NCBI GenBank assembly: GCA_035764005.1
Contig: DASTZZ010000125.1
Location: 1-64,000 of the forward strand
DNA length: 64,000 bases
DNA from: Terriglobales bacterium
Lineage (GTDB): Bacteria; Acidobacteriota; Terriglobia; Terriglobales; Acidobacteriaceae
Reading direction: 5' to 3'
The translations under genes and the position numbers were made by a program. Of the stretch, positions 1-64,000 are shown piece after piece. The notes below the pieces were generated by a model. That model was not told where the DNA came from and did not search any database. It saw only the letters and a list, made by a program, of their open reading frames with translations. Positions within the stretch are counted from its first letter, which is position 1, and each line of letters begins with the position of its first letter.

Positions 1-1
1 T

Positions 2-151
2 ACCACGAAGGCGACGAATGGATGCTACGGCGTAGTCGTTGGGGCAGCGACGGCTGCGCTGCCATCGGGTGTCTATGGGACAATCGCGGGTGACACGCGC
101 CGCGACCTTCCTGGTGTGCAGATGGTGTTGTCAACGGTCGCCCGTAAGTGA
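2..151 (+). CDS. C-terminal end of an unidentified protein, cut by the window edge
   Basis: The second forward frame is open from the window edge to a TGA at 149-151 and gives 49 residues ending in STVARK. The composition (Gly/Ala/Val-rich, ordinary codon use) looks like coding sequence, whereas the other two forward frames are less protein-like. No motif is recognisable and the start lies outside the window. It could be the tail of a secreted or membrane protein, but nothing visible decides this. The next 100 bases lead into the palindrome cluster. Confidence 0.4.
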   Translation, partial: TTKATNGCYGVVVGAATAALPSGVYGTIAGDTRRDLPGVQMVLSTVARK

Positions 152-267
152 ACAATAAACCGGCGACAGACGGAACGTATTCTCCTTATCCTTCCCCATT
201 TGGGGAAACGTCCCGTCTGGAAGCTGTGAAGAAATGGCTTTCTGGCCCCATGTTTCTATGTTTCCCA

Positions 268-562
268 GTGCCGGAGGCACAACATGTGAAAGCCCAGGAC
301 AAAGTCCTGGGTGCGATTGGTTTTAAACATGAGTCCCGCAGGGACGATACCTCCGCGAACGTAGGATTCAACAGAGCCACAATCCAAATCGCGGAAAACG
401 GGAGTCCATCGTCCGTAACCGTCGCTTTCAACGGTGCCGTCCCTCCGGGACTCGAACTTTTTTTGTTGCTGACCCAAGACTTTGTCCTGGGTTTTCACCG
501 GGGCCCCCAGCAAGCGCCGCTGTTGCGGTTACTGGGGTGGACGCATGCCGTGCCTCCGGCAC
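268..562. repeat. Cluster of REP-like palindromes in inverted arrangement
   Basis: Six short palindromes lie within 295 bases: GTGCCGGAGGCAC (268-280), a hairpin with arms CCCAGGAC/GTCCTGGG and loop AAA (293-311), GTCCCGCAGGGAC (333-345), GTCCCTCCGGGAC (439-451), a hairpin ACCCAAGAC-TTT-GTCCTGGGT (472-492), and GTGCCTCCGGCAC (550-562). The second three mirror the first three in order and orientation, so the cluster is itself a large imperfect inverted repeat. This resembles REP/BIME-type elements mobilised by RAYT transposases, but no transposase gene is present here. A forward reading frame crosses the cluster; I regard it as non-coding. Confidence 0.7.
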
Positions 563-600
563 TGAATCCACGACAAGAGGTGTATGCCGACTAGATCCCA

Positions 601-927
601 TCAGGAAATAGCGCGGTCAGGTTTCCCGCACTTCTCCGGCCTCCCGGATTCGTCCAGCGCAACCACTTCACCATCGAACACAGCCTCTTTGAGCTTCAGC
701 CATTTCAACGCCTCCGCAATCTGCGGATATTTCGCTGTGTAGTTGAGGCCAGACATGGAATGCAGCACCGTCGTGTTGCCGTCGATTACCGCAATCACGC
801 GGTACCCGTCCTGCTTGGGTTCATAGACCCACTGCTCGCCCTCCGGCAGCTTGGCGACGCGCTGACACTCCATTGGTTCAATGAATCGGGGACGCGGCTT
901 CGGATGCAACCCAACACGCTGAACCAT
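601..927 (-). pseudogene. Truncated ATP-dependent DNA ligase (LigC/LigD-type adenylation domain)
   Basis: The 108-residue product matches the start of the nucleotidyltransferase domain of bacterial ATP-dependent ligases. It has the FIEPMECQRVAKLPEGEQW lead-in, motif I as EPKQDGYR (K-x-D-G with the lysine that would be adenylated), and the downstream DGEVVALDESGRP segment. Family members continue for another 200 or more residues through motifs III-V and an OB fold. Here the frame leaves the family pattern right after DESGRP and stops 11 residues later, so motifs IIIa, IV and V are missing. It cannot be a working ligase and is best read as a gene remnant, cut near 633. It could encode a stray adenylation-domain fragment if expressed. 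Confidence 0.65.
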
Positions 928-942
928 CTCTCGCGATTATGA

Positions 943-1616
943 GGGTGTTTTCCTGCTTGCTGTTGCCGTTGTTTTGGCTGGAAGCTGAGTGCCGAGTGCC
1001 GACTGCAGCTTTTCTTGTGTTGCCATTGCCGTTCGCAGTTAGCTAGCAGCTCAGCAGCTTAGAGGCTTAGCAGCTTGCTCACAGCCGAAAGCCGACTGCC
1101 GATTGCCGCTCTTCTCAGACGTATCGAGCGCGAGGAAGAGGGTATCTGAAGGTGCGGTGCGAGCGGCTTTGTGGGAGGGGCACCGTCAGGAAGCAAAACG
1201 GCGGATCGGGTTGTCCCCATGCGTTATTCGTTTTTCGTGTTGCAAAACGCCTTTACGATTTCGTAATGCCTGCTGACTCAGGTAATGCAAATTCCTTCCA
1301 GAAAACTGGCATGAAACAGGCAGAATTCCGCCAGTTATTTTCAATTTTGTAAGAAGTTGCTATACGCAGTAATTCGAGCAACGTTACCACAGTCGCAGCT
1401 GCTAAGATGCCCCGGATTGCTATTCGTTCCCTTGGGCCCCTCGGCAGTCATCGCGACGATTTGCAGCTCGCGCCACAGCTGCATTTAAAAAGGAAACCTT
1501 AAAACACTTTGACTCGGCTCTGAAGGTAGCAAGTCGGTCTGCGCGAAACAGGTGTGATCGGCGCTTGCTTCCGAGCGGACGGTCCAACTCCACGTGCGAA
1601 CGCAATTCTAGCTTTT
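943..1616. other. Gene-free stretch with degenerate intergenic words
   Basis: No convincing gene is visible. Positions about 1040-1078 hold a chain of AGCAGCT/AGCTTAG words, and two runs of GCCGA(G/A)TGCCGA-like words surround it (about 985-1007 and 1085-1110). Similar chains recur elsewhere in the window. Positions 1110-1616 show no RNA gene, terminator or repeat that I can support. The promoter of the following four-gene cassette presumably lies in its last 100 bases. Confidence 0.5.
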
Positions 1617-1631
1617 AAGGAGACTTGAGCG

Positions 1632-1868
1632 ATGCTCAACATCTGTCGATTTCACTGTGAGCGATGCAACAAGGAGACGCATTTTATGCCCATTTATCGG
1701 GTTCTCGCCATGACAGGAGTAAGCTGGTCCACGATCTATTACTGGATGAGTAAACAATGGGTGCACTGGATGACGCTTCCGAGTGGGAGAAAACTTCTCT
1801 GCGTGGAGTCCCTGCATCAGTCGGGCAGTGCGTCCTCAAAAGCTCTGTCCAAAGGAGCCGCTGCGTAG
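1632..1868 (+). CDS. Small helix-turn-helix (excisionase/MerR-like) protein with CxxC
   Basis: A 78-residue protein preceded by a good ribosome-binding site (AAGGAG at 1617-1622, 9 bases before ATG). Residues 9-12 are CERC, a possible half zinc site. Residues 20-60 read as a winged-helix or excisionase-type DNA-binding unit: IYRVLAMTGVSWSTIYYW forms the helix-turn-helix, followed by VHWMTLPSGRKLLC, typical of a beta wing. It is the first gene of a co-directional run with the thioredoxin-like, secreted and Cys-rich genes, so it may be their regulator. This is inferred from position. The C-terminal 15 residues are low-complexity Ser/Ala/Lys. The exact family is not certain. Confidence 0.6.
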   Translation: MLNICRFHCERCNKETHFMPIYRVLAMTGVSWSTIYYWMSKQWVHWMTLPSGRKLLCVESLHQSGSASSKALSKGAAA

Positions 1869-1996
1869 AGAATCCTCCAAAAATATCCGAACGTGTACGA
1901 AAGTGTCGGACGCGGTAGGTTGAAGGATTAGCTTACTCCGCAGTATCGTTTGCTGCGTGATTCTTAGTAAAACAGATTTCGATCAGGGGTGTTTCA

Positions 1997-2569
1997 ATGA
2001 AACTCTCAACAAAGCTTGAGGTAGCCGCGAATGTTGCAACCATTGTACTGGCCTCGGTAGCTTGTTTCGTGTTTATCAGAGGAAGCTTTAACTCCCCTCC
2101 CCGAGCAGCCCAGTCATCTCTTGCGCGAACACAGAGTCAGGTCGGCGCGAACCTAGCACATTCTTCTCTCCCTGTTGATTGGAGAGCCAACGATCGGACC
2201 CTAATTCTGGGGATGCAAACGACCTGTCACTTTTGTACAGATAGTGCTCCGTTTTTCAAAAGATTGTCCGCAGCTGCTTCGGGAAATGTGAAACTCGTTG
2301 CAGTGTTACCACAAACTGTGAATGACTCCAGAGCTTATCTAACTAAGTTGGGTGTGCATGTTGACGATGTCGTGCAAGAGCAACTTTCAACAGTAGGCAT
2401 ATCTGGTACACCTACGCTCCTTCTTGTGGATAAAAACGGTGTAGTTAAGAATGTGTGGGTAGGCAAATTACCGCCTGAACGAGAAGCTGAAGTGCTATCA
2501 GTCATCCAGAATAGAGCAGACTCCAAAAAAGCGAAGATGACGATGTTCAAGCATTCCCCAATCGGCTGA
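1997..2569 (+). CDS. Membrane-anchored thioredoxin-like (TlpA/redoxin-type) protein
   Basis: A 190-residue protein. Residues about 10-28 form an N-terminal transmembrane anchor, placing the rest outside the cytoplasmic membrane. The thioredoxin fold follows: the active-site motif is CHFC (77-80) in a TTCHFCTDSAPFF context, and the cis-proline loop is ISGTPTLLLVDKNG with Pro139. This is the arrangement of extracytoplasmic thiol-disulfide oxidoreductases. AGGGGTG at 1985-1991 serves as the ribosome-binding site. It lies 1 kb upstream of a secreted protein with about 34 cysteines, so a role in forming or isomerising its disulfides is an attractive inference. It could equally be a general redoxin. 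Confidence 0.8.
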   Translation: MKLSTKLEVAANVATIVLASVACFVFIRGSFNSPPRAAQSSLARTQSQVGANLAHSSLPVDWRANDRTLILGMQTTCHFCTDSAPFFKRLSAAASGNVKLVAVLPQTVNDSRAYLTKLGVHVDDVVQEQLSTVGISGTPTLLLVDKNGVVKNVWVGKLPPEREAEVLSVIQNRADSKKAKMTMFKHSPIG

Positions 2570-2757
2570 CTACGTGATCGGAGTAGGATATGAAAGCTGG
2601 CACCTGAGATGACCGATTTGGAACCCTGTTCGTCAGCTAATGTGAAGCGAGAATGAGACTGGAGTGCTGGATGCGATAAGGGGAGCCTTAAAGCCGAGCC
2701 CGATCAATAGGTAGGTGGACCATCAGCCACAGCGACCAAAGATGAGAGGACGAAAAC

Positions 2758-3492
2758 ATGATGTATAGATTGATGATTGCTACAAGACTGCTGACTTATT
2801 TTCTTTGTGTTATGGCGGCTTCGCTAGCAGCCCAACAGGCCTCTCCTGAGCAGAACTCCGCTGTACTAAGGCGCCAACGGGAAATTCAAGCCGCTCACGT
2901 TCCCGGATCGAAAACCGTCCGCTTAGAGCGTTACACACGAGATGATCCGGTTCGTGTAGTCGGGATCATGGAAGACGGTCGGGATATTTCCGCAACCCCG
3001 CCGTTCAGACCAACGGATGGTAAACCGTTCTTGCCGAATGACAGTGAAAACTGGATTAAGGACATCAAAGTCGTAATCAAAAATGTGTCAAATAAGAAAA
3101 TCGTTGGCGGAAGTATTCTACTCTTATTTCCGGAAACGATCACCGCCGAGCACCCAGGAGTTGCCCAGTCAATTACGCTTGGACAAAGGCCAGAGCACTA
3201 TTCTCCGATCGCGAGGCACACCGTTAAAGGGTCATCTGATACTCCTCCTTTAAGCCTTCTCCCAGGTGAAGAATTGACAGTTTCAGTCGAGCCGTATTAC
3301 GCCTCGCTAAAAGGGGCTCTCGCAGCCAAGGGCCCAGTATCAACAATTAGCAGCTGCATGGTTAAACTCAGCTTTTTCTACTTCGCTGATGGAACGAGAT
3401 GGGCCCCTAACAATTTCCAGAAGCTTGGTTCTGACGGCAAATACACGAATATTAGCGTGGATGAGTTCCGATCGACTACGAGTGCGGATTAG
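2758..3492 (+). CDS. Secreted protein with an Ig-like domain, unknown function
   Basis: A 244-residue protein with a clear signal peptide (hydrophobic core within residues 5-22, likely cleavage after SLAAQ). The mature part contains a beta-rich segment, WIKDIKVVIKNVSNKKIVGG followed by LLLFPET, which looks like an immunoglobulin-like fold. It ends with a YFADGTRWAPNNF region. Acidobacterial secreted proteins with this 'KNVS...' pattern are familiar to me, but I cannot name a function. GAGAGGACG just before the ATG is the likely ribosome-binding site. It is the third gene of the cassette and lies 50 bases upstream of the Cys-rich protein, which suggests co-transcription and a shared extracellular role. 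Confidence 0.65.
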   Translation: MMYRLMIATRLLTYFLCVMAASLAAQQASPEQNSAVLRRQREIQAAHVPGSKTVRLERYTRDDPVRVVGIMEDGRDISATPPFRPTDGKPFLPNDSENWIKDIKVVIKNVSNKKIVGGSILLLFPETITAEHPGVAQSITLGQRPEHYSPIARHTVKGSSDTPPLSLLPGEELTVSVEPYYASLKGALAAKGPVSTISSCMVKLSFFYFADGTRWAPNNFQKLGSDGKYTNISVDEFRSTTSAD

Positions 3493-3542
3493 GGCCACGT
3501 GCTTTCGCAATGCGGGAATAAGATCTACGAAGAGGTTTACCG

Positions 3543-4778
3543 ATGCGTTCACTCTTGTTGCTACTCAGAGCTACTACAATTCTGGTTTTGGCGGTCGTTT
3601 TGTTTATGCATCCTAGGACTGTATATGGGCAATTTGGTAATTGCGAAACCTTTAACACCGACCAAACATGCTGCAGTGATAATCAAAGCTCTTGTACTCT
3701 TCCCAACAATTGTGCAGACTTTATCATAACTGGTAACGGGACCGGTACCAAGACACCTCAACCATTTAGTGTTTCCTGCACAGCGGAGAGTACTTGTGGT
3801 TCGCCTTGTCCGAGCTGCCAGGATTTGAGCGGCTTTATCGCAGTTGACAACGGCAATTGTTGTGCAAGCGGAGGCGACGCCTGCAACACGTCAAGCGACT
3901 GTTGTTCCCCCATGATTTGTTCGAGCGGCCAGTGTCTGGCATGTGCTCCGGAAGGAAGGTCATGTACGGCGGACTCCGATTGCTGCCAGTCCTCAGACGT
4001 TTGTCGTAACGGGACCTGTAGTGCACCTTGCCAAGTTTTCCCTTCGAATTGCGCGGATTGGGACGCCACGAATTGCATCTGTAATTCCTGCCCCGACACT
4101 TCCTATTGTCCCCAGGATCCGTACACCGAATTTCCTGCTGATCCGTGCTCGTCTGGAGGAACTGATAAGAACGGCTGCCCAGACGGCGCGGTTGACGACG
4201 GTGCGTGCTGCTATTGGCAGGGTAGCCCAATAATCATCGATACTGACGGCAGCGGGTTCTGCCTCGGTGATGTAGCACATGGCGTCAGCTTTGATTTCTT
4301 TGCAACCGGTACGCCTGTCCGCGTTTCGTGGACCGATCTCGGCTGCAGTAATGCATGGTTGGTACTTGACCGGAACGGGAATGGCGAGATTGACAGCGCT
4401 AAAGAGATGTTTGGCGATACTACTGATCAACCGCCATCGTCGAATCCGAACGGGTTTCTTGCACTCGCAGAATTCGACAAAACCGAAAACGGCGGCAACG
4501 ACGATGGAGTGATTGACGCGCGCGATGTTGTATACACGAGACTGCGCCTATGGATCGATCGTAATCACAACGGCATTTCCGAGTCCGATGAACTCTCCAC
4601 ACTTCCGCAGCTTAACGTATCTTCAATTGACTTAAAGTATCAAGAGCACAAGTGGAAGGATGGATACGGTAACATGTTTCGATTCAGATCTAAGGTGGAT
4701 GACGCTGCGCATAGCTCTACCAGCCGCTGGGCATATGACGTTTTCCTGCATTTCGCCAACGGAAGCAAATCGCGTTGA
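3543..4778 (+). CDS. Secreted Cys-rich protein with two knottin-like repeats and EF-hand-like loops
   Basis: A 411-residue protein with a signal peptide (residues 1-30, VYGQ cleavage region). The N-terminal half (33-225) holds about 32 cysteines. Two successive units share the spacing C-x6-C-x5-C-C-x4/5-C-x4-C: C107-C131 and C134-C159. This is the spacing seen in inhibitor-cystine-knot and Dickkopf-type modules. The C-terminal half begins SPIIIDTDGSGF and carries EF-hand-like Asp/Asn loops at D233-G238, D276-D284 and D339-E350. It ends with a conserved block (GNMFRFRSKVDDA, RWAYDVFLHFANG) known from acidobacterial secreted proteins. It is the last gene of a cassette with a thioredoxin-like protein. 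The protein probably needs oxidative folding and calcium outside the cell. Its target or role is unknown. Confidence 0.75.
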   Translation: MRSLLLLLRATTILVLAVVLFMHPRTVYGQFGNCETFNTDQTCCSDNQSSCTLPNNCADFIITGNGTGTKTPQPFSVSCTAESTCGSPCPSCQDLSGFIAVDNGNCCASGGDACNTSSDCCSPMICSSGQCLACAPEGRSCTADSDCCQSSDVCRNGTCSAPCQVFPSNCADWDATNCICNSCPDTSYCPQDPYTEFPADPCSSGGTDKNGCPDGAVDDGACCYWQGSPIIIDTDGSGFCLGDVAHGVSFDFFATGTPVRVSWTDLGCSNAWLVLDRNGNGEIDSAKEMFGDTTDQPPSSNPNGFLALAEFDKTENGGNDDGVIDARDVVYTRLRLWIDRNHNGISESDELSTLPQLNVSSIDLKYQEHKWKDGYGNMFRFRSKVDDAAHSSTSRWAYDVFLHFANGSKSR

Positions 4779-4833
4779 GGAAGCTACGGACAAATCGCCG
4801 GAACCGGGGGGAGAAATCGGGGACATCCTAAGA

Positions 4834-4939
4834 GCCTGTCGGAGATAGATTTTCTGGAACGAAGAATCAACAACTTACACGAAAGCCGCTGTCTGTAGGT
4901 TGTTGATTCCTGGTTCGGGAATCATTTACCGCGACAGGC
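4834..4939. repeat. MITE-like imperfect hairpin element
   Basis: GCCTGTCG at 4834-4841 pairs with CGACAGGC at 4932-4939. The inner 16-base arms (4864-4879 and 4894-4909) pair with a single G-T mismatch. Intermediate parts (TTTCTGGAAC versus the complement of TGGTTCGGGAA) also align, so the two ~47-base ends form an imperfect terminal inverted repeat around a short loop. There is no coding capacity. It sits between two convergent genes and could act as a transcription barrier, but it lacks a proper U-tract. Confidence 0.6.
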
Positions 4940-4989
4940 TTTCAGGCTGTCGCACTTTGTTGAGGTTGTCCCGCTTTGTTGTTTCCTGG

Positions 4990-5484
4990 CTATTGAGGGC
5001 GAGTTGTAGGTTTTGAATCAGAATCGAGAATCTGAACTTCCGGCGCAGAGTATGCGGCGACGTCAATCAGATGATTCAGACAGATCAGCTTGTGGTGCTG
5101 AATCTCGCCTAGATGCCCGCCAGTGTCCTTAGCGATGTGATCAAGGAAGTGCGATTTGCTGTAACGTCGGAGTATTGTGCCGGTGTACGATTCGTCGCTG
5201 TACCCATCTCTTGCGTTGGAACCCACCAGCTCTTCAGTAACCAAAAATGCGACGTAGTGCCTCCAATACAGCTCGAATTTGCGACAGCCCTCGATTGATT
5301 CGATTGGACGCGCATCAGCGATGATGTGCTGCAGCTCGGGAAGTTGCGCCTGTGGGACAGCGAACTCATTTGCGACGGCTTCCTCGACGACCAACCTCAG
5401 TGAATTGTCCTTCGGCTCGTAAAGCTCGCGAAGATAAATGTACTTCACCGAGTTGAGTCGCTCGATGGCTTGGCGGTCTGACAC
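4990..5484 (-). CDS. Conserved-looking hypothetical cytoplasmic protein
   Basis: A 164-residue protein with no signal peptide and no membrane segment. Charged, helix-rich sequence includes KYIYLRELYEPKDNSLRLVV near the start, a central FELYWRHYVAFLVTEE block, and a His-rich end (HFLDHIAKD, EIQHHKLICLNH). The pattern resembles a family of bacterial hypothetical proteins, but I cannot assign a function. The first codon is GTG within TTTGAGTGTCAG, without an obvious ribosome-binding site, so the start is uncertain. It is transcribed toward the MITE-like hairpin and stands alone. Confidence 0.6.
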   Translation of the reverse strand: MSDRQAIERLNSVKYIYLRELYEPKDNSLRLVVEEAVANEFAVPQAQLPELQHIIADARPIESIEGCRKFELYWRHYVAFLVTEELVGSNARDGYSDESYTGTILRRYSKSHFLDHIAKDTGGHLGEIQHHKLICLNHLIDVAAYSAPEVQILDSDSKPTTRPQ

Positions 5485-5627
5485 TCAAACAGTTTATAAA
5501 ACGGAGAGCCCGTCACCCTCTTTCATTGCCGTCTTTTGGTTTCGCCCTTGGTTTCCTGGCAGATCAGGGTGTGCCGCTTAATAATTTTCGAGTCCGCTCC
5601 CCCTCACCTCACAATTAGGGCTCATTC

Positions 5628-5876
5628 ATGCGCAACTCGATTCTTGCTGGTACTCTCACCTTCATTCTCATTCTTCAACCACTGGCGCTGGCTCAGGAAA
5701 AGCCGTCTTCGCGGCTCGTCACGAACCCTGAACAAGTCGCGAACCCTGAACAAAAAGGAGCGACGGACGTCAATCCGATCGCTCCTGGTTTTGGTTTTGA
5801 ATTTTCCGGGTTTGCGTTTCGTCTAAGCGGCTTTCACTTCTACTCTGTTTGCTTTCGTTGTTGTGGCTTTGGGTAA
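5628..5876 (+). CDS. Possible small secreted protein, doubtful
   Basis: The first 23 residues (hydrophobic core around LAGTLTFILILQPLALAQ) look like a genuine signal peptide with an AQ cleavage site. The rest is short, contains a repeated NPEQ unit, and then runs through a terminator hairpin and 54 bases antisense to the Hsp20 gene, where it becomes Phe/Gly/Cys-rich. No strong ribosome-binding site precedes the ATG. It may be a degraded secreted protein gene that lost its end. Confidence 0.25.
   Translation: MRNSILAGTLTFILILQPLALAQEKPSSRLVTNPEQVANPEQKGATDVNPIAPGFGFEFSGFAFRLSGFHFYSVCFRCCGFG
5752..5786 (-). terminator. Intrinsic terminator of the Hsp20 gene
   Basis: On the minus strand an 8-bp stem (AGGAGCGA/TCGCTCCT) with a 15-base loop is followed directly by TTTTTG. 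It lies 37 bases beyond the stop codon of the Hsp20 gene. The A-rich left side and T-rich right side may make it work in both directions. Confidence 0.7.
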
Positions 5877-6347
5877 GGTGATGTGGAGCACGCCGTCTTG
5901 CACGCTTGCTGTCACTCTATCGGGATTCACTTTCGTGGGAAGGTTCAACACTCGGAAGAGCTGGTTCTTCTGCGTTTCGCTGTAGATCGTTCTACCCGCC
6001 GATCTCTGCTTGCTCTTTTCTGCCTCTCCGCGGATCAAGAGTCGCGTTGGCTCGACTCTGACTTCCAGATCCTTTGGCGTAAAACCAGGCACTTCAGCCC
6101 GCACGGTCAGTGTTTCATCATTGTCGGCAATTTCGACCGGAACCGGCTGTAGTATCTCTGATTCGGCGCGCAGCCAATCGTCGAAGTGCTGTCCGTGGGT
6201 GTATCCGCGCTGCGCAAATAGTTCATAGGCGCGATTTGAGATCTCGCTATAAAGCTCTGTCAAAGTGTGATCGAAGGTGCTGGTCGGCTCTGGCATGGTG
6301 ATGACGGTGGGACTCGCTGCGGGAGCGAATGCCGCTTGACCTTTCAT
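5823..6347 (-). CDS. Hsp20/alpha-crystallin small heat-shock protein with N-terminal DUF2934-like segment
   Basis: A 174-residue cytoplasmic holdase chaperone. Residues about 70-160 form the alpha-crystallin domain: VEIADNDETLTVRAEVPGF at the start, and the conserved DGVLHITLPK strand at 151-160. Residues 33-65 (ISNRAYELFAQRGYTHGQHF then DDWLRAE) match the DUF2934 pattern, normally a separate short domain; the combination is unusual. The start is supported by AAAAGGAG eight bases before ATG. No CIRCE element is visible upstream. The gene has its own intrinsic terminator and is monocistronic. Confidence 0.9.
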   Translation of the reverse strand: MKGQAAFAPAASPTVITMPEPTSTFDHTLTELYSEISNRAYELFAQRGYTHGQHFDDWLRAESEILQPVPVEIADNDETLTVRAEVPGFTPKDLEVRVEPTRLLIRGEAEKSKQRSAGRTIYSETQKNQLFRVLNLPTKVNPDRVTASVQDGVLHITLPKATTTKANRVEVKAA

Positions 6348-7013
6348 TTTTGGCTTCTCCTTTTCTGGAACCCTGGGTTGGGTCGGTTAAATGTGACTTT
6401 CTGGAAATAGGCTTTCGACGAGGGTTTGTCCGGCTGCAACTCGAATTGGAGATCTGTTGCAGTAAGACAGGAAGAAATGGATGCCAACACTCTAGGACCA
6501 AAGCAGAGCTGGTTCAATGTCACGGGCTGTATGCATGCCAACGAGGACTGTTGAGCTGCGAGCAAGTCGGCTAGTGGCTTCCGGCTAAAGCAAAGGCAAC
6601 ACCGTTGAAGCTACTAGCTGCAAGCTTCCAGCCAAAAACAACGGCAAATGCAAAGGCAAAAGCGCCATCGGCATTCGGCTCTCGGCTAAAGCAAAAGCAA
6701 CACACGACACGGGATCGCTCCGGCCTCCCCGGCAACTCGTTTTCGTTGCTGGGGTGGTCGCACGGATGCTCACGGATTACACGGGGAAAAGGGAGGAAGC
6801 GTCGACAAAACGTCTTCGCGGGGGCAAGTGTTTCGTGTGTGCAGAAATCCGTACAAAAATTAAAAAGGAAGCTGCTGAGCTCCTAAGCTGCCAGCTGCTG
6901 GCTAACCCGCAAGCCAACAGCAAAGGCAAAACAACCCACGAGTCGCGAAGCTACGGAGCTGAACGGCGACGGCAAAAATCATTGAAGTAGCAACTCCTTC
7001 AACGCTGCTGTGC
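6348..7013. other. Gene-free repeat-rich stretch downstream of the first peroxidase gene
   Basis: No gene is supported. The segment holds repeated words (GGCTAAAGCAAAGGCAA-like at about 6580 and 6690, CACGGAT words near 6760) and the 109-base sequence that is repeated downstream of the second peroxidase gene. The first part serves as the Hsp20 promoter region. Confidence 0.5.
6851..6959. repeat. 109-bp direct repeat, copy A
   Basis: By eye this is identical to 9144-9252. Each copy lies at a similar distance beyond the stop codon of one of the two di-heme peroxidase genes, so the repeat marks a tandem duplication that included downstream flank. Confidence 0.85.
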
Positions 7014-8819
7014 TCAGAAGGGGCTGGCGAACTTCGGGTCACTCAGGAACGCGTTGTCCGTCAGAGTATTCAAGAAATTGATGAGGTCTTGTTTGTCCGT
7101 AGATGACAGGTTCAGCTTTCGAACGGTGCCATCTGAGTTTTTAAGAAGCGGGTCGAGGTCAGGATTGTTCTGTACGCCGTTGTCGTAAAAGTCGATCACC
7201 GAGCTCAATCCCTCGAAACGGCCGTCGTGCATGAACCATATTCTTGCGCCGACATTGCGCAGCGACGGCGCCTTGAACTTTCCCGAGCCGGCGCCGACAT
7301 CTTGGGTCACCAGGTCCAGGCCAATGTTGTGGATTGTGTCACTCACGTGTCCGCCGGTGGTGTGGCACTGCGCGCAGCCCAGGCTGGTAAACAGCGCTTG
7401 ACCGTGCTGCTCTGAGGCATTGAACACAGCAGCGAAGTTCGGATTGCCGTTCGTGCCTGCTGCGAATGCCTGGTCGAACTTCGACTGGTAGCTGACCATA
7501 GAACGTATGAACTGCGCCAGCGCCGACGATATGCGATCGGGCGTGATGTCGGGCGTGCCGAATGCAGCCTGGAACAAGCCAGGATAGTAGGTGGTCTGCG
7601 CCATTTTCGGTATCAGCGTGGAAAGACTGTTGCCCATCTCAATGGAGTTTTGAATCGGCTGCAAGACCTGTTCTTCGAGCGTGGCGGCGCGCTCGTCGGA
7701 GAAGAAATGTCCGCGCTGGTAGAACTTGGCGTTGGAAAGGCCCATACTGCGGCGCGTCGTCAGGCCGCCTTGAAAGCCGACACTCAGCTGGTTGGGATCT
7801 GCGAATCCGTCCTGCTGTTGATGGCATGAACCGCACGACGTTGTGTTGTTGGCCGAGAGGAACTTGTCATAGAACAATACACGGCCGAGCGTCGCGCCGG
7901 CATTGGTGATCGGATTCGTGGCAGGCGTATTGTCAGTGCCCGCAAGGTTGCCGGCCGGTGAATTGGGATTCTTGTAGTGCTGCGGAAGGTTCGTGACCGC
8001 ATAGCCCACGTAGTCGAACATGACGTTCGGCAGATTGGGTGGAGGCGGGAACGGTAGGACCACCGAGAAGCCTTGCGATTCAGTGGCATTGATGTTTGGG
8101 TTCCGGACCGAGACGATCACGGTGCTGGAGGCTGTCTGGGAGCCTCCTCCGAGTGTGAATGCTATGACGCCGGGCGCGGTGAGCGTGCCGCCGAAATCAA
8201 CTGAACAGCACAAAATGCCTGGGCCCTGTGGCTGGATGATCGCGATTGCGCCGGGAATGAAATTGCTGCCGGTAATGGTGAATGTGACCAGGCCGCTTCG
8301 TTGCGTCACACTCACGCTTGCGATCGACGGTGTCGGCACTTCGCTTACAAGTTGCACGCTAAGATTCGCGCTCAAGGACGGCGACGCTGATTGCACCGCG
8401 CCGATAGTCACGGTCCGGGCAAAGGGCAAGATGGTTGGGGCCGTGTAGCGGCCCGATGAGTCAATCGTACCGAAGGCGGCACTTCCACCGTTGACACCGT
8501 TCACCGACCACTGGACGACGGCCGTGGTGCCGTCTGACAACACAGCGGTGAAAACGCTCGTGGTTCCTGCACGCACGCTAGTCGCTCCTTGCACAGTCAT
8601 GGTGAGCACGGGAGCGGGCGGGGGTGGTGGAGGAGGTGGCGGGGGCGCAGGTTGTTGGGTTGAATTGACCGCAGGCGCCGCTGAAGCGGCACCTGATGCG
8701 CCGCACCCGGCAAGCGCAGCCGCAAACAAAAACATCGCGGCCAGGTAGCACCAGGTGAGAAACAGATTTTGTGAAAAACCTGCGCGATCAACAAAAAGAA
8801 AGAGGGGGCCCGAGTTCAA
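7014..8819 (-). CDS. Di-heme cytochrome c peroxidase/MauG-type lipoprotein with Ig-like domains (copy 1)
   Basis: A 601-residue protein. The N-terminus has a hydrophobic segment and a lipobox-like AALAGC (Cys39), then a Pro-rich linker. About 95 residues of BIG2-like Ig domain (70-160) are present only in this copy. An IPT/TIG-like domain (165-255) and the CCP/MauG catalytic part follow. Heme-binding motifs are CGSCH (329-333) and CAQCH (482-486), followed by the FMHDGRF segment. Such proteins reduce peroxide or oxidise substrates in the periplasm; the substrate is unknown. The start is TTG, at the position of the ATG in the paralogue 2 kb away, with AGGAAG upstream. The catalytic halves of the two copies are nearly identical, pointing to recent duplication or gene conversion. 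Confidence 0.88.
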   Translation of the reverse strand: MNSGPLFLFVDRAGFSQNLFLTWCYLAAMFLFAAALAGCGASGAASAAPAVNSTQQPAPPPPPPPPPPAPVLTMTVQGATSVRAGTTSVFTAVLSDGTTAVVQWSVNGVNGGSAAFGTIDSSGRYTAPTILPFARTVTIGAVQSASPSLSANLSVQLVSEVPTPSIASVSVTQRSGLVTFTITGSNFIPGAIAIIQPQGPGILCCSVDFGGTLTAPGVIAFTLGGGSQTASSTVIVSVRNPNINATESQGFSVVLPFPPPPNLPNVMFDYVGYAVTNLPQHYKNPNSPAGNLAGTDNTPATNPITNAGATLGRVLFYDKFLSANNTTSCGSCHQQQDGFADPNQLSVGFQGGLTTRRSMGLSNAKFYQRGHFFSDERAATLEEQVLQPIQNSIEMGNSLSTLIPKMAQTTYYPGLFQAAFGTPDITPDRISSALAQFIRSMVSYQSKFDQAFAAGTNGNPNFAAVFNASEQHGQALFTSLGCAQCHTTGGHVSDTIHNIGLDLVTQDVGAGSGKFKAPSLRNVGARIWFMHDGRFEGLSSVIDFYDNGVQNNPDLDPLLKNSDGTVRKLNLSSTDKQDLINFLNTLTDNAFLSDPKFASPF

Positions 8820-8847
8820 GGAATTGTACTTCCTATCCGCAGGGGAA

Positions 8848-8876
8848 CTCTGAATACGAATATCTCTGATTCAGAG
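8848..8876 (-). promoter_or_regulatory. Leader hairpin conserved between the two peroxidase genes
   Basis: CTCTGAAT and ATTCAGAG (8 bp) enclose a 13-base loop about 30 bases upstream of the start codon. The same element, extended to 10 bp, precedes the paralogue. It may be an operator or a 5' leader structure; the role is inferred only from conservation. Confidence 0.45.
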
Positions 8877-9143
8877 CTCCGGCGGCAGGATGTACTAAGA
8901 AAAGACGCGGGCTGAAGTTCGGTCCTTTGTTTTTCTTGGCTGACTTGTCGGCACGATCGTGGCAAGGTTCGCTGGTGATTCCCGAAAAGGAAAACAAGCT
9001 GCTAAGCTTCTAAGCTGCTGAGCTAGAAACCGGCTATCAGCATGCGGCATTCGGCTAAGCCAAAAGCAATACACGGCACGGATCACACGGAGATCGGCAA
9101 AAACGTGTTCGCAGGAGCAAGTGCTTCGTGTGTGCTGAAATTC

Positions 9144-9252
9144 GTACAAAAATTAAAAAGGAAGCTGCTGAGCTCCTAAGCTGCCAGCTGCTGGCTAACC
9201 CGCAAGCCAACAGCAAAGGCAAAACAACCCACGAGTCGCGAAGCTACGGAGC
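9144..9252. repeat. 109-bp direct repeat, copy B
   Basis: Identical by eye to 6851-6959. Similarity continues at a lower level on both sides (CGTGTGTGC...AAATTCGTAC before, GAACGGCAACAGCAAGAAATC after). A shorter third copy of the upstream words occurs around 11120-11185. Confidence 0.85.
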
Positions 9253-9315
9253 CACGAAGCTGAACGGCAACAGCAAGAAATCATTGCGGTAGCAACTTCG
9301 ACAATGATGTTGCGC

Positions 9316-10827
9316 TCAGAACACGTCGGCGAACTTCGGATCGTTCAGGAACGTGTTGTCCGTCAGAGTATTCAAGAAATTGACTAGGTCTTGTTCGTCC
9401 GAAAATGACAGATTCAGCCTGCGCACCGTTCCATCTGAGTTGCGAAGCAGCGGGTCCAGGTCAGGATTATCCTGCACGCCGTTGTTGTAAAAGTCGATCA
9501 CCTGCTGCAATGCCCCAAAGCGGCCGTCGTGCATGAACCATATTCTTGCGCCGACGTTGCGCAGTGACGGCGCCTTGAACTTTCCCGAGCCGGCACCGGC
9601 ATCTTGGGTCACCAGGTCCAGGCCAATGTTGTGGATTGTGTCACTCACGTGTCCGCCGGTGGTGTGACACTGTGCGCAGCCCAGGCTGGTGAACAGCGCT
9701 TGACCGTGCTGCTCTGAGGCAGTGAACACAGCGGCGAAGTTCGGATTGCCGTTTGTGCCTGCTGCGAATGCCTGGTCGAACTTCGACTGGTAGCTGACCA
9801 TGGAGCGTATGAACTGCGCCAGCGCGAATGACATGCGATCGGGCGTGATGTCGGGCGTGCCGAATGCCGCCTGGAAGAGGCCCGGATAGTAGGTGGTCTG
9901 CGCCATTTTTGGTATCAGCGTGGAAAGACTGTTGCCCATCTCAATGGGATCTTGGATCGGCTGCAAGACCTGGTCTTCGAGCGTGGCGGCGCGCTCGTCC
10001 GAGAAGAAATGTCCGCGCTGGTAGTACTTGGCGTTGGAAAGGGTCATACTGCGTCGCTTTGTCAGGCCGCCTTGAAAGCCGACGCTCAACTGGTTGATAT
10101 CTCCGAATCCGAGCTGCTGTTGATGGCATGAACCGCACGAGGTGGTGTTGTTGGCCGAGAGCAGCCTGTCATAGAACAGGACACGGCCGAGCGTCGCGCC
10201 GGCATTCGTGATCGGATTCGTGGCAGGCGTATTGTCGGTGCCCGCAAGGTTCCCTGCCGGCGAATTGGGATCTTTGTAGTGCGGCGGAAGATTGGTGACC
10301 GCATAGCCCACGTAGTCGAACATGACGTTCGGCAGATTGGGTGGCGGCGGGAACGGTATGTCCACGGAGACGCCTTGGGATTGCGTGTTGTTCGGATTCC
10401 GGACGGTGACGCTCACGGTGCTGGAGGCCGTCGCGGAGCGTCCTGGGATTGTGGCTACGATGGCGCCGGCCGCATTGAGCCCGCCAACCTGTATGTCTGA
10501 ACAGCACAAAATGCCCGGACCCTGTGGGTGGATGATCCCGGTCACGCCCGGCAGGAAATTGCTTCCAGTAATCGTGAATGTGATTTGGTCGAGGCCAAAG
10601 TTGGTGTGTTGCGTGACAGTCACGCTTGCGATCGACGGTGCCGGCGGGGGTGGCGGAGGAGGTGGGGTTCGAGTAACTGCAGTCTCCGGTGAAGCGGATG
10701 ATCCGCCGCCGCATCCGGCAATCGCCACCACAACTAAAAAGATCGCGGCCAGGCAGCACCACGCGAAAAACAAATTTTGGGGAAAGCCTGCGCGCTCAAC
10801 AAAGGGATCGAGGGGGTCGGCGTTCAT
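9316..10827 (-). CDS. Di-heme cytochrome c peroxidase/MauG-type lipoprotein (copy 2)
   Basis: A 503-residue paralogue of the neighbouring gene. It has an N-terminal hydrophobic segment with lipobox-like AIAGC (Cys39) and a Pro-rich linker, then a single IPT/TIG-like domain (65-160) and the peroxidase part with CGSCH (231-235) and CAQCH (384-388). The BIG2-like Ig domain of copy 1 is absent. The start ATG is supported by TAGGAG eight bases upstream. The Cys-Cys pair in GPGILCCS is conserved in both copies and could form a disulfide or metal site. Both copies are expected to be anchored in the cell envelope. Their substrate is not evident from the neighbourhood. Confidence 0.9.
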   Translation of the reverse strand: MNADPLDPFVERAGFPQNLFFAWCCLAAIFLVVVAIAGCGGGSSASPETAVTRTPPPPPPPPAPSIASVTVTQHTNFGLDQITFTITGSNFLPGVTGIIHPQGPGILCCSDIQVGGLNAAGAIVATIPGRSATASSTVSVTVRNPNNTQSQGVSVDIPFPPPPNLPNVMFDYVGYAVTNLPPHYKDPNSPAGNLAGTDNTPATNPITNAGATLGRVLFYDRLLSANNTTSCGSCHQQQLGFGDINQLSVGFQGGLTKRRSMTLSNAKYYQRGHFFSDERAATLEDQVLQPIQDPIEMGNSLSTLIPKMAQTTYYPGLFQAAFGTPDITPDRMSFALAQFIRSMVSYQSKFDQAFAAGTNGNPNFAAVFTASEQHGQALFTSLGCAQCHTTGGHVSDTIHNIGLDLVTQDAGAGSGKFKAPSLRNVGARIWFMHDGRFGALQQVIDFYNNGVQDNPDLDPLLRNSDGTVRRLNLSFSDEQDLVNFLNTLTDNTFLNDPKFADVF

Positions 10828-10852
10828 GTACCCGTACTCCTATCCGCAGGGG

Positions 10853-10885
10853 AACTCTGAATACGAACAACTCTGATTCAGAGTT
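10853..10885 (-). promoter_or_regulatory. Leader hairpin of peroxidase copy 2
   Basis: AACTCTGAAT and ATTCAGAGTT (10 bp, 13-base loop) lie just upstream of the ribosome-binding site. The element matches the one in front of copy 1 in sequence and position, and is followed by the same TATCCGCAGGGG word. Confidence 0.45.
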
Positions 10886-11684
10886 GCTGCTCTGGGATGT
10901 ACAGGCAAAGACTTTGTTTTTTCTTGCCTGACTGGTGGGCACGGATGATGACAATGTGCGCTGGTGATTCCCGAAAAGGAAAACAAGCTGCTAAGCCGCG
11001 AGGCTTCTAAGCTGCTGAGCTAAGAGAAACCGGCTATCAGCATTCGGCACTCGGCTAAGCCAAAAGCAACACACGCCACGGATCACACGGGATTGCGCGG
11101 ATGCTACGGATCACACGGAGACGGCAAAAACGTGTTCGCAGGAGCAAGTGCTTCGTGTGTGCGGAAATCCGGACAAAAATTAGAGCCAGATCGCCAAAAC
11201 ATGCCGGAAATCTGCATTTCTATCTGGCAGGCAAGCATGCACACGCTGCGGCTGTGCGGTAAAACGTACAAAAATTAGAAAACAAGCCGCAAAGCCGCAG
11301 CGCTGCGCAGCGAGTGCCATAGGCAGATGACAGCTCAGCGTGGAATCCACGACTCTCAGTGCCGGAGGCACGGAAGATGACAGCCCAGGGCGGACCTGCC
11401 GTTGGGGAGCCCTGGGATGGGAAACCGAACAAAATCAAATTCCTCTCTGCCGAGGGCGCGCGCGCAGCATCGCGGAGCGCTAAAAAAAATGGGCTTCTTT
11501 TATGGCTCCGCGCTGTCGCGCTCCGGGATAGCCTGCGGCAGGGTGGAATTGATTCCTTCCGCTGTTATCCACGGTTCCGCGATTCGCTTCACCCTGAGCT
11601 ATCATCTGCCGTGCCGCCGGCACTCACGTTCCGATTTGCAGTTCCGCAATTATGCGACGCTTAGGCGGAGGCCTCTAGAGGCCT
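10886..11684. other. Gene-free stretch with REP-like palindromes and word repeats
   Basis: No gene is supported. It holds AAGCTGCTAAGC words (10987-11025), CACGGATCACACGG words (11080-11125) and a second inverted pair of REP-like palindromes: GTGCCGGAGGCAC (11359-11371) and GTGCCGCCGGCAC (11611-11623). Their flanks (GGAAGATGACAGC and GCTATCATCTGCC) are also complementary. A CCCAGGG/CCCTGGG stem lies between them. The design matches the cluster at 268-562. Confidence 0.5.
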
Positions 11685-12128
11685 TCACGAAAACTCATTC
11701 CACCGCTTGGGATAGTAGAGAGTACAGGGGATTAGATACAGAATCGTGGTCCAGATCATCCCCCGCCAGAAGAAGGATGACTGAAGAAGCCAGAAGAGGT
11801 CCATGTGATGCGTTGCGAGACTATGCTCCATCAGCCACGCAAAATTGGCGTATGCCTCCAGAGCTATCAGATAAAAAAGAACGAGACCATAGCGTCGTTT
11901 ATGACTGAGGCCGCGCCAAACGATGAGGCACACGACGCACAGAATCCAGTCAAAGTATCTTTGCCAGCCCCGAACGTCATATGCAACAAGGTATAGAGCG
12001 ACGGCTGTAGGCAATGCCAGCCACGCTTGAAACTTTCCCCAAAGATACGGTTGTCTCGCAACGCGCTTCGCAGCGGCAGTAGAAATATCTTGTCCCATGG
12101 ACCGTCTGAGTCCTGAGCGTGTGAGCAT
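11685..12128 (-). CDS. Small integral membrane protein, unknown function
   Basis: A 147-residue protein with four likely transmembrane helices: around ALPTAVALYLVAYDV, YFDWILCVVCLIVW, YGLVLFYLIALEAYANF and GMIWTTILYLIPCTLYY. The N-terminal 30 residues are basic, suggesting a cytoplasmic N-terminus. Aromatic residues flank the helices as expected for a real membrane protein. I recognise no family. No strong ribosome-binding site is seen before the ATG. It stands between repeat arrays and a methyltransferase remnant. Confidence 0.55.
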   Translation of the reverse strand: MLTRSGLRRSMGQDISTAAAKRVARQPYLWGKFQAWLALPTAVALYLVAYDVRGWQRYFDWILCVVCLIVWRGLSHKRRYGLVLFYLIALEAYANFAWLMEHSLATHHMDLFWLLQSSFFWRGMIWTTILYLIPCTLYYPKRWNEFS

Positions 12129-12188
12129 AACTCAATCTCATCCCACGCGAGAAGCGATCCGATTGCCCCAGGCCGCGGGACGGCATGC

Positions 12189-12434
12189 GTGAAAATCGGC
12201 AGAGCCTTGAAAATGGGAAGAAAGCTTGTCCTTATTGCGGAAGTCTATAAGGCGCAAGCTCGACAATTTCACCCCTGGTTGAGAAGCACGCGCCACGAAC
12301 CCGGCTTGGTGCTGCTCGATGTCCAGGAGCACCGTGAGTTGTTCGCCGCAGCGGGTTTTTCCCACATTGAAATCACAACGCAACCGGAAAAGGTTGGATC
12401 TGTGTGTTGGGGACCAGGGCATCCGTCGTATAAA
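12189..12434 (+). pseudogene. C-terminal remnant of a class I SAM-dependent methyltransferase
   Basis: The reading frame contains the final part of a methyltransferase: GRKLVLIAEVYK, then GLVLLDVQEHRELFAAAGF and IEITTQPEKVGSVCWG. These match the strand-helix-strand end (beta 5 to beta 7) of the Rossmann-type fold. The SAM-binding N-terminal two thirds (GxGxG motif) are missing, the segment between the two blocks is disturbed, and the frame then runs into unrelated sequence. It is a decayed gene; only the last ~80 codons are recognisable. Confidence 0.5.
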
Positions 12435-12634
12435 GCGAAGCCCACGAAGCCGCAAAGCTCAGATGTCTTTATTAAGATTAAGCAGCCGGTCATACGCCTG
12501 ATCATCTACTGCACACCGATCTTTTTTAATCAGGGGTACCGTTGTGTGTCCGCAAAAATCTACGGGGCTGGTTTTACTGTTGCGATTTCGCTTGACTTTC
12601 GCCCTGTTTCGTCATAGCACAGAAGTAGAGGAGA

Positions 12635-12690
12635 ACCAGCTACCAGCTACCAGCTACCAGCTACCAGCTACTGGCTACTGGCTACTGGCT
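12635..12690. repeat. Tandem 7-bp repeat (ACCAGCT x5, ACTGGCT x3)
   Basis: Eight perfect head-to-tail units of 7 bases. The first five read ACCAGCT and the last three ACTGGCT, so the array switches variant once. Copy number is likely to vary by slippage. Confidence 0.9.
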
Positions 12691-12831
12691 GAAGTAAAGG
12701 CAAAGGCCAGATCACAAGCTGCTGAGCTTCTAGACTCTGAGCGGCTAGGTTAGGCGCAAAAAGTAGCAGCAAAACAAATGGCGATGATGAAGCAAAGAGT
12801 ACGAGAATCCATTGGCTGTATGACGGTTGCT

Positions 12832-12930
12832 GGGGTAACGCCATGGAAGCTCGGGGTTACCGTGTGGAAAAGTCGGCGTTACCCCGTGGAAATTTCGGGG
12901 TTACCCCGTGCACAATTCGGCGTTACCCCA
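12832..12930. repeat. Tandem 22-bp repeat with GG(G/C)GTTACC core
   Basis: Four contiguous units of 21-22 bases start at 12832, 12853, 12875 and 12897, followed by a partial fifth at 12919. Each has a GGGGTTACC or GGCGTTACC core and a GTGGAAA(N)TTC-like second half. The first core is GGGGTAACGCC and the last GGCGTTACCCC, so the ends are inverted relative to each other. There are no spacers, so it is not a CRISPR. Confidence 0.8.
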
Positions 12931-13310
12931 GGTGCTCGCTGTCGCCAAACTTCGCGTGTATGTACTTCATTGTTTGAGCGTTATCGATGGTCACAAGCTG
13001 CGGAGCTGCGAAGCCACAGAGCCACAAAGCGAACGGCTCAGAAAAGCGTAATTACTAAATAGTAATAAACAAGATGTCGGTACTTCGAATTTTCGGAATA
13101 CAAGATATTGGGTACAAAATTGGGAAAAGTACGAAAAAACCAGGCTAAGTCTTTTGAAAGATGTATTTTGGCGAAAAAGGGGGAGGGGGGAGGGTAGAAC
13201 GGCGTAGAAAAGGAGCAAAACAAAACCAACACGGATAGCACAGATCAGACGGAGTTGGAAAGCTCTTACGAATGTTCCGGAACGGCTAAGCATGCGCCGG
13301 ACTGTTCGCG

Positions 13311-13787
13311 TTAGTCTCGTCTCGCTGCCTCGATGGCGGAGACGTCGATCTTTTTCATCGTCATCATCGCAGCGAAGGCGCGCTTGGCTTCACCGCCGCC
13401 GGCGGAAAGTGCATCGGTGAGGGCGCGCGGCGTGATCTGCCACGAGAGTCCCCAGCGGTCCTTGCACCAGCCGCACGCGCTTTCCTGGCCGCCATTGCCG
13501 ACGATCGCGTTCCAGTAGCGGTCGGTCTCTTCCTGAGTGTCGGTCGCGATCTGGAAGGAGAAGGCTTCGTTGTGCTTGAATGCTGGTCCGCCGTTGAGTC
13601 CGAGACAGGGAATGCCCACGACCGTGAACTCCACGGTCAGGACATCGCCCTTCTTACCGCTGGGATAATCGCCGGGCGCGTTGTGAACGGCGGTGACCTT
13701 GCTGTCGGGGAAAGTGGCGGCGTAGAAGCGCGCCGCTTCAAGGGCGTCTTTGTCGAACCAGAGGCAGATTGTGTTCTTTGGCTTCAT
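13311..13787 (-). CDS. VOC-family PhnB/3-demethylubiquinone methyltransferase-like protein
   Basis: A 158-residue cytoplasmic protein of the glyoxalase/bleomycin-resistance (VOC) superfamily, of the PhnB-like branch. The start NTICLWFDKDALEAARFYAA is the typical first beta-alpha unit. VEFTVVGIPCLGLNGGP and FSFQIATDTQEETDRYWN form the second half, and CGWCKDRWGLSWQITP is the signature near the end. Members are often annotated as 3-demethylubiquinone-9 3-methyltransferase domain proteins, although catalysis is not shown for most of them. Length and both betaalphabetabetabeta units appear intact. No operon partner is evident. Confidence 0.9.
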   Translation of the reverse strand: MKPKNTICLWFDKDALEAARFYAATFPDSKVTAVHNAPGDYPSGKKGDVLTVEFTVVGIPCLGLNGGPAFKHNEAFSFQIATDTQEETDRYWNAIVGNGGQESACGWCKDRWGLSWQITPRALTDALSAGGGEAKRAFAAMMTMKKIDVSAIEAARRD

Positions 13788-13988
13788 TCAGTTCGTCCGT
13801 GCGCTCGATAGGGTGAACGCTGTGGTTTTTCTTTGGTCCTTGTGCGCGTGCACAGGTGATGCTGTGCGGGCGCTCGAAATCCTCATCACGCGTGCTCCCC
13901 TTCCCCATCATATCGCTGGCGGGGGATCGATCAGATCATTCATGAGAGAGAGGCAATTAGCTAGAGAAGTGCACAATGAAGTTCCAAA

Positions 13989-14924
13989 CTAGTGTGAGCC
14001 GGAATTACGGCTGATCCATGTCTTTACCACGCGATAGCTGCGCTGCAGGGCATTGCTGGTTTTTCTTTTGGCCGTTTCGAGCCCGTTATCTGTTTGTCCT
14101 TGAGCCAGTTCGAGACTGCCGAACGTGGTGTTGCTCACTGCGATGGTTCTCTGCATTCCTGGAGTACTGGAAGAAATTCGCACCGGACCTGTTGCTGGAA
14201 TCGTCTGCAACTGCGCCATGACATTTTGGTTGAAGTCCGACGACATTTTTGCGGCGAGCGGCCAGAGGGACGATGACGAACTCGTCCATACTGCTCCACT
14301 CAGGGGCGCTCCCGGCTCACCTAAGTTGACTATCGGCAGGACCGGAGCGCTGCGCGCAGCGCGACAGGAATCGCCGCCGCATCCGCCGTTGCACAGCTCG
14401 CCACTGAAGTACGACGCGTGCTTTCCCGCGGATATCCAAACCGCGGGTCCTTTATTAAGTGCGTGCAGTTCTGCGGCGTGGGCAAACATGCTGCGCTCGC
14501 AAACTGTCTGTTCATGCGCAGCTGCGTACCAATACTGCGCTTGCCATGAGCCGTCTTTCTGCCTGGCGATCAGTGCTGAGACATGCTCGACGTCTCCTGG
14601 ATGACCATGGCGACCACAGTCTCGTGACCAAAGGTGGAAATAGTGCAACTCCACCTCGCCTTGCGCGTGAGGTGTCGCTTGACCGTAAATCGTGCCATTG
14701 CGCGCGAGCACACGAGGCAGAGCTACTCCGGAAGAAATCTCTGCTGGAAGGACGTCGCATTCGTCGTTGCTGATCATGAATGAAGGACGGAACTGTTCCA
14801 GCAGCACGGCTTCGAGTGCGTCGGCCATGCCGTCATGATCGTTATCGACAGAAGCCGTCTGAGCGGAAGCCAGAGGGAGCAGGAATAAGAAGATGAGGGC
14901 GAGCCGAATGCGGGCTTTGTCCAT
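13989..14924 (-). CDS. Secreted Vps62-like/EF-hand-like protein, unknown function
   Basis: A 311-residue protein with a signal peptide (LALIFLFLLPLASAQ). Just after it, DNDHDGMADALE resembles an EF-hand-type Asp loop. The central part has HYFHLWSRDCGRHGHPGDVE, a YWYAAAHEQ segment and WISAGKHASYFS, which recall the Vps62-like (PF06101) family by their GD-E-H and H-A-Y-S motifs. Seven or more cysteines in CNGGCGGDSC and nearby suggest disulfides. The C-terminal 90 residues are Ser/Thr-rich without a motif. The role is unknown; it is probably periplasmic or extracellular. Confidence 0.7.
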   Translation of the reverse strand: MDKARIRLALIFLFLLPLASAQTASVDNDHDGMADALEAVLLEQFRPSFMISNDECDVLPAEISSGVALPRVLARNGTIYGQATPHAQGEVELHYFHLWSRDCGRHGHPGDVEHVSALIARQKDGSWQAQYWYAAAHEQTVCERSMFAHAAELHALNKGPAVWISAGKHASYFSGELCNGGCGGDSCRAARSAPVLPIVNLGEPGAPLSGAVWTSSSSSLWPLAAKMSSDFNQNVMAQLQTIPATGPVRISSSTPGMQRTIAVSNTTFGSLELAQGQTDNGLETAKRKTSNALQRSYRVVKTWISRNSGSH

Positions 14925-15150
14925 TGAGATGAACGCCGATTATATCTGTCGTCGGGATCGCCGCAGGTGAAAGATATGAAAGAAGCTTCGGAAGGCCTAT
15001 GGGTCCTATGTCGTGTGCGCGCCGGCACCCATGTCCAGTTCAGCTGCGCATCCGGCTCACGAGTTCATGCATGCGGCTTGCGGCAAATGTCACGATCATC
15101 TAAAGCGGTTGTCAAAAGACGATCGCCCGTTGCCGCTCCATCCAGCTTTG

Positions 15151-17574
15151 TTATTCGTATCTCAGAGCAATCATCGGATCCACGGACGCTGCCCGGCGCG
15201 CCGGCAGGTAGCAAGCCAGGAACGCAATGATCGAGAGGACAATGAGGACCGCGCCGAATGTGAGCGGATCGGTCGGAGTGACTTGGAACAGAAGCTTCTG
15301 TATGAATCGGCTTCCGGCCAATGCGGCAGCTGTACCGATTCCGGCGCCTATCAGGCACAGCCTCATCCCTTGCTTTACAACCAAGGTTAGAACGTCTGCC
15401 GAGCTCGCTCCCAGCGCCATGCGTAACCCGATTTCCTGCGTGCGTTGGGTCACCGAATAGCTGATTACGCCGTAAGTTCCAATTGCGGTCAGCACCAGCG
15501 CTAAAGCCGCGAAGCTGATCATCAGAATCATTACGAACCTGTCCGATGAGAGATCACGTTCGATGAGGTACTCGACGGTGCGAATCTTCCATACCGGTTG
15601 ATCGGGATCGACTTTCCAGATCGATTGCCGCAGCGCGTCGGCCAGTGACATTGGATCGACTGCTGTCCGCAATACCAGCGTGGAAAAAATTTGCCGGTCA
15701 TTTTGCGCCGTGGGGAAGTACATCGCTGGACCGGGCTGGTCGCGCAGGCTGAAATACTTGTTGTCGCTTACGACGCCGATGATGGTTGCGTCGAAGTTGT
15801 CGTCGACCACATGCACTCTGCTGCCCAGAACATTGCCTTTCGGCCAATACTGCCTTGCGAAGGTCCGGTTCACAACGACCACTTTGGGAGACTGTTGCGT
15901 ATCGCCTTCATCAAACGAGCGCCCTTGGAGGACAGGGAGTCCAATGGTGGTGAAGTATTCAGGGCTGGCATAGTTGACGCTAGCCTGAGGCTCGCGACCT
16001 TTTTCCGGAGTCGGCCGTCCTGGAATGGAAAACTTTGTGTCGTCGAAATTCCCGCTGAAAGGCAGTGCCTGTACCGACGCAGCCGAGATTACGCCTGGAA
16101 TCTGGCGCGCGTTCTCGACCACCTGCTTGTGAAAATTCAACTGCTCGGCGAGCCTCGGATACTTGTTGCGCGGCAGCCGGTACTCCGCCGTAAGCAGGTT
16201 GCGGGAATCGAATCCGGGATCTACGTGCACGAGAGTGCGGAAACTCTTGATCAGCAGTCCCGCTCCTACCAGCAACACGACCGAAATTGCCACTTGCGAG
16301 ATCACGAACGCACTGCGTAATCGCGTGCTGCCGGCGCTTTCGGTGCCGCGTCCGCCCGCTGAAGCGAGCGCGTTGCGTAGGTCGGGATTGGAGCTTTGCC
16401 AGGCCGGCAGCAGTCCGAAGAATATTCCGGTCAGCACCGAAACTACCGCCGTGAAGGCAAGCACGCGAACATCGAGCGGTGGAGCGGTGCTCAGCGGCAG
16501 AGCCGTAGCGCTCAACCTGACCACCAATGCGGTGCACCACTTCGCCAGTAGCAATCCTATAACGCCACCGGTCAGGGAGAGGAGCAAAGCTTCGGCAAGG
16601 AGCTGCCGAACCAGGTCTGCACGCGAAGCGCCGAGAGCGATGCGAACCGCGATCTCCTTGGTGCGGGCAAGGCTGCGGGCCAGCAGAAGGTTCGCGATAT
16701 TCGATGCCCCAATCAGCAGAATCAGCCCGACTGCGCCAAGCAGTACAAGCAATGACGTGCGCACCCCTGCAGAGTTCATCTCGGCTGCGCCAGTGAGCTC
16801 AATATGAATGTCCTTGCTGAACTCCGGATACTCCGCGCCAATTCTCTGCGCGATCACATTCAGTTGCTCGCGCGCTTCCGCCCGACCGATGCCTGAATGG
16901 ATGCGTCCAACGACGAGCTGTGCTTTAGCACCGCGATCCAGCTTGTAATTGGGGTAGTGCTGAATGGGAAGCCACACACTCACGTCGCTAATGGGAAAGA
17001 CGAAATTTTCGGGAAGCACTCCCACCACGGTGAACGATTCGCCGTTGAGCGTGAGCTTGCGGCCGAGGATATCCGGATCGGAGCCGAAGCGACTCTTCCA
17101 CGCGCCATTGCTGATAACGACAACAGGCTCAGAGCCGGGCTGATCTTCACCGGCGACGAATGTTCGTCCACGCTGCGCCGATACCTGGAGGACTCCACTG
17201 AAGAAATTGGCGGAGACAAATCCTCCGATCACTCGATCCGGGTGCTCCTGGCCGGTGAGGTTTACGCTTTGTGAGATCCATGCTGAGAGCGCGTCGAATG
17301 CATGTTGCTGCTGGCGATAGTCTTCTAGATTGGGCAGAGAAATCGCCAGTCCGCCGAACGCGCTGGAGCCTTGCTTCGGCTTTTCTCGCACGAAGACGAT
17401 CTGACCGGGATCGCGAAACGGCAGCGTCTGCAAAAGCACCGCATTCACAATCGTGAACATCGATGTGTTCGCGCCGATGCCCAGCGTGAGAGTCAGGAGG
17501 GCAATTGCCGTAAACCCAGGACTCTTGCGCAACCGGCGGAAGCCGTAGCGAACGTCATTCAGAAGTGTGTCCAT
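15151..17574 (-). CDS. ADOP-family FtsX/MacB-like ABC permease
   Basis: An 807-residue permease of the 'acidobacterial duplicated orphan permease' family. It opens with LLNDVRYGFRRLRKSPGF and a first helix TAIALLTLTLGIGANTSMF. A MacB periplasmic core domain follows, then an FtsX domain (residues ~270-400), a second core domain and a final FtsX domain ending in ARRAASVDPMIALRYE. The two halves are internal duplicates, as usual for the family, and no ATPase gene is adjacent. The upstream in-frame start 15 codons earlier is less likely because family members begin at this Met. The transported substrate is unknown; MacB relatives act as mechanotransmitters on periplasmic substrates. Confidence 0.9.
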   Translation of the reverse strand: MDTLLNDVRYGFRRLRKSPGFTAIALLTLTLGIGANTSMFTIVNAVLLQTLPFRDPGQIVFVREKPKQGSSAFGGLAISLPNLEDYRQQQHAFDALSAWISQSVNLTGQEHPDRVIGGFVSANFFSGVLQVSAQRGRTFVAGEDQPGSEPVVVISNGAWKSRFGSDPDILGRKLTLNGESFTVVGVLPENFVFPISDVSVWLPIQHYPNYKLDRGAKAQLVVGRIHSGIGRAEAREQLNVIAQRIGAEYPEFSKDIHIELTGAAEMNSAGVRTSLLVLLGAVGLILLIGASNIANLLLARSLARTKEIAVRIALGASRADLVRQLLAEALLLSLTGGVIGLLLAKWCTALVVRLSATALPLSTAPPLDVRVLAFTAVVSVLTGIFFGLLPAWQSSNPDLRNALASAGGRGTESAGSTRLRSAFVISQVAISVVLLVGAGLLIKSFRTLVHVDPGFDSRNLLTAEYRLPRNKYPRLAEQLNFHKQVVENARQIPGVISAASVQALPFSGNFDDTKFSIPGRPTPEKGREPQASVNYASPEYFTTIGLPVLQGRSFDEGDTQQSPKVVVVNRTFARQYWPKGNVLGSRVHVVDDNFDATIIGVVSDNKYFSLRDQPGPAMYFPTAQNDRQIFSTLVLRTAVDPMSLADALRQSIWKVDPDQPVWKIRTVEYLIERDLSSDRFVMILMISFAALALVLTAIGTYGVISYSVTQRTQEIGLRMALGASSADVLTLVVKQGMRLCLIGAGIGTAAALAGSRFIQKLLFQVTPTDPLTFGAVLIVLSIIAFLACYLPARRAASVDPMIALRYE

Positions 17575-17757
17575 AGCAGTTGAATAGACGCAAAGAAAGA
17601 AAATCTGTACGGCGACCAATTATGGACTGCACTGGATTGCCCAATGCAGCCGTTGGAATCTCCTTCACAACACAGTAGCAGAAGCTACTGTGGAGTTACA
17701 TGCATTGTCCATCGCGGGCATTCGATGTACGGATCGACCTTTGAAAATGTTTGAGTT

Positions 17758-19188
17758 TCAACCCTTGCGGATCTCGATACTGCCGTGATCTGTCGTGAGC
17801 TGCAGCTTCGATCCGCCCTTGCCGACGTTGCCTTCGGCTACCTGATCATCGCCGCTTCTGGTGACACTCAGAGGAAAGTCGCTGTCGAAATCGCCGCGGC
17901 TGCTGCGGGCATCGACCGTGTAGTTTGAATTTTCAGGCAGGACCACATGAATTGCGCCCTGCTGATTGCTCACCTTGATGTCTCCCAACGGCGACTTCGG
18001 GTGCAGCTCGACTTCACCATGGCTGTTCTCGACCGTGATCGCACCGGAAACGTCCTCGAGGCGAATGTCCTTGGCGCGCGTGCGCACCTGGAAGGACCCC
18101 GAAGCCGAGGTAACGCGAAGATCGCCGGAATCCATCTCCAGGTCGCCGGCAAGCTTGCCCAATTCCAAATCGGTACGCGTGCTGTGGAAGGTCACCGATT
18201 TCCCTATATGAGACAAACGCGTGTCGCCAAAGAATTCGCCTTCAAGCAGCGCGACTCCGGAGATATCGCTCAGAGTGACGTCATCGGCGCGGCCGTCGAG
18301 GTGGACATCGCCGGTCACCTGGCTGACTTGTACATCGCCTTTGTGCGTGGTGACGTCGACGTTCCCTTTCACGTCGCTTACCTGGATGTCTCCATGGGTG
18401 GTACTGACTTTGACATTTCCATCGCGCGCGGAGAGGTTCACATCTCCGTGCGCGGCGTTGATCTGAATCGGAGCCTTGCGCGGCGCCCAGATTTCGAGAT
18501 CGCTGACGATGCGCGGTCCCATAACGAAACCGACCTGCACGTGCGGAGCATGTTCGCCGGAATCAAGGCGCAGCGTGTTGCCGTCCACGGTCATCGTTGG
18601 CTTCTGCTGATCGTTGTATTTGTTGGCCGCGTCCTGCGAATCGGCGGAGATGTGCCGATGGACGACCAGCTTCACCGGATCGTTCGGATTATCCGTGGCA
18701 TGGACCGTGACAGCGCCGTGATCGGACTCGACATCGATCGATCCATTGGCCGGCAGTGGCTGCGAGAGCTCCTGCGTGAATTCGTATTTCGTGCCGAAGA
18801 CGCCATCCCACCCGGGATTCACGTCAACGTTGTCGTTGATCGCCTGCCAGTTCCAATGCCGCGCAGAGGAGGCTGAAACGCCGATCAGCACGAGCAGGAC
18901 CAGTAAGAACACAGCTCCGCCTCCAAATCGCGGAGCCGGCCCGCCCTGGCTGCGAGCTACTGCATACTCGATGATCCGGATCAGGCCGAACAGAATCAGC
19001 AGCGCCGGCCACCACGTAGCAAAAAACCATCCAATGCGCGCGCCACTGACTACGTGCATGTTGGCGAGCAGGAACATCACACCGATAGCAATCAGAATGA
19101 TCGGTCCCGCAATCGAGCGCCGTCGATAGCGGCGGTAATAGCGTGGGTCGTACTGATACGGCGGTGGAGGCGTCTGCGGACTAGCCAC
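17758..19188 (-). CDS. Membrane protein with LiaF-like N-terminus and DUF4097 beta-repeat domain
   Basis: A 476-residue protein. Residues 20-110 contain three transmembrane segments (GPIILIAIGVMFLLANMHVV, FFATWWPALLILFGLIRII, AVFLLVLLVLIGVSA), as in LiaF/DUF5668 proteins. Residues 140-476 form a DUF4097 right-handed beta-repeat: many GDVxVxxxxGDIxV units such as AAHGDVNLSARDGNVKVS. LiaF/DUF4097 proteins are linked to envelope-stress sensing. The start is GTG, overlapping the stop of the preceding gene by 8 bases, so translation is coupled. It is the fifth and last gene of the ECF sigma operon. Confidence 0.85.
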   Translation of the reverse strand: MASPQTPPPPYQYDPRYYRRYRRRSIAGPIILIAIGVMFLLANMHVVSGARIGWFFATWWPALLILFGLIRIIEYAVARSQGGPAPRFGGGAVFLLVLLVLIGVSASSARHWNWQAINDNVDVNPGWDGVFGTKYEFTQELSQPLPANGSIDVESDHGAVTVHATDNPNDPVKLVVHRHISADSQDAANKYNDQQKPTMTVDGNTLRLDSGEHAPHVQVGFVMGPRIVSDLEIWAPRKAPIQINAAHGDVNLSARDGNVKVSTTHGDIQVSDVKGNVDVTTHKGDVQVSQVTGDVHLDGRADDVTLSDISGVALLEGEFFGDTRLSHIGKSVTFHSTRTDLELGKLAGDLEMDSGDLRVTSASGSFQVRTRAKDIRLEDVSGAITVENSHGEVELHPKSPLGDIKVSNQQGAIHVVLPENSNYTVDARSSRGDFDSDFPLSVTRSGDDQVAEGNVGKGGSKLQLTTDHGSIEIRKG

Positions 19189-19567
19189 GGTTCACCTCCG
19201 AGTTCGGGGGATTCCCCTCAATCGTTGGTCCGGAAGGAGAAACGCCGGTCTTTCTCGCGATATCTTGATCCATTCGACGCTGGATGTCATTGCGAATCCG
19301 ATCCTCGAAATATCCCGGTGGATAATAGGGCGTCGGTTGCACGTGTCCCATATCGGGAGCCGATCGCTGGGCGATCTTTACCAGGCCAATCACGATCAGC
19401 AGGATAGGAAACGTGCGTCCGAACGGCGCTACATGCAACTGCTCCAGCAGGAACAGAACACCAATCGTAATCAGAATCGCCGGACCCATCATCCAGTAGG
19501 CCATGCAGCGCGGGCAGTGGCAATTGCGATTGCGGACGTAGTAGTCGCCATATCCGTCATTGAACAT
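19181..19567 (-). CDS. Small membrane protein with LiaF-TM/DUF5668-like helices
   Basis: A 128-residue protein. The N-terminal MFNDGYGDYYVRNRNCHCPR contains a CHCPRC cluster, possibly a metal site. Two transmembrane helices follow (MMGPAILITIGVLFLLEQLHV, FPILLIVIGLVKI), then a polar C-terminal tail. The helix pattern repeats that of the two neighbouring genes, so this operon holds three proteins with related membrane modules. The ATG two bases after the stop of the upstream gene was chosen over an upstream Met within that gene's coding region. Confidence 0.8.
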   Translation of the reverse strand: MFNDGYGDYYVRNRNCHCPRCMAYWMMGPAILITIGVLFLLEQLHVAPFGRTFPILLIVIGLVKIAQRSAPDMGHVQPTPYYPPGYFEDRIRNDIQRRMDQDIARKTGVSPSGPTIEGNPPNSEVNRG

Positions 19568-19569
19568 CG

Positions 19570-20397
19570 CTAGCTGCCTCCGTGCGTCGTTCCCATGCGA
19601 CGCATCGCCAGCCATACTCCCAGGATGATCAGCACGATGGGCCAGAATTCTGCGGTCCAGCGGAACGAGAGGACGCCGAGGTTGTCGAGCAGCAACAACA
19701 CGCCGAGTGCGATCAGAATCACTGCGCCGAGAGGCAATCCCATCGGCCCGCACGAGCGCGAGAGATTCAGCGGATCTTGAGCGTAAGGCTGGTTCGCCTG
19801 CGCGGAAGCTGCATTCGGATCCACAACTCCGGGGTTAACCTCTGGCGATCCTGGCATTACTCCCGACACCGGCGCACCTGGCGCAGCTCCTGCTGCGGCC
19901 GCTGCAGCAACCGGCTGGTGCGCCGAAGTTCCCAATCCGAAACTGCCCAGTAAAGCGTTCAGGCCGAGATGATCGGGAAGCGGCAAGCCAAGCATGCGAG
20001 CCTTCGCCGTCGTGTAGGCGTCAAAGACCATGTAGAAGATCCACACGGCAACCAGCCATCCCAACCAATCGGCTCGATCTGCCAAGTGGCAGAGAATGGC
20101 AAAGATGAAGACGTGAACGAATCCCTTGGCGAACTGCCCGTTGTAGAAAGCTCCAACTCCGGGAATAAAACCCAGCACAGCCGCGAGTCCGGGACTAGCT
20201 CCACTCGGCGCAGGCGGATAAACCGCGTTGGGCGCGTTGGCTGCTGCGGCGGGAATCGTGCCTTCAAGGCGCGCGGCGAGGCAATCCTGACAATAGATCA
20301 CGCCCCGGACGTCGCGCTGGCAGCTTTGGCAAAGCGCTTTCCCACAAGTACGGCAGTAGGCGGTTGCCACCTGGTCTGTGTGAACGGCGCAGGTCAT
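19570..20397 (-). CDS. B-box zinc-finger and multi-spanning membrane protein
   Basis: A 275-residue protein. Residues 3-39 give a B-box-type zinc finger with ligands C3, H6, C15, C18, C23, C26, C36 and C39. Two to three helices follow (LAAVLGFIPGVGAFYNGQFAKG and FVHVFIFAILCHLA; GWLVAVWIFYMVFDAYT), similar to TM2-type segments. After an Ala/Pro-rich linker come two C-terminal helices of DUF5668 type (LGAVILIALGVLLLLDNLGV, FWPIVLIILGVWLAM). The ATGA overlap with the anti-sigma gene indicates coupling. Function is unknown; the operon context suggests an envelope-stress partner. Confidence 0.8.
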   Translation of the reverse strand: MTCAVHTDQVATAYCRTCGKALCQSCQRDVRGVIYCQDCLAARLEGTIPAAAANAPNAVYPPAPSGASPGLAAVLGFIPGVGAFYNGQFAKGFVHVFIFAILCHLADRADWLGWLVAVWIFYMVFDAYTTAKARMLGLPLPDHLGLNALLGSFGLGTSAHQPVAAAAAAGAAPGAPVSGVMPGSPEVNPGVVDPNAASAQANQPYAQDPLNLSRSCGPMGLPLGAVILIALGVLLLLDNLGVLSFRWTAEFWPIVLIILGVWLAMRRMGTTHGGS

Positions 20398-21305
20398 GCG
20401 AGTACGCTCCTCATGGAATTACCGCTCGGGTACAAACCGCGGGAGAGCTCGGTGCTGCTGAAAAGTTCAGCCTTGCTGATAATTGTGTCCGCGTCAATGG
20501 CTTTTGTGACCCATCCGCTACCGCGGACGGTACTGATTGAAGCGGCACGTGTTTCTCTGGTACTGCCCTGTTTCAACTCGTTGGTACTCCGTTTCGCTAC
20601 CAGCACGTTCTGTCGTTCCATGCTGTAGTAATTCTGCTTGCGATCTCGATTCTTCTCGTTTTCGGTCTTATCGCGATTAGGACGCTGCTGCTGCTGACTT
20701 TCATCACCGCTGCCGGCGAGCCGCTTCAGCTCCTGTAGCTGTAATTGAACTTCGTAAACGGTCCGGAGGCTGTAGTAGTACTTAATCACACGATTGCTGG
20801 CTTCGGTGTACTTCATCGTCGCTGAATGGCGAATTGCACTGGGACGAAGGTCAATGTGACGCAGATCGTTCAACCGCACTCCCGCCACATCGAGCGAGAG
20901 CATGATCGAGAAGATGGCCATTGCAGTAGTCATGGCAATGCGCGGCTCGCGGATCAGCGGACGGAACGGCGCTGCTACATCGGCGACGAAGGTGCGAACG
21001 CGTTCTTTCCATCCCAATTTGGGAGCATTGGCCAGAGCTGTTGCCGTCTGCATCGAAGTGGCGGCGAGAATGTTGTGCAGCAGATTCGCCGGAGGCGCTA
21101 CTTCGGGCAGAACATCCAGCCAATTCATTCCGGCAGAGGTCTCGGCGAACAGCGGACCACAAGTGGCACACGTCTCGCGATGCGTATCGAAGCGCCGCTG
21201 CGACGCCGGAGTGAGCACGCCGTCGAGCGCGTCGCTCAGCAGAGCGTCGAACTCAGAGCAGGTGAGCGCTCGTTCCGTGTTCCCGAATTGGCTGTTCCGT
21301 TCCAC
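20394..21305 (-). CDS. Zinc-finger anti-sigma factor, membrane-anchored
   Basis: A 303-residue protein beginning with a zf-HC2 type anti-sigma domain: C16 and the H42-x3-C46-x2-C49 motif in THRETCATCG. One transmembrane helix follows around AMTTAMAIFSIMLSLDVAGV. The extracytoplasmic part contains a Tyr-rich helix (RVIKYYYSLRTVYEVQLQLQ) and a Gln/Asn/Lys/Arg-rich low-complexity stretch. It most likely binds the sigma factor encoded 4 bases upstream and releases it on an envelope signal. It overlaps the next gene by ATGA. Confidence 0.88.
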   Translation of the reverse strand: MERNSQFGNTERALTCSEFDALLSDALDGVLTPASQRRFDTHRETCATCGPLFAETSAGMNWLDVLPEVAPPANLLHNILAATSMQTATALANAPKLGWKERVRTFVADVAAPFRPLIREPRIAMTTAMAIFSIMLSLDVAGVRLNDLRHIDLRPSAIRHSATMKYTEASNRVIKYYYSLRTVYEVQLQLQELKRLAGSGDESQQQQRPNRDKTENEKNRDRKQNYYSMERQNVLVAKRSTNELKQGSTRETRAASISTVRGSGWVTKAIDADTIISKAELFSSTELSRGLYPSGNSMRSVLA

Positions 21306-21309
21306 TTCT

Positions 21310-21981
21310 TTATATGGCCTGTTTATTAGTACGCGATAAAACCCTTGCCAGTTCCGCCCGTCCGCGGTTGATGCGGGACTTCACCGTGCCCTCCGGCACC
21401 TTCAGCGTGAGGGCGATATCTTTATAATCCATGTCCTGTAAGTCGCGCAGAATCACCGCCTCCCGCAGGTCTGGCGACACCTTCTGCAGCGCCTGTTGGA
21501 CCATCTTCTGGGTCTCCTTGCTGGCTAGCCGGGCGTCGGGCGAGGGGGCGCGGTCTTCGATTTTCTCGGACAGCGTTGGCGCGTCCTCGTCCGCCGCCGG
21601 AGCGGCGTCCATCGAGTCCGTCAGGCGCTCCTGCCGGGTACGGCGGAAGTGGTCGACCAGCATGTTGCGGGTCAGAGTCGTCAGCCAAGTGTTGAAGGAG
21701 CCTTTCTCCGGCTCGTAGCTCGACATCGTTCGATAAAGGCGGATGAAGACCTCCTGCGTCAGATCTTCAGCGTCGCTCCCGGATCCCGTAAACCTGTAGC
21801 AAATGTTGTAGATACGCCGATTCTGCTGGCGAACGAGTTCCTCCCAGGCGCCGGCATCGCCTGAGATGCAGCGCCGAACCAAAGCCGCAGTGAGCGCGTT
21901 CTCTTCCAACCGGTTCTGGCTTCCTCCACGTGGGCCCTGGATCACAGCCGACCGCGGCTGCGGGACTGGCGTGATCACCAT
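21310..21981 (-). CDS. ECF-type RNA polymerase sigma factor
   Basis: A 223-residue sigma-70 family protein with region 2 (WEELVRQQNRRIYNICYRF to SFNTWLTTLTRNMLVDHFRR) and region 4 (REAVILRDLQDMDYKDIALT then VPEGTVKSRINRGRAELARV), and no regions 1 or 3, as in RpoE-like ECF factors. The sequence can be extended upstream to an ATG at 22137 (275 residues), but the added part is basic, Pro/Arg-rich and not family-like, so the internal Met is preferred. It heads a five-gene operon with its anti-sigma factor and three membrane proteins. Confidence 0.9.
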   Translation of the reverse strand: MVITPVPQPRSAVIQGPRGGSQNRLEENALTAALVRRCISGDAGAWEELVRQQNRRIYNICYRFTGSGSDAEDLTQEVFIRLYRTMSSYEPEKGSFNTWLTTLTRNMLVDHFRRTRQERLTDSMDAAPAADEDAPTLSEKIEDRAPSPDARLASKETQKMVQQALQKVSPDLREAVILRDLQDMDYKDIALTLKVPEGTVKSRINRGRAELARVLSRTNKQAI

Positions 21982-22146
21982 AGGGTGACGCAGTGCAGGA
22001 GAAGGCACAGCGGCCAGCAAAGAATGACGTGCGAGCTTATGCGTCGACGACAACTTCGGCGTACGGGCGCATCGTACCAAGCTGGGCGGAATCCGTCCCG
22101 CGCGCCGATTCTTAACTGTTTGGGCTGAATGTCTCAACTTGCCATC

Positions 22147-22175
22147 GAGATACGCAACCCGTCCAGCGAAAGTTC
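22147..22175 (-). promoter_or_regulatory. Possible ECF-type promoter of the sigma operon
   Basis: On the minus strand GAACTT is followed after 17 bases by TATCTC, similar to RpoE-class promoters (GAACTT, 16 bases, TCTGA). It lies about 165 bases upstream of the preferred sigma start. Autoregulation would be normal for this type of locus, but a single weak match is little evidence. Confidence 0.2.
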
Positions 22176-22244
22176 AACAAATCTTGGAGTTTACGGATTC
22201 TAGCAGGGAGACCGCAGAGCGTTGGATTCTCTACTGGGTCTGAA

Positions 22245-22307
22245 TTTCGCGATTTCGTGATTTCGTGATTGTGTGATTTTCAATCGCGAAATCACGAAAT
22301 CAGGAAA
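22245..22307. repeat. Long imperfect hairpin of TTTCGTGA words
   Basis: Two 27-base arms (22245-22271 and 22281-22307) are complementary except for two positions, with a 9-base loop. The arms are built of TTTCGTGAT/TTTCGCGAT words. It could terminate the TPR gene upstream on the minus strand or be a selfish element. Confidence 0.65.
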
Positions 22308-22313
22308 TTCCTG

Positions 22314-22343
22314 CCCTCCCCGTCCCCCTCCCCCTCCCCCTCC
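22314..22343 (-). promoter_or_regulatory. G-quadruplex-capable tract upstream of the ECF sigma gene
   Basis: The minus (sense) strand carries five runs of three to five G separated by A or AC over 30 bases, fulfilling the usual G4 pattern. It adjoins the hairpin and precedes the sigma operon by about 180-330 bases depending on the start. An effect on transcription is inference. Confidence 0.4.
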
Positions 22344-22640
22344 ATTTCGTCGAATGTTGATAGCAAAGCAGTTCTGCCGAAAAGTGTGTCGCTTTGGGGA
22401 AAACTGAATACAACATCTTGGGTTTGAAAACTTGGAATTCCCATATCTTGGGATTAGCGCTGCGGTTTGTTGTCAGTTTCGTCTATTCAGCTTTCATCAC
22501 GCGTCCAAACTCTGATGCACCGAAGCGACGGCCAAAAGCTTCGCAGGGAACGGCGAAATTTGGCTCGGGACGGAGAGTCACGGGCAACATGGTAGGCGAA
22601 AAAAAGGCAAATATCAAGTGTAGTTTGAAGAGCTACAACA

Positions 22641-23519
22641 TCATTCGGGGGTTATTGTCCGGCTGCTTAGTTTCCGCTTTATGTAGAAGTATGTTGCGCG
22701 GCACCAATCGCCAGCAGCCGAGATCACCGCATGGCGTGTCCACTCCGCTAAAGCGAGGGTGTGATGGAGCCACGGTTCTTCGGGGCGTAGTTGCAAAGCC
22801 CATCGAAGTTCTCGCATAGCCAAGTCAATTTGCTTGCATCGGAGATATGCCGCGCCCAGGTTGGCGTGAGCTTCCATAAAGTTTGGATTTATTTGCGCAG
22901 CCGGTTTGAAGGCATCGATCGCCCCAGAGAGGTCGCCGGTTTTTGTACGTGCCATTCCGATTACCACGTAGGGTTCGGGATACTCGGGGTCAATCTTCAA
23001 TCCTTTTTCGGCCGCGAGGATCGCGTCTTCGTATTGATGCTTATGGAAGTAGAACAGGCCGATGTTGTACCAACCAATGGCGAAATCGGGCTTTAATTCC
23101 ACCGCACGCGAATAAGCCTTAATGGCTTCTGAATATCGCTTCAGCTTCCCGCAGTTGTAGCCGATGCTAACGAACAACGTCACATCATTCGGTCTTAGCT
23201 CCGCGGCGCGTTTGAAGGCATGAATCGCCTCAGCGTACTGCTGTGAGTTCACGTAATCGACACCGAGGTTGCAATAGGCCTGCCAATCGCTCGAGTCGAT
23301 GTGAATGGCTCGTCTGTAGGCTTTGATTGCGGCTTTCCATTGCCGAAGTTCGCCATACGCAACTCCGAGGTTATAGAAAGTCTCCGCGCAATTGGGGTTC
23401 AGCCGAGCGGCTTCACGGTATTCTTTTATGGCTTCAGCGAACCTGCGTTGGTATGCAAGATTGATTCCCGTTTGATAGTGTTCGGCGGACCGACTCGACA
23501 GAGTAACTTTGCTCACCAC
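22641..23519 (-). CDS. TPR-repeat protein
   Basis: A 292-residue protein consisting of about seven tandem 34-residue tetratricopeptide repeats. Examples are AEHYQTGINLAYQRRFAEAI, AETFYNLGVAYGELRQWKAA and IGWYNIGLFYFHKHQYEDAI, each with the W/L-G-Y-A-P pattern. No signal peptide or lipobox is visible, so it is probably cytoplasmic and serves as a protein-protein scaffold. The last ~30 residues (SAAGDWCRATYFYIKRKLSS) depart from the repeat. It stands alone and is followed downstream by the long hairpin. Confidence 0.85.
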   Translation of the reverse strand: MVSKVTLSSRSAEHYQTGINLAYQRRFAEAIKEYREAARLNPNCAETFYNLGVAYGELRQWKAAIKAYRRAIHIDSSDWQAYCNLGVDYVNSQQYAEAIHAFKRAAELRPNDVTLFVSIGYNCGKLKRYSEAIKAYSRAVELKPDFAIGWYNIGLFYFHKHQYEDAILAAEKGLKIDPEYPEPYVVIGMARTKTGDLSGAIDAFKPAAQINPNFMEAHANLGAAYLRCKQIDLAMRELRWALQLRPEEPWLHHTLALAEWTRHAVISAAGDWCRATYFYIKRKLSSRTITPE

Positions 23520-23601
23520 GTCGGGATTCTATCGTGTTCGGGCTGGCGACTGCGCTTCCCTCCATTCCAGATCGAAAGTATTCCACCTCGCCAGGTTTCT
23601 A

Positions 23602-23637
23602 TTGCTTCCTATGTCGAGAAAATCAGATAATCTGATT
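23602..23637 (+). promoter_or_regulatory. Promoter and palindromic operator of the toxin-antitoxin pair
   Basis: A -35-like TTGCTT (23602-23607) and a -10-like GATAAT (23626-23631) are spaced 18 bases apart. The -10 lies inside a palindrome, AATCAGAT-A-ATCTGATT (23621-23637). The antitoxin ATG begins two bases after the palindrome, so the transcript would be leaderless. Binding of the antitoxin to the palindrome would block the promoter, giving autoregulation. Confidence 0.55.
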
Positions 23638-23639
23638 AT

Positions 23640-23906
23640 ATGAAAAAGAAGGCAATTAGCGTAACGGAAGCGGCGCGCAATTTTGCCGAGTGCGTGAACC
23701 GTGTCCACTATCAGAATGTGCAATATGTGCTGCTTCGCAATGGAACACCACTGGCGAGCTTAATTCCGGAAAGAGTCTGTACTGGACGTGATCTGGCCGA
23801 GGCGCTTGAAGGGTTCGATTTGCCCGCGGCTGAACGCAGGTCTTGGGGAAAGGATCTGCGTGTTGCACGCAAGAAGCTCAAGGCGCCTAAAGACAAATGG
23901 CGATAA
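23640..23906 (+). CDS. Phd/YefM-like antitoxin
   Basis: An 88-residue protein. KAISVTEAARNFAECVNRV is the Phd/YefM N-terminal DNA-binding signature (beta strand plus helix), and QYVLLRNGTPLASLIPE the following beta-hairpin. The C-terminal 35 residues, basic and helical, would wrap and neutralise the toxin. The reading frame overlaps the toxin gene by 10 bases. No Shine-Dalgarno sequence can fit between the operator and the ATG. Confidence 0.85.
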   Translation: MKKKAISVTEAARNFAECVNRVHYQNVQYVLLRNGTPLASLIPERVCTGRDLAEALEGFDLPAAERRSWGKDLRVARKKLKAPKDKWR

Positions 23907-24301
23907 TGATCGATGCCGACGTCATTATCGGTGGAGAAAAAGGCACTTTTGATCTCCGCCGCTGGCTGGCTTCTAGGCCTGATGATGAGTTCGAAATTGC
24001 GGCGATCACCGTAGCAGAGCTGTGGCATGGCGTGGAGCGAGCAACGGGCTCACACCGCCTGCGGCGCCAACAGTATCTTGAGCGAGTGATCGTGACGCTA
24101 TCCGTCGTTCCATATACTCAGCGCACAGCATATGAGCATGCGCGGATCTGGGCGGAGCTCGATTCGCGTGGGAAGATGATCGGCTACTACGATCTGATCG
24201 TCGCGGCAACCGCTTTGGAACGCCGAAGCCAGGTGGCCACCTTCAACAGGCGACACTTTGCTCAAATCGCCGGGTTGGACATCTTGGAGCCGCGTCTCTA
24301 G
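23897..24301 (+). CDS. vapC: VapC-like PIN-domain toxin (ribonuclease)
   Basis: A 134-residue PIN-domain protein. Acidic metal-binding residues are in place: D6/D8 in MIDADVI, E41 in TVAELWHG and D99 in IGYYDLIVAATA, with the conserved N117 in ATFNRRHF. VapC toxins cleave tRNA or rRNA when not bound by the antitoxin. Overlap with the Phd-like antitoxin gene fits a type II toxin-antitoxin operon. The internal Met4 is an alternative start. The key residues suggest an active toxin. Confidence 0.9.
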   Translation: MAIMIDADVIIGGEKGTFDLRRWLASRPDDEFEIAAITVAELWHGVERATGSHRLRRQQYLERVIVTLSVVPYTQRTAYEHARIWAELDSRGKMIGYYDLIVAATALERRSQVATFNRRHFAQIAGLDILEPRL

Positions 24302-24321
24302 TCCCTCCGCGAGCGAACATC

Positions 24322-24534
24322 TTAATTCCTACTCACTACGAATGGCGTATATCGGGTTGGTTTGTGCGGAATCATGGCTGGCAGAAATGCCGATCCCACA
24401 GCTACCAACAGTGCCATTGCTAATGCAATCGTAAAGCTGGTCGGATCGAAACTGCTGAGTTCGTAGATCTGTGAGCGCAGTAAATGCGCGATTCCCATCG
24501 AGAGGGGTGTTTCGCGTTTGTGTGATTCACCCAT
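24322..24534 (-). pseudogene. Remnant of an ADOP/MacB-type permease C-terminus
   Basis: YELSSFDPTSFTIALAMALL and VAVGSAFLPA resemble the last transmembrane helix of ADOP permeases (typically ...DPxTFxxVxLLLxxVALLACYLPARRA). The following family signature (ARRAxxxDPxxALRxE) is degraded to PAMIPHKPTRYTPFVVSRN. The rest of the ~800-residue gene is missing. It is probably a relic of a third permease copy. The similarity is short, hence moderate confidence. Confidence 0.45.
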
Positions 24535-24752
24535 TCGCTACCCCGCAAACGGTGCTGAAACGTCAGGCGACCCGCCGCGTAGAGCCGCTAGCGATACCGA
24601 TAAAAGGTTTGCGTTCATGAAGAACGGCCCACGAGAGCCTGCACTTCTCTTGTTGCACTTTGACGCGCATTCCATTATTGTTTCGCACCGCAGTAACTGG
24701 CAGCGACCGTTACAACCCTCAACCGCAACGCGAATCTGCCGAAGGAGGTTCT

Positions 24753-25109
24753 ATGGGCAAGTTTTGCCTGGCTGCGGTTTCGCTCTGGCATTTGCGGCGC
24801 TTGATCGGGTGTGTGCTGCTTCTCATTTTGGCTGGATTTCCGGCGCACGCTGCTTCTAACCATGCGAGCGCCGTTCTACATATTCAAATCACCGTCGTAC
24901 CGACCGTTCAAACGGCCACCTCCCAACCAAGCTCGACTAGCCCGACAGGCTCAGTCACTTATAATTTGCAGCCGGCAACGACGCCGAAAATGACATCATT
25001 AGTCACGATTCGGCCGATTTCCACTTCAGGTGATACGCAGAACGCGAACCCCAGCGGCCAATCCACAAAACGCGCAGTGCTGCAGACAACAACGGTGATC
25101 GTCGACTAG
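24753..25109 (+). CDS. Small secreted protein adjoining the pilus-like locus
   Basis: A 118-residue protein with a signal peptide (core LIGCVLLLILAGFPAHAA). The mature part starts ASNHASAVLHIQITVVPTVQ, a beta-strand-like stretch, and is then Ser/Thr/Pro/Gln-rich. A perfect AAGGAGG precedes the ATG by 6 bases, which fixes the start over an upstream Met. Its stop codon directly abuts the stop of the convergent usher-like gene. The VLHIQITVVP strand recalls secreted proteins found beside acidobacterial pilus genes, so a function in the same surface structure is possible but unproven. Confidence 0.7.
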   Translation: MGKFCLAAVSLWHLRRLIGCVLLLILAGFPAHAASNHASAVLHIQITVVPTVQTATSQPSSTSPTGSVTYNLQPATTPKMTSLVTIRPISTSGDTQNANPSGQSTKRAVLQTTTVIVD

Positions 25110-28100
25110 CTATTTCGGATTTGCGGTGCTGTTGAGCTTGAGCTGACGCAGACATTGCGCGATCTCGCCCAGCGATGGCAACTGATTGCAAACTTCGCGA
25201 GTCAGCACACCGTCGGGAGGCGCAGTAGGGGCAGCACCGCTTACATCTGCATGGGGCACCGCCGGCGGAATCGGAGGCGCGGACGCAGTATTGTCCGCCG
25301 CAGTCGTTCGGGATGGTGATTCAGTTGGCGCTATTGCTGGTATTGCGGAGACTTGAGTCTCAGCTGCAGAAGGTTCGGCCTGAAGCGAAGCGGGCGGTGT
25401 GGAGGAAACGGGCGGCTCTGTCGTTGTGGGTAAGGCTGGCTTCGTACTCGTCACAGCGGGCACCATCGGCACAGGCTTCATGTCGGTCGGTGTGGTCGCC
25501 ATCGGTGCTGCGTTGTTCCACGTCGCGGTAGTAGGCGTTTTGTCGAATTCGCGACTGAGATAAGGAAGCAAGTCTGAGTTCGTAATCACGATGGTGGCGC
25601 CCTGAATTTGCACTGGCTCTGCAGGCAAGGTCACCATGCCGCTGGGAACGTTCATTCCAGCGGAAACTGGCTTCACCGGAGTAACTGTCACCTTCAATTC
25701 TCCAGCGGGAAGATTGCGCAACAGGAATTTGCCATCCGCATCCGTGGTCGCGGTGGCGGGACCTGCGGCGATCTCTATTCCAGCCAGCGGAACCATCTTG
25801 AACTCCTGAGCAGGCGGTACGGCCGCGGGCTGATTGCCTGCTTTCGACCCTTTTCCCCGCTTGCGATCAGCCGCCTCAGCATTTGGAACTGCAGTCTTCA
25901 GCAGCACGGTTCCCGATATGGAACGAAGGGCCCGAACTGGAATGTCTTGGACGATTGTAGACACCGGGCTGACGTGAACGGCAACCGAATCGACAGGAGT
26001 GAGGTAGTTTGGCGGAATCGATGCTGGATCCAGCGAGAGCTTGTAATCTCCAGGCGGAACATCATCCAACTCAAAATCGCCGGAGCCGGCGGTTTGAATC
26101 TTGCGGACCTCTTTGCCGTTCTCGAGCAGCAGTTGAATATCCTGCATCCCTTTCGAATCCGGCTGGCGGGCGTTGTCGAAGCGCAGATCGTTATAGACGT
26201 TGCCCATAACGCGAGCGAAGTCGAGAATACCGAAGTTGACGACCGCAATTCGCTGCTGAATGAGATCAACATCGGCATCGCTGCGTGTAGTCATGCGTAC
26301 GGGATTGCGGAACTGCGTAAGGGCAATCGACACGTCATGCTGATCGGCGGAAACGGATGAAAACTTATATCGTCCCAGTTCATCAGTAATCGCGACTTCT
26401 CCATCGTCCAGCCTAACTTCGACTCCCTGCATTCCAGGTTCTCCCGAATTGAAATAGCCATTGATGTTGTTGTCGCGGAAGACCCGTCCTTCAATGATTC
26501 GGCTGCGATGGAAGAAGGCCAATGTTCCGGGCGCAGCCATAAAGGTCTTCTGGAATCCGAAGGAAAGAAGGGTTGTCCGTTGGGCTGTGTTGTGAACCGT
26601 ATCCCACAAAAACAGATTGTTGAGCGAGGAGCGGAACTGGAGCGTTGGGCGGAATTGGTAGCTGAACGTGTAGCCAAACGTCTGAGTCCAGTCGCTTGAA
26701 GAGCCGCCGTTTGCAGAGTGAGTTGCAGAGGCGGAAGGACTGAACCGAATCTTGGAGCCGAACTCAAAGATGGTGGAAACCGATATGCTTGTACCCGTTG
26801 GCTGCTCAGCCGCGAGCAGGGCCTTTATCTCGGGAGGAAAATTCGACGAGTCAATGAACCCTGACGGATCAGCCAGGAATTGGGCCTGCAGTGCGGGAGA
26901 GAGAAGGTTGAGCTCCTGGTTTAATTTTGACAGAAGCGAAGGCTGCACGCGGTCGTGCTCCACCCCTAGCAGTACAGTGTGGCGCTTAATCGGGAAGCTT
27001 ACCGTATCGCGAAGCGTCAGCCGGTCTTCCGAATTGATTTGGAGTGGATCCTGAATCGATCCGACAGTGACCTCTGCATTATTTCCCACCTGTGGTGCGA
27101 TTTGAGAATTCAGCGACACATCGTATCGGTTTCCGGTAGAGCTTGTACTGGTGAATCCTCCGGTATTCCGACTGTAGATGTAGTAGAAGCCGAGGTTCTC
27201 ACCGCGCGAGATTTGGTAAGAAATTCCCGGACTTAAGTAATCGCTGCTTCCGGGGACGCGGTAGATGAGTCCGGGAGTAATGTCGGTGTGCTCATAGTAC
27301 AGCCGTTGACTGAGGCGCTGCGTAATCCTGTAGTCCGTCTCTCCTTTGTAGGTGGACGTGCCGGAGAACAATGACTGGAGTTGCTGCAGCGGAAAGGTCT
27401 GCGTCGCTGCGATCGCGCTGGCGTACGCCGTCAAGCGATAAGAAGCATAGGAAAAATCGCCGCGCAGCATACGGCTGCCATCGTTGGCATATCCGGCTTG
27501 TCCGCCAAGTAATAGATCTTTTGTCAAGTGATAGCTGACGCCGCCAGTCTCCATGGCATAGGCGTTCCTGCGAATGCCCACAGGGAAATTCACCGGAATG
27601 TTTACGTAGCTTGCTCCGCCATAAAAGTTGAGCTTGTCAGTCTGCTCACGGCGAAAGCTGAATCCGGCCACATCGCGTGTACCGTTCAACGACAGGAAGT
27701 AATAAGGAGGTGTACTTCCTCCAAATAGCGAAAACTGATTACGATTGGAGCCGAGAGTGATTCCGGCGCCACGTAGCTCAACGTAGTTTCCAGAAGCAAA
27801 GTTGTTGATTCTGTCTTCTGGAGTTGCTCCTGTGATCGTCTGACTGAAATCGATCAGGCTGAATGAGAAGCCAGGTGAACGAAAGTTTAGTCCCGCGGTA
27901 CGCAGATTGGTTCCATGGCCGCCGAATTGATTGTTGTCCTCTACCTGGCTGTTGAAGTTCATCGCATGATCCCCAACGTGCTGTTCCCAGGCGAGGCTGC
28001 TCAGCAGTGTGTGGTTAGAGCTGTTGCCCGAAGTTGTCTGTACGTCTGAAGAGATGACACCGTGAGCCATTTCCGCCTGCCTGCGAAGCAGGCTCGGAGG

Positions 28101-28424
28101 TATCACGTTAACTGGTCGGTCGATCACATGGACCACAATGCTTACAGGCGCGCCATTTACGTATGCCAGAGCCACGGTTTCGCCGCGCGTTAGACCGACG
28201 AATTCGATCGTGTCACTCCCAATTTGGGCATGGGCGATATCTTCATCCAGCACAACCACTGTGCTCACTCCTGGAGCCACAATCGTTCTGGTGGATTTCC
28301 AGTAAACATCAACGCTCGATGGTGTCGTGGGTTCTACCGCGAACGCGCCGAGGGCGCACACGAAGATCATCAGCAGCAATCGAATGGCTGCTCCGACCAA
28401 ATCGTCGTAGCGCTTCAAGGGCAT
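25110..28424 (-). CDS. Usher-like outer-membrane protein with secretin-type N-terminus and SdrD_B-like domains
   Basis: An 1104-residue protein. After a signal peptide (~1-30), residues 38-107 (VDVYWKSTRTIVAPGVSTVV to VIDRPVNVIPP) match the N-terminal domain of pilus secretins (T2SS-T3SS_pil_N). Residues ~130-640 are a long run of alternating hydrophobic and Tyr/Ser-rich strands typical of an outer-membrane beta-barrel of usher size. Three SdrD_B/carboxypeptidase-regulatory-like domains follow, starting near IEGRVFRDNNINGYFNSGEP, MGNVYNDLRFDNARQ and ISGTVLLKTAVP. The C-terminus is a Pro/Thr-rich tail with EVCNQLPSLGEIAQCL. It is preceded by chaperone and pilin-like genes, so I infer an usher role. 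Classical FimD domain order is not present. Confidence 0.7.
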   Translation of the reverse strand: MPLKRYDDLVGAAIRLLLMIFVCALGAFAVEPTTPSSVDVYWKSTRTIVAPGVSTVVVLDEDIAHAQIGSDTIEFVGLTRGETVALAYVNGAPVSIVVHVIDRPVNVIPPSLLRRQAEMAHGVISSDVQTTSGNSSNHTLLSSLAWEQHVGDHAMNFNSQVEDNNQFGGHGTNLRTAGLNFRSPGFSFSLIDFSQTITGATPEDRINNFASGNYVELRGAGITLGSNRNQFSLFGGSTPPYYFLSLNGTRDVAGFSFRREQTDKLNFYGGASYVNIPVNFPVGIRRNAYAMETGGVSYHLTKDLLLGGQAGYANDGSRMLRGDFSYASYRLTAYASAIAATQTFPLQQLQSLFSGTSTYKGETDYRITQRLSQRLYYEHTDITPGLIYRVPGSSDYLSPGISYQISRGENLGFYYIYSRNTGGFTSTSSTGNRYDVSLNSQIAPQVGNNAEVTVGSIQDPLQINSEDRLTLRDTVSFPIKRHTVLLGVEHDRVQPSLLSKLNQELNLLSPALQAQFLADPSGFIDSSNFPPEIKALLAAEQPTGTSISVSTIFEFGSKIRFSPSASATHSANGGSSSDWTQTFGYTFSYQFRPTLQFRSSLNNLFLWDTVHNTAQRTTLLSFGFQKTFMAAPGTLAFFHRSRIIEGRVFRDNNINGYFNSGEPGMQGVEVRLDDGEVAITDELGRYKFSSVSADQHDVSIALTQFRNPVRMTTRSDADVDLIQQRIAVVNFGILDFARVMGNVYNDLRFDNARQPDSKGMQDIQLLLENGKEVRKIQTAGSGDFELDDVPPGDYKLSLDPASIPPNYLTPVDSVAVHVSPVSTIVQDIPVRALRSISGTVLLKTAVPNAEAADRKRGKGSKAGNQPAAVPPAQEFKMVPLAGIEIAAGPATATTDADGKFLLRNLPAGELKVTVTPVKPVSAGMNVPSGMVTLPAEPVQIQGATIVITNSDLLPYLSREFDKTPTTATWNNAAPMATTPTDMKPVPMVPAVTSTKPALPTTTEPPVSSTPPASLQAEPSAAETQVSAIPAIAPTESPSRTTAADNTASAPPIPPAVPHADVSGAAPTAPPDGVLTREVCNQLPSLGEIAQCLRQLKLNSTANPK

Positions 28425-28438
28425 GAATCAGGTTCTCG

Positions 28439-29260
28439 TCAATTACTTGCTGTTTTCGCTGGAACAGTAAATGCGATCTGGCGTGTCTCAACCTGGGAAC
28501 CGCCATAAACGAACGACAGCACAGCGGTGTAGTCGCCTGGCTTGAGATCGCCATTCCATTCCACCTTCATCGAATCTTTTTGCCCGGGTAAAAATCGCTT
28601 TGCATCGCTCTCCGCTTTGGCAACGAGCTTGTGTTCCGGATTCAGGATCGCCAATTTCGCCTGCGGAAACACGTGAGTGTTGCTCTTGTTGTCGACTGAG
28701 AACGTAAGTCTTAGCGCCTGATTGTCACTGGGCGGCACTAGTTTCAAGTCGTCGAGATTTACGTTGTAAGCTTCGGTGTCCTTTGCCGTGAGCAACACCA
28801 GGCATCCGAGCCGCATGTTCGTGAATATCTGCTTCCCATCCTGAGTCTGCTGGTTACTGGCGACCGGCTTCGATTCGACAAACAGAACGGCGTAATAGCC
28901 GCCACGAGCGTCCGCCGGAGGGGTGACTATTGCCTTCAGCTTTTGTGAAGCGCCAGAGGCCACTTCAAATTTGTCAGGAACAAACTGGATCCAGTTGGCG
29001 GCGGAGCGTGGAGAAGTACCCGGCGCATTGAATGTCTTTTCGTTCTTGTCGTTGTACCAGAAGTCAGTGATCTGGACATGTAGCTCAACCGCCTGGCTGC
29101 CTTTGTTTTGCACCGTGAGCGAATACTCAAACGGAACGCCAGGTTTGAAGTCCTCGACGATCTGCGCGGGCGCGAGCGCCAGCGATTGCGCAAACAACGG
29201 AGTCACGGCTGCCAGCAGCAGCGCAGCAAAAAAAAGCTTGGAAACAGTAGTTTTCATCAT
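28439..29260 (-). CDS. PapD-like periplasmic pilus chaperone
   Basis: A 273-residue protein with a signal peptide (LFFAALLLAAVTPLFAQ). The N-terminal domain (SLALAPAQIVEDFKPGVPFE, SLTVQNKGSQAVELHVQI) has the strand order of the first Ig-like domain of periplasmic chaperones. WIQFVPDKFEVASGASQKLK resembles the F1-G1 region, which donates a strand to subunits, and GGYYAVLFVESKP ends that domain. A second Ig-like domain (LRLTFSVDNKSNTHVFPQAK, VEWNGDLKPGDYTAVLSF) follows. It overlaps the upstream gene by 4 bases (ATGA) and precedes the usher-like gene by 14, so all are one transcript. Confidence 0.75.
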   Translation of the reverse strand: MMKTTVSKLFFAALLLAAVTPLFAQSLALAPAQIVEDFKPGVPFEYSLTVQNKGSQAVELHVQITDFWYNDKNEKTFNAPGTSPRSAANWIQFVPDKFEVASGASQKLKAIVTPPADARGGYYAVLFVESKPVASNQQTQDGKQIFTNMRLGCLVLLTAKDTEAYNVNLDDLKLVPPSDNQALRLTFSVDNKSNTHVFPQAKLAILNPEHKLVAKAESDAKRFLPGQKDSMKVEWNGDLKPGDYTAVLSFVYGGSQVETRQIAFTVPAKTASN

Positions 29261-30435
29261 TGCACCGTGATTGTGTAAGTGAGTGTTGCCTTGTCTGCTC
29301 CTGTGAACGAACCACCGCCGTTCGCGTTCGAAACAAACAATCCTAGATATTCCGTTATGGAACTTCCGTTACTGGCATTGCCTGTGATTTGCGTAGGTGC
29401 GCCTGAGCTCTTTGAGATTGCGTTGTAACCTGCGAATTGACTTTGAGAGTCATATAGCTTCAGCACAGCCGGATGGACGAAGTCGGTACTTACGTAGACC
29501 GTGATTTTCGTGTTGCTGAAACTTGAAAAACCACTGAAAGCCGGTTGGAGTAGATACGGCGTCGAATAGATCACTCCACCCGGAGCTTGTCCATTAATAA
29601 CGGTCAGGCCTGCTCCCGGACCGACGCCCAGTCCGTTCACAGTTCCAAAATTGGCGGCATAGTCGGTGGTTCCTCCAGCAGAAATCGGGAGTCCCGAAGG
29701 AGCAGTCGCTAGTTGAAGCTGGATTGCCTTTTGAATCGTTGTGCCTGGAGTATCTAAATTCAACAACGTATGACTGATGATTCCGTGCCGATTGTCATAA
29801 ACGTCGAACATCACCGTGGCCGTGTCTGGACTCACGATTGAGCCGTTGAAGCTCTGCACCAGGATTCCAAGATATGCGGTGTAATTCGTGCTCGTCGTTT
29901 GCAGAGGCAGTACGACAATATCGGCGGCCTGAGTATTCGGAAGTGCTGTATAACTGGCGAAGGTATTGCACGGACCTGGATACGCGCAGCTCATAAGTTG
30001 GATCACGCTGCTGGAATTGGAGAATGCAGAAGATATGTACGCATCAACTTCTGCAGGGTGGCCTGGATTCGCACCATTCAACACAATCGTGTATGGCGTG
30101 TAGTAAAACTCGCCACCTGCGACTGCGATCTTTTGTAGGCCGATGGGATTGCCAATTCCCAGACCATTTACAGCGCCGAAGCCCGCGTGATATGTCGGCG
30201 TAGGATTCGCAGGATTCGGACCAGAGAAAGTGATGCCTGCTCCGGAGGTCGCCAGGCCAATCGTTTGCGCGCTCGTGGGGAGTGCAACCGTGAAGAAACT
30301 ACAAGCTAGAAGAGTTAGGACGATCTCACGAGAGCGGTGAATTTGCTTCCCCAAACGCGACAATCCACGCTTCCCTTGATGCACTTTGCAGTCGGTCGGA
30401 GTGGATTGTTCACGTTGCTGAGGATTGTTGAGCAT
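29257..30435 (-). CDS. Two-domain pilin-like secreted protein (candidate tip adhesin)
   Basis: A 392-residue protein with a basic N-terminal extension and a signal sequence (VLTLLACSFFTVALPTSAQ). Two domains of about 165 residues share motifs with each other and with the 207-residue pilin-like protein encoded upstream. Examples are GAVNGLGIG versus GTVNGLGVG versus GTVDALAVS, and TEYLGLFVSNANGGG versus TRYIGVDIANTNGAG. Both proteins end with an alternating strand (TYTITVQ/TFTLTVN), as expected for donor-strand assembled subunits. One disulfide is possible (SCAYPGPC). A tandem-domain subunit is typical of a tip adhesin. A hairpin precedes the gene. Confidence 0.7.
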   Translation of the reverse strand: MLNNPQQREQSTPTDCKVHQGKRGLSRLGKQIHRSREIVLTLLACSFFTVALPTSAQTIGLATSGAGITFSGPNPANPTPTYHAGFGAVNGLGIGNPIGLQKIAVAGGEFYYTPYTIVLNGANPGHPAEVDAYISSAFSNSSSVIQLMSCAYPGPCNTFASYTALPNTQAADIVVLPLQTTSTNYTAYLGILVQSFNGSIVSPDTATVMFDVYDNRHGIISHTLLNLDTPGTTIQKAIQLQLATAPSGLPISAGGTTDYAANFGTVNGLGVGPGAGLTVINGQAPGGVIYSTPYLLQPAFSGFSSFSNTKITVYVSTDFVHPAVLKLYDSQSQFAGYNAISKSSGAPTQITGNASNGSSITEYLGLFVSNANGGGSFTGADKATLTYTITVQ

Positions 30436-30440
30436 TTCAT

Positions 30441-30466
30441 TTCCGGTTTTTGGGGGAGAACCGGAA
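30441..30466 (-). promoter_or_regulatory. Intercistronic stem-loop between pilin-like and tip-like genes
   Basis: An 8-bp stem (TTCCGGTT/AACCGGAA) with a 10-base loop lies 8 bases after the stop of the pilin-like gene and just before the start codon of the next. There is no U-tract. It could protect the upstream message end or reduce translation of the downstream gene, giving more of the first protein. Confidence 0.5.
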
Positions 30467-30474
30467 ACCCGAGC

Positions 30475-31098
30475 TTAGTTGACGGTTAATGTGAAAGTGA
30501 CGGTAGCTGTCTTCGCGCCATTCATACCCGCGCCGTTGGTGTTCGCAATGTCCACACCGATGTAGCGAGTCAGAGCCGTTCCGCTGGCAACTGCGCTGGC
30601 GATCGTGTCCTGAGCAGCCACATTCGTGCTCAGTGCCGAAAATCCATTTCCAGCCGGAGCAGCAGCCGAGTTTGCGGTATCACGAACGATCTTGACGTTC
30701 GCAGTGGTGAACGGAGTCGAAACATACGCGGTGATTACTGGATTCGCTGCGCTTGGCTGCGAAGCGTACGTCGGGTTCAGTTGATAGTCGGTGTAGTAGA
30801 CAGCATCGGTGCCGGTTTGCGCAGGAGTGAACTTCTGGCCGCAGAGCGCGTTGCTGACCGCCAAAGCATCGACCGTACCAAAGTCCATGGTGTAGTCCGG
30901 CGGCGCTCCACCGTTTGCGATTGCGCAGGCTGTTCCTGACGCGCCCTGGGTCAATGTGAGCTGAACCACAGAAACGACGTTTGCCGAAACCTGAAGTGTC
31001 GGTGAAACCGCGTTCGCATTTGTCGCGCTCGTGGCAGCAAATGTTGTGGAAGCCATCGTCAACAGGGTCGCCAAGATGGCCAGTGATGTGCGTTTCAT
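30475..31098 (-). CDS. Pilin-like secreted subunit (candidate major subunit)
   Basis: A 207-residue protein with a signal peptide (LAILATLLTMASTTFA). The mature protein starts with SPTLQVSANVVSVVQLTLTQ, a strand pattern like spore-coat-U/Csu-type or alternate chaperone-usher pilins. It has two cysteines (C58, C86) that can form the usual subunit disulfide and ends in TATVTFTLTVN. GAGGAG nine bases before the ATG fixes the start; an earlier in-frame Met lacks one. It is the first gene of a four-gene minus-strand operon (subunit, tandem subunit, chaperone, usher-like). Being first and single-domain suggests the major shaft protein. Confidence 0.75.
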   Translation of the reverse strand: MKRTSLAILATLLTMASTTFAATSATNANAVSPTLQVSANVVSVVQLTLTQGASGTACAIANGGAPPDYTMDFGTVDALAVSNALCGQKFTPAQTGTDAVYYTDYQLNPTYASQPSAANPVITAYVSTPFTTANVKIVRDTANSAAAPAGNGFSALSTNVAAQDTIASAVASGTALTRYIGVDIANTNGAGMNGAKTATVTFTLTVN

Positions 31099-31960
31099 CA
31101 GTTTGTTCTCCTCTTGAGTAATCCCTGTTGCCACTCGACGCCTCTGTCGCGTGGTTTAGGGGTAAATGCAAATCAGTACGGCTTTTACTGCGATGTTTCC
31201 GCCGCGTCAGCGGGCGCAAGGAACCGTTCCGTCCCGTGCACCTCGTCAACTACAGCCCGCACCTCGACCCAATTTGGGAATTCTTGAGGTTCCGAAAGGG
31301 TCTTGTACTTCGGGGTGCGTGGCCCAACATTAGGACGCTCTAATCCAGGGGTCAATGTAACGGGCGGGTGCGCACGAGTAACCTCCACCTTCGTGGAAGC
31401 TCAATGAGAATGGCAGTTCAGGTTAAAGATTCGGATCGCGAATGATGACCGAAGATATTGAAAACATGATGCTTGAACACGTCCTAAGATGGGAATTTGG
31501 CTCTCTGAATGCGATTGGAACATCGCCACTGCTAAGCGAAATCACTGGTAACCACCGTCACCAACGACATTGACGATTTCGATGCCTCAGCCGAGCAGGA
31601 TTGATCCTGGAGCTAGCGCAAAATTACCGAAGACGAGACAAAATTGCTCTTCCCAAATGACACAACCCGCTGCGGGAAATTTCACCGCAGCGGGTTGCCG
31701 GTACGCTGTTGAGATTGGCTTGAGGCGGTCACTCTATGTGAATGGCCTCTGCAAACCTCCAAACTAGCGGAGTTCGCCAGGTCTTTAGAGCTGAACGCCC
31801 TAAGCCTCAGCCACCTCACGTTTATTACTACTACCATCAGAACTTTGCATATGTATGGATCGCCCTCCTTTCCCGTGTAAGCCAAGAATAATGGGCTGAT
31901 TACCAGAAAGTCAATGGAGATCGGGTGATCGGGCCATCGGGTGATCTGCTGAAGTAAACA
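31099..31960. other. Gene-free stretch upstream of the pilus-like operon
   Basis: It must contain the operon promoter. A minus-strand frame starting with GTG (31388 to 31185, 67 codons) has fairly protein-like sequence (PNVGPRTPKYKTLSEPQEFP) but no family match, so I leave it unassigned. I looked for a cyclic-di-GMP riboswitch and saw none of its conserved core. A strong hairpin sits at 31664-31696, and a GATCGGGCCATCGGG word at about 31930. Confidence 0.45.
31664..31696. terminator. Strong perfect hairpin, terminator-like
   Basis: AACCCGCTGCGG pairs perfectly over 12 bp with CCGCAGCGGGTT around the loop GAAATTTCA. No U-run follows on either strand (TGTCATTTGG on the minus strand is the better side). 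It may be an orphan terminator of a lost gene. Confidence 0.45.
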
Positions 31961-31968
31961 GCACACTT

Positions 31969-32255
31969 AAAACATGACGCGGATTGCGCGGATGGGACGC
32001 GGATGAACGCGGAAATTAGAAAGAAAAAGATTGGCCCGCAATCGATCACTTAACCCTTTGCCAGAAGACCTGGAAAGTCAATCAAGGTGCGCAACCAGTC
32101 TGGTCACTTCCCGAGGGTAAACAGCGATTCTGAAAGGTGCGCGGAATACGGCGAATGCTTCCTTGCAGGTTCTCAACAAATGCTTACGTTGTCTGAACAG
32201 CTACTAAAGTTCCGCGTTCATCCGCGTCCCATCCGCGCAATCCGCGTCGTGTTTT
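31969..32255. mobile_element. Non-coding element with 49-bp terminal inverted repeats (MITE-like)
   Basis: The left end (31969-32017) and the complement of the right end (32207-32255) agree at 47 of 49 positions. Both consist of GCGGAT/CGCGGATG words. The 189 bases between show no gene. No flanking target-site duplication is obvious. Similar CACGGATNNCACGG words appear singly elsewhere in the window, as if fragments of a wider family. Confidence 0.6.
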
Positions 32256-32350
32256 CCGTTCTCACCGGATGATTGGGCCGCCGATTTTCCTTGCAACTTC
32301 TCTGCTTCACAGGGCGTAATAGCCACAGGTCCAATCACGTCAATTCTCTA

Positions 32351-33067
32351 ATGCCAATTCAAAACATAAGCCAAGGCGCCGCCATCGAGGTGCAGGGACT
32401 CGCCCGCGTTTATCGTATGGGTGAGTCGGAAATTCGGGCAGTCAACGACGTTACGTTTTCAATCGCGGCAGGCGAATTTGTTGCTTTGCTGGGAACGTCG
32501 GGATCGGGCAAGTCTTCCCTGTTGAACTTGATTGCCGGACTCGATACTCCGACTGCGGGTTCAGTCAGCGTGGCTGGAGACGATCTTGCTCGCATGTCGC
32601 GCGAGGAACTGGCGCGTTATCGTCGCAGCACCGTGGGAATGGTTTTTCAGGCTTTTAATCTCGTCCCCGCGATGACGGTTCTGGAAAACGTGGAGCTTCC
32701 GATGCGCTTCGCCGAGGTGCCACGGCAGCATCGCATGGATCGGGCGCGGACGGCGCTAGAGCGTGTCGGACTCGGGCATCGTTTCGATCATCGCCCCTCC
32801 GAACTCTCCGGCGGCGAGCAGCAGCGGGCGTCGTTGGCTCGAGCACTCGTCAATCGTCCCTCCTTGCTGTTGGCCGACGAACCGACGGGCAATCTCGACA
32901 GCCGTACAGGAACAGAGATCATGGATTTGATCCACACGGTGAATAAAGAAGGAACTACGGTTTTGATGGTGACGCATGAGCGTCCGCTTGCGGAGCGCTA
33001 CGCGTCGCGGTTTATCTTTTTGCGCGATGGAAAACTGGTGGAAGATCCCGCAGAGGTGACCGCGTGA
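32351..33067 (+). CDS. MacB/LolD-type ABC transporter ATPase
   Basis: A 238-residue nucleotide-binding subunit. Walker A is GTSGSGKS (48-55), the Q-loop Gln is 100, the signature is LSGGEQQR (from 152), Walker B is LLLADE (172-177) and the H-loop His is 209. The length and the A-loop region YRMGESEIRAVNDV match the MacB/LolD/FtsE group, which drives mechanotransmission rather than classical transport. The ATG was chosen because the sequence upstream is not family-like. The stop overlaps the GTG start of the permease gene (GTGA), so both are translated together. Confidence 0.93.
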   Translation: MPIQNISQGAAIEVQGLARVYRMGESEIRAVNDVTFSIAAGEFVALLGTSGSGKSSLLNLIAGLDTPTAGSVSVAGDDLARMSREELARYRRSTVGMVFQAFNLVPAMTVLENVELPMRFAEVPRQHRMDRARTALERVGLGHRFDHRPSELSGGEQQRASLARALVNRPSLLLADEPTGNLDSRTGTEIMDLIHTVNKEGTTVLMVTHERPLAERYASRFIFLRDGKLVEDPAEVTA

Positions 33068-34503
33068 AAACCGGTGATCTCGTGGAACTTGCGACGCGCA
33101 ATCTGCGCGAGTCCGTGCTGCGTAATTCGCTCACGACGGTCGGCATCTCGGTGGGGGTCGCATCGCTGGTTGCGATGCTCTCGCTCGGCATAGGTTTGCA
33201 ACATCTGGCAGCTTCTCGGCTGGCGAAGTCAGGATTGTTTGACAGTGTTTATGTAACTTCAGGACGGCGAATTCAAGGTCCAAACGGACGACGAGAAAAC
33301 CGCAAAGCGCCGCCTCCACCGCTGGATGAGGCAGCGCGCCTGAAGATGGCGAAGTTTGAAGGTGTCGCCGAAGTCTATCCGGATATTCGCTTCCCTGCCG
33401 AGCTGAAGCTGCCGTCCGCGAGTGCATCCGATCTCGCGCCTAAGCCGCCAACCCAAACCTCAACAAGTGAAAGTTCATCGCAAACACCGGAAGGTGCAAA
33501 TTCCCGCGAGTATCAGCTCATCAGCGGACTACCGATGTCAGCGCGTCAGCTCGAGAGCTTCGACAACATGAAGGGCAAGTACTTCTCCTCACCTGATGCC
33601 GCGGAGATCATCCTGCAGAGCGACGAAGCCAAAACTCTGACTGACAAGCCCGCAGATCTTCTCGGCAAAGATGTCGTGCTGAGATACGCGTCGCGGCATT
33701 TGCTCAACGACGATGGCAGTGCATCGGCGGCTTCTCAATACGGCGCAGCCAGCGAACTGAGCGTGTATGCGGTGTCGCCGAAACAAGCAACTTTGAAGGT
33801 AGTCGGCCTGGTGGAATCGAAGGCGGATGCCGGAATTCGCGGCGCGGGCAGCGCCGGCGCATACGTCCCCATCGACTACGCGCTCAAGCTCGAACCGATG
33901 CAGATGACCCAGGTGCGCCTCGCAGGCGATCGTGATCCGCTCGCCAACAGTTACTCGGCGCTGATCGTGCGCGCGACTCGATCAAGCCAGGTAGAAGGAA
34001 TCGAGAACCAGATCAAGCAGCTTGGCTACAATACATTTTCTCTGCTCGACGCTACGCGCAACCTGCGCAGGTTTTTTGCCATTCTCGATTTGTTCCTGGG
34101 GATCTTCGGCAGTCTCGCGCTCGCGGTGGCTTCGCTTGGGATTATCAACACTCTGGTGATGTCAATCCTCGAGCGGCGTCGGGAAATTGGAATCATGAAG
34201 GCAATCGGCGCGAGTGATGGTGACGTTCAGAAGCTGTTCTTCGCCGAAGCCGGAGCGATGGGCGTCTTCGGCGGTGCAATCGGAGTCCTGCTGGGCTGGA
34301 TCATCGGGCGCGCGATCAACTTCGGCACGCGCATCTACATGCAGCGCCAGCAGCAGTTCACCCCCGACGATGTTTGGCTGGTGCCATTGTGGCTGGTGCT
34401 CGGAGCAATCGGATTCTCCATCATCGTGAGCCTGCTTGCGGGACTCTATCCTGCGGCGCGCGCGGCCAGGCTCGATCCGGTCCAGGCGCTTAGATACGAT
34501 TAG
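33064..34503 (+). CDS. MacB/FtsX-type ABC permease
   Basis: A 479-residue permease, partner of the overlapping ATPase. The first transmembrane helix is near LTTVGISVGVASLVAMLSLG. A periplasmic MacB core domain of ~300 residues follows, with a low-complexity Pro/Ser/Thr insertion (LAPKPPTQTSTSESSSQTPE). Three C-terminal FtsX helices follow (IFGSLALAVASLGIINTLVM with the ERRREIGIMKAIGA motif; AMGVFGGAIGVLLGWIIG; LVLGAIGFSIIVSLLAGLYP), ending ARAARLDPVQALRYD. It starts with GTG. No membrane fusion protein or outer-membrane channel is encoded next to it, so the substrate is unknown. Confidence 0.92.
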   Translation: MKTGDLVELATRNLRESVLRNSLTTVGISVGVASLVAMLSLGIGLQHLAASRLAKSGLFDSVYVTSGRRIQGPNGRRENRKAPPPPLDEAARLKMAKFEGVAEVYPDIRFPAELKLPSASASDLAPKPPTQTSTSESSSQTPEGANSREYQLISGLPMSARQLESFDNMKGKYFSSPDAAEIILQSDEAKTLTDKPADLLGKDVVLRYASRHLLNDDGSASAASQYGAASELSVYAVSPKQATLKVVGLVESKADAGIRGAGSAGAYVPIDYALKLEPMQMTQVRLAGDRDPLANSYSALIVRATRSSQVEGIENQIKQLGYNTFSLLDATRNLRRFFAILDLFLGIFGSLALAVASLGIINTLVMSILERRREIGIMKAIGASDGDVQKLFFAEAGAMGVFGGAIGVLLGWIIGRAINFGTRIYMQRQQQFTPDDVWLVPLWLVLGAIGFSIIVSLLAGLYPAARAARLDPVQALRYD

Positions 34504-34514
34504 CCGTCTGCTCC

Positions 34515-34648
34515 TTGTCATTCCGAGCGTAGCGTCTGTGCTTTTCGGACGCGAAGAGAGGAATCCCTACTGCCGCTATGTAGGTTGACTTCTCCTAGCA
34601 GTCGGGACGGAAGCGGATAGGGATTCCTCACTTCGTTCGGAATGACAA
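34515..34648. repeat. Imperfect inverted repeat with TTGTCATTCCGA ends
   Basis: TTGTCATTCCGAG at the left end and TCGGAATGACAA at the right end are complementary, as are the inner GAGGAATCCCTA and TAGGGATTCCTC. The two halves enclose about 55 bases. Such elements are common between acidobacterial genes. It may also end transcription of the ABC genes before guaA. Confidence 0.65.
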
Positions 34649-34676
34649 AAGGGGTTGCCTTCTGCGACACTCAAGC

Positions 34677-36257
34677 ATGAATCCCCAATCCATCGTCATC
34701 CTCGACTTTGGCTCGCAGTATACCCAGTTGATCGCGCGACGCATCCGCGAACAGCGCGTCTTCTCGGTCGTCCTTCCCTGCACCGCGCCGCTGGATGAAA
34801 TTAAGAGTTACTCGCCTGTGGGGATCATTCTTTCGGGCGGGCCATGCTCGGTGTATGACGACGACGCTCCTCCGGCCGACGAACGCGTGCTGCAACTCGG
34901 TGTTCCTGTTCTGGGAATTTGCTACGGACTGCACTTCATCACGCACAAACTTGGCGGAAAAGTAGTTCCCGGTCCAAAGCGCGAATACGGGCACGCTCAA
35001 GTCGAGGTTCTGGATCCATCCTCTTCTCTATTCCGGAATCTTCCGTCGTCGCTCTCCGTTTGGATGTCACATGGCGACGAGGCTCGCGAATTGCCCAGCG
35101 GATTCCGTGTGGTGGCCCGGTCATCGAGCGCTCTGGCGGCAATGGAGAATCCTGAGCGAAGAACCTGGGCGGTGCAGTTTCATCCCGAAGTTCATCACAC
35201 CAAATTGGGAACGGACTTGCTTCGCAATTTTGTTTTCGAGATCTGCGATGCGGAGCCGAACTGGACGCCGCAGCGCTTCATCGACGAGACGGTCACGACG
35301 ATTAAGAACACGGTTGGCGAGGGACACGCGATCTGCGCCCTTTCCGGGGGCGTGGACTCCTCAGTTGCCGCCGTGCTCGTGCATCGCGCCATTGGTGATC
35401 GCCTGACGTGTGTTTTTGTCAACAACGGCGTACTGCGCAAAGATGAGTTCAACAAAGTTCAGAAGAGCCTGCGCGATCGCCTGGGCTTAAACCTGGTCGC
35501 TGCCGATGCAGGTGAGCGCTTTCTCGCGAAGCTGAAGGGCATTACCGATCCCGAAAAGAAGCGCAAGATCATCGGCAATGAGTTCATCGCCGTCTTCGAT
35601 GATGAAGCCGAGAAGCTCATCCGACGCCATCAGCAGGAGAAGAGTTCCAATGGTAGAGCTTCCAAGGCTGAGTTCCTGGTGCAAGGGACGCTTTATCCGG
35701 ACGTCATCGAATCGCGCTCGGTGCGTGGGCCATCGCAGACGATCAAGACACACCACAACGTGGGTGGTTTGCCGGAGAAGATGAACCTGAAGTTGATCGA
35801 GCCGCTGAAGGATCTTTTCAAGGATGAAGTCCGCCGCATCGGCCGCGATCTGGGCATGCCGGAGGAGATTCTGCAGCGCCAGCCGTTCCCTGGACCGGGA
35901 CTTGCGGTACGCATCCTCGGTGAGGTCACACCTGAGCGCGTGAAGCTGCTTCAGGAAGCTGACGACATCGTGGTTTCAGAAATCAAGGCGGCTGGGCTGT
36001 ATACGCAAATCTGGCAGTCATTTGCGGTGCTGCTGCCCGTTATGTCGGTCGGCGTGATGGGAGACTATCGCACTTATGCGTACACCTGTGCGATTCGCGC
36101 GGTTCACTCCGAAGACGGCATGACCGCCGACTGGGTGCCGCTTCCCTACGAGGTGCTGCGCACAATTTCAAGCCGGATCGTCAATGAGGTTCGCGGAATC
36201 AACCGTGTGGTGTACGACATTACTTCTAAGCCTCCTGGCACGATCGAGTGGGAATAG
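34677..36257 (+). CDS. guaA: GMP synthase (glutamine-hydrolysing)
   Basis: A 526-residue enzyme that converts XMP to GMP with ATP and glutamine, the last step of GMP synthesis. The N-terminal class I amidotransferase has the nucleophile Cys82 in GICYGLHF and the catalytic His169/Glu171 in FHPEVHH. The ATP-pyrophosphatase domain has the P-loop SGGVDSS (223-229). The C-terminal dimerisation domain ends with the typical GTIEWE. Length is normal and all key residues are present. The stop lies 23 bases before the kdsD start. Confidence 0.98.
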   Translation: MNPQSIVILDFGSQYTQLIARRIREQRVFSVVLPCTAPLDEIKSYSPVGIILSGGPCSVYDDDAPPADERVLQLGVPVLGICYGLHFITHKLGGKVVPGPKREYGHAQVEVLDPSSSLFRNLPSSLSVWMSHGDEARELPSGFRVVARSSSALAAMENPERRTWAVQFHPEVHHTKLGTDLLRNFVFEICDAEPNWTPQRFIDETVTTIKNTVGEGHAICALSGGVDSSVAAVLVHRAIGDRLTCVFVNNGVLRKDEFNKVQKSLRDRLGLNLVAADAGERFLAKLKGITDPEKKRKIIGNEFIAVFDDEAEKLIRRHQQEKSSNGRASKAEFLVQGTLYPDVIESRSVRGPSQTIKTHHNVGGLPEKMNLKLIEPLKDLFKDEVRRIGRDLGMPEEILQRQPFPGPGLAVRILGEVTPERVKLLQEADDIVVSEIKAAGLYTQIWQSFAVLLPVMSVGVMGDYRTYAYTCAIRAVHSEDGMTADWVPLPYEVLRTISSRIVNEVRGINRVVYDITSKPPGTIEWE

Positions 36258-36280
36258 GCTTTGCTACTATCTCCTCACCA

Positions 36281-37246
36281 ATGCCATCGACCGGCGAAAA
36301 CGTAATCCGCATTGAAGCGGAGGCTCTCACCGCGCTTGCGAATCGGCTTGCAGGCCCGATGAAGCATGACTTTGAGAGCGCGATCGATCTTCTCTTTCGT
36401 TGCTCGGCACGCGTCGTGGTTACCGGAATGGGAAAGAGCGGTATCATCGCCCAGAAGATCGCGGCCACGCTCAGCTCGACCGGTACGCCCTCCTTGTTCA
36501 TGCATCCGGCGGAAGCATTGCATGGGGACCTCGGAATGGTCGCGAGTGGCGACGTGGTAATCGCGCTCTCCTCCAGCGGCGAAACTGAAGAACTCCTAAA
36601 GCTGTTAGCGAAGATCAAGCGCGTGGGAGATGCGCTGATCTCGTTCACGTGCGATGTGAAGTCCACACTGGCTCAAGCTTCCGATGTAGCTCTCGACTGC
36701 TCCGTTCCGCGGGAAGGATGCAATCTGGGCCTTGCTCCTACGGCAAGTACAACGGCAATGCTTGCCCTTGGAGATGCGATCGCTGTAGCGCTCTCAGAGA
36801 GGCGCGGATTCAGGGAAGAGGATTTTGCTGAGCTGCATCCAGGCGGAAAACTTGGCAAGAAGCTGATGCGTGTTTCAGACTTCATGCATGCGGGCGACGC
36901 GCTTCCGCGGGTCTCGCCCGATACGGCAATGCACGAAGTGATCTACGAAATGTCACGTAAGAAACTGGGCATGACGACGGTAGCCCAGAATGGGAAATTG
37001 TTGGGAGTAATCAGCGATGGGGACCTTCGCCGCCTGCTGGAGCGCCGCGGCAAAGATGCGATGGATCTGAAAGCCGGTGAGTGCATGACCGGGACGCCGG
37101 TGACCGTGAATCCTTCTACGTTCGCAATGACTGCGCTCAATTTAATGGAGCAGCGAAAAATCACATCGCTCGTGGTTGTTGAAGACGACTCGCAACTGCT
37201 GGGCGTTGTGCATCTGCATGATCTGTGGGGAACGGAATCGATCTAG
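36281..37246 (+). CDS. kdsD: Arabinose-5-phosphate isomerase (KdsD/KpsF family)
   Basis: A 321-residue protein that interconverts ribulose-5-phosphate and arabinose-5-phosphate, the first step toward Kdo for lipopolysaccharide. The SIS domain (about 25-170) includes VVVTGMGKSGIIAQKIAATL, MHPAEALHGDLGM and SSSGETEELL. Two CBS domains follow (SDFMHAGDALPRV onward; CMTGTPVTVNPSTFAMTALN). Ending and length are normal. An upstream GTG overlapping guaA is an alternative start. It supports a Gram-negative envelope with Kdo-containing lipid. Confidence 0.95.
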   Translation: MPSTGENVIRIEAEALTALANRLAGPMKHDFESAIDLLFRCSARVVVTGMGKSGIIAQKIAATLSSTGTPSLFMHPAEALHGDLGMVASGDVVIALSSSGETEELLKLLAKIKRVGDALISFTCDVKSTLAQASDVALDCSVPREGCNLGLAPTASTTAMLALGDAIAVALSERRGFREEDFAELHPGGKLGKKLMRVSDFMHAGDALPRVSPDTAMHEVIYEMSRKKLGMTTVAQNGKLLGVISDGDLRRLLERRGKDAMDLKAGECMTGTPVTVNPSTFAMTALNLMEQRKITSLVVVEDDSQLLGVVHLHDLWGTESI

Positions 37247-37255
37247 TCATCGATG

Positions 37256-37416
37256 ATCGGGCCATCGGGTCAATGGGCGAAGCGAGGCTTCCGTACTCGC
37301 GATTAGTAGCAGGCAAAATAACTACTAGCGGTCAAAACTGCCTAGGCTAAGCACTTTTTGCCTATGCTTATTGCCTATCGCCCGGCTTTGGTTCTTACTT
37401 CACCCGATGGCCCGAT
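37256..37416. repeat. Inverted repeat pair with ATCGGGCCATCGGGT ends
   Basis: ATCGGGCCATCGGGT (37256-37270) and its exact complement (37402-37416) flank 131 bases between kdsD and proS. The same word occurs within GATCGGGCCATCGGGTGATC at about 31929. The interior has no gene; it includes GCCTA(G/T)GC words. Confidence 0.65.
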
Positions 37417-37453
37417 TCAATACTGAGCCTTCGCTACAATAGAACTCTTACCC

Positions 37454-39184
37454 ATGCATCGTTGGTCACAGCTATTCATCCCCACATTGCGCGAAGCTCC
37501 TGCCGACGCCGAAGTAGCCAGTCACAAGTTTCTGGTGCGCGCCGGATATGTCCGCCAGCTCGCCGCCGGCATTTACTCCTATCTCTTCATGGGCCAACGG
37601 TCCATCAATAAGATCATCAGGATCGTCCGAGAGGAGATGGACAAGATTGGGCAGGAGTTCCTGTTGCCCGCACTGAATCCGCGCGAGCTGTGGGAGGCCA
37701 GCGGTCGGTGGTCGGTGATGGGCGACAACATGTTTCGCCTGAAGGACCGCAACGGACGCGACCTCTGCCTCGGCATGACCCACGAAGAAGTCATGACGGA
37801 GATTGCGCGCAAGGAGCTGCGCAGCTACAAGCAGCTGCCCCAGATCTGGTATCAGATTCAGACCAAGTTCCGCGACGAGCCTCGTCCCAAATCGGGACTG
37901 CTGCGCGTTCGGCAGTTCATCATGAAGGACTCGTATTCGTTCGATATCGATCCGGCTGGCCTGGACGTCTCTTACCGCAAGCACTACGACGCCTACACGG
38001 CCTCGTTTACCCGCTGTGGATTGAGGTTCGTTGTCGTCGAAGCGCACTCCGGCGCGATGGGTGGATCGCAATCGCACGAGTTCATGGTCTACACGGATGC
38101 GGGCGAAGACATGGTCGCAAGCTGCCCGAAGTGCGGCTATGCTGCCAACCTGGAAAAGGCGACATCCCGCCTGCAGGTAGTAGAGGACCTGAAAGCCACT
38201 GGGAACGGCTCTCCCGAATTAGTACATACGCCCGGCAAGAAGACGATCGAAGATGTTGCGCAGTACCTTGGCGTCTCACCAAAACAGAAGATCAAAACGC
38301 TGGCCCTGATTGGAACCTGGGATAGCAAAGATGGGAAGCACACAGATCGCCCTGTCGCGGTTTTCGTACGCGGCGACCATATGTTGAACGAGGCCAAGCT
38401 GCTGGCCACACTGGGCGCCCGCGAAATTCGGCCCATGCACGCGGAGGAAATTGAGCAGGCCTTCAAATCTCCTGCCGGTTATCTCGGTCCAATCGGCCTG
38501 AACGGGCTCGAAGTCGTCGTCGATACAGCCCTTGAAGGCCGAACGAATCTTATCGCCGGCGCCAACAGAGAGGAGTACCACCTGCGCAACGTCACTCCTG
38601 GCCGCGATTTCGCAGTCAAGCAATATGTGGATGTGCGCAACGTGGAGCCGGGGGAAGGCTGCCCCAATTGCGGAACGCCGATGGTGGTTGCAAAAGCCGT
38701 CGAGATCGGACACATCTTCAAGTTGGGCTACAAGTACTCAGAGTCGATGGGCGCGCGCGTGCTCGATCAATCGGGCAAGGAAGTTGCTCCCATTATGGGA
38801 AGCTATGGTATTGGCATCGAGCGCATCCTTACGTCGGCAATCGAGCAAAGCAACGACAATGAGGGCTTCTGGCTTCCGCGCAGCATTGCGCCCTTCGACG
38901 TAGTGGTCACATCTACGAACGTCGCTGATAGCACTATTCGCAGCACCGGCGAGGAACTCGCCGCGAAGCTGAGCGCGGCGGGATTCGACGTGCTACTGGA
39001 CGACCGCGAAGACCGCGCCGGCGTGAAGTTCAAAGACGCTGATCTAGTAGGAATCCCTTACAGAATCAATGTTGGCAAGAAGGTTACCGAAGGTAGGGTT
39101 GAGCTCGTACAACGCTCGACACGTCAAATTACCGATGCTACGATGGCCGAAATTACTGACAAATTAAGCCAAATTGCGCAGTAA
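37454..39184 (+). CDS. proS: Proline-tRNA ligase (bacterial type with editing insertion)
   Basis: A 576-residue class II aminoacyl-tRNA synthetase that charges tRNA-Pro. Motif 1 lies near [17 protein letters not shown], motif 2 in [20 protein letters not shown] and motif 3 in [11 protein letters not shown]. Between motifs 2 and 3 is the ~180-residue YbaK-like editing insertion ([20 protein letters not shown] onward), which removes Ala-tRNA-Pro. The C-terminal anticodon-binding domain ([20 protein letters not shown]) is complete. It is followed 15 bases later by a small membrane protein gene. Confidence 0.98.
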
Positions 39185-39199
39185 TTGTGGCCTTCAGCC

Positions 39200-39574
39200 A
39201 TGCAGAGACTTAAAGCACTGTTTGGGGTTTTCCTCGTCGTAGCTTTTTTCTACCTAGCCTGGAAAATGCTCCCGCCATATATTCAGGAGTACCAGTTCCA
39301 GCAGGAGATTCAGAGCATTGCTCGCAACACCGAGTATGCTGCTGTGGACGAAAACGGCATTCGTAAGCAGGTGGCGCAAAAAATCAGCGATTTCAGTATT
39401 CCTGTGAATCCTGAAAGTGTAGTGATCAGCAAAAACGGCTTTGACGTCAGCATTGGCGTAAATTACACGGTACACATCGACTCCGCAGTTCACCCTTTCG
39501 ACATTCAATTTCATCCTTCGACAAAAAATGGAGATGCGGCTGATCCGGTCCCGGCCAATCGCACCACTCAGTAA
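39200..39574 (+). CDS. Small single-pass membrane protein, unknown function
   Basis: A 124-residue protein with one N-terminal transmembrane helix (LKALFGVFLVVAFFYLAWKM) and an exposed domain. The domain has a helix (YQFQQEIQSIARNTEYA) and strands around SVVISKNGFDVSIGVNYTVH. The pattern resembles DUF4845-like membrane-anchored proteins found near housekeeping genes, but I am not sure of the family. The ATG is preferred to an in-frame TTG just after the proS stop. It lies between proS and a PBP gene, so a cell-envelope role is plausible. Confidence 0.7.
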   Translation: MQRLKALFGVFLVVAFFYLAWKMLPPYIQEYQFQQEIQSIARNTEYAAVDENGIRKQVAQKISDFSIPVNPESVVISKNGFDVSIGVNYTVHIDSAVHPFDIQFHPSTKNGDAADPVPANRTTQ

Positions 39575-39760
39575 GCGCTGACATTTTGCGTCGGATCGAC
39601 CACAAACGTGTACTCTTTGACACTGCCGTCTTCGGCGGCCCTGCTTAAGTCTCTGAATCCAATGGCGCAGGAGTGGTAAGCCGTGTGCCTTCAAAAGCAC
39701 CAGACGCGGCATGGATGATGCGTCAACTTTCGTCTAATCTATTAGGTAGCAGTCACCACA

Positions 39761-42409
39761 TTGGCAATTAAAATTAAAATTCCACGCGGCCAGGGGATTC
39801 ACAAGCGACTCTCCCATCCTGCCGTCAAGGCCTCTGTTGCCGGATTCATCATCGTATGCATGGTCCTGTTCGGGGTCTTTGCGTACTACTACGTCAAGTA
39901 TCAGAAGATCGTCGACAAGCGCCTGAATGGGCCAATTTTCGCCAACTCGGCCAAAATTTACGCGGCGCCTGAAACCGTCAGGGTCGGAGAGGATTTCACT
40001 GCCGACCGCATCGCCGATCAACTCCGCCGCGCCGGCTACACGGAAGCGAGCGACCGCAACCCCTCGCGCGTAGGAACGTACAAAGAAGGGGCCTCTTACA
40101 TTGAGGTGCAGCCCGGGCCGGAGTCGTATCACACGCCTGAATCCGCAACCCTCCACTTCACCAGCGGCAAGATCGACCGCATCACCCAAAAAGGCGGCAC
40201 CGATCTCGAAGCATACGAGCTAGAGCCTGAACTGGTAACCGGACTTTTTGATCGCGAGAACCGCTCCAAGCGCCGGCTGATCACCTATGACGATATGCCG
40301 CAGGTACTGGTCAATGCGATTCTCTCCATCGAAGATCGTCGCTTCTTCCAGCACAGCGGCGTGAACTACTACCGTCTGGTCGAAGCTGTTCTGATCGACC
40401 TGCGCGGCGGACACAAGCAGGGCGGCTCGACGCTCACCATGCAGCTCGCGCGTGGATTCTTCCTTACTCCGCAGCAGACGATCAAGCGCAAGATGGAAGA
40501 GATGCTGATTGCCATCGAACTGGAGCAGCGTCTCTCGAAGAAGCAGATTCTTGAACTCTATGTAAACCAGGTCGACATGGGCCAGCGCGGCTCCTTCACC
40601 ATCAAAGGGTTCGGCGAGGCGTCACAGGCCTATTTTGGGAAGGACATAGGCGACCTCAATCTTCCCGAAGCGGCACTGCTGGCCGGCATCGTGAACGGCC
40701 CAACGTATTTCTCGCCCTACCGCCATCCTGATCGCGCGATGGAGCGCCGGAATCTCGTGCTGCAGGCCATGGTGGAAAACAATGTGATCTCGCAGGCGCA
40801 GGCCGACCAGGCCAAAGCGACTCCATTGAAGCTGGCGCCGCCGAATGTGGAGGCCAGTGACGCTCCGTACTTTGTCGATATGGTCCGCGAATCGCTGCTC
40901 TCGCAATATCGCGACAGCGATCTGAACGACAACGGCTATCGCATCTACACCAGCCTCGATCTTGATCTGCAGAAAGCGGCTGCGAGTGCCATCGATGTCG
41001 GCATGAAGCAGGTGGACGATCTCGTGCGCAAGCAGCGCACGAAGAAAGTGCGCGAGGGAAAAGGCAAGAACGCGAAGTACGTTACGACGGTGAAGCCCGG
41101 TCCTGAGGCTCAGGTGGCGCTGGTCTGCATCGATCCGCACACCGGCGCAGTTCTCGCTCTTTCCGGCGGACGCAACTACGGCTTCAGCCAGTTGAATCAC
41201 GCAACCGCCAGCCGTCCAACCGGATCCATCTTCAAGCCGTTCGTCTTTGCTACTGCACTGAATAGCGGCGTCACGGGAACGCAGCCGGTGTTCACACCTG
41301 CCAGCATCATCGACGACGCTCCGACGGTCTTCCAGTATGAAGACAAGGTCTACACGCCGAAGAATTTCATGGACGAGTATTTTGGCCCGGTCAGTGCCAG
41401 CTTCGCCCTCGCACATTCGCTGAACAACGCAACCATTAAAGTCGCCGAAGCAGTGGGATATGACAAGGTCGTAGCCCTCGCTCGCGCCGCCGGAATCAAG
41501 TCGGTTCGTGCCACTCCCGCCATGGCCATTGGGTCCTACGATGCCACGCCCATGGAGATGGCAGGTGCTTATACGGTCTTCGCCAACGGCGGAACACGCA
41601 TCTCGCCGATTTTCGTTACCTCCATTCGGGATGCTAAGGGCGACGTGATCCAGGACTTCACGACCGACACCCGTCAGGTTCTCGATCCTCGCGTTGCGTA
41701 TGTGGTCACGAAGATGATGGAAGGCGTCATTAACTACGGCACGGCAGCCGGAGTACGCAGCCGCGAAGGTTTTACTGCACCCGCAGCGGGCAAGACCGGC
41801 ACTTCGCACGACGCTTGGTTTGCGGGATACACCACCAACCTGCTCACCATCGTGTGGGTTGGGTTTGATGACTACAGCGATATGTGCCCGAGAGGCCAAT
41901 TGTGCCTTGAAGGATCGAAGACCGCGGCCCCGATCTGGGCAGAGTTCATGAAGCGGGCCATTGCCCTTCCTCAGTACAAAGACGGGGCAAAAGACTTTAC
42001 GCCGCCGCCGGGAGTCGTCGAAGTAAGCCTCGACAAAGTGACGAATTACTTGGCGACACCCGTTTGTCCCAACGATTACCCTGCCGCGTTTATTGCCGGC
42101 ACTCAGCCCAGCCAGACCTGCGAGATGACTGCAGGCGACCAGCGCAACTTCTTCCAAAAGCTCTTCGGAGTTGGTCCAAAGCCGCCGACACCACCTCCGG
42201 TGTCTAATCCCGGACAGCAGGGCCAGACTACCCAGACTGGTCAAACGGTAGTCCAGCCCGGCCAGCCGGCGCAGCCTGCCCAAGCCGCCAGTGCCGACGA
42301 CGATAAGAAGAAAAAGGGCTTTTTTGGCAAGCTTTTTGGGGCCATTAAGGGAGATAATAAGGACCAACATTCGCCGCAGAGTTCTCAACCACAGCCTGCG
42401 CCGAGGTAG
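39761..42409 (+). CDS. Bifunctional penicillin-binding protein 1 (glycosyltransferase and transpeptidase)
   Basis: An 882-residue peptidoglycan polymerase and crosslinker. A cytoplasmic basic N-terminus is followed by one membrane helix (about 24-44) and a UB2H-like segment (55-165), as in PBP1b. The GT51 domain has the catalytic Glu191 in EDRRFFQHSG and QGGSTLTMQLAR at 220-231. The transpeptidase has S489-x-x-K492 in TGSIFKPF, SLN at 553-555 and KTG at 678-680. The tail after 780 is Pro/Gln-rich and then Lys-rich. The start is TTG without a strong ribosome-binding site. The next gene follows by 34 bases. Confidence 0.95.
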   Translation: MAIKIKIPRGQGIHKRLSHPAVKASVAGFIIVCMVLFGVFAYYYVKYQKIVDKRLNGPIFANSAKIYAAPETVRVGEDFTADRIADQLRRAGYTEASDRNPSRVGTYKEGASYIEVQPGPESYHTPESATLHFTSGKIDRITQKGGTDLEAYELEPELVTGLFDRENRSKRRLITYDDMPQVLVNAILSIEDRRFFQHSGVNYYRLVEAVLIDLRGGHKQGGSTLTMQLARGFFLTPQQTIKRKMEEMLIAIELEQRLSKKQILELYVNQVDMGQRGSFTIKGFGEASQAYFGKDIGDLNLPEAALLAGIVNGPTYFSPYRHPDRAMERRNLVLQAMVENNVISQAQADQAKATPLKLAPPNVEASDAPYFVDMVRESLLSQYRDSDLNDNGYRIYTSLDLDLQKAAASAIDVGMKQVDDLVRKQRTKKVREGKGKNAKYVTTVKPGPEAQVALVCIDPHTGAVLALSGGRNYGFSQLNHATASRPTGSIFKPFVFATALNSGVTGTQPVFTPASIIDDAPTVFQYEDKVYTPKNFMDEYFGPVSASFALAHSLNNATIKVAEAVGYDKVVALARAAGIKSVRATPAMAIGSYDATPMEMAGAYTVFANGGTRISPIFVTSIRDAKGDVIQDFTTDTRQVLDPRVAYVVTKMMEGVINYGTAAGVRSREGFTAPAAGKTGTSHDAWFAGYTTNLLTIVWVGFDDYSDMCPRGQLCLEGSKTAAPIWAEFMKRAIALPQYKDGAKDFTPPPGVVEVSLDKVTNYLATPVCPNDYPAAFIAGTQPSQTCEMTAGDQRNFFQKLFGVGPKPPTPPPVSNPGQQGQTTQTGQTVVQPGQPAQPAQAASADDDKKKKGFFGKLFGAIKGDNKDQHSPQSSQPQPAPR

Positions 42410-42443
42410 AACCCGCGACCATCGACCTGGGGAGGTCATCGTG

Positions 42444-43259
42444 ATGTATCGTTCCTGGTTCGCGCTACTGTTCGCTTTCACCGCTGTCGGATCGTTTGCT
42501 CAAACCGAAATTCCCCTCATTAATGACAGCTCGCAAACCATGACCACGCCGACGCAACTGCGTCGCATCGAGCCGCCATCGCCGACAGCAACCGTGAAGG
42601 AGCTCGAAGAACGTGGCGACATCCTGCGCGCCGAAAAGTACTACGCTGACGCGATCGACTATTACCAAGCGGCCATCAAAAAGAGCCCCTCTCCGGCACA
42701 GCTCTACAACAAGGAGGGCATCGCCGAGCTGCAGATGCTGCACTTCAACGAAGCCAAGCATCTGTTCGAGCGTGCCATCAAGAGCAATCGTGAGTTTCCT
42801 GAGGCGACTAACAATCTAGGCGTCGTGTATTACAACATGCGCAGCTATGGGAGAGCCGTAAAGTACTATCATCGCGCCATCGGCATGAACAACGATTCGG
42901 CCAGCTTCCACAGCAATCTTGGAACCGCCTACTTCGCGCAGCACAAATATGAAAAGGCGAGCAAGGAGTACGCCACCGCGCTGTCGCTCGATCCCGATAT
43001 CTTCGAACGCCATTCGCAAGCCGGCATTACGGCACAGATGTCCTCGCCCGAGGAACGCGCACGTTACTCATACGTAATTGCAAAGATGTTCGCGACGCGC
43101 GGAGATGTTGATCGCTGTCTTCTGTACCTGAAGAAAGCGATGGAAGAAGGCTACAAAGTATCGGAAGGATTCGAGAAGGATCGCGAATTTGCCAACTATA
43201 GAAAAGATCCGCGCTTCCTCAGTCTGCTAAATCGACCACCACTACCGCTTCCGAACTAG
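42444..43259 (+). CDS. Secreted TPR-repeat protein
   Basis: A 271-residue protein with a signal peptide (SWFALLFAFTAVGSFAQ) and about four to five TPR units, for example KELEERGDILRAEKYYADAI, PEATNNLGVVYYNMRSYGRA and ASFHSNLGTAYFAQHKYEKA. GGGGAGG upstream fixes the ATG. The C-terminal LKKAMEEGYKVSEGFEKDRE region is of the kind that closes solenoid proteins. It follows the PBP gene closely, which suggests a periplasmic scaffolding role in wall synthesis. This is inference from position. Confidence 0.85.
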   Translation: MYRSWFALLFAFTAVGSFAQTEIPLINDSSQTMTTPTQLRRIEPPSPTATVKELEERGDILRAEKYYADAIDYYQAAIKKSPSPAQLYNKEGIAELQMLHFNEAKHLFERAIKSNREFPEATNNLGVVYYNMRSYGRAVKYYHRAIGMNNDSASFHSNLGTAYFAQHKYEKASKEYATALSLDPDIFERHSQAGITAQMSSPEERARYSYVIAKMFATRGDVDRCLLYLKKAMEEGYKVSEGFEKDREFANYRKDPRFLSLLNRPPLPLPN

Positions 43260-43408
43260 CGCGTAACAGAACCGCTGTGTTAGCCGGCGGGGCAGCCGCG
43301 TGGTTGCGGCGGCATTTCTCCAGATTGCTTGCGGCATGGTTCTACCGGAACTGGCCACTTCGGCCATCTCCAGCCACCGTCTAGAGACGGCGGTTCTGTT
43401 TTTAGTCG

Positions 43409-43624
43409 TCACCGCCAGTGACACGTGGCTCGAACTTGCTCCAGATGCCGACGCTTCTTTTCCGCCTGTCGGCTGTTCACTCCATGACGCGCAACCGCGC
43501 GCTGAAGTTGCATCTCAGCATTGCGAACGCGCCGCTCACAGTTCGCCGCCGATGCGGCAATGCTGCCAAACACCAACATGCCGATCACGCCGATCAGTGT
43601 AATCCTCTGAAGTCGATTGAGCAT
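43409..43624 (-). CDS. Small secreted protein of 71 residues
   Basis: A signal peptide (ITLIGVIGMLVFGSIAASA) is followed by a ~45-residue, strongly basic, helical mature peptide, ANCERRVRNAEMQLQRAVAR to ATCHWR, with two cysteines near its ends that could pair. CAGGAGG seven bases before the ATG supports this start; an upstream extension is not needed. Function is unknown; it might be a periplasmic coiled-coil peptide. Confidence 0.7.
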   Translation of the reverse strand: MLNRLQRITLIGVIGMLVFGSIAASAANCERRVRNAEMQLQRAVARHGVNSRQAEKKRRHLEQVRATCHWR

Positions 43625-43845
43625 GTACACACCTCCTGCCGCTTGAGCACGGATTCGCAAATTTGGTTTCGGAAAAAGTTTACGGAAGTCTACCTCAGCT
43701 CCAAGCGCAACCATCCGCGATTTGTGGCGGAAGACCGATTTGGGAAGGCAAGACGGACTCAAGACTAAGCTAGCTGCGCATGCCAGTCTCCTTTATCGAT
43801 TGTCCGATTTACGCTAGCAAGCCGACCGCCCAAGAAGCGCCAGGC

Positions 43846-44262
43846 TCAGTCGCCGGTGACGGTGATCACTACCGTCCGTTCCCTGCTCCGCACATCGCAT
43901 TCAAGATGAAATATCTGCTGCCACGTTCCGAGCACCAGCTTGCCGTCTGCAACAGGCACCGTCAGAGATGGACCGAGTAACGTCGCTTGCAAGTGAGAAT
44001 GACCATTACCGTCGTGCCACGTCTGTTCATGCCCATAGTTGCGACTCGGCGGAATTAATTTGTTCAGCAAGGCCGGCAAATCTCTTTCGAGGCCCGGCTC
44101 GAATTCAATTGTTCCCACTGCCGCAGTACTGCCGACATTAAAGATGTTCACAATTCCGGTTTTGATCTTCGAATGCGCGACGATTGCAGCGACCTCGCCG
44201 GTAAGATCGTGCATGCGGCCGTGACCTGATGTCGAAAGCGTGACTTGATGCTGGTGAGTCAT
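43846..44262 (-). CDS. yjbQ: YjbQ/UPF0047 family protein (secondary thiamine-phosphate synthase-like)
   Basis: A 138-residue cytoplasmic protein. Family features are GIVNIFNVGSTAAVGTIEFE, the HEQTWHDGNGHSHLQATLLG block with conserved His residues, and GTWQQIFHLECDVRSRERTV. Family members have weak thiamine-phosphate synthase activity in some bacteria, but their main role is not settled. Length is normal and the gene is single. Confidence 0.92.
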   Translation of the reverse strand: MTHQHQVTLSTSGHGRMHDLTGEVAAIVAHSKIKTGIVNIFNVGSTAAVGTIEFEPGLERDLPALLNKLIPPSRNYGHEQTWHDGNGHSHLQATLLGPSLTVPVADGKLVLGTWQQIFHLECDVRSRERTVVITVTGD

Positions 44263-44739
44263 GTCCAGAGTCCGAGGTGTTGTTAAACCTCAATTTATTC
44301 CCGAGTTTAGACGATCCATTACCACTGCGAGCTGCTAGATGACCGTGCAAACCAACTACCGTGATTGGATAGAAACCCGATCAACTTTTGCTCGAAGCTC
44401 TGCTGGACTGCTGGGATGTAACTCGACTGCTTCCGATTTCAGAAAATAGATTTGAAAACGGGGGCAATAGATGTAGGCCCATCGGATTACAGAACTGTTT
44501 CGACAGATTTGCGTCAGTGAGGAGAAGCTGAGAAAGCAGGTGTTTCTTTCGATGCATACCGGCGAATTGTTCCGCGCCCAACAATCGGCGGGAGGTTCGC
44601 AAAGCTGCGCTCTGGCCATCGGCAGAGCGGATCAGTTCATCGCAATCACATTGCAGCCCTCCGCGTACTGACGTTCTACCCAGGTTCCCCAACATCACTG
44701 GGCTTTACTGCCGGTGGCCGAACTCGGGAAAGAAGACGG
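44263..44739. other. Gene-free stretch, possible remnant coding
   Basis: I see no supported gene. A short forward frame around 44490-44670 is open and has ordinary residue composition (RAQQSAGGSQSCALAIGRA), but it starts without ATG or ribosome-binding site and has no recognisable motif; it might be a decayed gene. No repeat or RNA is seen. Confidence 0.4.
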
Positions 44740-45015
44740 CTATGCTTCCGTGCGGAATCCTCCGCGGAAGATGTAAGGTACGCTCCTGAGTAGTCGAAAT
44801 TGTACGGCCGCACCGCAGCCTTCGCAGGCTGGGAAGACATTGCCGCTGATGAGAACGGCCTCATGGGACTCGCGGTGACGGCCGCGATGAATGACTTCAT
44901 AGATGCCGGTTTGTGGTACGCGCGATCCGGTTGCGCAGTCGAGAAGCGAAGCCACCGCATGTGCATTCATGAAATCTTGTGCTTGTTGCCGTATCGACTT
45001 CTGGCTGTCCTTCAT
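44740..45015 (-). CDS. Small zinc-ribbon-like protein
   Basis: A 91-residue protein. The N-terminal half holds a helix (IRQQAQDFMNAHAVASLLD). PQTGIYEVIHRGRHRESHEA leads into VFPACEGCGAAVQFRLLRSV, where the CEGC pair with nearby His residues looks like a zinc-binding site. It resembles small acidobacterial proteins with the same GIYxVxHxxHR...CxxC layout, whose role is unknown. The strong AAAAGGAG ribosome-binding site lies 8 bases before the ATG, inside a perfect palindrome. Confidence 0.7.
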   Translation of the reverse strand: MKDSQKSIRQQAQDFMNAHAVASLLDCATGSRVPQTGIYEVIHRGRHRESHEAVLISGNVFPACEGCGAAVQFRLLRSVPYIFRGGFRTEA

Positions 45016-45024
45016 CTCCGAATC

Positions 45025-45038
45025 TCCTTTTAAAAGGA
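45025..45038 (-). promoter_or_regulatory. Perfect palindrome covering a Shine-Dalgarno sequence
   Basis: TCCTTTTAAAAGGA is a perfect 14-bp palindrome that includes most of the AAAAGGAG in front of the zinc-ribbon gene. It could be an operator, or pair between two transcripts; with no loop it cannot form a hairpin by itself. Confidence 0.4.
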
Positions 45039-45279
45039 TGAGCGGGATAACGTTCGCCTATGTAAACGTCAATCATCAGATTTTGGATTTGTACCAGCAC
45101 GCAACGTTCTTCCTGTGGCAACGCACGACGACATTTACTTGGTCCATTCAAATCCGGCTGCCGACTTTTGGCGTTTATGCTGGTATGGCGTAAGTTGACG
45201 CAGCCTGCGGGAGTGCACTCCTGGAGCGTTCTTTCTCCGGCTTCTTGACTCGCACGTTTGTGCCTAGCACAATTTTTGT

Positions 45280-45921
45280 GTGAGTGCGCCGGTTACCAAG
45301 ACGGTCGGGGATACTCCACCCGTTAGACAGACGCTCGGCGAGATTCTCTACGCCGATAAGTCTAAGTCTCGGGTATCTGAGGACGAGTGGTTGCGGCTCG
45401 TCCGAGCTGTCGCCGGGGGTGATCAGAGTGCTCTCTATTCCCTTTACCAGCAAACGCACCGAATTGTCTTTACGCTGATTGTCCGGATCGTTATGAATCG
45501 AGAAACCGCCGAAGAAGTCAGCCTCGACGTCTTCCATGAGGTGTGGCAAAGGGCGGCTGGCTACGATCCCGCGAACGGATCGGTCTCCGGCTGGATCATG
45601 AACCTGGCGCGCAGCCGGGCCATTGATCGCCTGCGCTTCGATCAGCGAAAAAAACGAGTGAATACATATCCGCACAGTTTAGGGCCAACAACGGACATTG
45701 TGGATCCTCAGCAGGCCTGCTTGTTTGAGGAGCAGAGCCGAGTATTGCGGGATGCGCTCGAGGTTCTGACTCCGGAAGAACGAAACGCGATCGAAACTGC
45801 ATTTTTCTCTGAATTGACGTATGAACAGACGGCAAAGAAGTTGAATCAGCCTCTCGGAACCGTGAAAACGCGAATTCGTTCCGGACTGGGAAAACTTCGG
45901 GAAGCGCTGAAAGGGGATTAA
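45280..45921 (+). CDS. ECF-type sigma factor
   Basis: A 213-residue sigma-70 family protein. Region 2 is LYSLYQQTHRIVFTLIVRIV to SVSGWIMNLARSRAIDRLRF. Region 4 is TPEERNAIETAFFSELTYEQ then PLGTVKTRIRSGLGKLREAL. It resembles the SigK/RpoE-like factors that pair with ChrR-type anti-sigma factors, encoded here 7 bases downstream. The start codon is GTG (GTGAGTGCG). The pair probably responds to redox or singlet-oxygen-type stress, as inferred from the partner's family. Confidence 0.92.
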   Translation: MSAPVTKTVGDTPPVRQTLGEILYADKSKSRVSEDEWLRLVRAVAGGDQSALYSLYQQTHRIVFTLIVRIVMNRETAEEVSLDVFHEVWQRAAGYDPANGSVSGWIMNLARSRAIDRLRFDQRKKRVNTYPHSLGPTTDIVDPQQACLFEEQSRVLRDALEVLTPEERNAIETAFFSELTYEQTAKKLNQPLGTVKTRIRSGLGKLREALKGD

Positions 45922-45928
45922 AGACCGG

Positions 45929-46510
45929 ATGAAAGTAAAACCGGGCACCCACAATCAAGAGCATCTGGATCGCGTGTTCCTGTTTGCCTTGCAGGCGCTC
46001 CCTCCAAGCGAGCTGGCTTCAGCGGAAGCTCAAATCTCGTCATGCGAGGAGTGCCGCCAGGAACTCGAGACGCTCCGCCCTGTTATCCGGTCGTTTGTCG
46101 GCTGGTCCACCGAGGTGTTGCGCCCAACCGAATCGCTGTGGTCGCGGCTGGCGAACCGAATCGCCAGCGAAGCCGGAACGCAGCCATTCGCGGCTCCGCC
46201 CGAGGCGACAGTTGGACCAGAATGGGAAGAAGCTGCGCCCGGTATTCAGGTCAAAATCCTCGCGAAAAACGAGGAGAACCACAGCGTGAGCATGTTGGTA
46301 CGGCTCGATCCCGGTACTGACTATCCAGGACACACGCATGCCGGCGTCGAAGAACTGCATCTTCTACACGGCGTCTTGAAGGTGGACGATAGAACGTTGT
46401 ATCCCGGCGATTTCATCCACAGCGAGGCGGGCAGCGTGGACCACCGAGTGTGGAGTGAAACCGGCTGTACCTGTTTTCTGCTGACCTCGACCGAAGACGT
46501 CCTTTCCTGA
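45929..46510 (+). CDS. ChrR-like cupin anti-sigma factor
   Basis: A 193-residue protein in two parts. The N-terminal anti-sigma domain has the pair C39-x2-C42 in SSCEECRQEL. The His normally three residues before the first Cys is Gln35, so the HxxxCxxC zinc motif is incomplete; H8 or H12 might substitute. The C-terminal cupin (100-190) has the metal-binding set in YPGHTHAGVEELHLLHG and a later His in SVDHRVW. ChrR uses this cupin for sensing. It would hold the preceding sigma factor inactive. Confidence 0.88.
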   Translation: MKVKPGTHNQEHLDRVFLFALQALPPSELASAEAQISSCEECRQELETLRPVIRSFVGWSTEVLRPTESLWSRLANRIASEAGTQPFAAPPEATVGPEWEEAAPGIQVKILAKNEENHSVSMLVRLDPGTDYPGHTHAGVEELHLLHGVLKVDDRTLYPGDFIHSEAGSVDHRVWSETGCTCFLLTSTEDVLS

Positions 46511-46647
46511 TTTGATGGATAACTCACCCTGTTTGCAATAACCAGTCTCTTGCTAGCAGCTCAGCAGCCTGGAGGATGAGCAATTACAAGCTGAGCCGCA
46601 CGTTTCACTCGGTAGCTACCAGGTTGAATCGTCTAGAGTGATTTCAC

Positions 46648-47517
46648 ATGGGACTTAACGAAGGCGATAAGGAAATCGTCGCGCCAGATGACACCGCTGT
46701 GCGCGTCGCGTTGTGGCGTGCTCTACACCTTCAGGTCGATCCGTCGCCGCACGTGTTTGTAGACGAAATCGGACTAAAGCTAGTCGCTCCGGATGAAAGA
46801 TGGCGCAGCCGTCCGGACATGAGTCCCTTCACCCGGCCGTTTCGCGCTTCCATTTTGGCACGCGCTCGTTTCGTCGAAGATCTCGTGGAGCAAGAAGCTG
46901 CGCGCGGCCTTCCGCAGTACGTCATTCTCGGAGCGGGGATTGATACGTTTGCACAGCGCCGTCCGGAGTTGGCCTCGCGCTTGCTCGTCTTTGAGATCGA
47001 TCAACCGGGCGCGCAGGCGTGGAAACGACAGCGGCTCATCGATCTTGGCTTCGGCATACCGTCCTTCTTGCGATTTGTGCCAGTTGACTTCGAAGCAGGC
47101 GATGCGTGGTGGATGCGGCTCGTAGCGTCGGGCTTCGATCCCGGACGCCCGGCTGTCGTCGCATGCACCGGTGTGAGCATGTACCTGAGCCAGGACGCGA
47201 TTGCGGCCACGCTGCGCCAGCTCGCCGCACTGCCGCCACGTTCCAAATTTGTAATGTCGTTCTTAGTGCCGATCGAAATGATGGATCCTGAGGTGCGTCC
47301 CGGAATGGAACGAGCAGCAGAAGGGGCTCGAATAAGTGGCACACCGTTCATCAGCTTCTTCGCGCCCACGAAGATGCTGGCGATGGCCTGCGAAGCAGGC
47401 TTTCGCCACGTCCAGCACGTATCGGCGGCAGAACTTGCCCAGCGATACTTCGCCGGCAGGACCGATGGCCTTCGTCCTCCAAACAACTCGGAAGAGCTGC
47501 TGGTTGCTGGTAACTAA
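46648..47517 (+). CDS. SAM-dependent methyltransferase of the leucine carboxyl methyltransferase (LCM/TIGR00027) type
   Basis: A 289-residue cytoplasmic enzyme. The N-terminus RVALWRALHLQVDPSPHVFV precedes the SAM-binding YVILGAGIDTFAQR, followed by the acidic loop FEIDQPGAQAWKRQRL and PAVVACTGVSMYLSQDAIAA. These are the marks of the family that includes PpmS-like and LCM-type O-methyltransferases. The substrate is not predictable from the sequence. It stands alone behind an intergenic AGCAGCTCAGCAGC word run (about 46550-46600). Confidence 0.92.
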   Translation: MGLNEGDKEIVAPDDTAVRVALWRALHLQVDPSPHVFVDEIGLKLVAPDERWRSRPDMSPFTRPFRASILARARFVEDLVEQEAARGLPQYVILGAGIDTFAQRRPELASRLLVFEIDQPGAQAWKRQRLIDLGFGIPSFLRFVPVDFEAGDAWWMRLVASGFDPGRPAVVACTGVSMYLSQDAIAATLRQLAALPPRSKFVMSFLVPIEMMDPEVRPGMERAAEGARISGTPFISFFAPTKMLAMACEAGFRHVQHVSAAELAQRYFAGRTDGLRPPNNSEELLVAGN

Positions 47518-47782
47518 GCAGGTCGAAGGGCAACAGGCACTAAGGCCTCGAATGTACTTCTGAGGTCTCTTTTCGTGTTCGACTTCGCACAAGCACTTTC
47601 AGCTCTGAACAGCCGGCTGGCGCGACAGGATGAAGTGCTTGGCGAGTAATCTCAATAATGTGAACGACATCCGGAACTGTTCGGCTCGGAAAATGAATTG
47701 CATTCTCAGTTAGAACCTTCATACAACATCCTGCGTACCACATCGCATGGTTATGTGATTACTCTGGGCTCAAGGAAAATGA

Positions 47783-50272
47783 ATGCAGAACCTTGTTCGC
47801 GATTTGAAGTTTGTTGTCCGGCAGTTTCGCAAGTCGCCGGGATTTTCCGCAACGGCAGTCTTAATGCTGAGTCTAGGCATCGGCGCGACGACGGCGATCT
47901 TCTCCGTCGTTGAAGGCGTATTGCTGCGCCCGCTTCCTTTTCCGGAGCCAAGCCGTCTGGTTTCGCTCGCCGACGTTCTTCAGGGAGTCGATTTGGGAGG
48001 AGGCGACGAAGACGGAGTCACCGCTCCCGATATCCGGAACTACACGCGTGACACGCACAGCTTCGAGAGTCTTGGAGGATACGGCCAAACTGCTTTTGAA
48101 CTCTCCGGAGCGGGCGAACCGGCGCAAGTGAACGCTGCACGCATGTCTGCCGGAGTTTTTCCTGCGCTGCAGGTCTCGCCGCTAATGGGCCGTTTCTTCA
48201 CACAGCAGGAAGACGAGCAGAAGGAACAAGTCGCGGTCATCAGTTACTCGCTCTGGCAAAACAGGCTGCATGGCGATCCTCACGTGCTGGGCACGAAGAT
48301 TCTGCTCGACCGAAAACCCTACATCGTGATCGGAGTAATGCCGAGGAGCTTCGAGTTTCCTCTGGTACCTGGACACTTGAACAACAGTGACCTGTGGGTT
48401 CCGATGAGCCTAACCGATCAGGAGCTCACAACCGGCTCCGCTTCATGGAACTTCAATATGGTGGGACGACTGAAGCCCGGGGTTACGGCGGCTCAGGCGC
48501 AAAGCGATGCCGAACGAGTCGCTAAAGAGACCATGCGGAACTATCCCGCGTGGATGGCAAGCCTGCATATCAACGCCGTAGTTCACTCCCTGCGCGAGGA
48601 GACGATTCGCCAGGCTCGCGCGCTGGTTCGCACGTTGTTTCTGGCAGTTGCGGTTGTGCTGTTGATTGCCTGCGCGAATCTCGCGGGCTTGCTCCTGGTT
48701 CGCGCCATTCGCAGTCGCCGCGAAATCGCAGTGCGGCTGGCGATCGGAGCGCGATCCTCGGCGCTGCTCCGGCAAACTCTCCTCGAGAGCCTGGCACTCA
48801 GCATTGCCGGAGGAATTGTGGGACTTGCATTGGCAGCGGCGGCGCTCCGAATTGGAGTGAAGCTATTGCCGGAGACGCTGCCGCGAATCAGCGAAATCGG
48901 TCTTGATTGGAAAGTAGTGGGCTTCGCGTTTGTGTTGGCAATCGTTACCGGAATCATCTGCGGATTGGCGCCTGCATTTGCCGCGATGCACACCAATGTG
49001 AACGAAGCCCTCAAAGAAGGTGGTCGCACCGGAACCAGCGGCAGCGGGCACGCGCGCCTGCGTTCGGCATTGGTGGTAGCGGAGATCGCGGTAGCGATGG
49101 TTCTGGTCGCCGCATGTGGCCTGCTGTTACGCAGTTTTGAAAAAATGCGTGCGGTGGATCTCGGGTTTCGTCCTGACCATACCTTGGTCGCCAGTTATGC
49201 GCTGCCGCAGAAACAGTACGCAAAGCAAGCAGCAGTGGATGAATTCAACCGCGAGCTGATTCGTCGTCTCCAGCAATTGCCTGGGGTTCGCGCCGTCGGT
49301 CTGACCTCTATCCTTCCTGCCTCGGGTGGGAACAGCAACGAAGCTTTCATCGCCGATGGCTATGTCCCTCCACCAGGTAGTGGTCTCAATACAGCGACGC
49401 CGATGGTTGTCGAGGGCGACTACTTTCCCGCGATGGGAATTCCTCTGCTTCGCGGTCGCGTCTTCAACGACGCTGACAATGCCAAAGGGCAGCTCGTGGT
49501 TCTAGTCAATCACAAGCTCGCGCAGGATATCTGGCCAAACCAGGACCCGATTGGCAAGCGTCTCCGCATCGGCGTCAAAGACATGCAGACGCCATGGCTC
49601 ACGGTGATCGGAGAGGTGGCCAACCTTAAACAAGGATCCCCTGACGCTCCGGACAAGGAGCAGTTCTATCAACCACTCCAACAGGTCGAGGCCGCTATCG
49701 GTCCGCTAGGCAGGCCGGACGACCTCAACGGAAATGGCGGCTACATTGCCCTGCGAACCGCATCGGCGCCTGAGCAAATGGAAAACGCTTTACTCAATAC
49801 TGTGCGGTCCATCGATCCGCAGCTCCCGCTTACGCAGGTGCAGACGATGGAGCACGGGCTTGCAGAAAGTGAAGCTCCCCGCCGCTTCAACACAAGCGTG
49901 ATCGCTGCATTTGCTGTTGCGGCCATCCTGCTTGCCGTGCTCGGGATCTACAGCGTCATCGCATTCTCCGTCGCGTTACGGGCGCAGGAAATGGCGATTC
50001 GCATGGCGCTTGGTTCGCAGCGTTCAGGAATTCTTGGGCTCGTTCTTGTATCAGGTGGAAAACTGGTCGTCACAGGCTGCGTTATCGGCCTCATCGGAAC
50101 GGTTGCAGCATCGCGGCTATTGCGGTCTTTCCTTTTTGGTGTGGGAGCTTCCGATCCCGTGGTACTTACGTTCGCTGCGCTCTCAGTTTTGCTGTTGGGG
50201 CTCGCCGCGACAGCTCTTCCCGCTCAACGCGCAGCCTCAACCGATCCGATGCGATCGCTGCGCGCGGAATAG
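47783..50272 (+). CDS. ADOP-family FtsX/MacB-like ABC permease (second copy)
   Basis: An 829-residue protein. It starts with NLVRDLKFVVRQFRKSPGF and the first helix TAVLMLSLGIGATTAIFSVV. Two MacB core and FtsX units follow as internal duplicates, and it ends QRAASTDPMRSLRAE. The FtsX helices around VVLLIACANLAGLLLVRAIR with RREIAVRLAIGA, and the second set with LRAQEMAIRMALGS, are intact. As in the first copy, no ATPase is adjacent. It is a diverged family member, not a recent duplicate of that copy. Confidence 0.93.
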   Translation: MQNLVRDLKFVVRQFRKSPGFSATAVLMLSLGIGATTAIFSVVEGVLLRPLPFPEPSRLVSLADVLQGVDLGGGDEDGVTAPDIRNYTRDTHSFESLGGYGQTAFELSGAGEPAQVNAARMSAGVFPALQVSPLMGRFFTQQEDEQKEQVAVISYSLWQNRLHGDPHVLGTKILLDRKPYIVIGVMPRSFEFPLVPGHLNNSDLWVPMSLTDQELTTGSASWNFNMVGRLKPGVTAAQAQSDAERVAKETMRNYPAWMASLHINAVVHSLREETIRQARALVRTLFLAVAVVLLIACANLAGLLLVRAIRSRREIAVRLAIGARSSALLRQTLLESLALSIAGGIVGLALAAAALRIGVKLLPETLPRISEIGLDWKVVGFAFVLAIVTGIICGLAPAFAAMHTNVNEALKEGGRTGTSGSGHARLRSALVVAEIAVAMVLVAACGLLLRSFEKMRAVDLGFRPDHTLVASYALPQKQYAKQAAVDEFNRELIRRLQQLPGVRAVGLTSILPASGGNSNEAFIADGYVPPPGSGLNTATPMVVEGDYFPAMGIPLLRGRVFNDADNAKGQLVVLVNHKLAQDIWPNQDPIGKRLRIGVKDMQTPWLTVIGEVANLKQGSPDAPDKEQFYQPLQQVEAAIGPLGRPDDLNGNGGYIALRTASAPEQMENALLNTVRSIDPQLPLTQVQTMEHGLAESEAPRRFNTSVIAAFAVAAILLAVLGIYSVIAFSVALRAQEMAIRMALGSQRSGILGLVLVSGGKLVVTGCVIGLIGTVAASRLLRSFLFGVGASDPVVLTFAALSVLLLGLAATALPAQRAASTDPMRSLRAE

Positions 50273-50451
50273 CGGAGTGCTTCAGCCTCTCCTTCGATAG
50301 GTAGAAACACTAGGTGAAACTTGTGGATTGGCAGATCAATCCTTGCTAAACCTTTGAGCTCATCATGACCACGCGCGCCTGCGACTTTCACGACAAAGTG
50401 CCAGCAGATGTAAACAATAGCTATCCAAACGGCAAAGAGAAGGTAACCCAT
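50224..50451 (-). CDS. Possible small membrane protein overlapping the permease end
   Basis: The first 25 residues (MGYLLFAVWIAIVYICWHFV) would make a good transmembrane helix, followed by a polar ~50-residue part. The frame runs 49 bases antisense into the permease gene and no strong ribosome-binding site is seen. It is a plausible but unproven small gene. Confidence 0.3.
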   Translation of the reverse strand: MGYLLFAVWIAIVYICWHFVVKVAGARGHDELKGLARIDLPIHKFHLVFLPIEGEAEALRYSARSDRIGSVEAAR

Positions 50452-50666
50452 AGGCAAAACATAGTCTCATCAGCCATTTGGGTGCAATGATTGGCAATGT
50501 TGCGAATACAACCGGCATGGCGAAACGGCAAAGCTTCCGGAAGCACGCTAACGGATAGGTCGCACACGGAGAGTAGGGAAAACTCAGTCAAGTGCCTTCA
50601 GGGCTTCCAAACTCTATAATCATGGTCGGTGTTTAATCAGCATTCTTGATTCGGGAGAGGACTTCT

Positions 50667-51371
50667 ATGCGACTTGTTGGGCGTCTGTGTACTGTTGCCG
50701 CTGTAGCGCTGTTTGCCGCTAATCTTCTATATGCGCAGGAATCGGCGGATGCTAATCGCAAGATAGCCGGTGGAGGGATTTCGGTTCCGGGTTGGCAGGG
50801 GAAAGTCGATCCCAGTGCGGAGAAGGCCGGACAGACGGTGAACGATGCGAAGCTCTCAAAAGAGGGCGACGCTCTGCACGTGACCACCGGCCCGGCGATC
50901 ACGTATTGGAATCCAAAGAATGTGGCCAAGGGCGACTACACCGTGTCGGCGACGTTTACTGAGCCGAAGTTTATGAACCTGAATACGCATCCGCATCCTT
51001 ATGGGATTGTGATTGCCGGAAATGATATGGGAACTCCGCAGCAGAGCTATATCTACTGCGCGGCGTATGGCAATGGGAACTTCATCGTGCGTGGCTTTGG
51101 GCCGGATGCTTTCCAGTTGAATGGAAGGCGCGAGGCGAACGATGCCGTGCACAAGGCCGCGGGACCAGGGCAGCCGGTGACGCAGGAGATCGCCATGCAG
51201 GTGAAGGGCGATAAAGTCTCTTGCATCATCAACGGCACAGTAGTGAAGACTTTCGATAAATCGGAGCTGGTGGTGCCAGGGAAACTGAAGTCGACCGATG
51301 GCGTGTATGGGATTCGCTTCGCGCACAATACTGACGGAACTGTGACCGATTTGAAGGTGACCAAGCCGTAG
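50667..51371 (+). CDS. Secreted beta-rich protein, unknown function
   Basis: A 234-residue protein with a signal peptide (TVAAVALFAANLLYAQ). The mature part is beta-rich: WQGKVDPSAEKAGQTVNDAK, then YTVSATFTEPKFMNLNTHPH, SYIYCAAYGNGNFIVRGFGP and YGIRFAHNTDGTVTDLKVTK. The layout (a bound-layer strand set ending in VYGIRFAHN...DLKV) resembles the concanavalin-like fold of DUF1080-type sugar-binding domains, without recognisable catalytic residues. GGGAGAGG precedes the ATG. It is probably an extracellular or periplasmic binding protein. Confidence 0.75.
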   Translation: MRLVGRLCTVAAVALFAANLLYAQESADANRKIAGGGISVPGWQGKVDPSAEKAGQTVNDAKLSKEGDALHVTTGPAITYWNPKNVAKGDYTVSATFTEPKFMNLNTHPHPYGIVIAGNDMGTPQQSYIYCAAYGNGNFIVRGFGPDAFQLNGRREANDAVHKAAGPGQPVTQEIAMQVKGDKVSCIINGTVVKTFDKSELVVPGKLKSTDGVYGIRFAHNTDGTVTDLKVTKP

Positions 51372-51502
51372 GATGGCTGGGGACGATCGGCTTCGGTGAT
51401 CGGGCTGGACCAACAGCAACACCAGGCGTCGGCGATTCGGCAATCCGGCGTCGGTCTTTCGGCAGGCGAGGATTCATCGGAGGAGGTCGCCAGCAACGCG
51501 GG

Positions 51503-52297
51503 TTAACCGAGCTTGAAAAATCGAAAGAAATTCATAGCCGTAAGCTGACCGATCTCCTCTGCGTTCTTTCCTCGGAGCTCTGCGATCTTCGCCGCTGTCT
51601 GCGCTACGAATGCTGGTTCATTGCGTTTTCCGCGATAGGGAATGGGAGCGAGAAAGGGCGAATCTGTTTCAACCAGCAGGCGGTCAAGCGGAATGGAACT
51701 GGCGGATTCTCGGATGTTGTCCGCTTTCGGGAACGTCACGTTTCCGGCAAACGAGATCATGAAGCCCATGTCCAGGGCTGCGGCTGCATGCTTCTGCTCG
51801 CCGGTGAAGCAGTGGAGCACTCCTCCGAGCCCAGTGGAACTCCAGTGCTCACGAATAAGCTGCAGGGTGTCATCCCATGCATTTTCTGAATTGGCTGAGG
51901 GACGGCAATGGATAATGATCGGCAGCTTGGCAGCGCGAGCGATCTCCATCTGACGAATGAAGACTTTTCGTTGCACGTCGCGCGGCGAGTGGTCGTAGTA
52001 GTAATCGAGCCCAATCTCGCCAAAGCCGATCACGCGCGGATGGCGAGCTAACGATTCCAGCTCTTGGTAATCCAGTTCGCCGGCCAGCCTGGCCTCGTGC
52101 GGATGAATGCCGATGGAAGCGTAGATCCAGTCGTGCTGCTCAGCGATGCGGATAGCGCAATCGAGTGTGCCTGGTCCAGTGCCGCTGCCGATGGCAAGAA
52201 TCGCAGTCACGCCTGCGGCACGAGCGCGTTCGAGCATTTCCGTGCGATCGGAGTCGAATCGAGGGCCTTCGAGATGCGCGTGCGAATCGACCAGCAT
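51503..52297 (-). CDS. tatD: TatD-family metal-dependent deoxyribonuclease
   Basis: A 264-residue amidohydrolase-fold enzyme. Metal ligands are H6 and H8 in VDSHAHLEG, Glu in GFGEIGLDYYYDHSP, His in PIIIHCRPS and VLHCFTG, and Asp in LLVETDSPFLAP. TatD acts as a DNase or proofreading nuclease. The start codon overlaps the metG stop by one base (TAATG), so the two are translationally coupled, a common metG-tatD order. Confidence 0.95.
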   Translation of the reverse strand: MLVDSHAHLEGPRFDSDRTEMLERARAAGVTAILAIGSGTGPGTLDCAIRIAEQHDWIYASIGIHPHEARLAGELDYQELESLARHPRVIGFGEIGLDYYYDHSPRDVQRKVFIRQMEIARAAKLPIIIHCRPSANSENAWDDTLQLIREHWSSTGLGGVLHCFTGEQKHAAAALDMGFMISFAGNVTFPKADNIRESASSIPLDRLLVETDSPFLAPIPYRGKRNEPAFVAQTAAKIAELRGKNAEEIGQLTAMNFFRFFKLG

Positions 52298-54396
52298 TAC
52301 TTGAGCCGCGCGCCGATCGGCACATCTTCGAGAAAGCTGGCGAGGACAGGCTGGCCTTTATCGCCAACGGAGGCGGCAACGATCATCCCATTCGATTCGA
52401 TACCGCGCAGCTTGCGTGGCTGAAGATTGGCGACGATCACGACCTTCATGCCGATGACTTTTTCAGGCGCATACTTCTCGGCGATGCCGGCGACGATCGT
52501 GCGCACTTCGCTGCCGATGTCGACTTCAAGCTTCAGCAGCTTGTCCGCACCTTTGACCTTCTCGGCGCTCTTCACCTGACCAACCCGCAGTTCCACTTTG
52601 GCAAAGTCGTCGATGGTAATGCGGCCGTCTGTGGTGCTGCTCGGAGCGCCTCCGGCTCCGCCAGCTTCGGTTGCGCGCTGCGCCGCTGTCGAACTTGTGC
52701 CGGCGGGCGTACCACTTGCAGCGGCTGGTGCGACTGCGGCCTGGGTTGCAGGCTGACCTGCTTTCGTTCCCGCTCCGGCAGGTTGCGCTGAAGCCGCACT
52801 CGACGAACGCGCCTGCTCAGCTTCCTGCATGCGTTGCACGGCATTCTTCTCTGCGCGCGGGAATACCGGCTCGACTTTTCCCAATTTGGTGCCCAACTTC
52901 AGTTGTCCCCATTTCAAGTCATTCAGCCGACAGCTGGCGATGTCGCCAAGTCCGAGCTGTGCCCAAATTCGCGCTGTCGCCCTTGGCAGAACAGGATGTA
53001 GCAGAGCCGTGATGATTCGCAGCGCTTCCGCGCTGGTGTACAGAACAGTAGCAAGACGGGCGAGGCTGGCTTCATCTTTTTGCTCACCAAGCTGCCACGG
53101 CTCGTTCTCTACGATGTATTTGTTCACCGCGCTCACGAGCGACCATACACTCTCCAGCGCGCGCGAAAACTGAAAGCCGGAATACAGCTCATTCGTGCTC
53201 TGGATGACTTCTCCTGCAAGCTGCGCGATCGAGTCATCGCTGGCGCTACGCGAGGCTTTCGCCGAGGGATAAGGAATCTGCTCGCGGAAGTAGCGCGCAA
53301 TCATGGATAGCGTTCGGCTCGACAGATTTCCCAGATCATTCGCCAGGTCGGAGTTGTACCGCTGCACCAGAGCGTCGAATGAAAAACTGCCATCCTGGCC
53401 AAAGACGACTTCCCGAAGCAGGAAATATCGGAGAGCATCGTTGCCGAGAACATCAACGACAGTTTCGGCGCGAACGATATTGCCGCGCGACTTCGACATC
53501 TTGTCCTGCTCGAAGAGCAGCCAGCCATGGACGACGATCTTTTTCGGCAATGGCAAGCCTGCAGCCATGAGAAACGCCGGCCAGTACACAGCATGGAAGC
53601 GAACGATCTCTTTGCCGACCATGTGAACATCGGCCGGCCAGTAACGCGCGAACTTCTTCTTTGCTTTTGCGTCGTCCGCGCCGTAGCCGATTGCCGTGAT
53701 GTAGTTCGCATCGGCATCGAACCAGACGTAAAGAACGTGCTTCGGATCATCAGGCACCGGAATGCCCCAGCGCACGGTGGTACGACTGATGCTCAGATCC
53801 TTTAGTCCTCCGCGCACAAACGCGATCACCTCGTTACGCCGCGTCTCCGGCCAGATGAAGTCTGGATGATCCTCGTACAGCTTCAGCAGCTTGTCCTGAA
53901 ATTCCGACAGCTTGAAGTAGTAGTTCTCTTCGCTGATGGTCTCCGTCGGTCTTCCGCAATCGGGACACGGCGCTCCCGGCGGGGCATCGACGTATAGCTC
54001 GTCGAAAACACAATATTGTCCGGTATATGTTCCTTTATAGATGTAGCCCTTGTCTCGAATTACGCGAAACAGGTGCTGAACGCCTTCTTCATGCTCTTTG
54101 TCGGTGGTGCGGATGAAGCCGTCGTAGCTGATGCCCATCCGATCCCAAAGCGCGCGATACTCACCGGCAACAACGTCTGTCCATTGCTTGGGACTCTTCC
54201 CTGCCGCCGCGGCGGAGCGCTCGATCTTTTGGCCATGCTCGTCGGTGCCGGTAAGAAAGAAGGTGTCGGCCCCGAGCATGCGCTGGCGGCGGGCGATTAC
54301 ATCGCAGACGATGGTCGTGTACGCGTGTCCAACGTGGGGACGCGCGTTGACGTAGTAAATCGGGGTTGTGATGTAGAACTTTGCGCCTGTTTCCAT
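52297..54396 (-). CDS. metG: Methionine-tRNA ligase with C-terminal tRNA-binding domain
   Basis: A 699-residue class I synthetase. The N-terminus reads FYITTPIYYVNARPHVGHAY with the HIGH motif as HVGH. The zinc knuckle is near PCPDCGRPTE and the KMSKS motif is DKMSKSRGN. The alpha-helical anticodon domain is followed by a long Ala/Gly/Ser/Thr-rich linker and an EMAP-II/Arc1p-like tRNA-binding domain (DDFAKVELRVGQVKSAEKVK to GMIVAA). The upstream Met 10 codons earlier is an alternative start. It is transcribed divergently from argS. Confidence 0.97.
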   Translation of the reverse strand: METGAKFYITTPIYYVNARPHVGHAYTTIVCDVIARRQRMLGADTFFLTGTDEHGQKIERSAAAAGKSPKQWTDVVAGEYRALWDRMGISYDGFIRTTDKEHEEGVQHLFRVIRDKGYIYKGTYTGQYCVFDELYVDAPPGAPCPDCGRPTETISEENYYFKLSEFQDKLLKLYEDHPDFIWPETRRNEVIAFVRGGLKDLSISRTTVRWGIPVPDDPKHVLYVWFDADANYITAIGYGADDAKAKKKFARYWPADVHMVGKEIVRFHAVYWPAFLMAAGLPLPKKIVVHGWLLFEQDKMSKSRGNIVRAETVVDVLGNDALRYFLLREVVFGQDGSFSFDALVQRYNSDLANDLGNLSSRTLSMIARYFREQIPYPSAKASRSASDDSIAQLAGEVIQSTNELYSGFQFSRALESVWSLVSAVNKYIVENEPWQLGEQKDEASLARLATVLYTSAEALRIITALLHPVLPRATARIWAQLGLGDIASCRLNDLKWGQLKLGTKLGKVEPVFPRAEKNAVQRMQEAEQARSSSAASAQPAGAGTKAGQPATQAAVAPAAASGTPAGTSSTAAQRATEAGGAGGAPSSTTDGRITIDDFAKVELRVGQVKSAEKVKGADKLLKLEVDIGSEVRTIVAGIAEKYAPEKVIGMKVVIVANLQPRKLRGIESNGMIVAASVGDKGQPVLASFLEDVPIGARLK

Positions 54397-54539
54397 GCTG
54401 TTTTGGCACAGCCGAGGGCCGTGCATCCGAGAGTCTCCGGCGCTAGCTTGCTGCTATGGACGCGATGAAGACGACAATTCTTCATCATAGGGGCTGAGTC
54501 AGACAGCGTCAACGCGACGAATCATCGTAATCTGCTGTT

Positions 54540-54545
54540 TATAAT
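54540..54545 (+). promoter_or_regulatory. Perfect -10 box of the argS promoter
   Basis: TATAAT lies 39 bases before the start codon of argS. No good -35 match is found 16-18 bases upstream. A transcript start near 54552 would give a ~33-base leader. Confidence 0.45.
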
Positions 54546-54584
54546 CGAATTTTTATCGCCAACGCCCCCACGCTCCGAGGCTCC

Positions 54585-56522
54585 TTGTACCTTCACTTCC
54601 AGCAATTACTCGGCCAACGTGTACGCGCGATCCTGCGCCAGAAATATGACCTCGATCTGCCGAACATTGTCATCGAGCAGCCGCCCAAGGTTGCGCTCGG
54701 CGAGTACGCGCTGCCGCTCGCATTCGAACTAGCAAAGAGGCTGCGAAAGCCACCGCGCAAAGCCGCTGAAGAGTTGGTTTCGGAACTCGGTTCCATTTCG
54801 GGCTTTGCGTCATTTGACATCGCAGGAGCCGGATACATCAATGCCCGGGTTGACCGTGGCGCCTTCGTCCGGCAGATGCTTGCGCACGCAGTGAAAACGC
54901 AGCAGAGAGACAAAGTGCTGGTCGAGCACACCAGCATCAATCCGAACAAAGCCGCACATATCGGTCACTTGCGAAACGCGATTCTCGGCGACACCTTCGT
55001 CCGCTTGCTGCGCGAAGCGGGTCACCCGGTCGACGTGCAGAACTACATCGACAACACCGGCGTGCAGGTTGCAGATGTTGTTGTTGGATTTGAGCAGCTT
55101 GAACGCAAGTCCTACGAAGACGTCCAGGCGCTTATCCAACAGCCTCGGTTCGATTACTACTGCTGGGATTTGTATGCGCGGGTCTCGCAGTGGTATGAAC
55201 AGGATCCCGCGCACAAGCAGTTTCGTCTCGACGCACTGCACAAACTTGAAGAAGGAAACAACCCCACTGCTCGTCTTGCCGACCTGATTGCGACGGCCAT
55301 TCTGAAACGCCATCTCGAGACCATGCAGCGTCTCGAGATCACTTACGACTTCTTGCCCCGTGAGAGCGAGATTCTTCATCTCCATTTCTGGGACTTGGCC
55401 TTCGAGCAGATGAAACAGAAAGGCGTGCTGCGGTTTGAGACCGAAGGCAAAAACAACGGCTGTTGGGTGATGAAGCGATCTTCGGCAGCTTCGGCTTCGG
55501 CAGACGGAGCTGAAGAAGACGACAAAGTCATCGTGCGCTCGAACGGCACGGTCACGTATGTCGGCAAAGACATCGCCTATCACCTCTGGAAGTTCGGTCT
55601 GCTGGGGCGCGACTTCGGGTACAGGCGCTTCTATCTCTATCCGGATGGGCACGACTGCTGGATCTCCGCCGAGAGCGGCGAGGCCGATCATCCGCATTTT
55701 GGTGGCGTGGGCGAAATCTATAACGTCATCGACTCACGCCAGTCCGATCCTCAGAACAACGTTATCGAAGCCTTGCGCGCGCTCGGGTACACCGAGCAGG
55801 CATCCCATTACACCCATTTTTCGTACGAAATGGTCGCGCTGACGCCGCGATGTGCGATGGAGCTCGGCTACGACGTTCCCACGGAAGAGCAGAAGCGCTC
55901 GTACATCGAGGTATCAGGCCGCAAAGGCTTCGGCGTGAAAGCCGACGACCTGCTGGACGCGCTAATCGCTTCAGCGCGGAAAGAAGTTGATGCCCGCCAT
56001 CCGGAGCTTGCGGCCCCAGGGCGGAAACAAACAGCGACGCAGATTGCCATCGGCGCTTTGCGCTACTTCATGTTGAAGTTCACGAAGAATGCGGTAATCG
56101 CGTTCGATTTCAAAGACGCGCTTAGTTTTGAGGGGGAAACCGGTCCGTACGTGCAGTATGCGATCGTGCGCGCTTCGAATATCTTCCGCAAAGGCGATAC
56201 GACTCCGGAACAGTCTCTGAAGTTCTCCGATGAATTCGCAATCTTCCTAAATCGGGAAGATGATATCTGGGAGCTGTGGCTTACGGCGGGAAAGCTGTCG
56301 TTAATGGTGGATCAGTGCATCTCGACCACCGAGCCGGCGTATCTGGCGAAGTTTGCGTTTCAGCTCGCGCAGATATTCAACAACTTCTACCATCGCCATC
56401 ACATTCTCACAGAAGAAGATGCGGGGAGAAAAGCGCTTCTCCTGGCGACCGCTGCGGTAGTACGACGCGAGCTGATCCGGACGCTTGCGATTCTCGGAAT
56501 CGAAGCGCCGGAAGTTATGTAG
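54585..56522 (+). CDS. argS: Arginine-tRNA ligase
   Basis: A 645-residue class I synthetase. The N-terminal Add1 domain is followed by VEHTSINPNKAAHIGHLRNA with the HIGH motif, and QNYIDNTGVQVADVVVGFEQ. The catalytic domain contains a canonical RNGTVTYVGKDIAYHLWK segment and GRKGFGVKADDLLD, the region that replaces KMSKS. The C-terminal DALR anticodon-binding domain starts about LSFEGETGPYVQYAIVRASN and is complete. The start is TTG with GAGG upstream. Length is slightly above average because of an insertion around SAASASADGAEEDD. Confidence 0.97.
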   Translation: MYLHFQQLLGQRVRAILRQKYDLDLPNIVIEQPPKVALGEYALPLAFELAKRLRKPPRKAAEELVSELGSISGFASFDIAGAGYINARVDRGAFVRQMLAHAVKTQQRDKVLVEHTSINPNKAAHIGHLRNAILGDTFVRLLREAGHPVDVQNYIDNTGVQVADVVVGFEQLERKSYEDVQALIQQPRFDYYCWDLYARVSQWYEQDPAHKQFRLDALHKLEEGNNPTARLADLIATAILKRHLETMQRLEITYDFLPRESEILHLHFWDLAFEQMKQKGVLRFETEGKNNGCWVMKRSSAASASADGAEEDDKVIVRSNGTVTYVGKDIAYHLWKFGLLGRDFGYRRFYLYPDGHDCWISAESGEADHPHFGGVGEIYNVIDSRQSDPQNNVIEALRALGYTEQASHYTHFSYEMVALTPRCAMELGYDVPTEEQKRSYIEVSGRKGFGVKADDLLDALIASARKEVDARHPELAAPGRKQTATQIAIGALRYFMLKFTKNAVIAFDFKDALSFEGETGPYVQYAIVRASNIFRKGDTTPEQSLKFSDEFAIFLNREDDIWELWLTAGKLSLMVDQCISTTEPAYLAKFAFQLAQIFNNFYHRHHILTEEDAGRKALLLATAAVVRRELIRTLAILGIEAPEVM

Positions 56523-56530
56523 GGAGGGTT

Positions 56531-56661
56531 ACAGGGGACAGGTTACAGAGAACAGGGGAAAACTCGAATTAATCATCAGCAGCAGCTTCGAATGTCGCCG
56601 CGGGCAAGTTGGCTGAGGTGGAATTGAAAGACCTGCCTTTCCCTGTAACCTGTCCCCCTGT
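56531..56661. terminator. Inverted repeat between convergent genes, possible bidirectional terminator
   Basis: ACAGGGGACAGGTTACAG (56531-56548) is complementary to 56643-56661 except for one extra C. The arms flank ~94 bases between the stops of argS (plus) and the pseudo-receiver gene (minus). No U-run is obvious. Extra words such as CCCTGTTCCCTGTCCCC extend the right arm. Confidence 0.45.
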
Positions 56662-56674
56662 TCCCTGTCCCCTA

Positions 56675-57082
56675 TTAGGCCGCCACCATTTCCCGTGGGC
56701 TTTGATCGACATTCTTGGTGCCGGCGATCTTCTCCATCAGCTCATCCCAGCTTGAGACGACGTAATCGCGCTGCGGCAGACCTGCTTTTCCATCGGCAAT
56801 CATGAAGAGCTTCTGCGCGGGATCGCAATTCTTGATGTGGTCGCACAGTTCGATCGCCGCATTGGCGTTTTCGACAACATTCACGACGATTAAGTCGAAT
56901 GCGCCGGGCTTGCAGCGGCCGCGCGCGTCGGGCATGCGCAGCACCGGATACACCTTGTATCCTGCATTCTTCAGGGCCGTGTTTCGGTCTTTGCGGCGAT
57001 AGCGGTCCTTGTCTTCATCGACGACCAGCGCTCGGCGCTGCGGGGTGGAGGCCGTATTGTTCATTCTGTTCTCGAATTGCAT
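56675..57082 (-). CDS. Receiver-domain-like protein lacking the phosphoacceptor
   Basis: A 135-residue protein consisting of one CheY-like fold. RRALVVDEDKDRYRRKDRNT gives the acidic pocket and first helix, GYKVYPVLRMPDARG the second strand, and FDLIVVNVVENANAAI the third strand. At the end of that strand, where receivers carry the phosphorylated Asp, this protein has Asn (VVNV). It is therefore a pseudo-receiver, probably acting by protein contacts. AAGGGA precedes the start. It is short and free-standing. Confidence 0.75.
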   Translation of the reverse strand: MQFENRMNNTASTPQRRALVVDEDKDRYRRKDRNTALKNAGYKVYPVLRMPDARGRCKPGAFDLIVVNVVENANAAIELCDHIKNCDPAQKLFMIADGKAGLPQRDYVVSSWDELMEKIAGTKNVDQSPREMVAA

Positions 57083-57499
57083 AGTGTCCCTTGTGAGTGC
57101 GAAGGATTCCAGGGGTGTACTACTTTACAAATAGAGAGAAGCTGAAGGAGCACTACGGGTTGCCGCGAGAAACTCACAATATTCGAGCCTTGGACAGCCC
57201 CGACAATGTAAGCAACCCGCGAGAAGGGCCTCGTTAGAACGAGACAGAGGCGGGGGCTAACTAGCTAAGCAATGGTTCCCCGACTCTCTCGACGGAATGT
57301 TGAATGAACCTGAAAATTTGAATATTGGCGATGATCCGCCACATCCCTCTGCGCTTGCGCTGCTAGTACGTTCGTATTATTGCTGCCTCACTCTTTCACC
57401 ATTACATTTTCGGAACTCTGAATTCCTTAAGTCGTCGAGCTGCAGCCGATACGCGATCGCAGCCTTGCCGCAACTAACCGCTTTCGGAGATTCGATCCA
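57083..57499. other. Intergenic and leader region of the TonB-dependent receptor
   Basis: A gene-free 417-base stretch. It includes the divergent promoters of the pseudo-receiver and receptor genes. An imperfect GCAACCCGCGAGAA/GTTGCCGCGAGAAAC word pair and a CCTCGTTAGAACGAG stem are visible around 57160-57235, without a known regulatory match. Confidence 0.4.
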
Positions 57500-60400
57500 A
57501 TGCGTAAGTCGGTTTTGCTCCAAGGTCTTCTTGGGCTCACGATTAGTGCCTTCGGCCAAAGCAACTACGGCGTCATTACCGGAACCGTCACGGATGTGCA
57601 ACATCTGAGGATCGCTACAGCCACAATCCAACTCAAAGCGGCAAGCACTGGTGCAGTTCGCCGAGTAATAACCAATGAGCAAGGTCTCTTCGAAGCGGCG
57701 GCTTTGCTGCCCGACGATTACGAGATCACCACGGATGCCCCGGGATTCGCGGCAGCCACGCAGTCGGTTCGCCTCGAAGTAGGACAGAGACTCGCAGTCG
57801 ATGTCATGCTCAAAATTGGTCCGGTGAGCGAAGGAGTGAAGGTTTCCGCCGACAACGAAGTCCTGCACACGAAGGATGCCAGTGTCGGCGAAGTGATCGA
57901 GCCGAAGTCAATCAAAGAGCTTCCTCTCAACGGCCGGATGCTGATCGATCTTGTGCTCACGGTTCCCGGTGCACACCTGGGATTTGGTGCGCAATCTGGA
58001 ACTACGAATCCTCTCTATTGGCGCCCGGGACAGCGCTCGGCGGTGGTGATCGGCGGGAATCGTCCGAACGCAAACTACTTCTTGCTCGATGGCGCTACCA
58101 ACACTGATCCGACATTCAATACCCAGAACCTGAGCCCTTCCCCTGACGCGGTGAAAGAGTTCCAGGTCCAAACCAGCAGCTACACGGCGGAGATGGGCGG
58201 CGCCGGAGGTGGGCAGATCAACATCGTGACCCACTCCGGCTCAAACCAGTACCACGGCACGATGTATGAGTTCCTTCGCAACGGTGCGATGGACGCGAGC
58301 ACTTTCGGATCGATGGGCAACAATCATCTTGTCCAAAATAATTTCGGAGGCTCATTCGGCGGACCGCTGGTGGGAAAAAGCACGTTCTTTTTCGCGAACT
58401 ATGAAGGGCTGCGGCTGACGCAAACCGATGCGCAGATCTTGACGGTGCCAACTCCGGACGAGCTCCGCGGCGACTTCAGCATGAGCAACACGAAGATCTA
58501 CGATCCGACAACTGCTGTCGCCAATCCTAACTACAATCCGAGCTTGCCAACAGGGCCTTCGAATTTTCCCTACACGCGCAGTCAGTTCCCGAACAACCAA
58601 ATCCCGACGAACAGAATTAATGCCAAGCTCGAGGCGTTCCTGCTGCAGTACATCCCAGCGCCCAACATGACTATGCCGATGGGCTCTGCGGACTCGAACA
58701 ACTACCTCGACCTGCGCAACGAAACCCATCTTCAGGATCAGGGTACGCTGCGCATCGATCACAACTTCTCGAACGGCGATACGGTTTTTGCCCGTTACTC
58801 CGCTGGAAGCGAGAACGGATTCTCTCCGAGCAGCGGCACCACATCGACAACTGAGAATCTTCCCGGCTTCGGCGCGAACTTTGACAATCTGTCGCAGCAA
58901 TCCACACTTTCCTGGAACCGCATCGTCTCCAACACAAAGGTCAATACAGCTACGATCGCGATCTCGCGGCTCTCCATGGATCGCACTTCGCAGAACGATG
59001 GAGCGAACGACATCGTTTCCCAACTTGGGATTCAAGGCATCGGATTCGGCGGCCCGCAAGCGTCGGGCGCTCCCTGGTTCGCGGTGCAGGGATACACCGG
59101 CATCGGCGACTCCTTCGCCGCCACTCCGATGCACGCATGGGACACGATGATCGAAGGTCGCGATGCCTTCACCTGGCAGCACGGACGCCATGGACTGAAG
59201 TTCGGCGGCGAGTATCACCGCTACATTTGGCCGATGTGGGGATTCTTCCAGAACCGCGGCTTTTACCAGTTCACCAATGGCTATACCACGCAATTCGGAT
59301 TCAACAACGGCAGCGGCTCCGGGCTGGCGAGCATGCTGCTGGGACTTCCCGCAGTAAAGCAGCGTCAGGCAGGCATTCCGCAGATGAACCTGCGTGCCTG
59401 GGGAACGGCAGCATTCGCCGAAGATAGCTGGCAAGTAACTCCGACTACCACGATCAACCTCGGACTGCGCTACGAATATACAGACCCGCTCTACGACTTG
59501 AAGAGCACGAATACGAACTTGATTTTCCAAAATGGGACTCCGCAGGTTTTCATTGGGGGAGAGCAAGGCTATCCGAAAGGGTTGATGTATGCGAGCAAGT
59601 TGAACTTTGCTCCGCGCTTTGGCATTGCCAAGAACTTGCCTGGGCAGGGACTTGTTTTGCGCGGCGCTTACGGCATCTTCTTTACGCCTGTGGATCTGAA
59701 TACGTGGTGCAATCAGCGGCACAATGTCCCCTATGTCTTTCCGGAAACGCAGCAGGCAGATAACTTCACGCCTCCGGCTGCGCTGTTCTCTTCCGGTCTC
59801 AATTTTGGAACACCAGTTTTGGGAACTGGTCCGTTGCCGGCCACTACGGTGAGCTTCACCGCTTTCGATCCTCATGCTCCATCGCAGTACGTGCAGCAAT
59901 GGAACGGGTCGCTGCAGAAGGCACTCGGCGCCGACACATCGGTCGAAGTTGGCTACCTGGGTTCTCGTGGACTGCATCTGCAACGCGCACACCTGATCAA
60001 CAATCCGGCGCCGGGACCAGGTCCGCTCGGTCCCCGTCGTCCTTTTAAGACGCTCACGTTCATTCCCGGAACAGTTCTCACTCCCAGCAGCACCGACGCC
60101 ATCTTTCAGAGCCAGATCTTCCCGGTGAGCACGATCAATCTATTGGAGGACACGGCGCAGAGTTGGTACGACGCCGGTTACGTAAATGTGCGTCGCAGAT
60201 ACTCCCATGGCCTCAGCTTGCTGGCGAACTACACATTTGCCAAGGACCTGACCAACGCGCCCGATTTCCGCTCGCCAATGGATGAATCTGCCATTCCACA
60301 GAACAACAGCGATCTAGCTGCGGAGAAGGGCCCGGGATGCGACGTGCGCCACCGCTTCGCGCTGAGCAGCGTCTATGACATTCCTGCGTTTCGCCAGCAG

Positions 60401-60877
60401 CAGTGGCTGAGGCTCGTCACTCAGGATTGGCACCTTTCGACCGTGTATCAGGTTCAGTCGGGAATGCCGTTCACAATTTCAGTCTTCGGCGACACGGCCA
60501 ACGCGGGCACGGTCCTGGGAGAAAATCCAATCCGCGCGAACACGACCGGCCAGCCGGTCTTTGGTGCAGGCACGCACACGGCTGCCGAATGGTTCAACCC
60601 TGCTGCGTTCACAACACCGGCAGCGTTCACGTTTGGGAATGTCGGACGCAATTCCCTTTATGGTCCGGGCATGCAGACGCTCGACTTCGCCCTCGCGCGC
60701 AGTTTCGCTCTCACCGAGAAATCAAGCTTCCAGTTTCGAGCTGAAGCGTTCAATGCTCTTAATCACACCAACTTGGGCACGCCGAACAGGTTCGTTAATA
60801 CTCCCCAGTTCGGCACGATCACAATGGCGATGACTCCTGGACGGGAACTCCAGCTCAGTGCCCGGGTCTCGTTCTAG
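57500..60877 (+). CDS. Oar-like TonB-dependent outer-membrane receptor
   Basis: An 1125-residue outer-membrane protein. A signal peptide (LLQGLLGLTISAFGQ) is followed by a carboxypeptidase-regulatory-like domain (22-110; YGVITGTVTDVQHLRIATAT). A plug region follows (VGEVIEPKSIKELPLNGRML, AGGGQINIVTHSGSNQYHGT), then a long beta-barrel ending in the family terminus LQLSARVSF. Acidobacterial genomes encode many such receptors, probably for plant polysaccharide-derived or other large substrates. The ligand is unknown. GGAGATTC precedes the ATG. No SusD partner is adjacent. The stop codon is shared in the sequence CTAG with the convergent DinB gene. Confidence 0.9.
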   Translation: MRKSVLLQGLLGLTISAFGQSNYGVITGTVTDVQHLRIATATIQLKAASTGAVRRVITNEQGLFEAAALLPDDYEITTDAPGFAAATQSVRLEVGQRLAVDVMLKIGPVSEGVKVSADNEVLHTKDASVGEVIEPKSIKELPLNGRMLIDLVLTVPGAHLGFGAQSGTTNPLYWRPGQRSAVVIGGNRPNANYFLLDGATNTDPTFNTQNLSPSPDAVKEFQVQTSSYTAEMGGAGGGQINIVTHSGSNQYHGTMYEFLRNGAMDASTFGSMGNNHLVQNNFGGSFGGPLVGKSTFFFANYEGLRLTQTDAQILTVPTPDELRGDFSMSNTKIYDPTTAVANPNYNPSLPTGPSNFPYTRSQFPNNQIPTNRINAKLEAFLLQYIPAPNMTMPMGSADSNNYLDLRNETHLQDQGTLRIDHNFSNGDTVFARYSAGSENGFSPSSGTTSTTENLPGFGANFDNLSQQSTLSWNRIVSNTKVNTATIAISRLSMDRTSQNDGANDIVSQLGIQGIGFGGPQASGAPWFAVQGYTGIGDSFAATPMHAWDTMIEGRDAFTWQHGRHGLKFGGEYHRYIWPMWGFFQNRGFYQFTNGYTTQFGFNNGSGSGLASMLLGLPAVKQRQAGIPQMNLRAWGTAAFAEDSWQVTPTTTINLGLRYEYTDPLYDLKSTNTNLIFQNGTPQVFIGGEQGYPKGLMYASKLNFAPRFGIAKNLPGQGLVLRGAYGIFFTPVDLNTWCNQRHNVPYVFPETQQADNFTPPAALFSSGLNFGTPVLGTGPLPATTVSFTAFDPHAPSQYVQQWNGSLQKALGADTSVEVGYLGSRGLHLQRAHLINNPAPGPGPLGPRRPFKTLTFIPGTVLTPSSTDAIFQSQIFPVSTINLLEDTAQSWYDAGYVNVRRRYSHGLSLLANYTFAKDLTNAPDFRSPMDESAIPQNNSDLAAEKGPGCDVRHRFALSSVYDIPAFRQQQWLRLVTQDWHLSTVYQVQSGMPFTISVFGDTANAGTVLGENPIRANTTGQPVFGAGTHTAAEWFNPAAFTTPAAFTFGNVGRNSLYGPGMQTLDFALARSFALTEKSSFQFRAEAFNALNHTNLGTPNRFVNTPQFGTITMAMTPGRELQLSARVSF

Positions 60878-61398
60878 CGATTGAGAATTCCAAGAAAAGC
60901 TTTCCACGGTCCTACTTCTTGAGCGTATTGCCGAGCCAGCGTGCGCAGGATCTGGTCGATGTGATTCCAGTCGTGGACCACCCAAGTGGCGAGCAATTGG
61001 CGCATGGTCACTGCTCCCAATTCGGGATGGCGGCCGGGTAAATCAAGACTGGCTTCGTCGAGTCCGAACGAACGAAGCGTCTCGATGCTCTTGCGGCGCA
61101 GCCCGGCAAATTCCTGCAGCAATTCATCGACGGACTTTCCCTCGATCAGCAGATTGAACCCGCGCCGGTCGAAAGGATCGAATGCACGCGAGTCCTGAAA
61201 CTCGAGAATCCTGCGCGCTCGCGGAATCCAGTCGTCAACTTCGGCAAACATCACGTGGCCCAATACGTCCATTGGACTGAATGCCTTCGGATCAATGCGA
61301 GAATTGAGCCATTCAGCAGGTTGGTCGCGCAACAAAGCATCAAACACACGCGGAGTGCGGTTTAACATTGCCAAGGCTTCGTCGAGTTGAAAATTCAT
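60874..61398 (-). CDS. DinB-like protein
   Basis: A 174-residue helical protein of the DinB/YfiT superfamily. The metal-binding His positions are visible in DVLGHVMFAEVDDW and ATWVVHDWNHIDQI, the latter having two His as in the family. Length is normal (150-180). Functions in this superfamily are diverse, including thiol-dependent transferases, and cannot be narrowed here. It converges with the receptor gene; its TAG stop and that of the receptor overlap. Confidence 0.85.
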   Translation of the reverse strand: MNFQLDEALAMLNRTPRVFDALLRDQPAEWLNSRIDPKAFSPMDVLGHVMFAEVDDWIPRARRILEFQDSRAFDPFDRRGFNLLIEGKSVDELLQEFAGLRRKSIETLRSFGLDEASLDLPGRHPELGAVTMRQLLATWVVHDWNHIDQILRTLARQYAQEVGPWKAFLGILNR

Positions 61399-61618
61399 TC
61401 CTATGTCCTGTTCGTCAGGAAGGCGTCGTTCCCGTCTCGAGGCTATTCGATAGATTTGAGAATTAGCCGCTGCGATGCGGAATTATCGAACTTCGCAGCA
61501 ATATCCTGACGGACCCGGCCATCGTAATCCGGTGATAGTCTCGACCTCCCAGTGGCGATTCTGAGCACAGGGGCATGCCTCAGCAAAGATGGAAGCAAGA
61601 GAAACGTACAAAACTGCG

Positions 61619-62107
61619 ATGACTTCAAGACCTACGATCGTCGGACTCATATCCGACACACACGGACTCCTTCGTCCCGAAGTGGTAAACGCGCTGCGTG
61701 GGTCTCACGCAATCATTCACGCCGGCGATGTAGGGCGCGAAGAGATCGTTCGCGAGCTGGAGAAGATTGCGCCTGTGACCGTCGTTCGCGGCAATATTGA
61801 TACGAGTGCATGGTCACGCAAGCTGCCGGCGACGAATGTTCTGGAAATCGCTGGAACGAGCATCTACGTACTTCATAACATCGATGAACTCGATCTCGAC
61901 CCGGGCTCCGCCGGATTTTCAGGCGTGATTTTCGGTCACTCGCATAGACCGCTGATCGAACAGCGCAAAGGCGTTCTCTTCGTCAATCCAGGCAGTGCAG
62001 GACCACGCCGGTTCAATTTGCCGACCTCCGTTGGGCGATTGGTGATCGAAAATGCAATCCTCGCTCCTGAACTGATCACATTCGCACTAGGTGATACTAA
62101 AAAGTGA
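61619..62107 (+). CDS. YfcE/MJ0936-family metallophosphoesterase
   Basis: A 162-residue phosphodiesterase-like enzyme. Metal motifs are GLISDTHG, HAGDVG, RGNID and GHSHRP, in the standard order of calcineurin-like phosphoesterases. The absence of a long insertion fits YfcE-type enzymes, which hydrolyse phosphodiester bonds in small molecules. An in-frame Met 10 codons upstream is an alternative start. The gene is single and the catalytic set is complete. Confidence 0.92.
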   Translation: MTSRPTIVGLISDTHGLLRPEVVNALRGSHAIIHAGDVGREEIVRELEKIAPVTVVRGNIDTSAWSRKLPATNVLEIAGTSIYVLHNIDELDLDPGSAGFSGVIFGHSHRPLIEQRKGVLFVNPGSAGPRRFNLPTSVGRLVIENAILAPELITFALGDTKK

Positions 62108-62271
62108 TTCATTAAGTTGGATGTATGAACCGGCGCGCGTCACAGCCCATGCTTCTTGTGATAAAGCACGGGGCAAACCTGAAGCGAGGACAAAATTAGA
62201 ATGCGTTCGCTATCCCGGCTTGCGTCCCTGGGTGTTTCGGACGTTCCTGAGTCGGTCATTTGATTAATGCC

Positions 62272-62730
62272 TCAAACGACATCGGCATCGCGCTTCATGT
62301 AGAACTTGCGATCGTGTTCATGTGTGACTCGGAAGCCAAGGCGCTCGTAAAGTCGGCGCGCAGGATTGATTCGCACTACATTCAGGCGAACTGCAAGATT
62401 GAATGCAGCGGCTTCGCTAATCAATCGCTTCATCACCTCGGTACCGACGCCCCTACGCTGAAACTTGTTGTCCACGAACAGCTGCCCGAGGAAAAGTCCA
62501 TCTTCTTCCCGGATGGTCTGCACCCAGCCTACATCGGTGCCGTCGAGCACTATGATGCGAACCTGCGTCGAGTTCCACTGCTGCCTCAAGTTAGTTTTTT
62601 GCGCGGTTCTGTCTAAATGTAGTTCCTCAATGATCCAACTCATTTCCTCGAAATAGAGACGCCGGCAGTACTCGAAATCGTGGTCGAGAGCTGGACGCAA
62701 TTCAATCTGCGCAGGTCTATTCTGTAGCAT
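62272..62730 (-). CDS. GNAT-family N-acetyltransferase
   Basis: A 152-residue acetyltransferase. IELRPALDHDFEYCRRLYFE is the first strand and helix. The acetyl-CoA-binding motif A is FVDNKFQRRGVGTEVMKRLI (the R-x-x-G-x-G/A loop as RRGVG), and NPARRLYERLGFRVTHEHDR is motif B. The substrate is unknown. It lies next to a quinone oxidoreductase-like gene but without evident coupling. Confidence 0.9.
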   Translation of the reverse strand: MLQNRPAQIELRPALDHDFEYCRRLYFEEMSWIIEELHLDRTAQKTNLRQQWNSTQVRIIVLDGTDVGWVQTIREEDGLFLGQLFVDNKFQRRGVGTEVMKRLISEAAAFNLAVRLNVVRINPARRLYERLGFRVTHEHDRKFYMKRDADVV

Positions 62731-62770
62731 TCAACAATCGCTTAACCCAGATCAAAATCGAGGACAGCCC

Positions 62771-63733
62771 TCACCGCGTCATGATCACCAAGCGACTGCG
62801 GAGTTGATCGCGCTGCCAGGCGTTTTCAACATCGGGAAGCGGGACCTTTTCGGTGTCTATATGAAGGTTCCCTTCTGCTGCATGCGCCATCACTTGCTGA
62901 AAAGCTTCAACCAAAATGTCGCGCGGCGGAATCCCGGCGGTGCCCATAATTGTTAGTGCCGTGCTACGCAGCACAGCTGCGGGAAGTGTGATGGTCGGCG
63001 CAGCGCTTTCTCCAGCCTGAACGAAGCGGGTTTCGCCTCCGATCGCTGCAAATTCTTTGCGGGTTATCGCAGCGAAAAATGCTTCCGCGGGAGCTCCCCA
63101 CAAGTAGTCGATCACCACCTGGAATCCCGTGCGTTCCCGCAGAAATGCTTCGGTGAGTTCACCGGCAGGCAATGCCAGAGAGATTGTCGCGTCGGCGCCG
63201 AGATCAGAGAGCGATTCCAGCGCCTCTTGATTGCGTCCCGCTGCAACGACCCGAGCAGCCCCAAGAAGCTTTGCAATCTTTACCGCCAGTTTACCGGTGA
63301 TCCCTGTCGCGCCAAGGATGAGGACGTTTTCACCTCGCGCTAACTTTGCGCGGTAGGCGAGTGAAAGCCACGCTGAGATGCCCGGGTTGGGCAGAGCTGC
63401 GGCAGTCGCGTCGTCCACATTGTCCGGAATTGGGAACGTGAAGGCACGCGGCACTACGGTACGCTCTGCCATTGCCCCGTGCGGTGGCCGGGACCCTCCG
63501 AAGAAGACCCGTTGCCCGTCATCGAGATGGCCTACTCCATCCGTGCCGCAAACGCGCGGCAGCTCGCGGCCGCTTGCAAAGTGCGCTCCGCTCGCAATTT
63601 GCTTGTCAACAGGCTTCAGCGATGCAGCGCGAACATGCACGATCGCTTCACTGTTTTTGTCACTAATGACCGGCTCTGGGAATTCTTCGTAACGAGGAAC
63701 CGTTCCAATCTTGTGCAGGACGGCAGCGTGCAT
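62771..63733 (-). CDS. Quinone-oxidoreductase-like medium-chain dehydrogenase
   Basis: A 320-residue member of the MDR superfamily. The N-terminal GroES-like domain begins MHAAVLHKIGTVPRYEEFPE. The cofactor domain has VLILGATGITGKLAVKIAKL, a variant of the NADPH-binding AxxGxxG motif, followed by VVAAGRNQEALESL. The structural and catalytic zinc Cys/His residues of alcohol dehydrogenases are absent, so it belongs to the zinc-free quinone-reductase-like branch. Length is normal. The substrate is unknown. Confidence 0.92.
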   Translation of the reverse strand: MHAAVLHKIGTVPRYEEFPEPVISDKNSEAIVHVRAASLKPVDKQIASGAHFASGRELPRVCGTDGVGHLDDGQRVFFGGSRPPHGAMAERTVVPRAFTFPIPDNVDDATAAALPNPGISAWLSLAYRAKLARGENVLILGATGITGKLAVKIAKLLGAARVVAAGRNQEALESLSDLGADATISLALPAGELTEAFLRERTGFQVVIDYLWGAPAEAFFAAITRKEFAAIGGETRFVQAGESAAPTITLPAAVLRSTALTIMGTAGIPPRDILVEAFQQVMAHAAEGNLHIDTEKVPLPDVENAWQRDQLRSRLVIMTR

Positions 63734-64000
63734 ACCCGTTCGCCCTCTCGACTTCTACTCTAAAGCCAGCGCCATTGAATTGCATGGTGAGGTTTTGGAC
63801 GCATGGGACGGCACAGTGTGCTCCTGAGTCGGGAAAGAATGAGAATATAGGCGTTAGTTTGAACCGGCTGCCCGAATTCAGCTATCGGCTGGGTATCTAC
63901 ATTCTTAATCAGGAACAAATCGCGACCTGCCCCTCCCGCTCAGTGCTTTCAGCGCTGCTGCTACCATAGCCCTGCCCTATCAGTGCGTAGGAGACGCTTT
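63734..64000. other. Gene-free end of the window
   Basis: I see no gene, RNA or repeat in the last 267 bases. It may contain the promoter of the oxidoreductase gene (first ~100 bases) and the start of the next region. Confidence 0.4.

What the first reader, a model, noticed from the sequence alone, without database searches (positions are those of the whole stretch)
3543..4778. Bacterial secreted protein with two tandem knottin-like cysteine units and EF-hand-like loops
Residues C107-C131 and C134-C159 follow C-x6-C-x5-C-C-x4/5-C-x4-C, the spacing of inhibitor cystine knots in conotoxins and spider toxins and similar to Dickkopf modules. They sit in a 34-cysteine protein with at least three Asp/Asn loops of EF-hand type. 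A bacterial scaffold of this kind could be a stable binding or toxin module.
Basis: partly seen in the sequence, partly recalled or inferred. Interest (0 to 1): 0.75.

Follow-up and report, generated by a model that had tools for sequence, protein, structure and literature searches.

The report
Bacterial double cystine-knot, calcium-module protein
A soil bacterium (probably an acidobacterium) encodes a secreted, disulfide-rich protein in which two tandem cystine-knot modules of the kind seen in animal toxins and Dickkopf proteins sit in front of a calcium-binding domain related to meningococcal FrpC, next to a thioredoxin-like gene that looks like its dedicated helper.

Summary
The 411-aa ORF has 34 Cys; C107-C131 and C134-C159 fit the stated spacing exactly, and no shuffle in 200,000 gave it twice. 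An AlphaFold model of the pair is of medium confidence (pLDDT about 78). Its best matches are cystine-knot folds: Dkk1, Dkk4 and colipase for the pair; spider, cone-snail and squash knottins for single units. The bond pattern was not read out.

The "EF-hand loops" are not separate. They are the calcium sites of one C-terminal domain homologous to the FrpC self-processing module (SPM; sequence E 1.7e-20, fold E 4e-13). FrpC's scissile Asp is Ser228 here; in 79 of 79 readable acidobacterial relatives from the genome scan it is Ser or Thr.

The domain is fused to many different Cys-rich passengers. Knot-like units recur in six other loci, scattered over the tree. The window gene follows a membrane thioredoxin-like gene and a small secreted-protein gene; this order recurs in three of those six and in none of 74 other loci. 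Fusions join either neighbour to the SPM.

Most likely it is an exported binding-type protein with dedicated disulfide handling. The toxin reading has no support beyond the scaffold. New variant of known parts.

The parts
1997..2569 (+). membrane-anchored thioredoxin-like (redoxin) gene with CHFC motif; first gene of the cassette
   Evidence: Redoxin/Thioredoxin_2 matches just under Pfam cut-offs; single copy in own genome; relatives beside the SPM gene in eight loci and fused to SPM in L040 and L093
2758..3492 (+). g2, small predicted secreted protein without Pfam family; second gene of the cassette
   Evidence: profile from other loci matches it at E 4e-19; homologues upstream of, or fused in front of, SPM-like proteins; no Pfam hit
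3543..4778 (+). the reported gene: Cys-rich protein with SPM-like C-terminal domain, 411 aa
3543..3629 (+). likely Sec signal peptide, residues 1-29
   Evidence: read by eye: basic start, long hydrophobic stretch, VYG-Q; no signal-peptide program was available
3861..3935 (+). cystine-knot-like unit 1, residues 107-131
   Evidence: spacing, profile, fold
3942..4019 (+). cystine-knot-like unit 2, residues 134-159
   Evidence: spacing, profile, fold
4224..4229 (+). Ser228-Pro229, equivalent of the scissile Asp414-Pro415 of FrpC
   Evidence: alignment, FrpC paper PMC7078468, Ser/Thr in 79 of 79 acidobacterial relatives
4227..4748 (+). FrpC-SPM-like calcium domain, residues 229-402
   Evidence: PDB 6sjw/6sjx: phmmer E 1.7e-20, Foldseek E 4e-13, TM 0.77
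4239..4256 (+). partial calcium loop D233-G238 (FrpC D419-G424); D423 equivalent is Ser
   Evidence: alignment, sites from PMC7078468
4368..4406 (+). calcium loop D276-E288 (FrpC D462-E474)
   Evidence: alignment
4476..4526 (+). calcium loop D312-D328 with a five-residue insertion (FrpC D499-D511)
   Evidence: alignment
4557..4592 (+). calcium loop D339-E350 (FrpC D521-E532)
   Evidence: alignment

Best explanation
The gene makes a Sec-exported, disulfide-rich surface or extracellular protein. Its passenger half carries two tandem inhibitor-cystine-knot (colipase/Dickkopf-like) modules that most likely serve as compact, protease-resistant binding modules. Its C-terminal half is a calcium-binding SPM-like domain that folds after export, when it meets calcium, and acts as a common C-terminal cap or anchoring module shared by many different passengers. 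It is unlikely to do FrpC's Asp-anhydride clip-and-link, because the scissile Asp is Ser. The two genes upstream form a cassette with it: a membrane-tethered CHFC thioredoxin-like protein that forms or proofreads the passenger's many disulfides, and a small secreted partner, g2. Shown: domain homology, cysteine pattern, gene order and fusions, loss of the Asp. Predicted: knot fold. Inferred: calcium binding, redox role, binding function.
For: SPM homology by sequence and fold; ICK spacing, profile and fold; the same C-terminal domain on unrelated Cys-rich passengers; ICK units before it in six other loci, scattered on the SPM tree; redoxin-g2-SPM order in the window, L032, L066 and L097, all with ICK units, 3 of 6 against 0 of 74; redoxin fused to SPM in L040 and L093, g2 fused to SPM in five loci; co-occurrence of redoxin and SPM in 9 of 247 genomes where about 1.4 are expected, p 3e-7; no Asp at the FrpC cut site.
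Against: Disulfide pairing was not read out; the pair model is of medium confidence (pTM 0.45) and the Cys-rich half is poorly modelled in the long model. The cassette is not obligatory: many SPM genes lack the redoxin. No ligand, anchor partner or secretion route is known. One of four calcium sites is degraded. g2 in L066 is a weak match.
Confidence: 0.55

Rival explanations
1. The SPM-like domain is still self-processing, but by another chemistry: the Ser/Thr (Cys in a few) before the invariant Pro attacks the preceding carbonyl (acyl shift, as in SEA or GPS domains) when calcium folds the domain, releasing or transferring the passenger.
For: Pro invariant and the residue before it Ser or Thr in 79 of 79, Cys in L004 and L011, while the residue before that varies freely.
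Against: Ser/Thr-Pro may simply cap a turn; Thr and Ala also occur in some proteobacterial SPMs; no cleavage data; SEA/GPS likeness is from memory.
Confidence: 0.1
2. The ICK pair is an effector, toxin or antimicrobial or protease-inhibitor head delivered to competitors or predators.
For: Same scaffold as venom knottins and squash inhibitors.
Against: The scaffold shows no function; no immunity or dedicated secretion gene seen beside it; relatives put a unit behind a metalloprotease-like sequence (L049); the units are followed by a shared C-terminal domain.
Confidence: 0.12
3. The cysteines are a loose Cys-rich linker or redox buffer; the ICK spacing is a by-product of high Cys content and the disulfides are not knotted.
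For: 32 Cys in 197 residues; loose ICK spacing appears twice in 0.8% of shuffles; unit 2 scores weakly with the outside profile.
Against: The strict spacing never appears twice in shuffles; profile and fold matches are to knottins; similar units recur in other loci.
Confidence: 0.15
4. The cysteines bind zinc or another metal.
For: Density of CC and closely spaced Cys only.
Against: No zinc-binding family among Pfam or NCBIfam hits; exported protein with a linked thioredoxin-like gene.
Confidence: 0.03

Closest known systems
[quoted passage not shown] PMC7078468)
   Same: Homologous over the whole domain by sequence and fold; three EF-hand-like loops, Trp pair and the invariant Pro kept
   Different: Scissile Asp replaced by Ser; fourth calcium site weakened; five-residue insertion in one loop; C-terminal in a Sec-type Cys-rich protein, not inside an RTX protein
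Dickkopf cysteine-rich domains and colipase
   Same: Tandem knot arrangement; model of the pair matches Dkk1 (Z 5.2), colipase (Z 5.1), Dkk4 (TM 0.63)
   Different: Dickkopf_N below Pfam cut-off; the rest of the protein is unrelated; no evidence of common descent
Venom and plant knottins (conotoxin GXIA, SGTx1, hainantoxin, EETI-II)
   Same: Cysteine spacing and predicted fold of single units
   Different: Part of a larger bacterial protein, not a free peptide; Conotoxin_I2 and Toxin_12 below cut-off
Pfam DUF7107 (PF23416)
   Same: Match over residues 114-159 above the curated cut-off when the pair is scanned alone (26.0 against 24.6 bits; 25.8 in the genome search)
   Different: Below cut-off for the whole protein (20.8); function of the family unknown

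Membership tests
Inhibitor cystine knot (knottin) | Six-Cys spacing C-x6-C-x5-CC-x4/5-C-x4-C | tested here: met
   Exact in both units
Inhibitor cystine knot (knottin) | Knottin fold | tested here: met
   Predicted only, medium confidence: hairpin in each unit; knottin and Dkk/colipase folds dominate the matches
Inhibitor cystine knot (knottin) | Disulfides 1-4, 2-5, 3-6 | not testable with these tools
   No coordinates returned; needs MS or NMR
Dickkopf / colipase-like | Double-unit fold | tested here: inconclusive
   Top matches 3s2k_C Z 5.2, 1lpb_A Z 5.1, 5o57 Z 4.7; Z under 8
Dickkopf / colipase-like | Profile match above cut-off (Dickkopf_N) | tested here: not met
   18.5 bits against 25
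FrpC-type SPM | Homology over the whole domain | tested here: met
   phmmer E 1.7e-20, Foldseek E 4e-13
FrpC-type SPM | EF-hand-like calcium loops | tested here: met
   Three loops aligned, fourth partial; binding itself not tested
FrpC-type SPM | Scissile Asp-Pro at the N-terminal edge | tested here: not met
   Ser228-Pro229; hence called SPM-like, not a self-processing module
RTX proteins | Glycine-rich nonapeptide repeats | tested here: not met
   No haemolysin-type calcium repeat among Pfam hits and none by eye
Canonical EF-hand proteins | Pfam EF-hand match above cut-off | tested here: not met
   EF-hand_1 14.3 against 25.4 bits

The most novel reading that the evidence does not exclude
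Acidobacteria use an SPM-derived C-terminal module with a Ser/Thr/Cys-Pro junction as a calcium-triggered self-processing or transfer device by acyl shift, to release or attach disulfide-knotted passengers matured by a dedicated membrane thioredoxin-like protein: a previously undescribed export-and-display system.
Probability: 0.08. Interest if true: 0.85.

Novelty: new variant of a known kind. Interest (0 to 1): 0.55.

Why it matters
Cystine-knot units are mostly studied in animals, plants and fungi (own knowledge). Tandem knottin-like units inside a bacterial exoprotein, recurring in several acidobacterial lineages with a linked redox partner, would be a natural bacterial route to making such disulfide scaffolds. 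The widespread FrpC-SPM-like C-terminal domain with a uniformly changed scissile residue also makes it testable whether SPM folds have a function other than Asp-anhydride chemistry, which is already used as a protein-ligation tool (NeissLock, PMC7846742).

Tried and rejected
Search of the Cys-rich half alone in 396 genomes of the phylum: only weak matches near the threshold. ICK-unit profile in the same number of genomes: apart from the window only one strong hit, G289, so the units are rare. NCBIfam: no hit. Plasmid collection with the ICK pair: no match. Literature for bacterial knottins or Dickkopf-like domains: nothing relevant in the held library, so no claim of first report is made. My typing slips: alignment A1 row 2 carried nine extra residues added by mistake, and A4 row 2 a wrong start. 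One search's redoxin count of 11 includes two within-ORF fusions and the doubtful L036 (APFCSVC, 97 bits). Two first attempts to judge neighbours by Pfam gave nothing for g2. Zinc binding, canonical EF-hand and RTX membership were considered and rejected.

Full report
Observation. The ORF 3543-4778 (+) codes for 411 residues with 34 cysteines, 32 of them in residues 31-227. Residues 107-131 and 134-159 have exactly the stated spacing. In shuffles of the Cys-rich region the strict pattern occurred once in 229 of 200,000 and never twice; with a loose pattern 0.8% had two or more. The strict pattern was chosen after seeing the sequence, so these figures describe rather than test. A stronger test is a profile made only from units of other proteins: it finds both units in register, unit 1 clearly (19 bits) and unit 2 weakly (3.4 bits after bias correction).

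Fold of the units. An AlphaFold model of residues 101-165 with six relatives reached pLDDT 70-90 for 51 of 65 residues, pTM 0.45, with one beta hairpin in each unit. The whole pair matches Dkk4 (TM 0.63), Dkk1 (Z 5.2) and colipase (Z 5.1); single units match conotoxin GXIA, SGTx1, hainantoxin, EETI-II and other cystine knots at about 0.7-1.6 A. E-values and Z are modest, as expected for folds of 30-60 residues, but knottins and the related colipase/Dkk folds dominate the list. Pfam DUF7107 matches the pair above its cut-off; Conotoxin_I2, Dickkopf_N and Toxin_12 match below theirs; no zinc-binding family appears. Disulfide pairs could not be read from the model, so the knot is predicted, not shown.

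The EF-hand loops. Residues 229-380 match the FrpC self-processing module in the PDB at E 1.7e-20, and the model of this half (pLDDT mostly above 90) matches it at Foldseek E 4e-13, TM 0.77. D276-E288, D312-D328 and D339-E350 correspond to the three FrpC calcium loops listed in PMC7078468, and W263/W337 to its Trp pair. The fourth site is weakened (S237 for D423; N270 for D456, by my reading of the alignment). FrpC cuts its Asp414-Pro415 bond; the equivalent here is Ser228-Pro229.

The family. Where the junction could be read, the residue before the invariant Pro is Ser (60) or Thr (19) in 79 of 79; Cys occurs in L004 and L011. The search patterns did not include this position. Seven proteobacterial plasmid relatives show Asp in four, Thr in two and Ala in one. 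The domain sits at or near the C-terminus of very different, mostly Cys-rich passengers. ICK-like units stand before it in L032 (three), L092 (two), L049, L066, L096 and L097. On the SPM tree the ICK-bearing rows are scattered, with at least three changes forced by well-supported branches, as expected for modules that are shuffled.

The cassette. Upstream and co-oriented lie a membrane-anchored thioredoxin-like protein with a CHFC motif (1997-2569) and a 244-aa predicted secreted protein, g2 (2758-3492). The redoxin is single-copy in this genome. Relatives of it lie beside the SPM gene in eight loci (nine with the doubtful L036), and in L040 and L093 it is fused behind the SPM domain in one ORF. 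The g2 core is found in 18 loci including weak ones, and is fused in front of the SPM domain in L057, L105, L076, L064 and L086. The complete order redoxin-g2-SPM is found in the window, L032, L066 and L097, all four with ICK units; among the 80 scanned loci this is 3 of 6 ICK loci against 0 of 74 others (p = 2.4e-4; loci are not fully independent, the comparison was made after seeing the data, and g2 in L066 is a weak match). In 247 genomes of the phylum, 21 have the SPM-like domain, 16 the redoxin and 9 both, where about 1.4 are expected (p = 3e-7). Three of the 11 strongest redoxin hits (E <= 1e-30) lie within about 2 kb of an SPM-like gene: G000, G289 and G318, the last on the opposite strand. 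The linkage is real but not obligatory.

Mechanism. The best reading is an exported protein whose passenger is stabilised by cystine knots, whose disulfides are formed or proofread by the linked redoxin, and whose C-terminal SPM-like domain folds on meeting calcium outside the cytoplasm and serves as a shared cap or anchor. Homology, gene order, fusions and loss of the Asp are shown; the knot fold is predicted; calcium binding, redox partnership and ligand binding are inferred. A toxin role has no support beyond the shared scaffold. That Ser/Thr-Pro marks a different self-processing chemistry is possible and testable, but a structural reason for Ser/Thr-Pro is enough to explain it.

Novelty. 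Each part is of a known kind. The combination, its recurrence with a redox partner and the uniform loss of the Asp were not found described in the library searched, which does not cover most subscription journals. I rate it a new variant of a known kind.

Noticed in passing
window 4224-4229 and 79 acidobacterial SPM-like domains (L030-L109): The residue before the invariant Pro, Asp in FrpC, is always Ser or Thr in the acidobacterial domains (Cys in L004 and L011), while proteobacterial relatives mostly keep Asp.
   Followed up: partly
L040:3920-5098 and L093:3-1058: One ORF carries an SPM-like domain followed by a CHFC thioredoxin-like domain, a natural fusion of the two neighbouring genes of the window.
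   Followed up: yes
L049 and L004: The passenger in front of the SPM-like domain holds a zincin-type HExxHxxGL sequence, so some of these proteins may be secreted metalloproteases.
   Followed up: no
L007/L011 and L013-L016 (genomes G089, G023): Several SPM-like genes are broken across frames, which may mean pseudogenes or assembly errors; genome G023 has several copies.
   Followed up: no
window 7014-8819 (-) and 9316-10827 (-): Two paralogous secreted di-haem cytochrome c peroxidase (MauG-like) genes side by side; the first has a CCP_MauG Pfam match, the second is alike by eye.
   Followed up: no
window 5826-6347 (-): A protein that fuses a DUF2934 domain to an Hsp20 domain.
   Followed up: no
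window 4850-4945: Inverted-repeat-like sequence downstream of the gene (aatcaacaactta... and ...taggttgttgatt), perhaps a terminator or a small repeat element.
   Followed up: no

Follow-up and report, generated by a model that had tools for sequence, protein, structure and literature searches.

The initial annotation of a 64,000-nucleotide stretch of a Terriglobales bacterium genome (hereafter the window) read four of its genes as a chaperone-usher-like pilus locus with an unusual usher. Acidobacteria rank among the most abundant bacteria of soils. The question raised by this locus is whether it does encode a chaperone-usher system and, if so, how far that system departs from the classical ones. 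The published usher surveys consulted record ushers in other phyla and lack this acidobacterial clade, and no description of the system was found in open-access papers.

Organization of the locus

The minus-strand operon encodes, in this order, a pilin, a two-domain (tandem) subunit, a chaperone with two Ig-like domains and, as the last product, a large barrel protein (Table 1). The packing of the four genes is as tight as first described, with a 4-base overlap between the tandem subunit and chaperone genes (29257-29260) and a gap of 14 bases between the chaperone and usher genes (28425-28438). Beside the usher stop ends a fifth gene, located on the plus strand and conserved at the locus, which starts with the ATG at position 24753, the left limit of the segment first annotated, and encodes a small secreted protein. 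Promoter and terminator scans of the locus gave nothing above chance. A minor feature is the hairpin separating the pilin and tandem subunit genes, similar versions of which occur in the related loci L056 and L096 and are not evident in all relatives; it could set transcript ratios, as is the case in other pilus operons.

Model libraries recognized little of this operon. Pfam reported SdrD_B and carboxypeptidase-regulatory-like domains alone in the usher-like protein, sub-threshold Ig-like matches in the chaperone, no match in the window pilin and tandem subunit, and stray weak matches among the pilin homologues, while a search of PHROGs returned nothing useful.

Elsewhere in the window, two overlapping plus-strand ORFs (23640-23906 and 23897-24301) probably form a type II toxin-antitoxin pair, consisting of a PIN-domain toxin (PF01850) and a small ORF as its antitoxin-like partner. 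By inspection of the ORF translations, the minus-strand segment 20394-22137 seems to encode an ECF-type sigma factor, then a putative zinc-finger anti-sigma protein.

Table 1. Coordinates of the features of the locus in the window.
Feature	Position	Strand	Details
Pilin-like subunit	30475-31098	-	207 aa from ATG; GTG alternative at 31134
Intercistronic hairpin, pilin/tandem subunit	30439-30468	-	-11.7 kcal/mol
Two-domain (tandem) subunit	29257-30435	-	392 aa
Periplasmic chaperone, two Ig-like domains, PapD-superfamily-like	28439-29260	-	
Usher-like outer-membrane assembly protein	25110-28424	-	1104 aa
N-terminal domain resembling T2SS-T3SS_pil_N (PF13629)	28110-28319	-	usher aa 36-105
Predicted beta-barrel, ~26 strands	26535-28067	-	usher aa 120-630, AlphaFold2
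Conserved helical insert, 48 residues	26799-26942	-	usher aa 495-542, between predicted strands 21 and 22
D1, extra SdrD_B-type domain	26220-26498	-	usher aa 643-735, Pfam SdrD_B
D2-D3, counterparts of usher CTD1-CTD2	25545-26219	-	usher aa 736-960
Pro/Thr-rich C-terminal tail	25113-25544	-	begins after about usher residue 962
Small secreted protein, fifth gene	24753-25109	+	118 residues

Pilin and tandem subunit

The pilin carries a signal peptide followed by an N-terminal extension with alternating hydrophobic residues (SPTLQVSANV), and it ends in an F-strand-like segment (ATVTFTLTVN); both the extension and the C-terminal strand are conserved (n = 9 sequences). In the tandem subunit, an extra strand lies between domain 1 and a pilin-like domain 2. 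Alignment showed that the pilin is homologous to this second domain, that both stop at the last strand, and that the pilin extension (VSPTLQVSANV) falls opposite the linker strand that comes behind domain 1, an arrangement that, on alignment and model, would be fitting for donor-strand logic.

The mature tandem subunit was modelled by AlphaFold2 from 11 sequences (mean pLDDT 79). VIA ranked a CfaB-CfaB fusion (Z 10.5) as closest to this model, ahead of full-length FimH (8.8), the CupB6 tip adhesin and EcpA (8.1 each) and CsuA/B (7.4), and CfaE-CfaB and FimH were among the leaders in Foldseek (E about 2e-6). Since some unrelated Ig-like proteins also attain Z 7-9, the ranking weighs more than any single score; by this ranking the modelled tandem subunit is structurally closest to chaperone-usher subunits. 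The initial annotation had expected the subunits to have an incomplete Ig fold and a donor strand; this, with the donor strand at the N-terminus, is borne out at the level of prediction by the alignment of the pilin with domain 2, the strand map and the structural matches. As the tandem protein lacks a free N-terminal extension and its domain 1 is seemingly completed in cis, a tip position is indicated, and the protein is most likely a FimH-like tip that would start the fibre.

The same two Ig-like proteins could instead be exported singly by the barrel and the chaperone, as surface adhesins or matrix proteins, without donor-strand polymerisation. Their low number (two) would agree with such a role, as would the fact that no fibre is known, but the conserved, separate N-terminal extension of the pilin occupies the place of the tandem protein's inter-domain strand, in several relatives the operon contains three or four small genes of the pilin-like kind, and the top structural match of the tandem subunit is a donor-strand-linked pilin dimer. 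We consider individual export improbable and retain the reading of the two proteins as fibre subunits.

Chaperone

A profile built from 14 chaperone relatives retrieved the chaperones that adjoin PF00577 ushers (loci L118, L119, L121 and L123-L126) with hmmsearch E-values of 1.7e-21 to 7e-10, and aligned with them in hhalign at 99.4% over 210 columns. PapD_N was matched by 4 of the 14 relatives and not by the window chaperone itself. On these sequence comparisons the protein is a PapD-type two-domain chaperone. Against the PDB, the profile matched the WxL-interacting protein, a Gram-positive two-Ig protein (E 1.3e-5), which is a further point for individual export and probably reflects a fold-level or deep relationship.

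In the archaic chaperone CsuC, the carboxylate anchor consists of Arg89, Tyr196 and Arg174 (PMC4654587). Inspection of our chaperone by eye revealed no clear counterpart of the anchor residues of archaic or classical chaperones. An arginine or lysine at residue 150 of the window chaperone is invariant (14 of 14); its equation with PapD Lys112 was dropped, the alignment being ambiguous and archaic chaperones anchoring differently.

Barrel of the usher-like protein

Usher residues 31-962 were modelled by AlphaFold2 from 15 sequences, with middling quality (mean pLDDT 64, pTM 0.41). The model comprises an N-terminal beta domain, an unbroken run of about 26 long strands spanning residues 120-630 and the C-terminal domains, in line with the continuation as a predicted beta-barrel that had first been proposed. 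With this model, the first eight Foldseek matches were FimD (E 3e-13 to 1e-9), PapC came further down, and the first siderophore receptor stood at E 5e-9. VIA placed PapC first (Z 16.5; 465 aligned residues; model 83-919, i.e. barrel plus CTDs), and because other large outer-membrane barrels scored Z 14-15.7, the VIA Z-score alone does not discriminate. The structural alignment to FimD/PapC begins past the NTD (model residue 83, FimD residue 135).

At the profile level, PF00577 was matched by none of 13 relatives, a PF00577 search of the source genome yielded nothing above the cut-off, and the barrel-only profiles aligned with classical ushers in hhalign at 0.3% (close clade) and 21 to 25% (wider family), that is, without secure homology. 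For the relatives L023/L026, hhalign gave an alignment to classical ushers of 691 columns at 97.7%; they show a plug-like stretch by eye and form a bridge to the classical ushers via their C-terminal domains. According to the initial annotation, a plugged barrel of at least 20 strands was to be expected: the predicted number of strands agrees with this (~26), whereas no beta-sandwich plug of the classical kind was found inside the barrel of the model, where the conserved helical insert at residues 495-542 is the only candidate plug or gate.

N-terminal and C-terminal domains of the usher-like protein

The protein had been said to start with the domain of pilus secretins. PF13629 has no match in the window usher, and its search in the source genome gave nothing above the cut-off; in the clade member L164, the N-terminus matches profile positions 3-71 of 72 with E 0.0017 and 18.4 bits, where the cut-off is 23 bits; in the genome search the score was 23.1 bits. 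By hhalign, the usher N-domain aligned with secretin N-domains over 67 columns at a probability of only 4%, the controls giving 0.7% or less. The idea of a secretin-type N-domain in place of the FimD NTD is therefore kept as only suggestive, on the strength of the sub-cut-off likeness in L164 and not of the window protein.

At the other end, the three SdrD_B/CarboxypepD_reg stretches (Pfam) and the proline-rich tail noted earlier are present. Most relatives end near residue 962, and their tail is missing or of another kind, so that the tail is lineage-specific. D2-D3 matched classical CTD1-CTD2 in hhalign at 70% for the close clade and 96% for the wider family, and D1 matched the usher CTDs weakly (13%). 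As controls, the C-terminal blocks gave 0.2 to 5.6% against LptD and a TonB receptor, and comparison of the usher CTDs with an unrelated SdrD_B protein from the source genome gave 2.1%. The C-terminal blocks match that same unrelated protein through D1 (93 to 96%); D1 is a generic SdrD_B domain. From these profile comparisons, counterparts of CTD1-CTD2 are present after the barrel. With CTD1-CTD2 matched by the final two domains of the protein, the domain order is nearer to FimD than had been held: the succession of barrel and CTDs matches FimD, and the difference from FimD/PapC lies in the N-domain, the plug and the extra C-terminal domain.

These data also bear on the possibility that ushers and the large protein are unrelated, the latter being an outer-membrane barrel with acquired SdrD_B domains whose likeness to FimD is a convergence among large barrels. 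The absence of a secure barrel-only match to classical ushers and the high VIA scores of other large barrels speak for it, as does the strand number, since the LptD barrel has 26 strands too. Against this, it is D2-D3 that match CTD1-CTD2, which the unrelated SdrD_B protein does not; no profile similarity to LptD or a TonB receptor was found; FimD tops the Foldseek ranking; and the partnership with a PapD-like chaperone is constant. We regard such a convergence as very unlikely, and treat the protein as an usher counterpart hereafter.

Conservation and distribution

A gene-order survey across Acidobacteria, a check proposed in the initial annotation, recovered the order pilin-tandem subunit-chaperone-usher in about 12 acidobacterial genomes. 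Both order and sequence are kept in loci L056, L057, L059, L062, L068, L070, L096-L101, L103 and L106, while in L060, L061, L063, L072, L104 and L105 a part is missing or the contig end is reached. This conservation of order and sequence across loci indicates that the arrangement is not due to chance. The chaperone gene adjoins a large barrel-type gene on the same strand in 49 of the 53 fetched loci, a count whose underlying models were built partly from the same loci; L064, L066, L077 and L078, which lie outside all usher models, match nevertheless. In the fetched loci the two genes usually overlap or sit within a few dozen bases of each other.

The source genome has one copy of the operon. 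Used as a BLAST-type query, the chaperone found matches in 13 of 199 genomes of the phylum. PF00577 ushers are present in 9 of these 199 genomes, and among them the usher barrel as a BLAST query matched itself alone. The chaperone profile found matches in 53 of 399 genomes of the class, a figure to which some chaperones from ordinary PF00577 loci and some spurious low scorers (e.g. L127, L128) contribute. A first GTDB scan with the single protein returned no matches, and relatives were later found with profiles and gene neighbourhood. In the GTDB scan, the close clade comprised assemblies of soil Acidobacteriaceae, Terriglobia and Candidatus Angelobacter; phyla beyond Acidobacteriota were covered by the close-clade patterns of that scan alone. 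The four-gene family recurs across many acidobacterial families and is missed by the usher and pilin models of Pfam and NCBIfam.

Some contigs deserve a remark. Those of L070 and L106 are seemingly the same or nearly identical, and in both the usher gene is broken into two reading frames (L070:9256-11648 and L106:6429-8821), by a frameshift or an assembly error. An open frame in L108 (2-4909) joins part of an usher barrel to a DUF11-like surface protein rich in repeats, which looks like a chimeric contig.

The fifth gene

At its N-terminus the fifth-gene protein resembles a donor strand (ASAVLHIQITVVPTV), and its C-terminus is beta-strand-like. Homologues accompany the operons of L057, L059, L060, L062, L068/L100, L070/L106, L096-L099, L101, L102 and L104; most close-clade loci thus have one, as a rule downstream of the usher in convergent orientation, and in L070/L106 it lies upstream. 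The homologues have in common a short, donor-strand-like strand motif (AxAxLHIxVTVVPxV) and a strand-like C-terminus. As a guess, this protein might act as a terminator or anchor of the fibre.

Proposed mechanism

Overall, the locus is probably a divergent chaperone-usher fibre operon. Independent evidence from sequences and models supports a chaperone-usher logic for each of the four genes, and homology to chaperone-usher systems is probable. To judge from their signal peptides, the pilin and the tandem subunit would be exported by Sec. Each pilin domain would lack its last strand, and the chaperone would lend one, preventing aggregation. The chaperone-subunit complex would then dock at the barrel protein in the outer membrane, where the N-terminal domain may stand in for the classical NTD and the D2-D3 domains, given their computed similarity, may act as CTD1-CTD2. 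The N-terminal strand of an incoming pilin would take the place of the chaperone's strand in the subunit before it. The fibre would be extruded through the barrel, headed by the tandem subunit as a FimH-like tip in which the linker strand completes domain 1 in cis. Fibre formation itself we infer, the locus being known here from sequence and models.

As to the separate acidobacterial assembly class suggested at the outset, a distinct acidobacterial clade is supported, and a wholly separate class is not established. Because PF00577 does not recognize the usher and the classical plug is absent from the model, we describe the system as a divergent variant outside any named class. A separate chaperone-usher class of Acidobacteriota, with an usher that dispenses with the classical NTD and beta-sandwich plug and in which a secretin-type N-domain docks, the helical insert gates and the fifth protein terminates or anchors the fibre, is conceivable and, in our judgement, rather doubtful.

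Comparison with known systems

The usher NTD and plug are thought to be central to docking and gating. If our reading is true, both are replaceable, and the minimal requirements for fibre assembly become testable. FimD is composed of an NTD, a barrel with a plug, CTD1 and CTD2 (PMC3960871). With FimD/PapC and Csu, the present system appears, on sequence and model, to share (i) the chaperone superfamily, (ii) a pilin with an N-terminal extension and a missing last strand, (iii) a two-domain tip-like subunit, and (iv) a large barrel followed by CTD1-CTD2. It differs from them in the lack of PF00577 and pilin-model matches, in its other N-terminal domain, in the absence of a beta-sandwich plug from the model, in one extra C-terminal domain preceding the CTDs, and in its number of predicted strands (~26 versus 24). 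Pilus secretins with T2SS-T3SS_pil_N possibly have the N-terminal domain in common with it, as judged from the below-cut-off match of L164; unlike these, no secretin domain was found here, and the barrel is predicted to be of the single-chain usher type. The tandem subunit resembles the FimH, CupB6 and CfaE tip adhesins, at about 10% identity, in having two Ig-like domains of which the second is a pilin domain, and in a mature protein devoid of an N-terminal extension. Finally, the chaperone shares its two Ig-like domains and a significant profile match with the WxL-interacting protein (DUF916/DUF3324), but while the latter belongs to a Gram-positive cell-wall context, the chaperone described here is tied to an outer-membrane barrel and to pilin-like genes.
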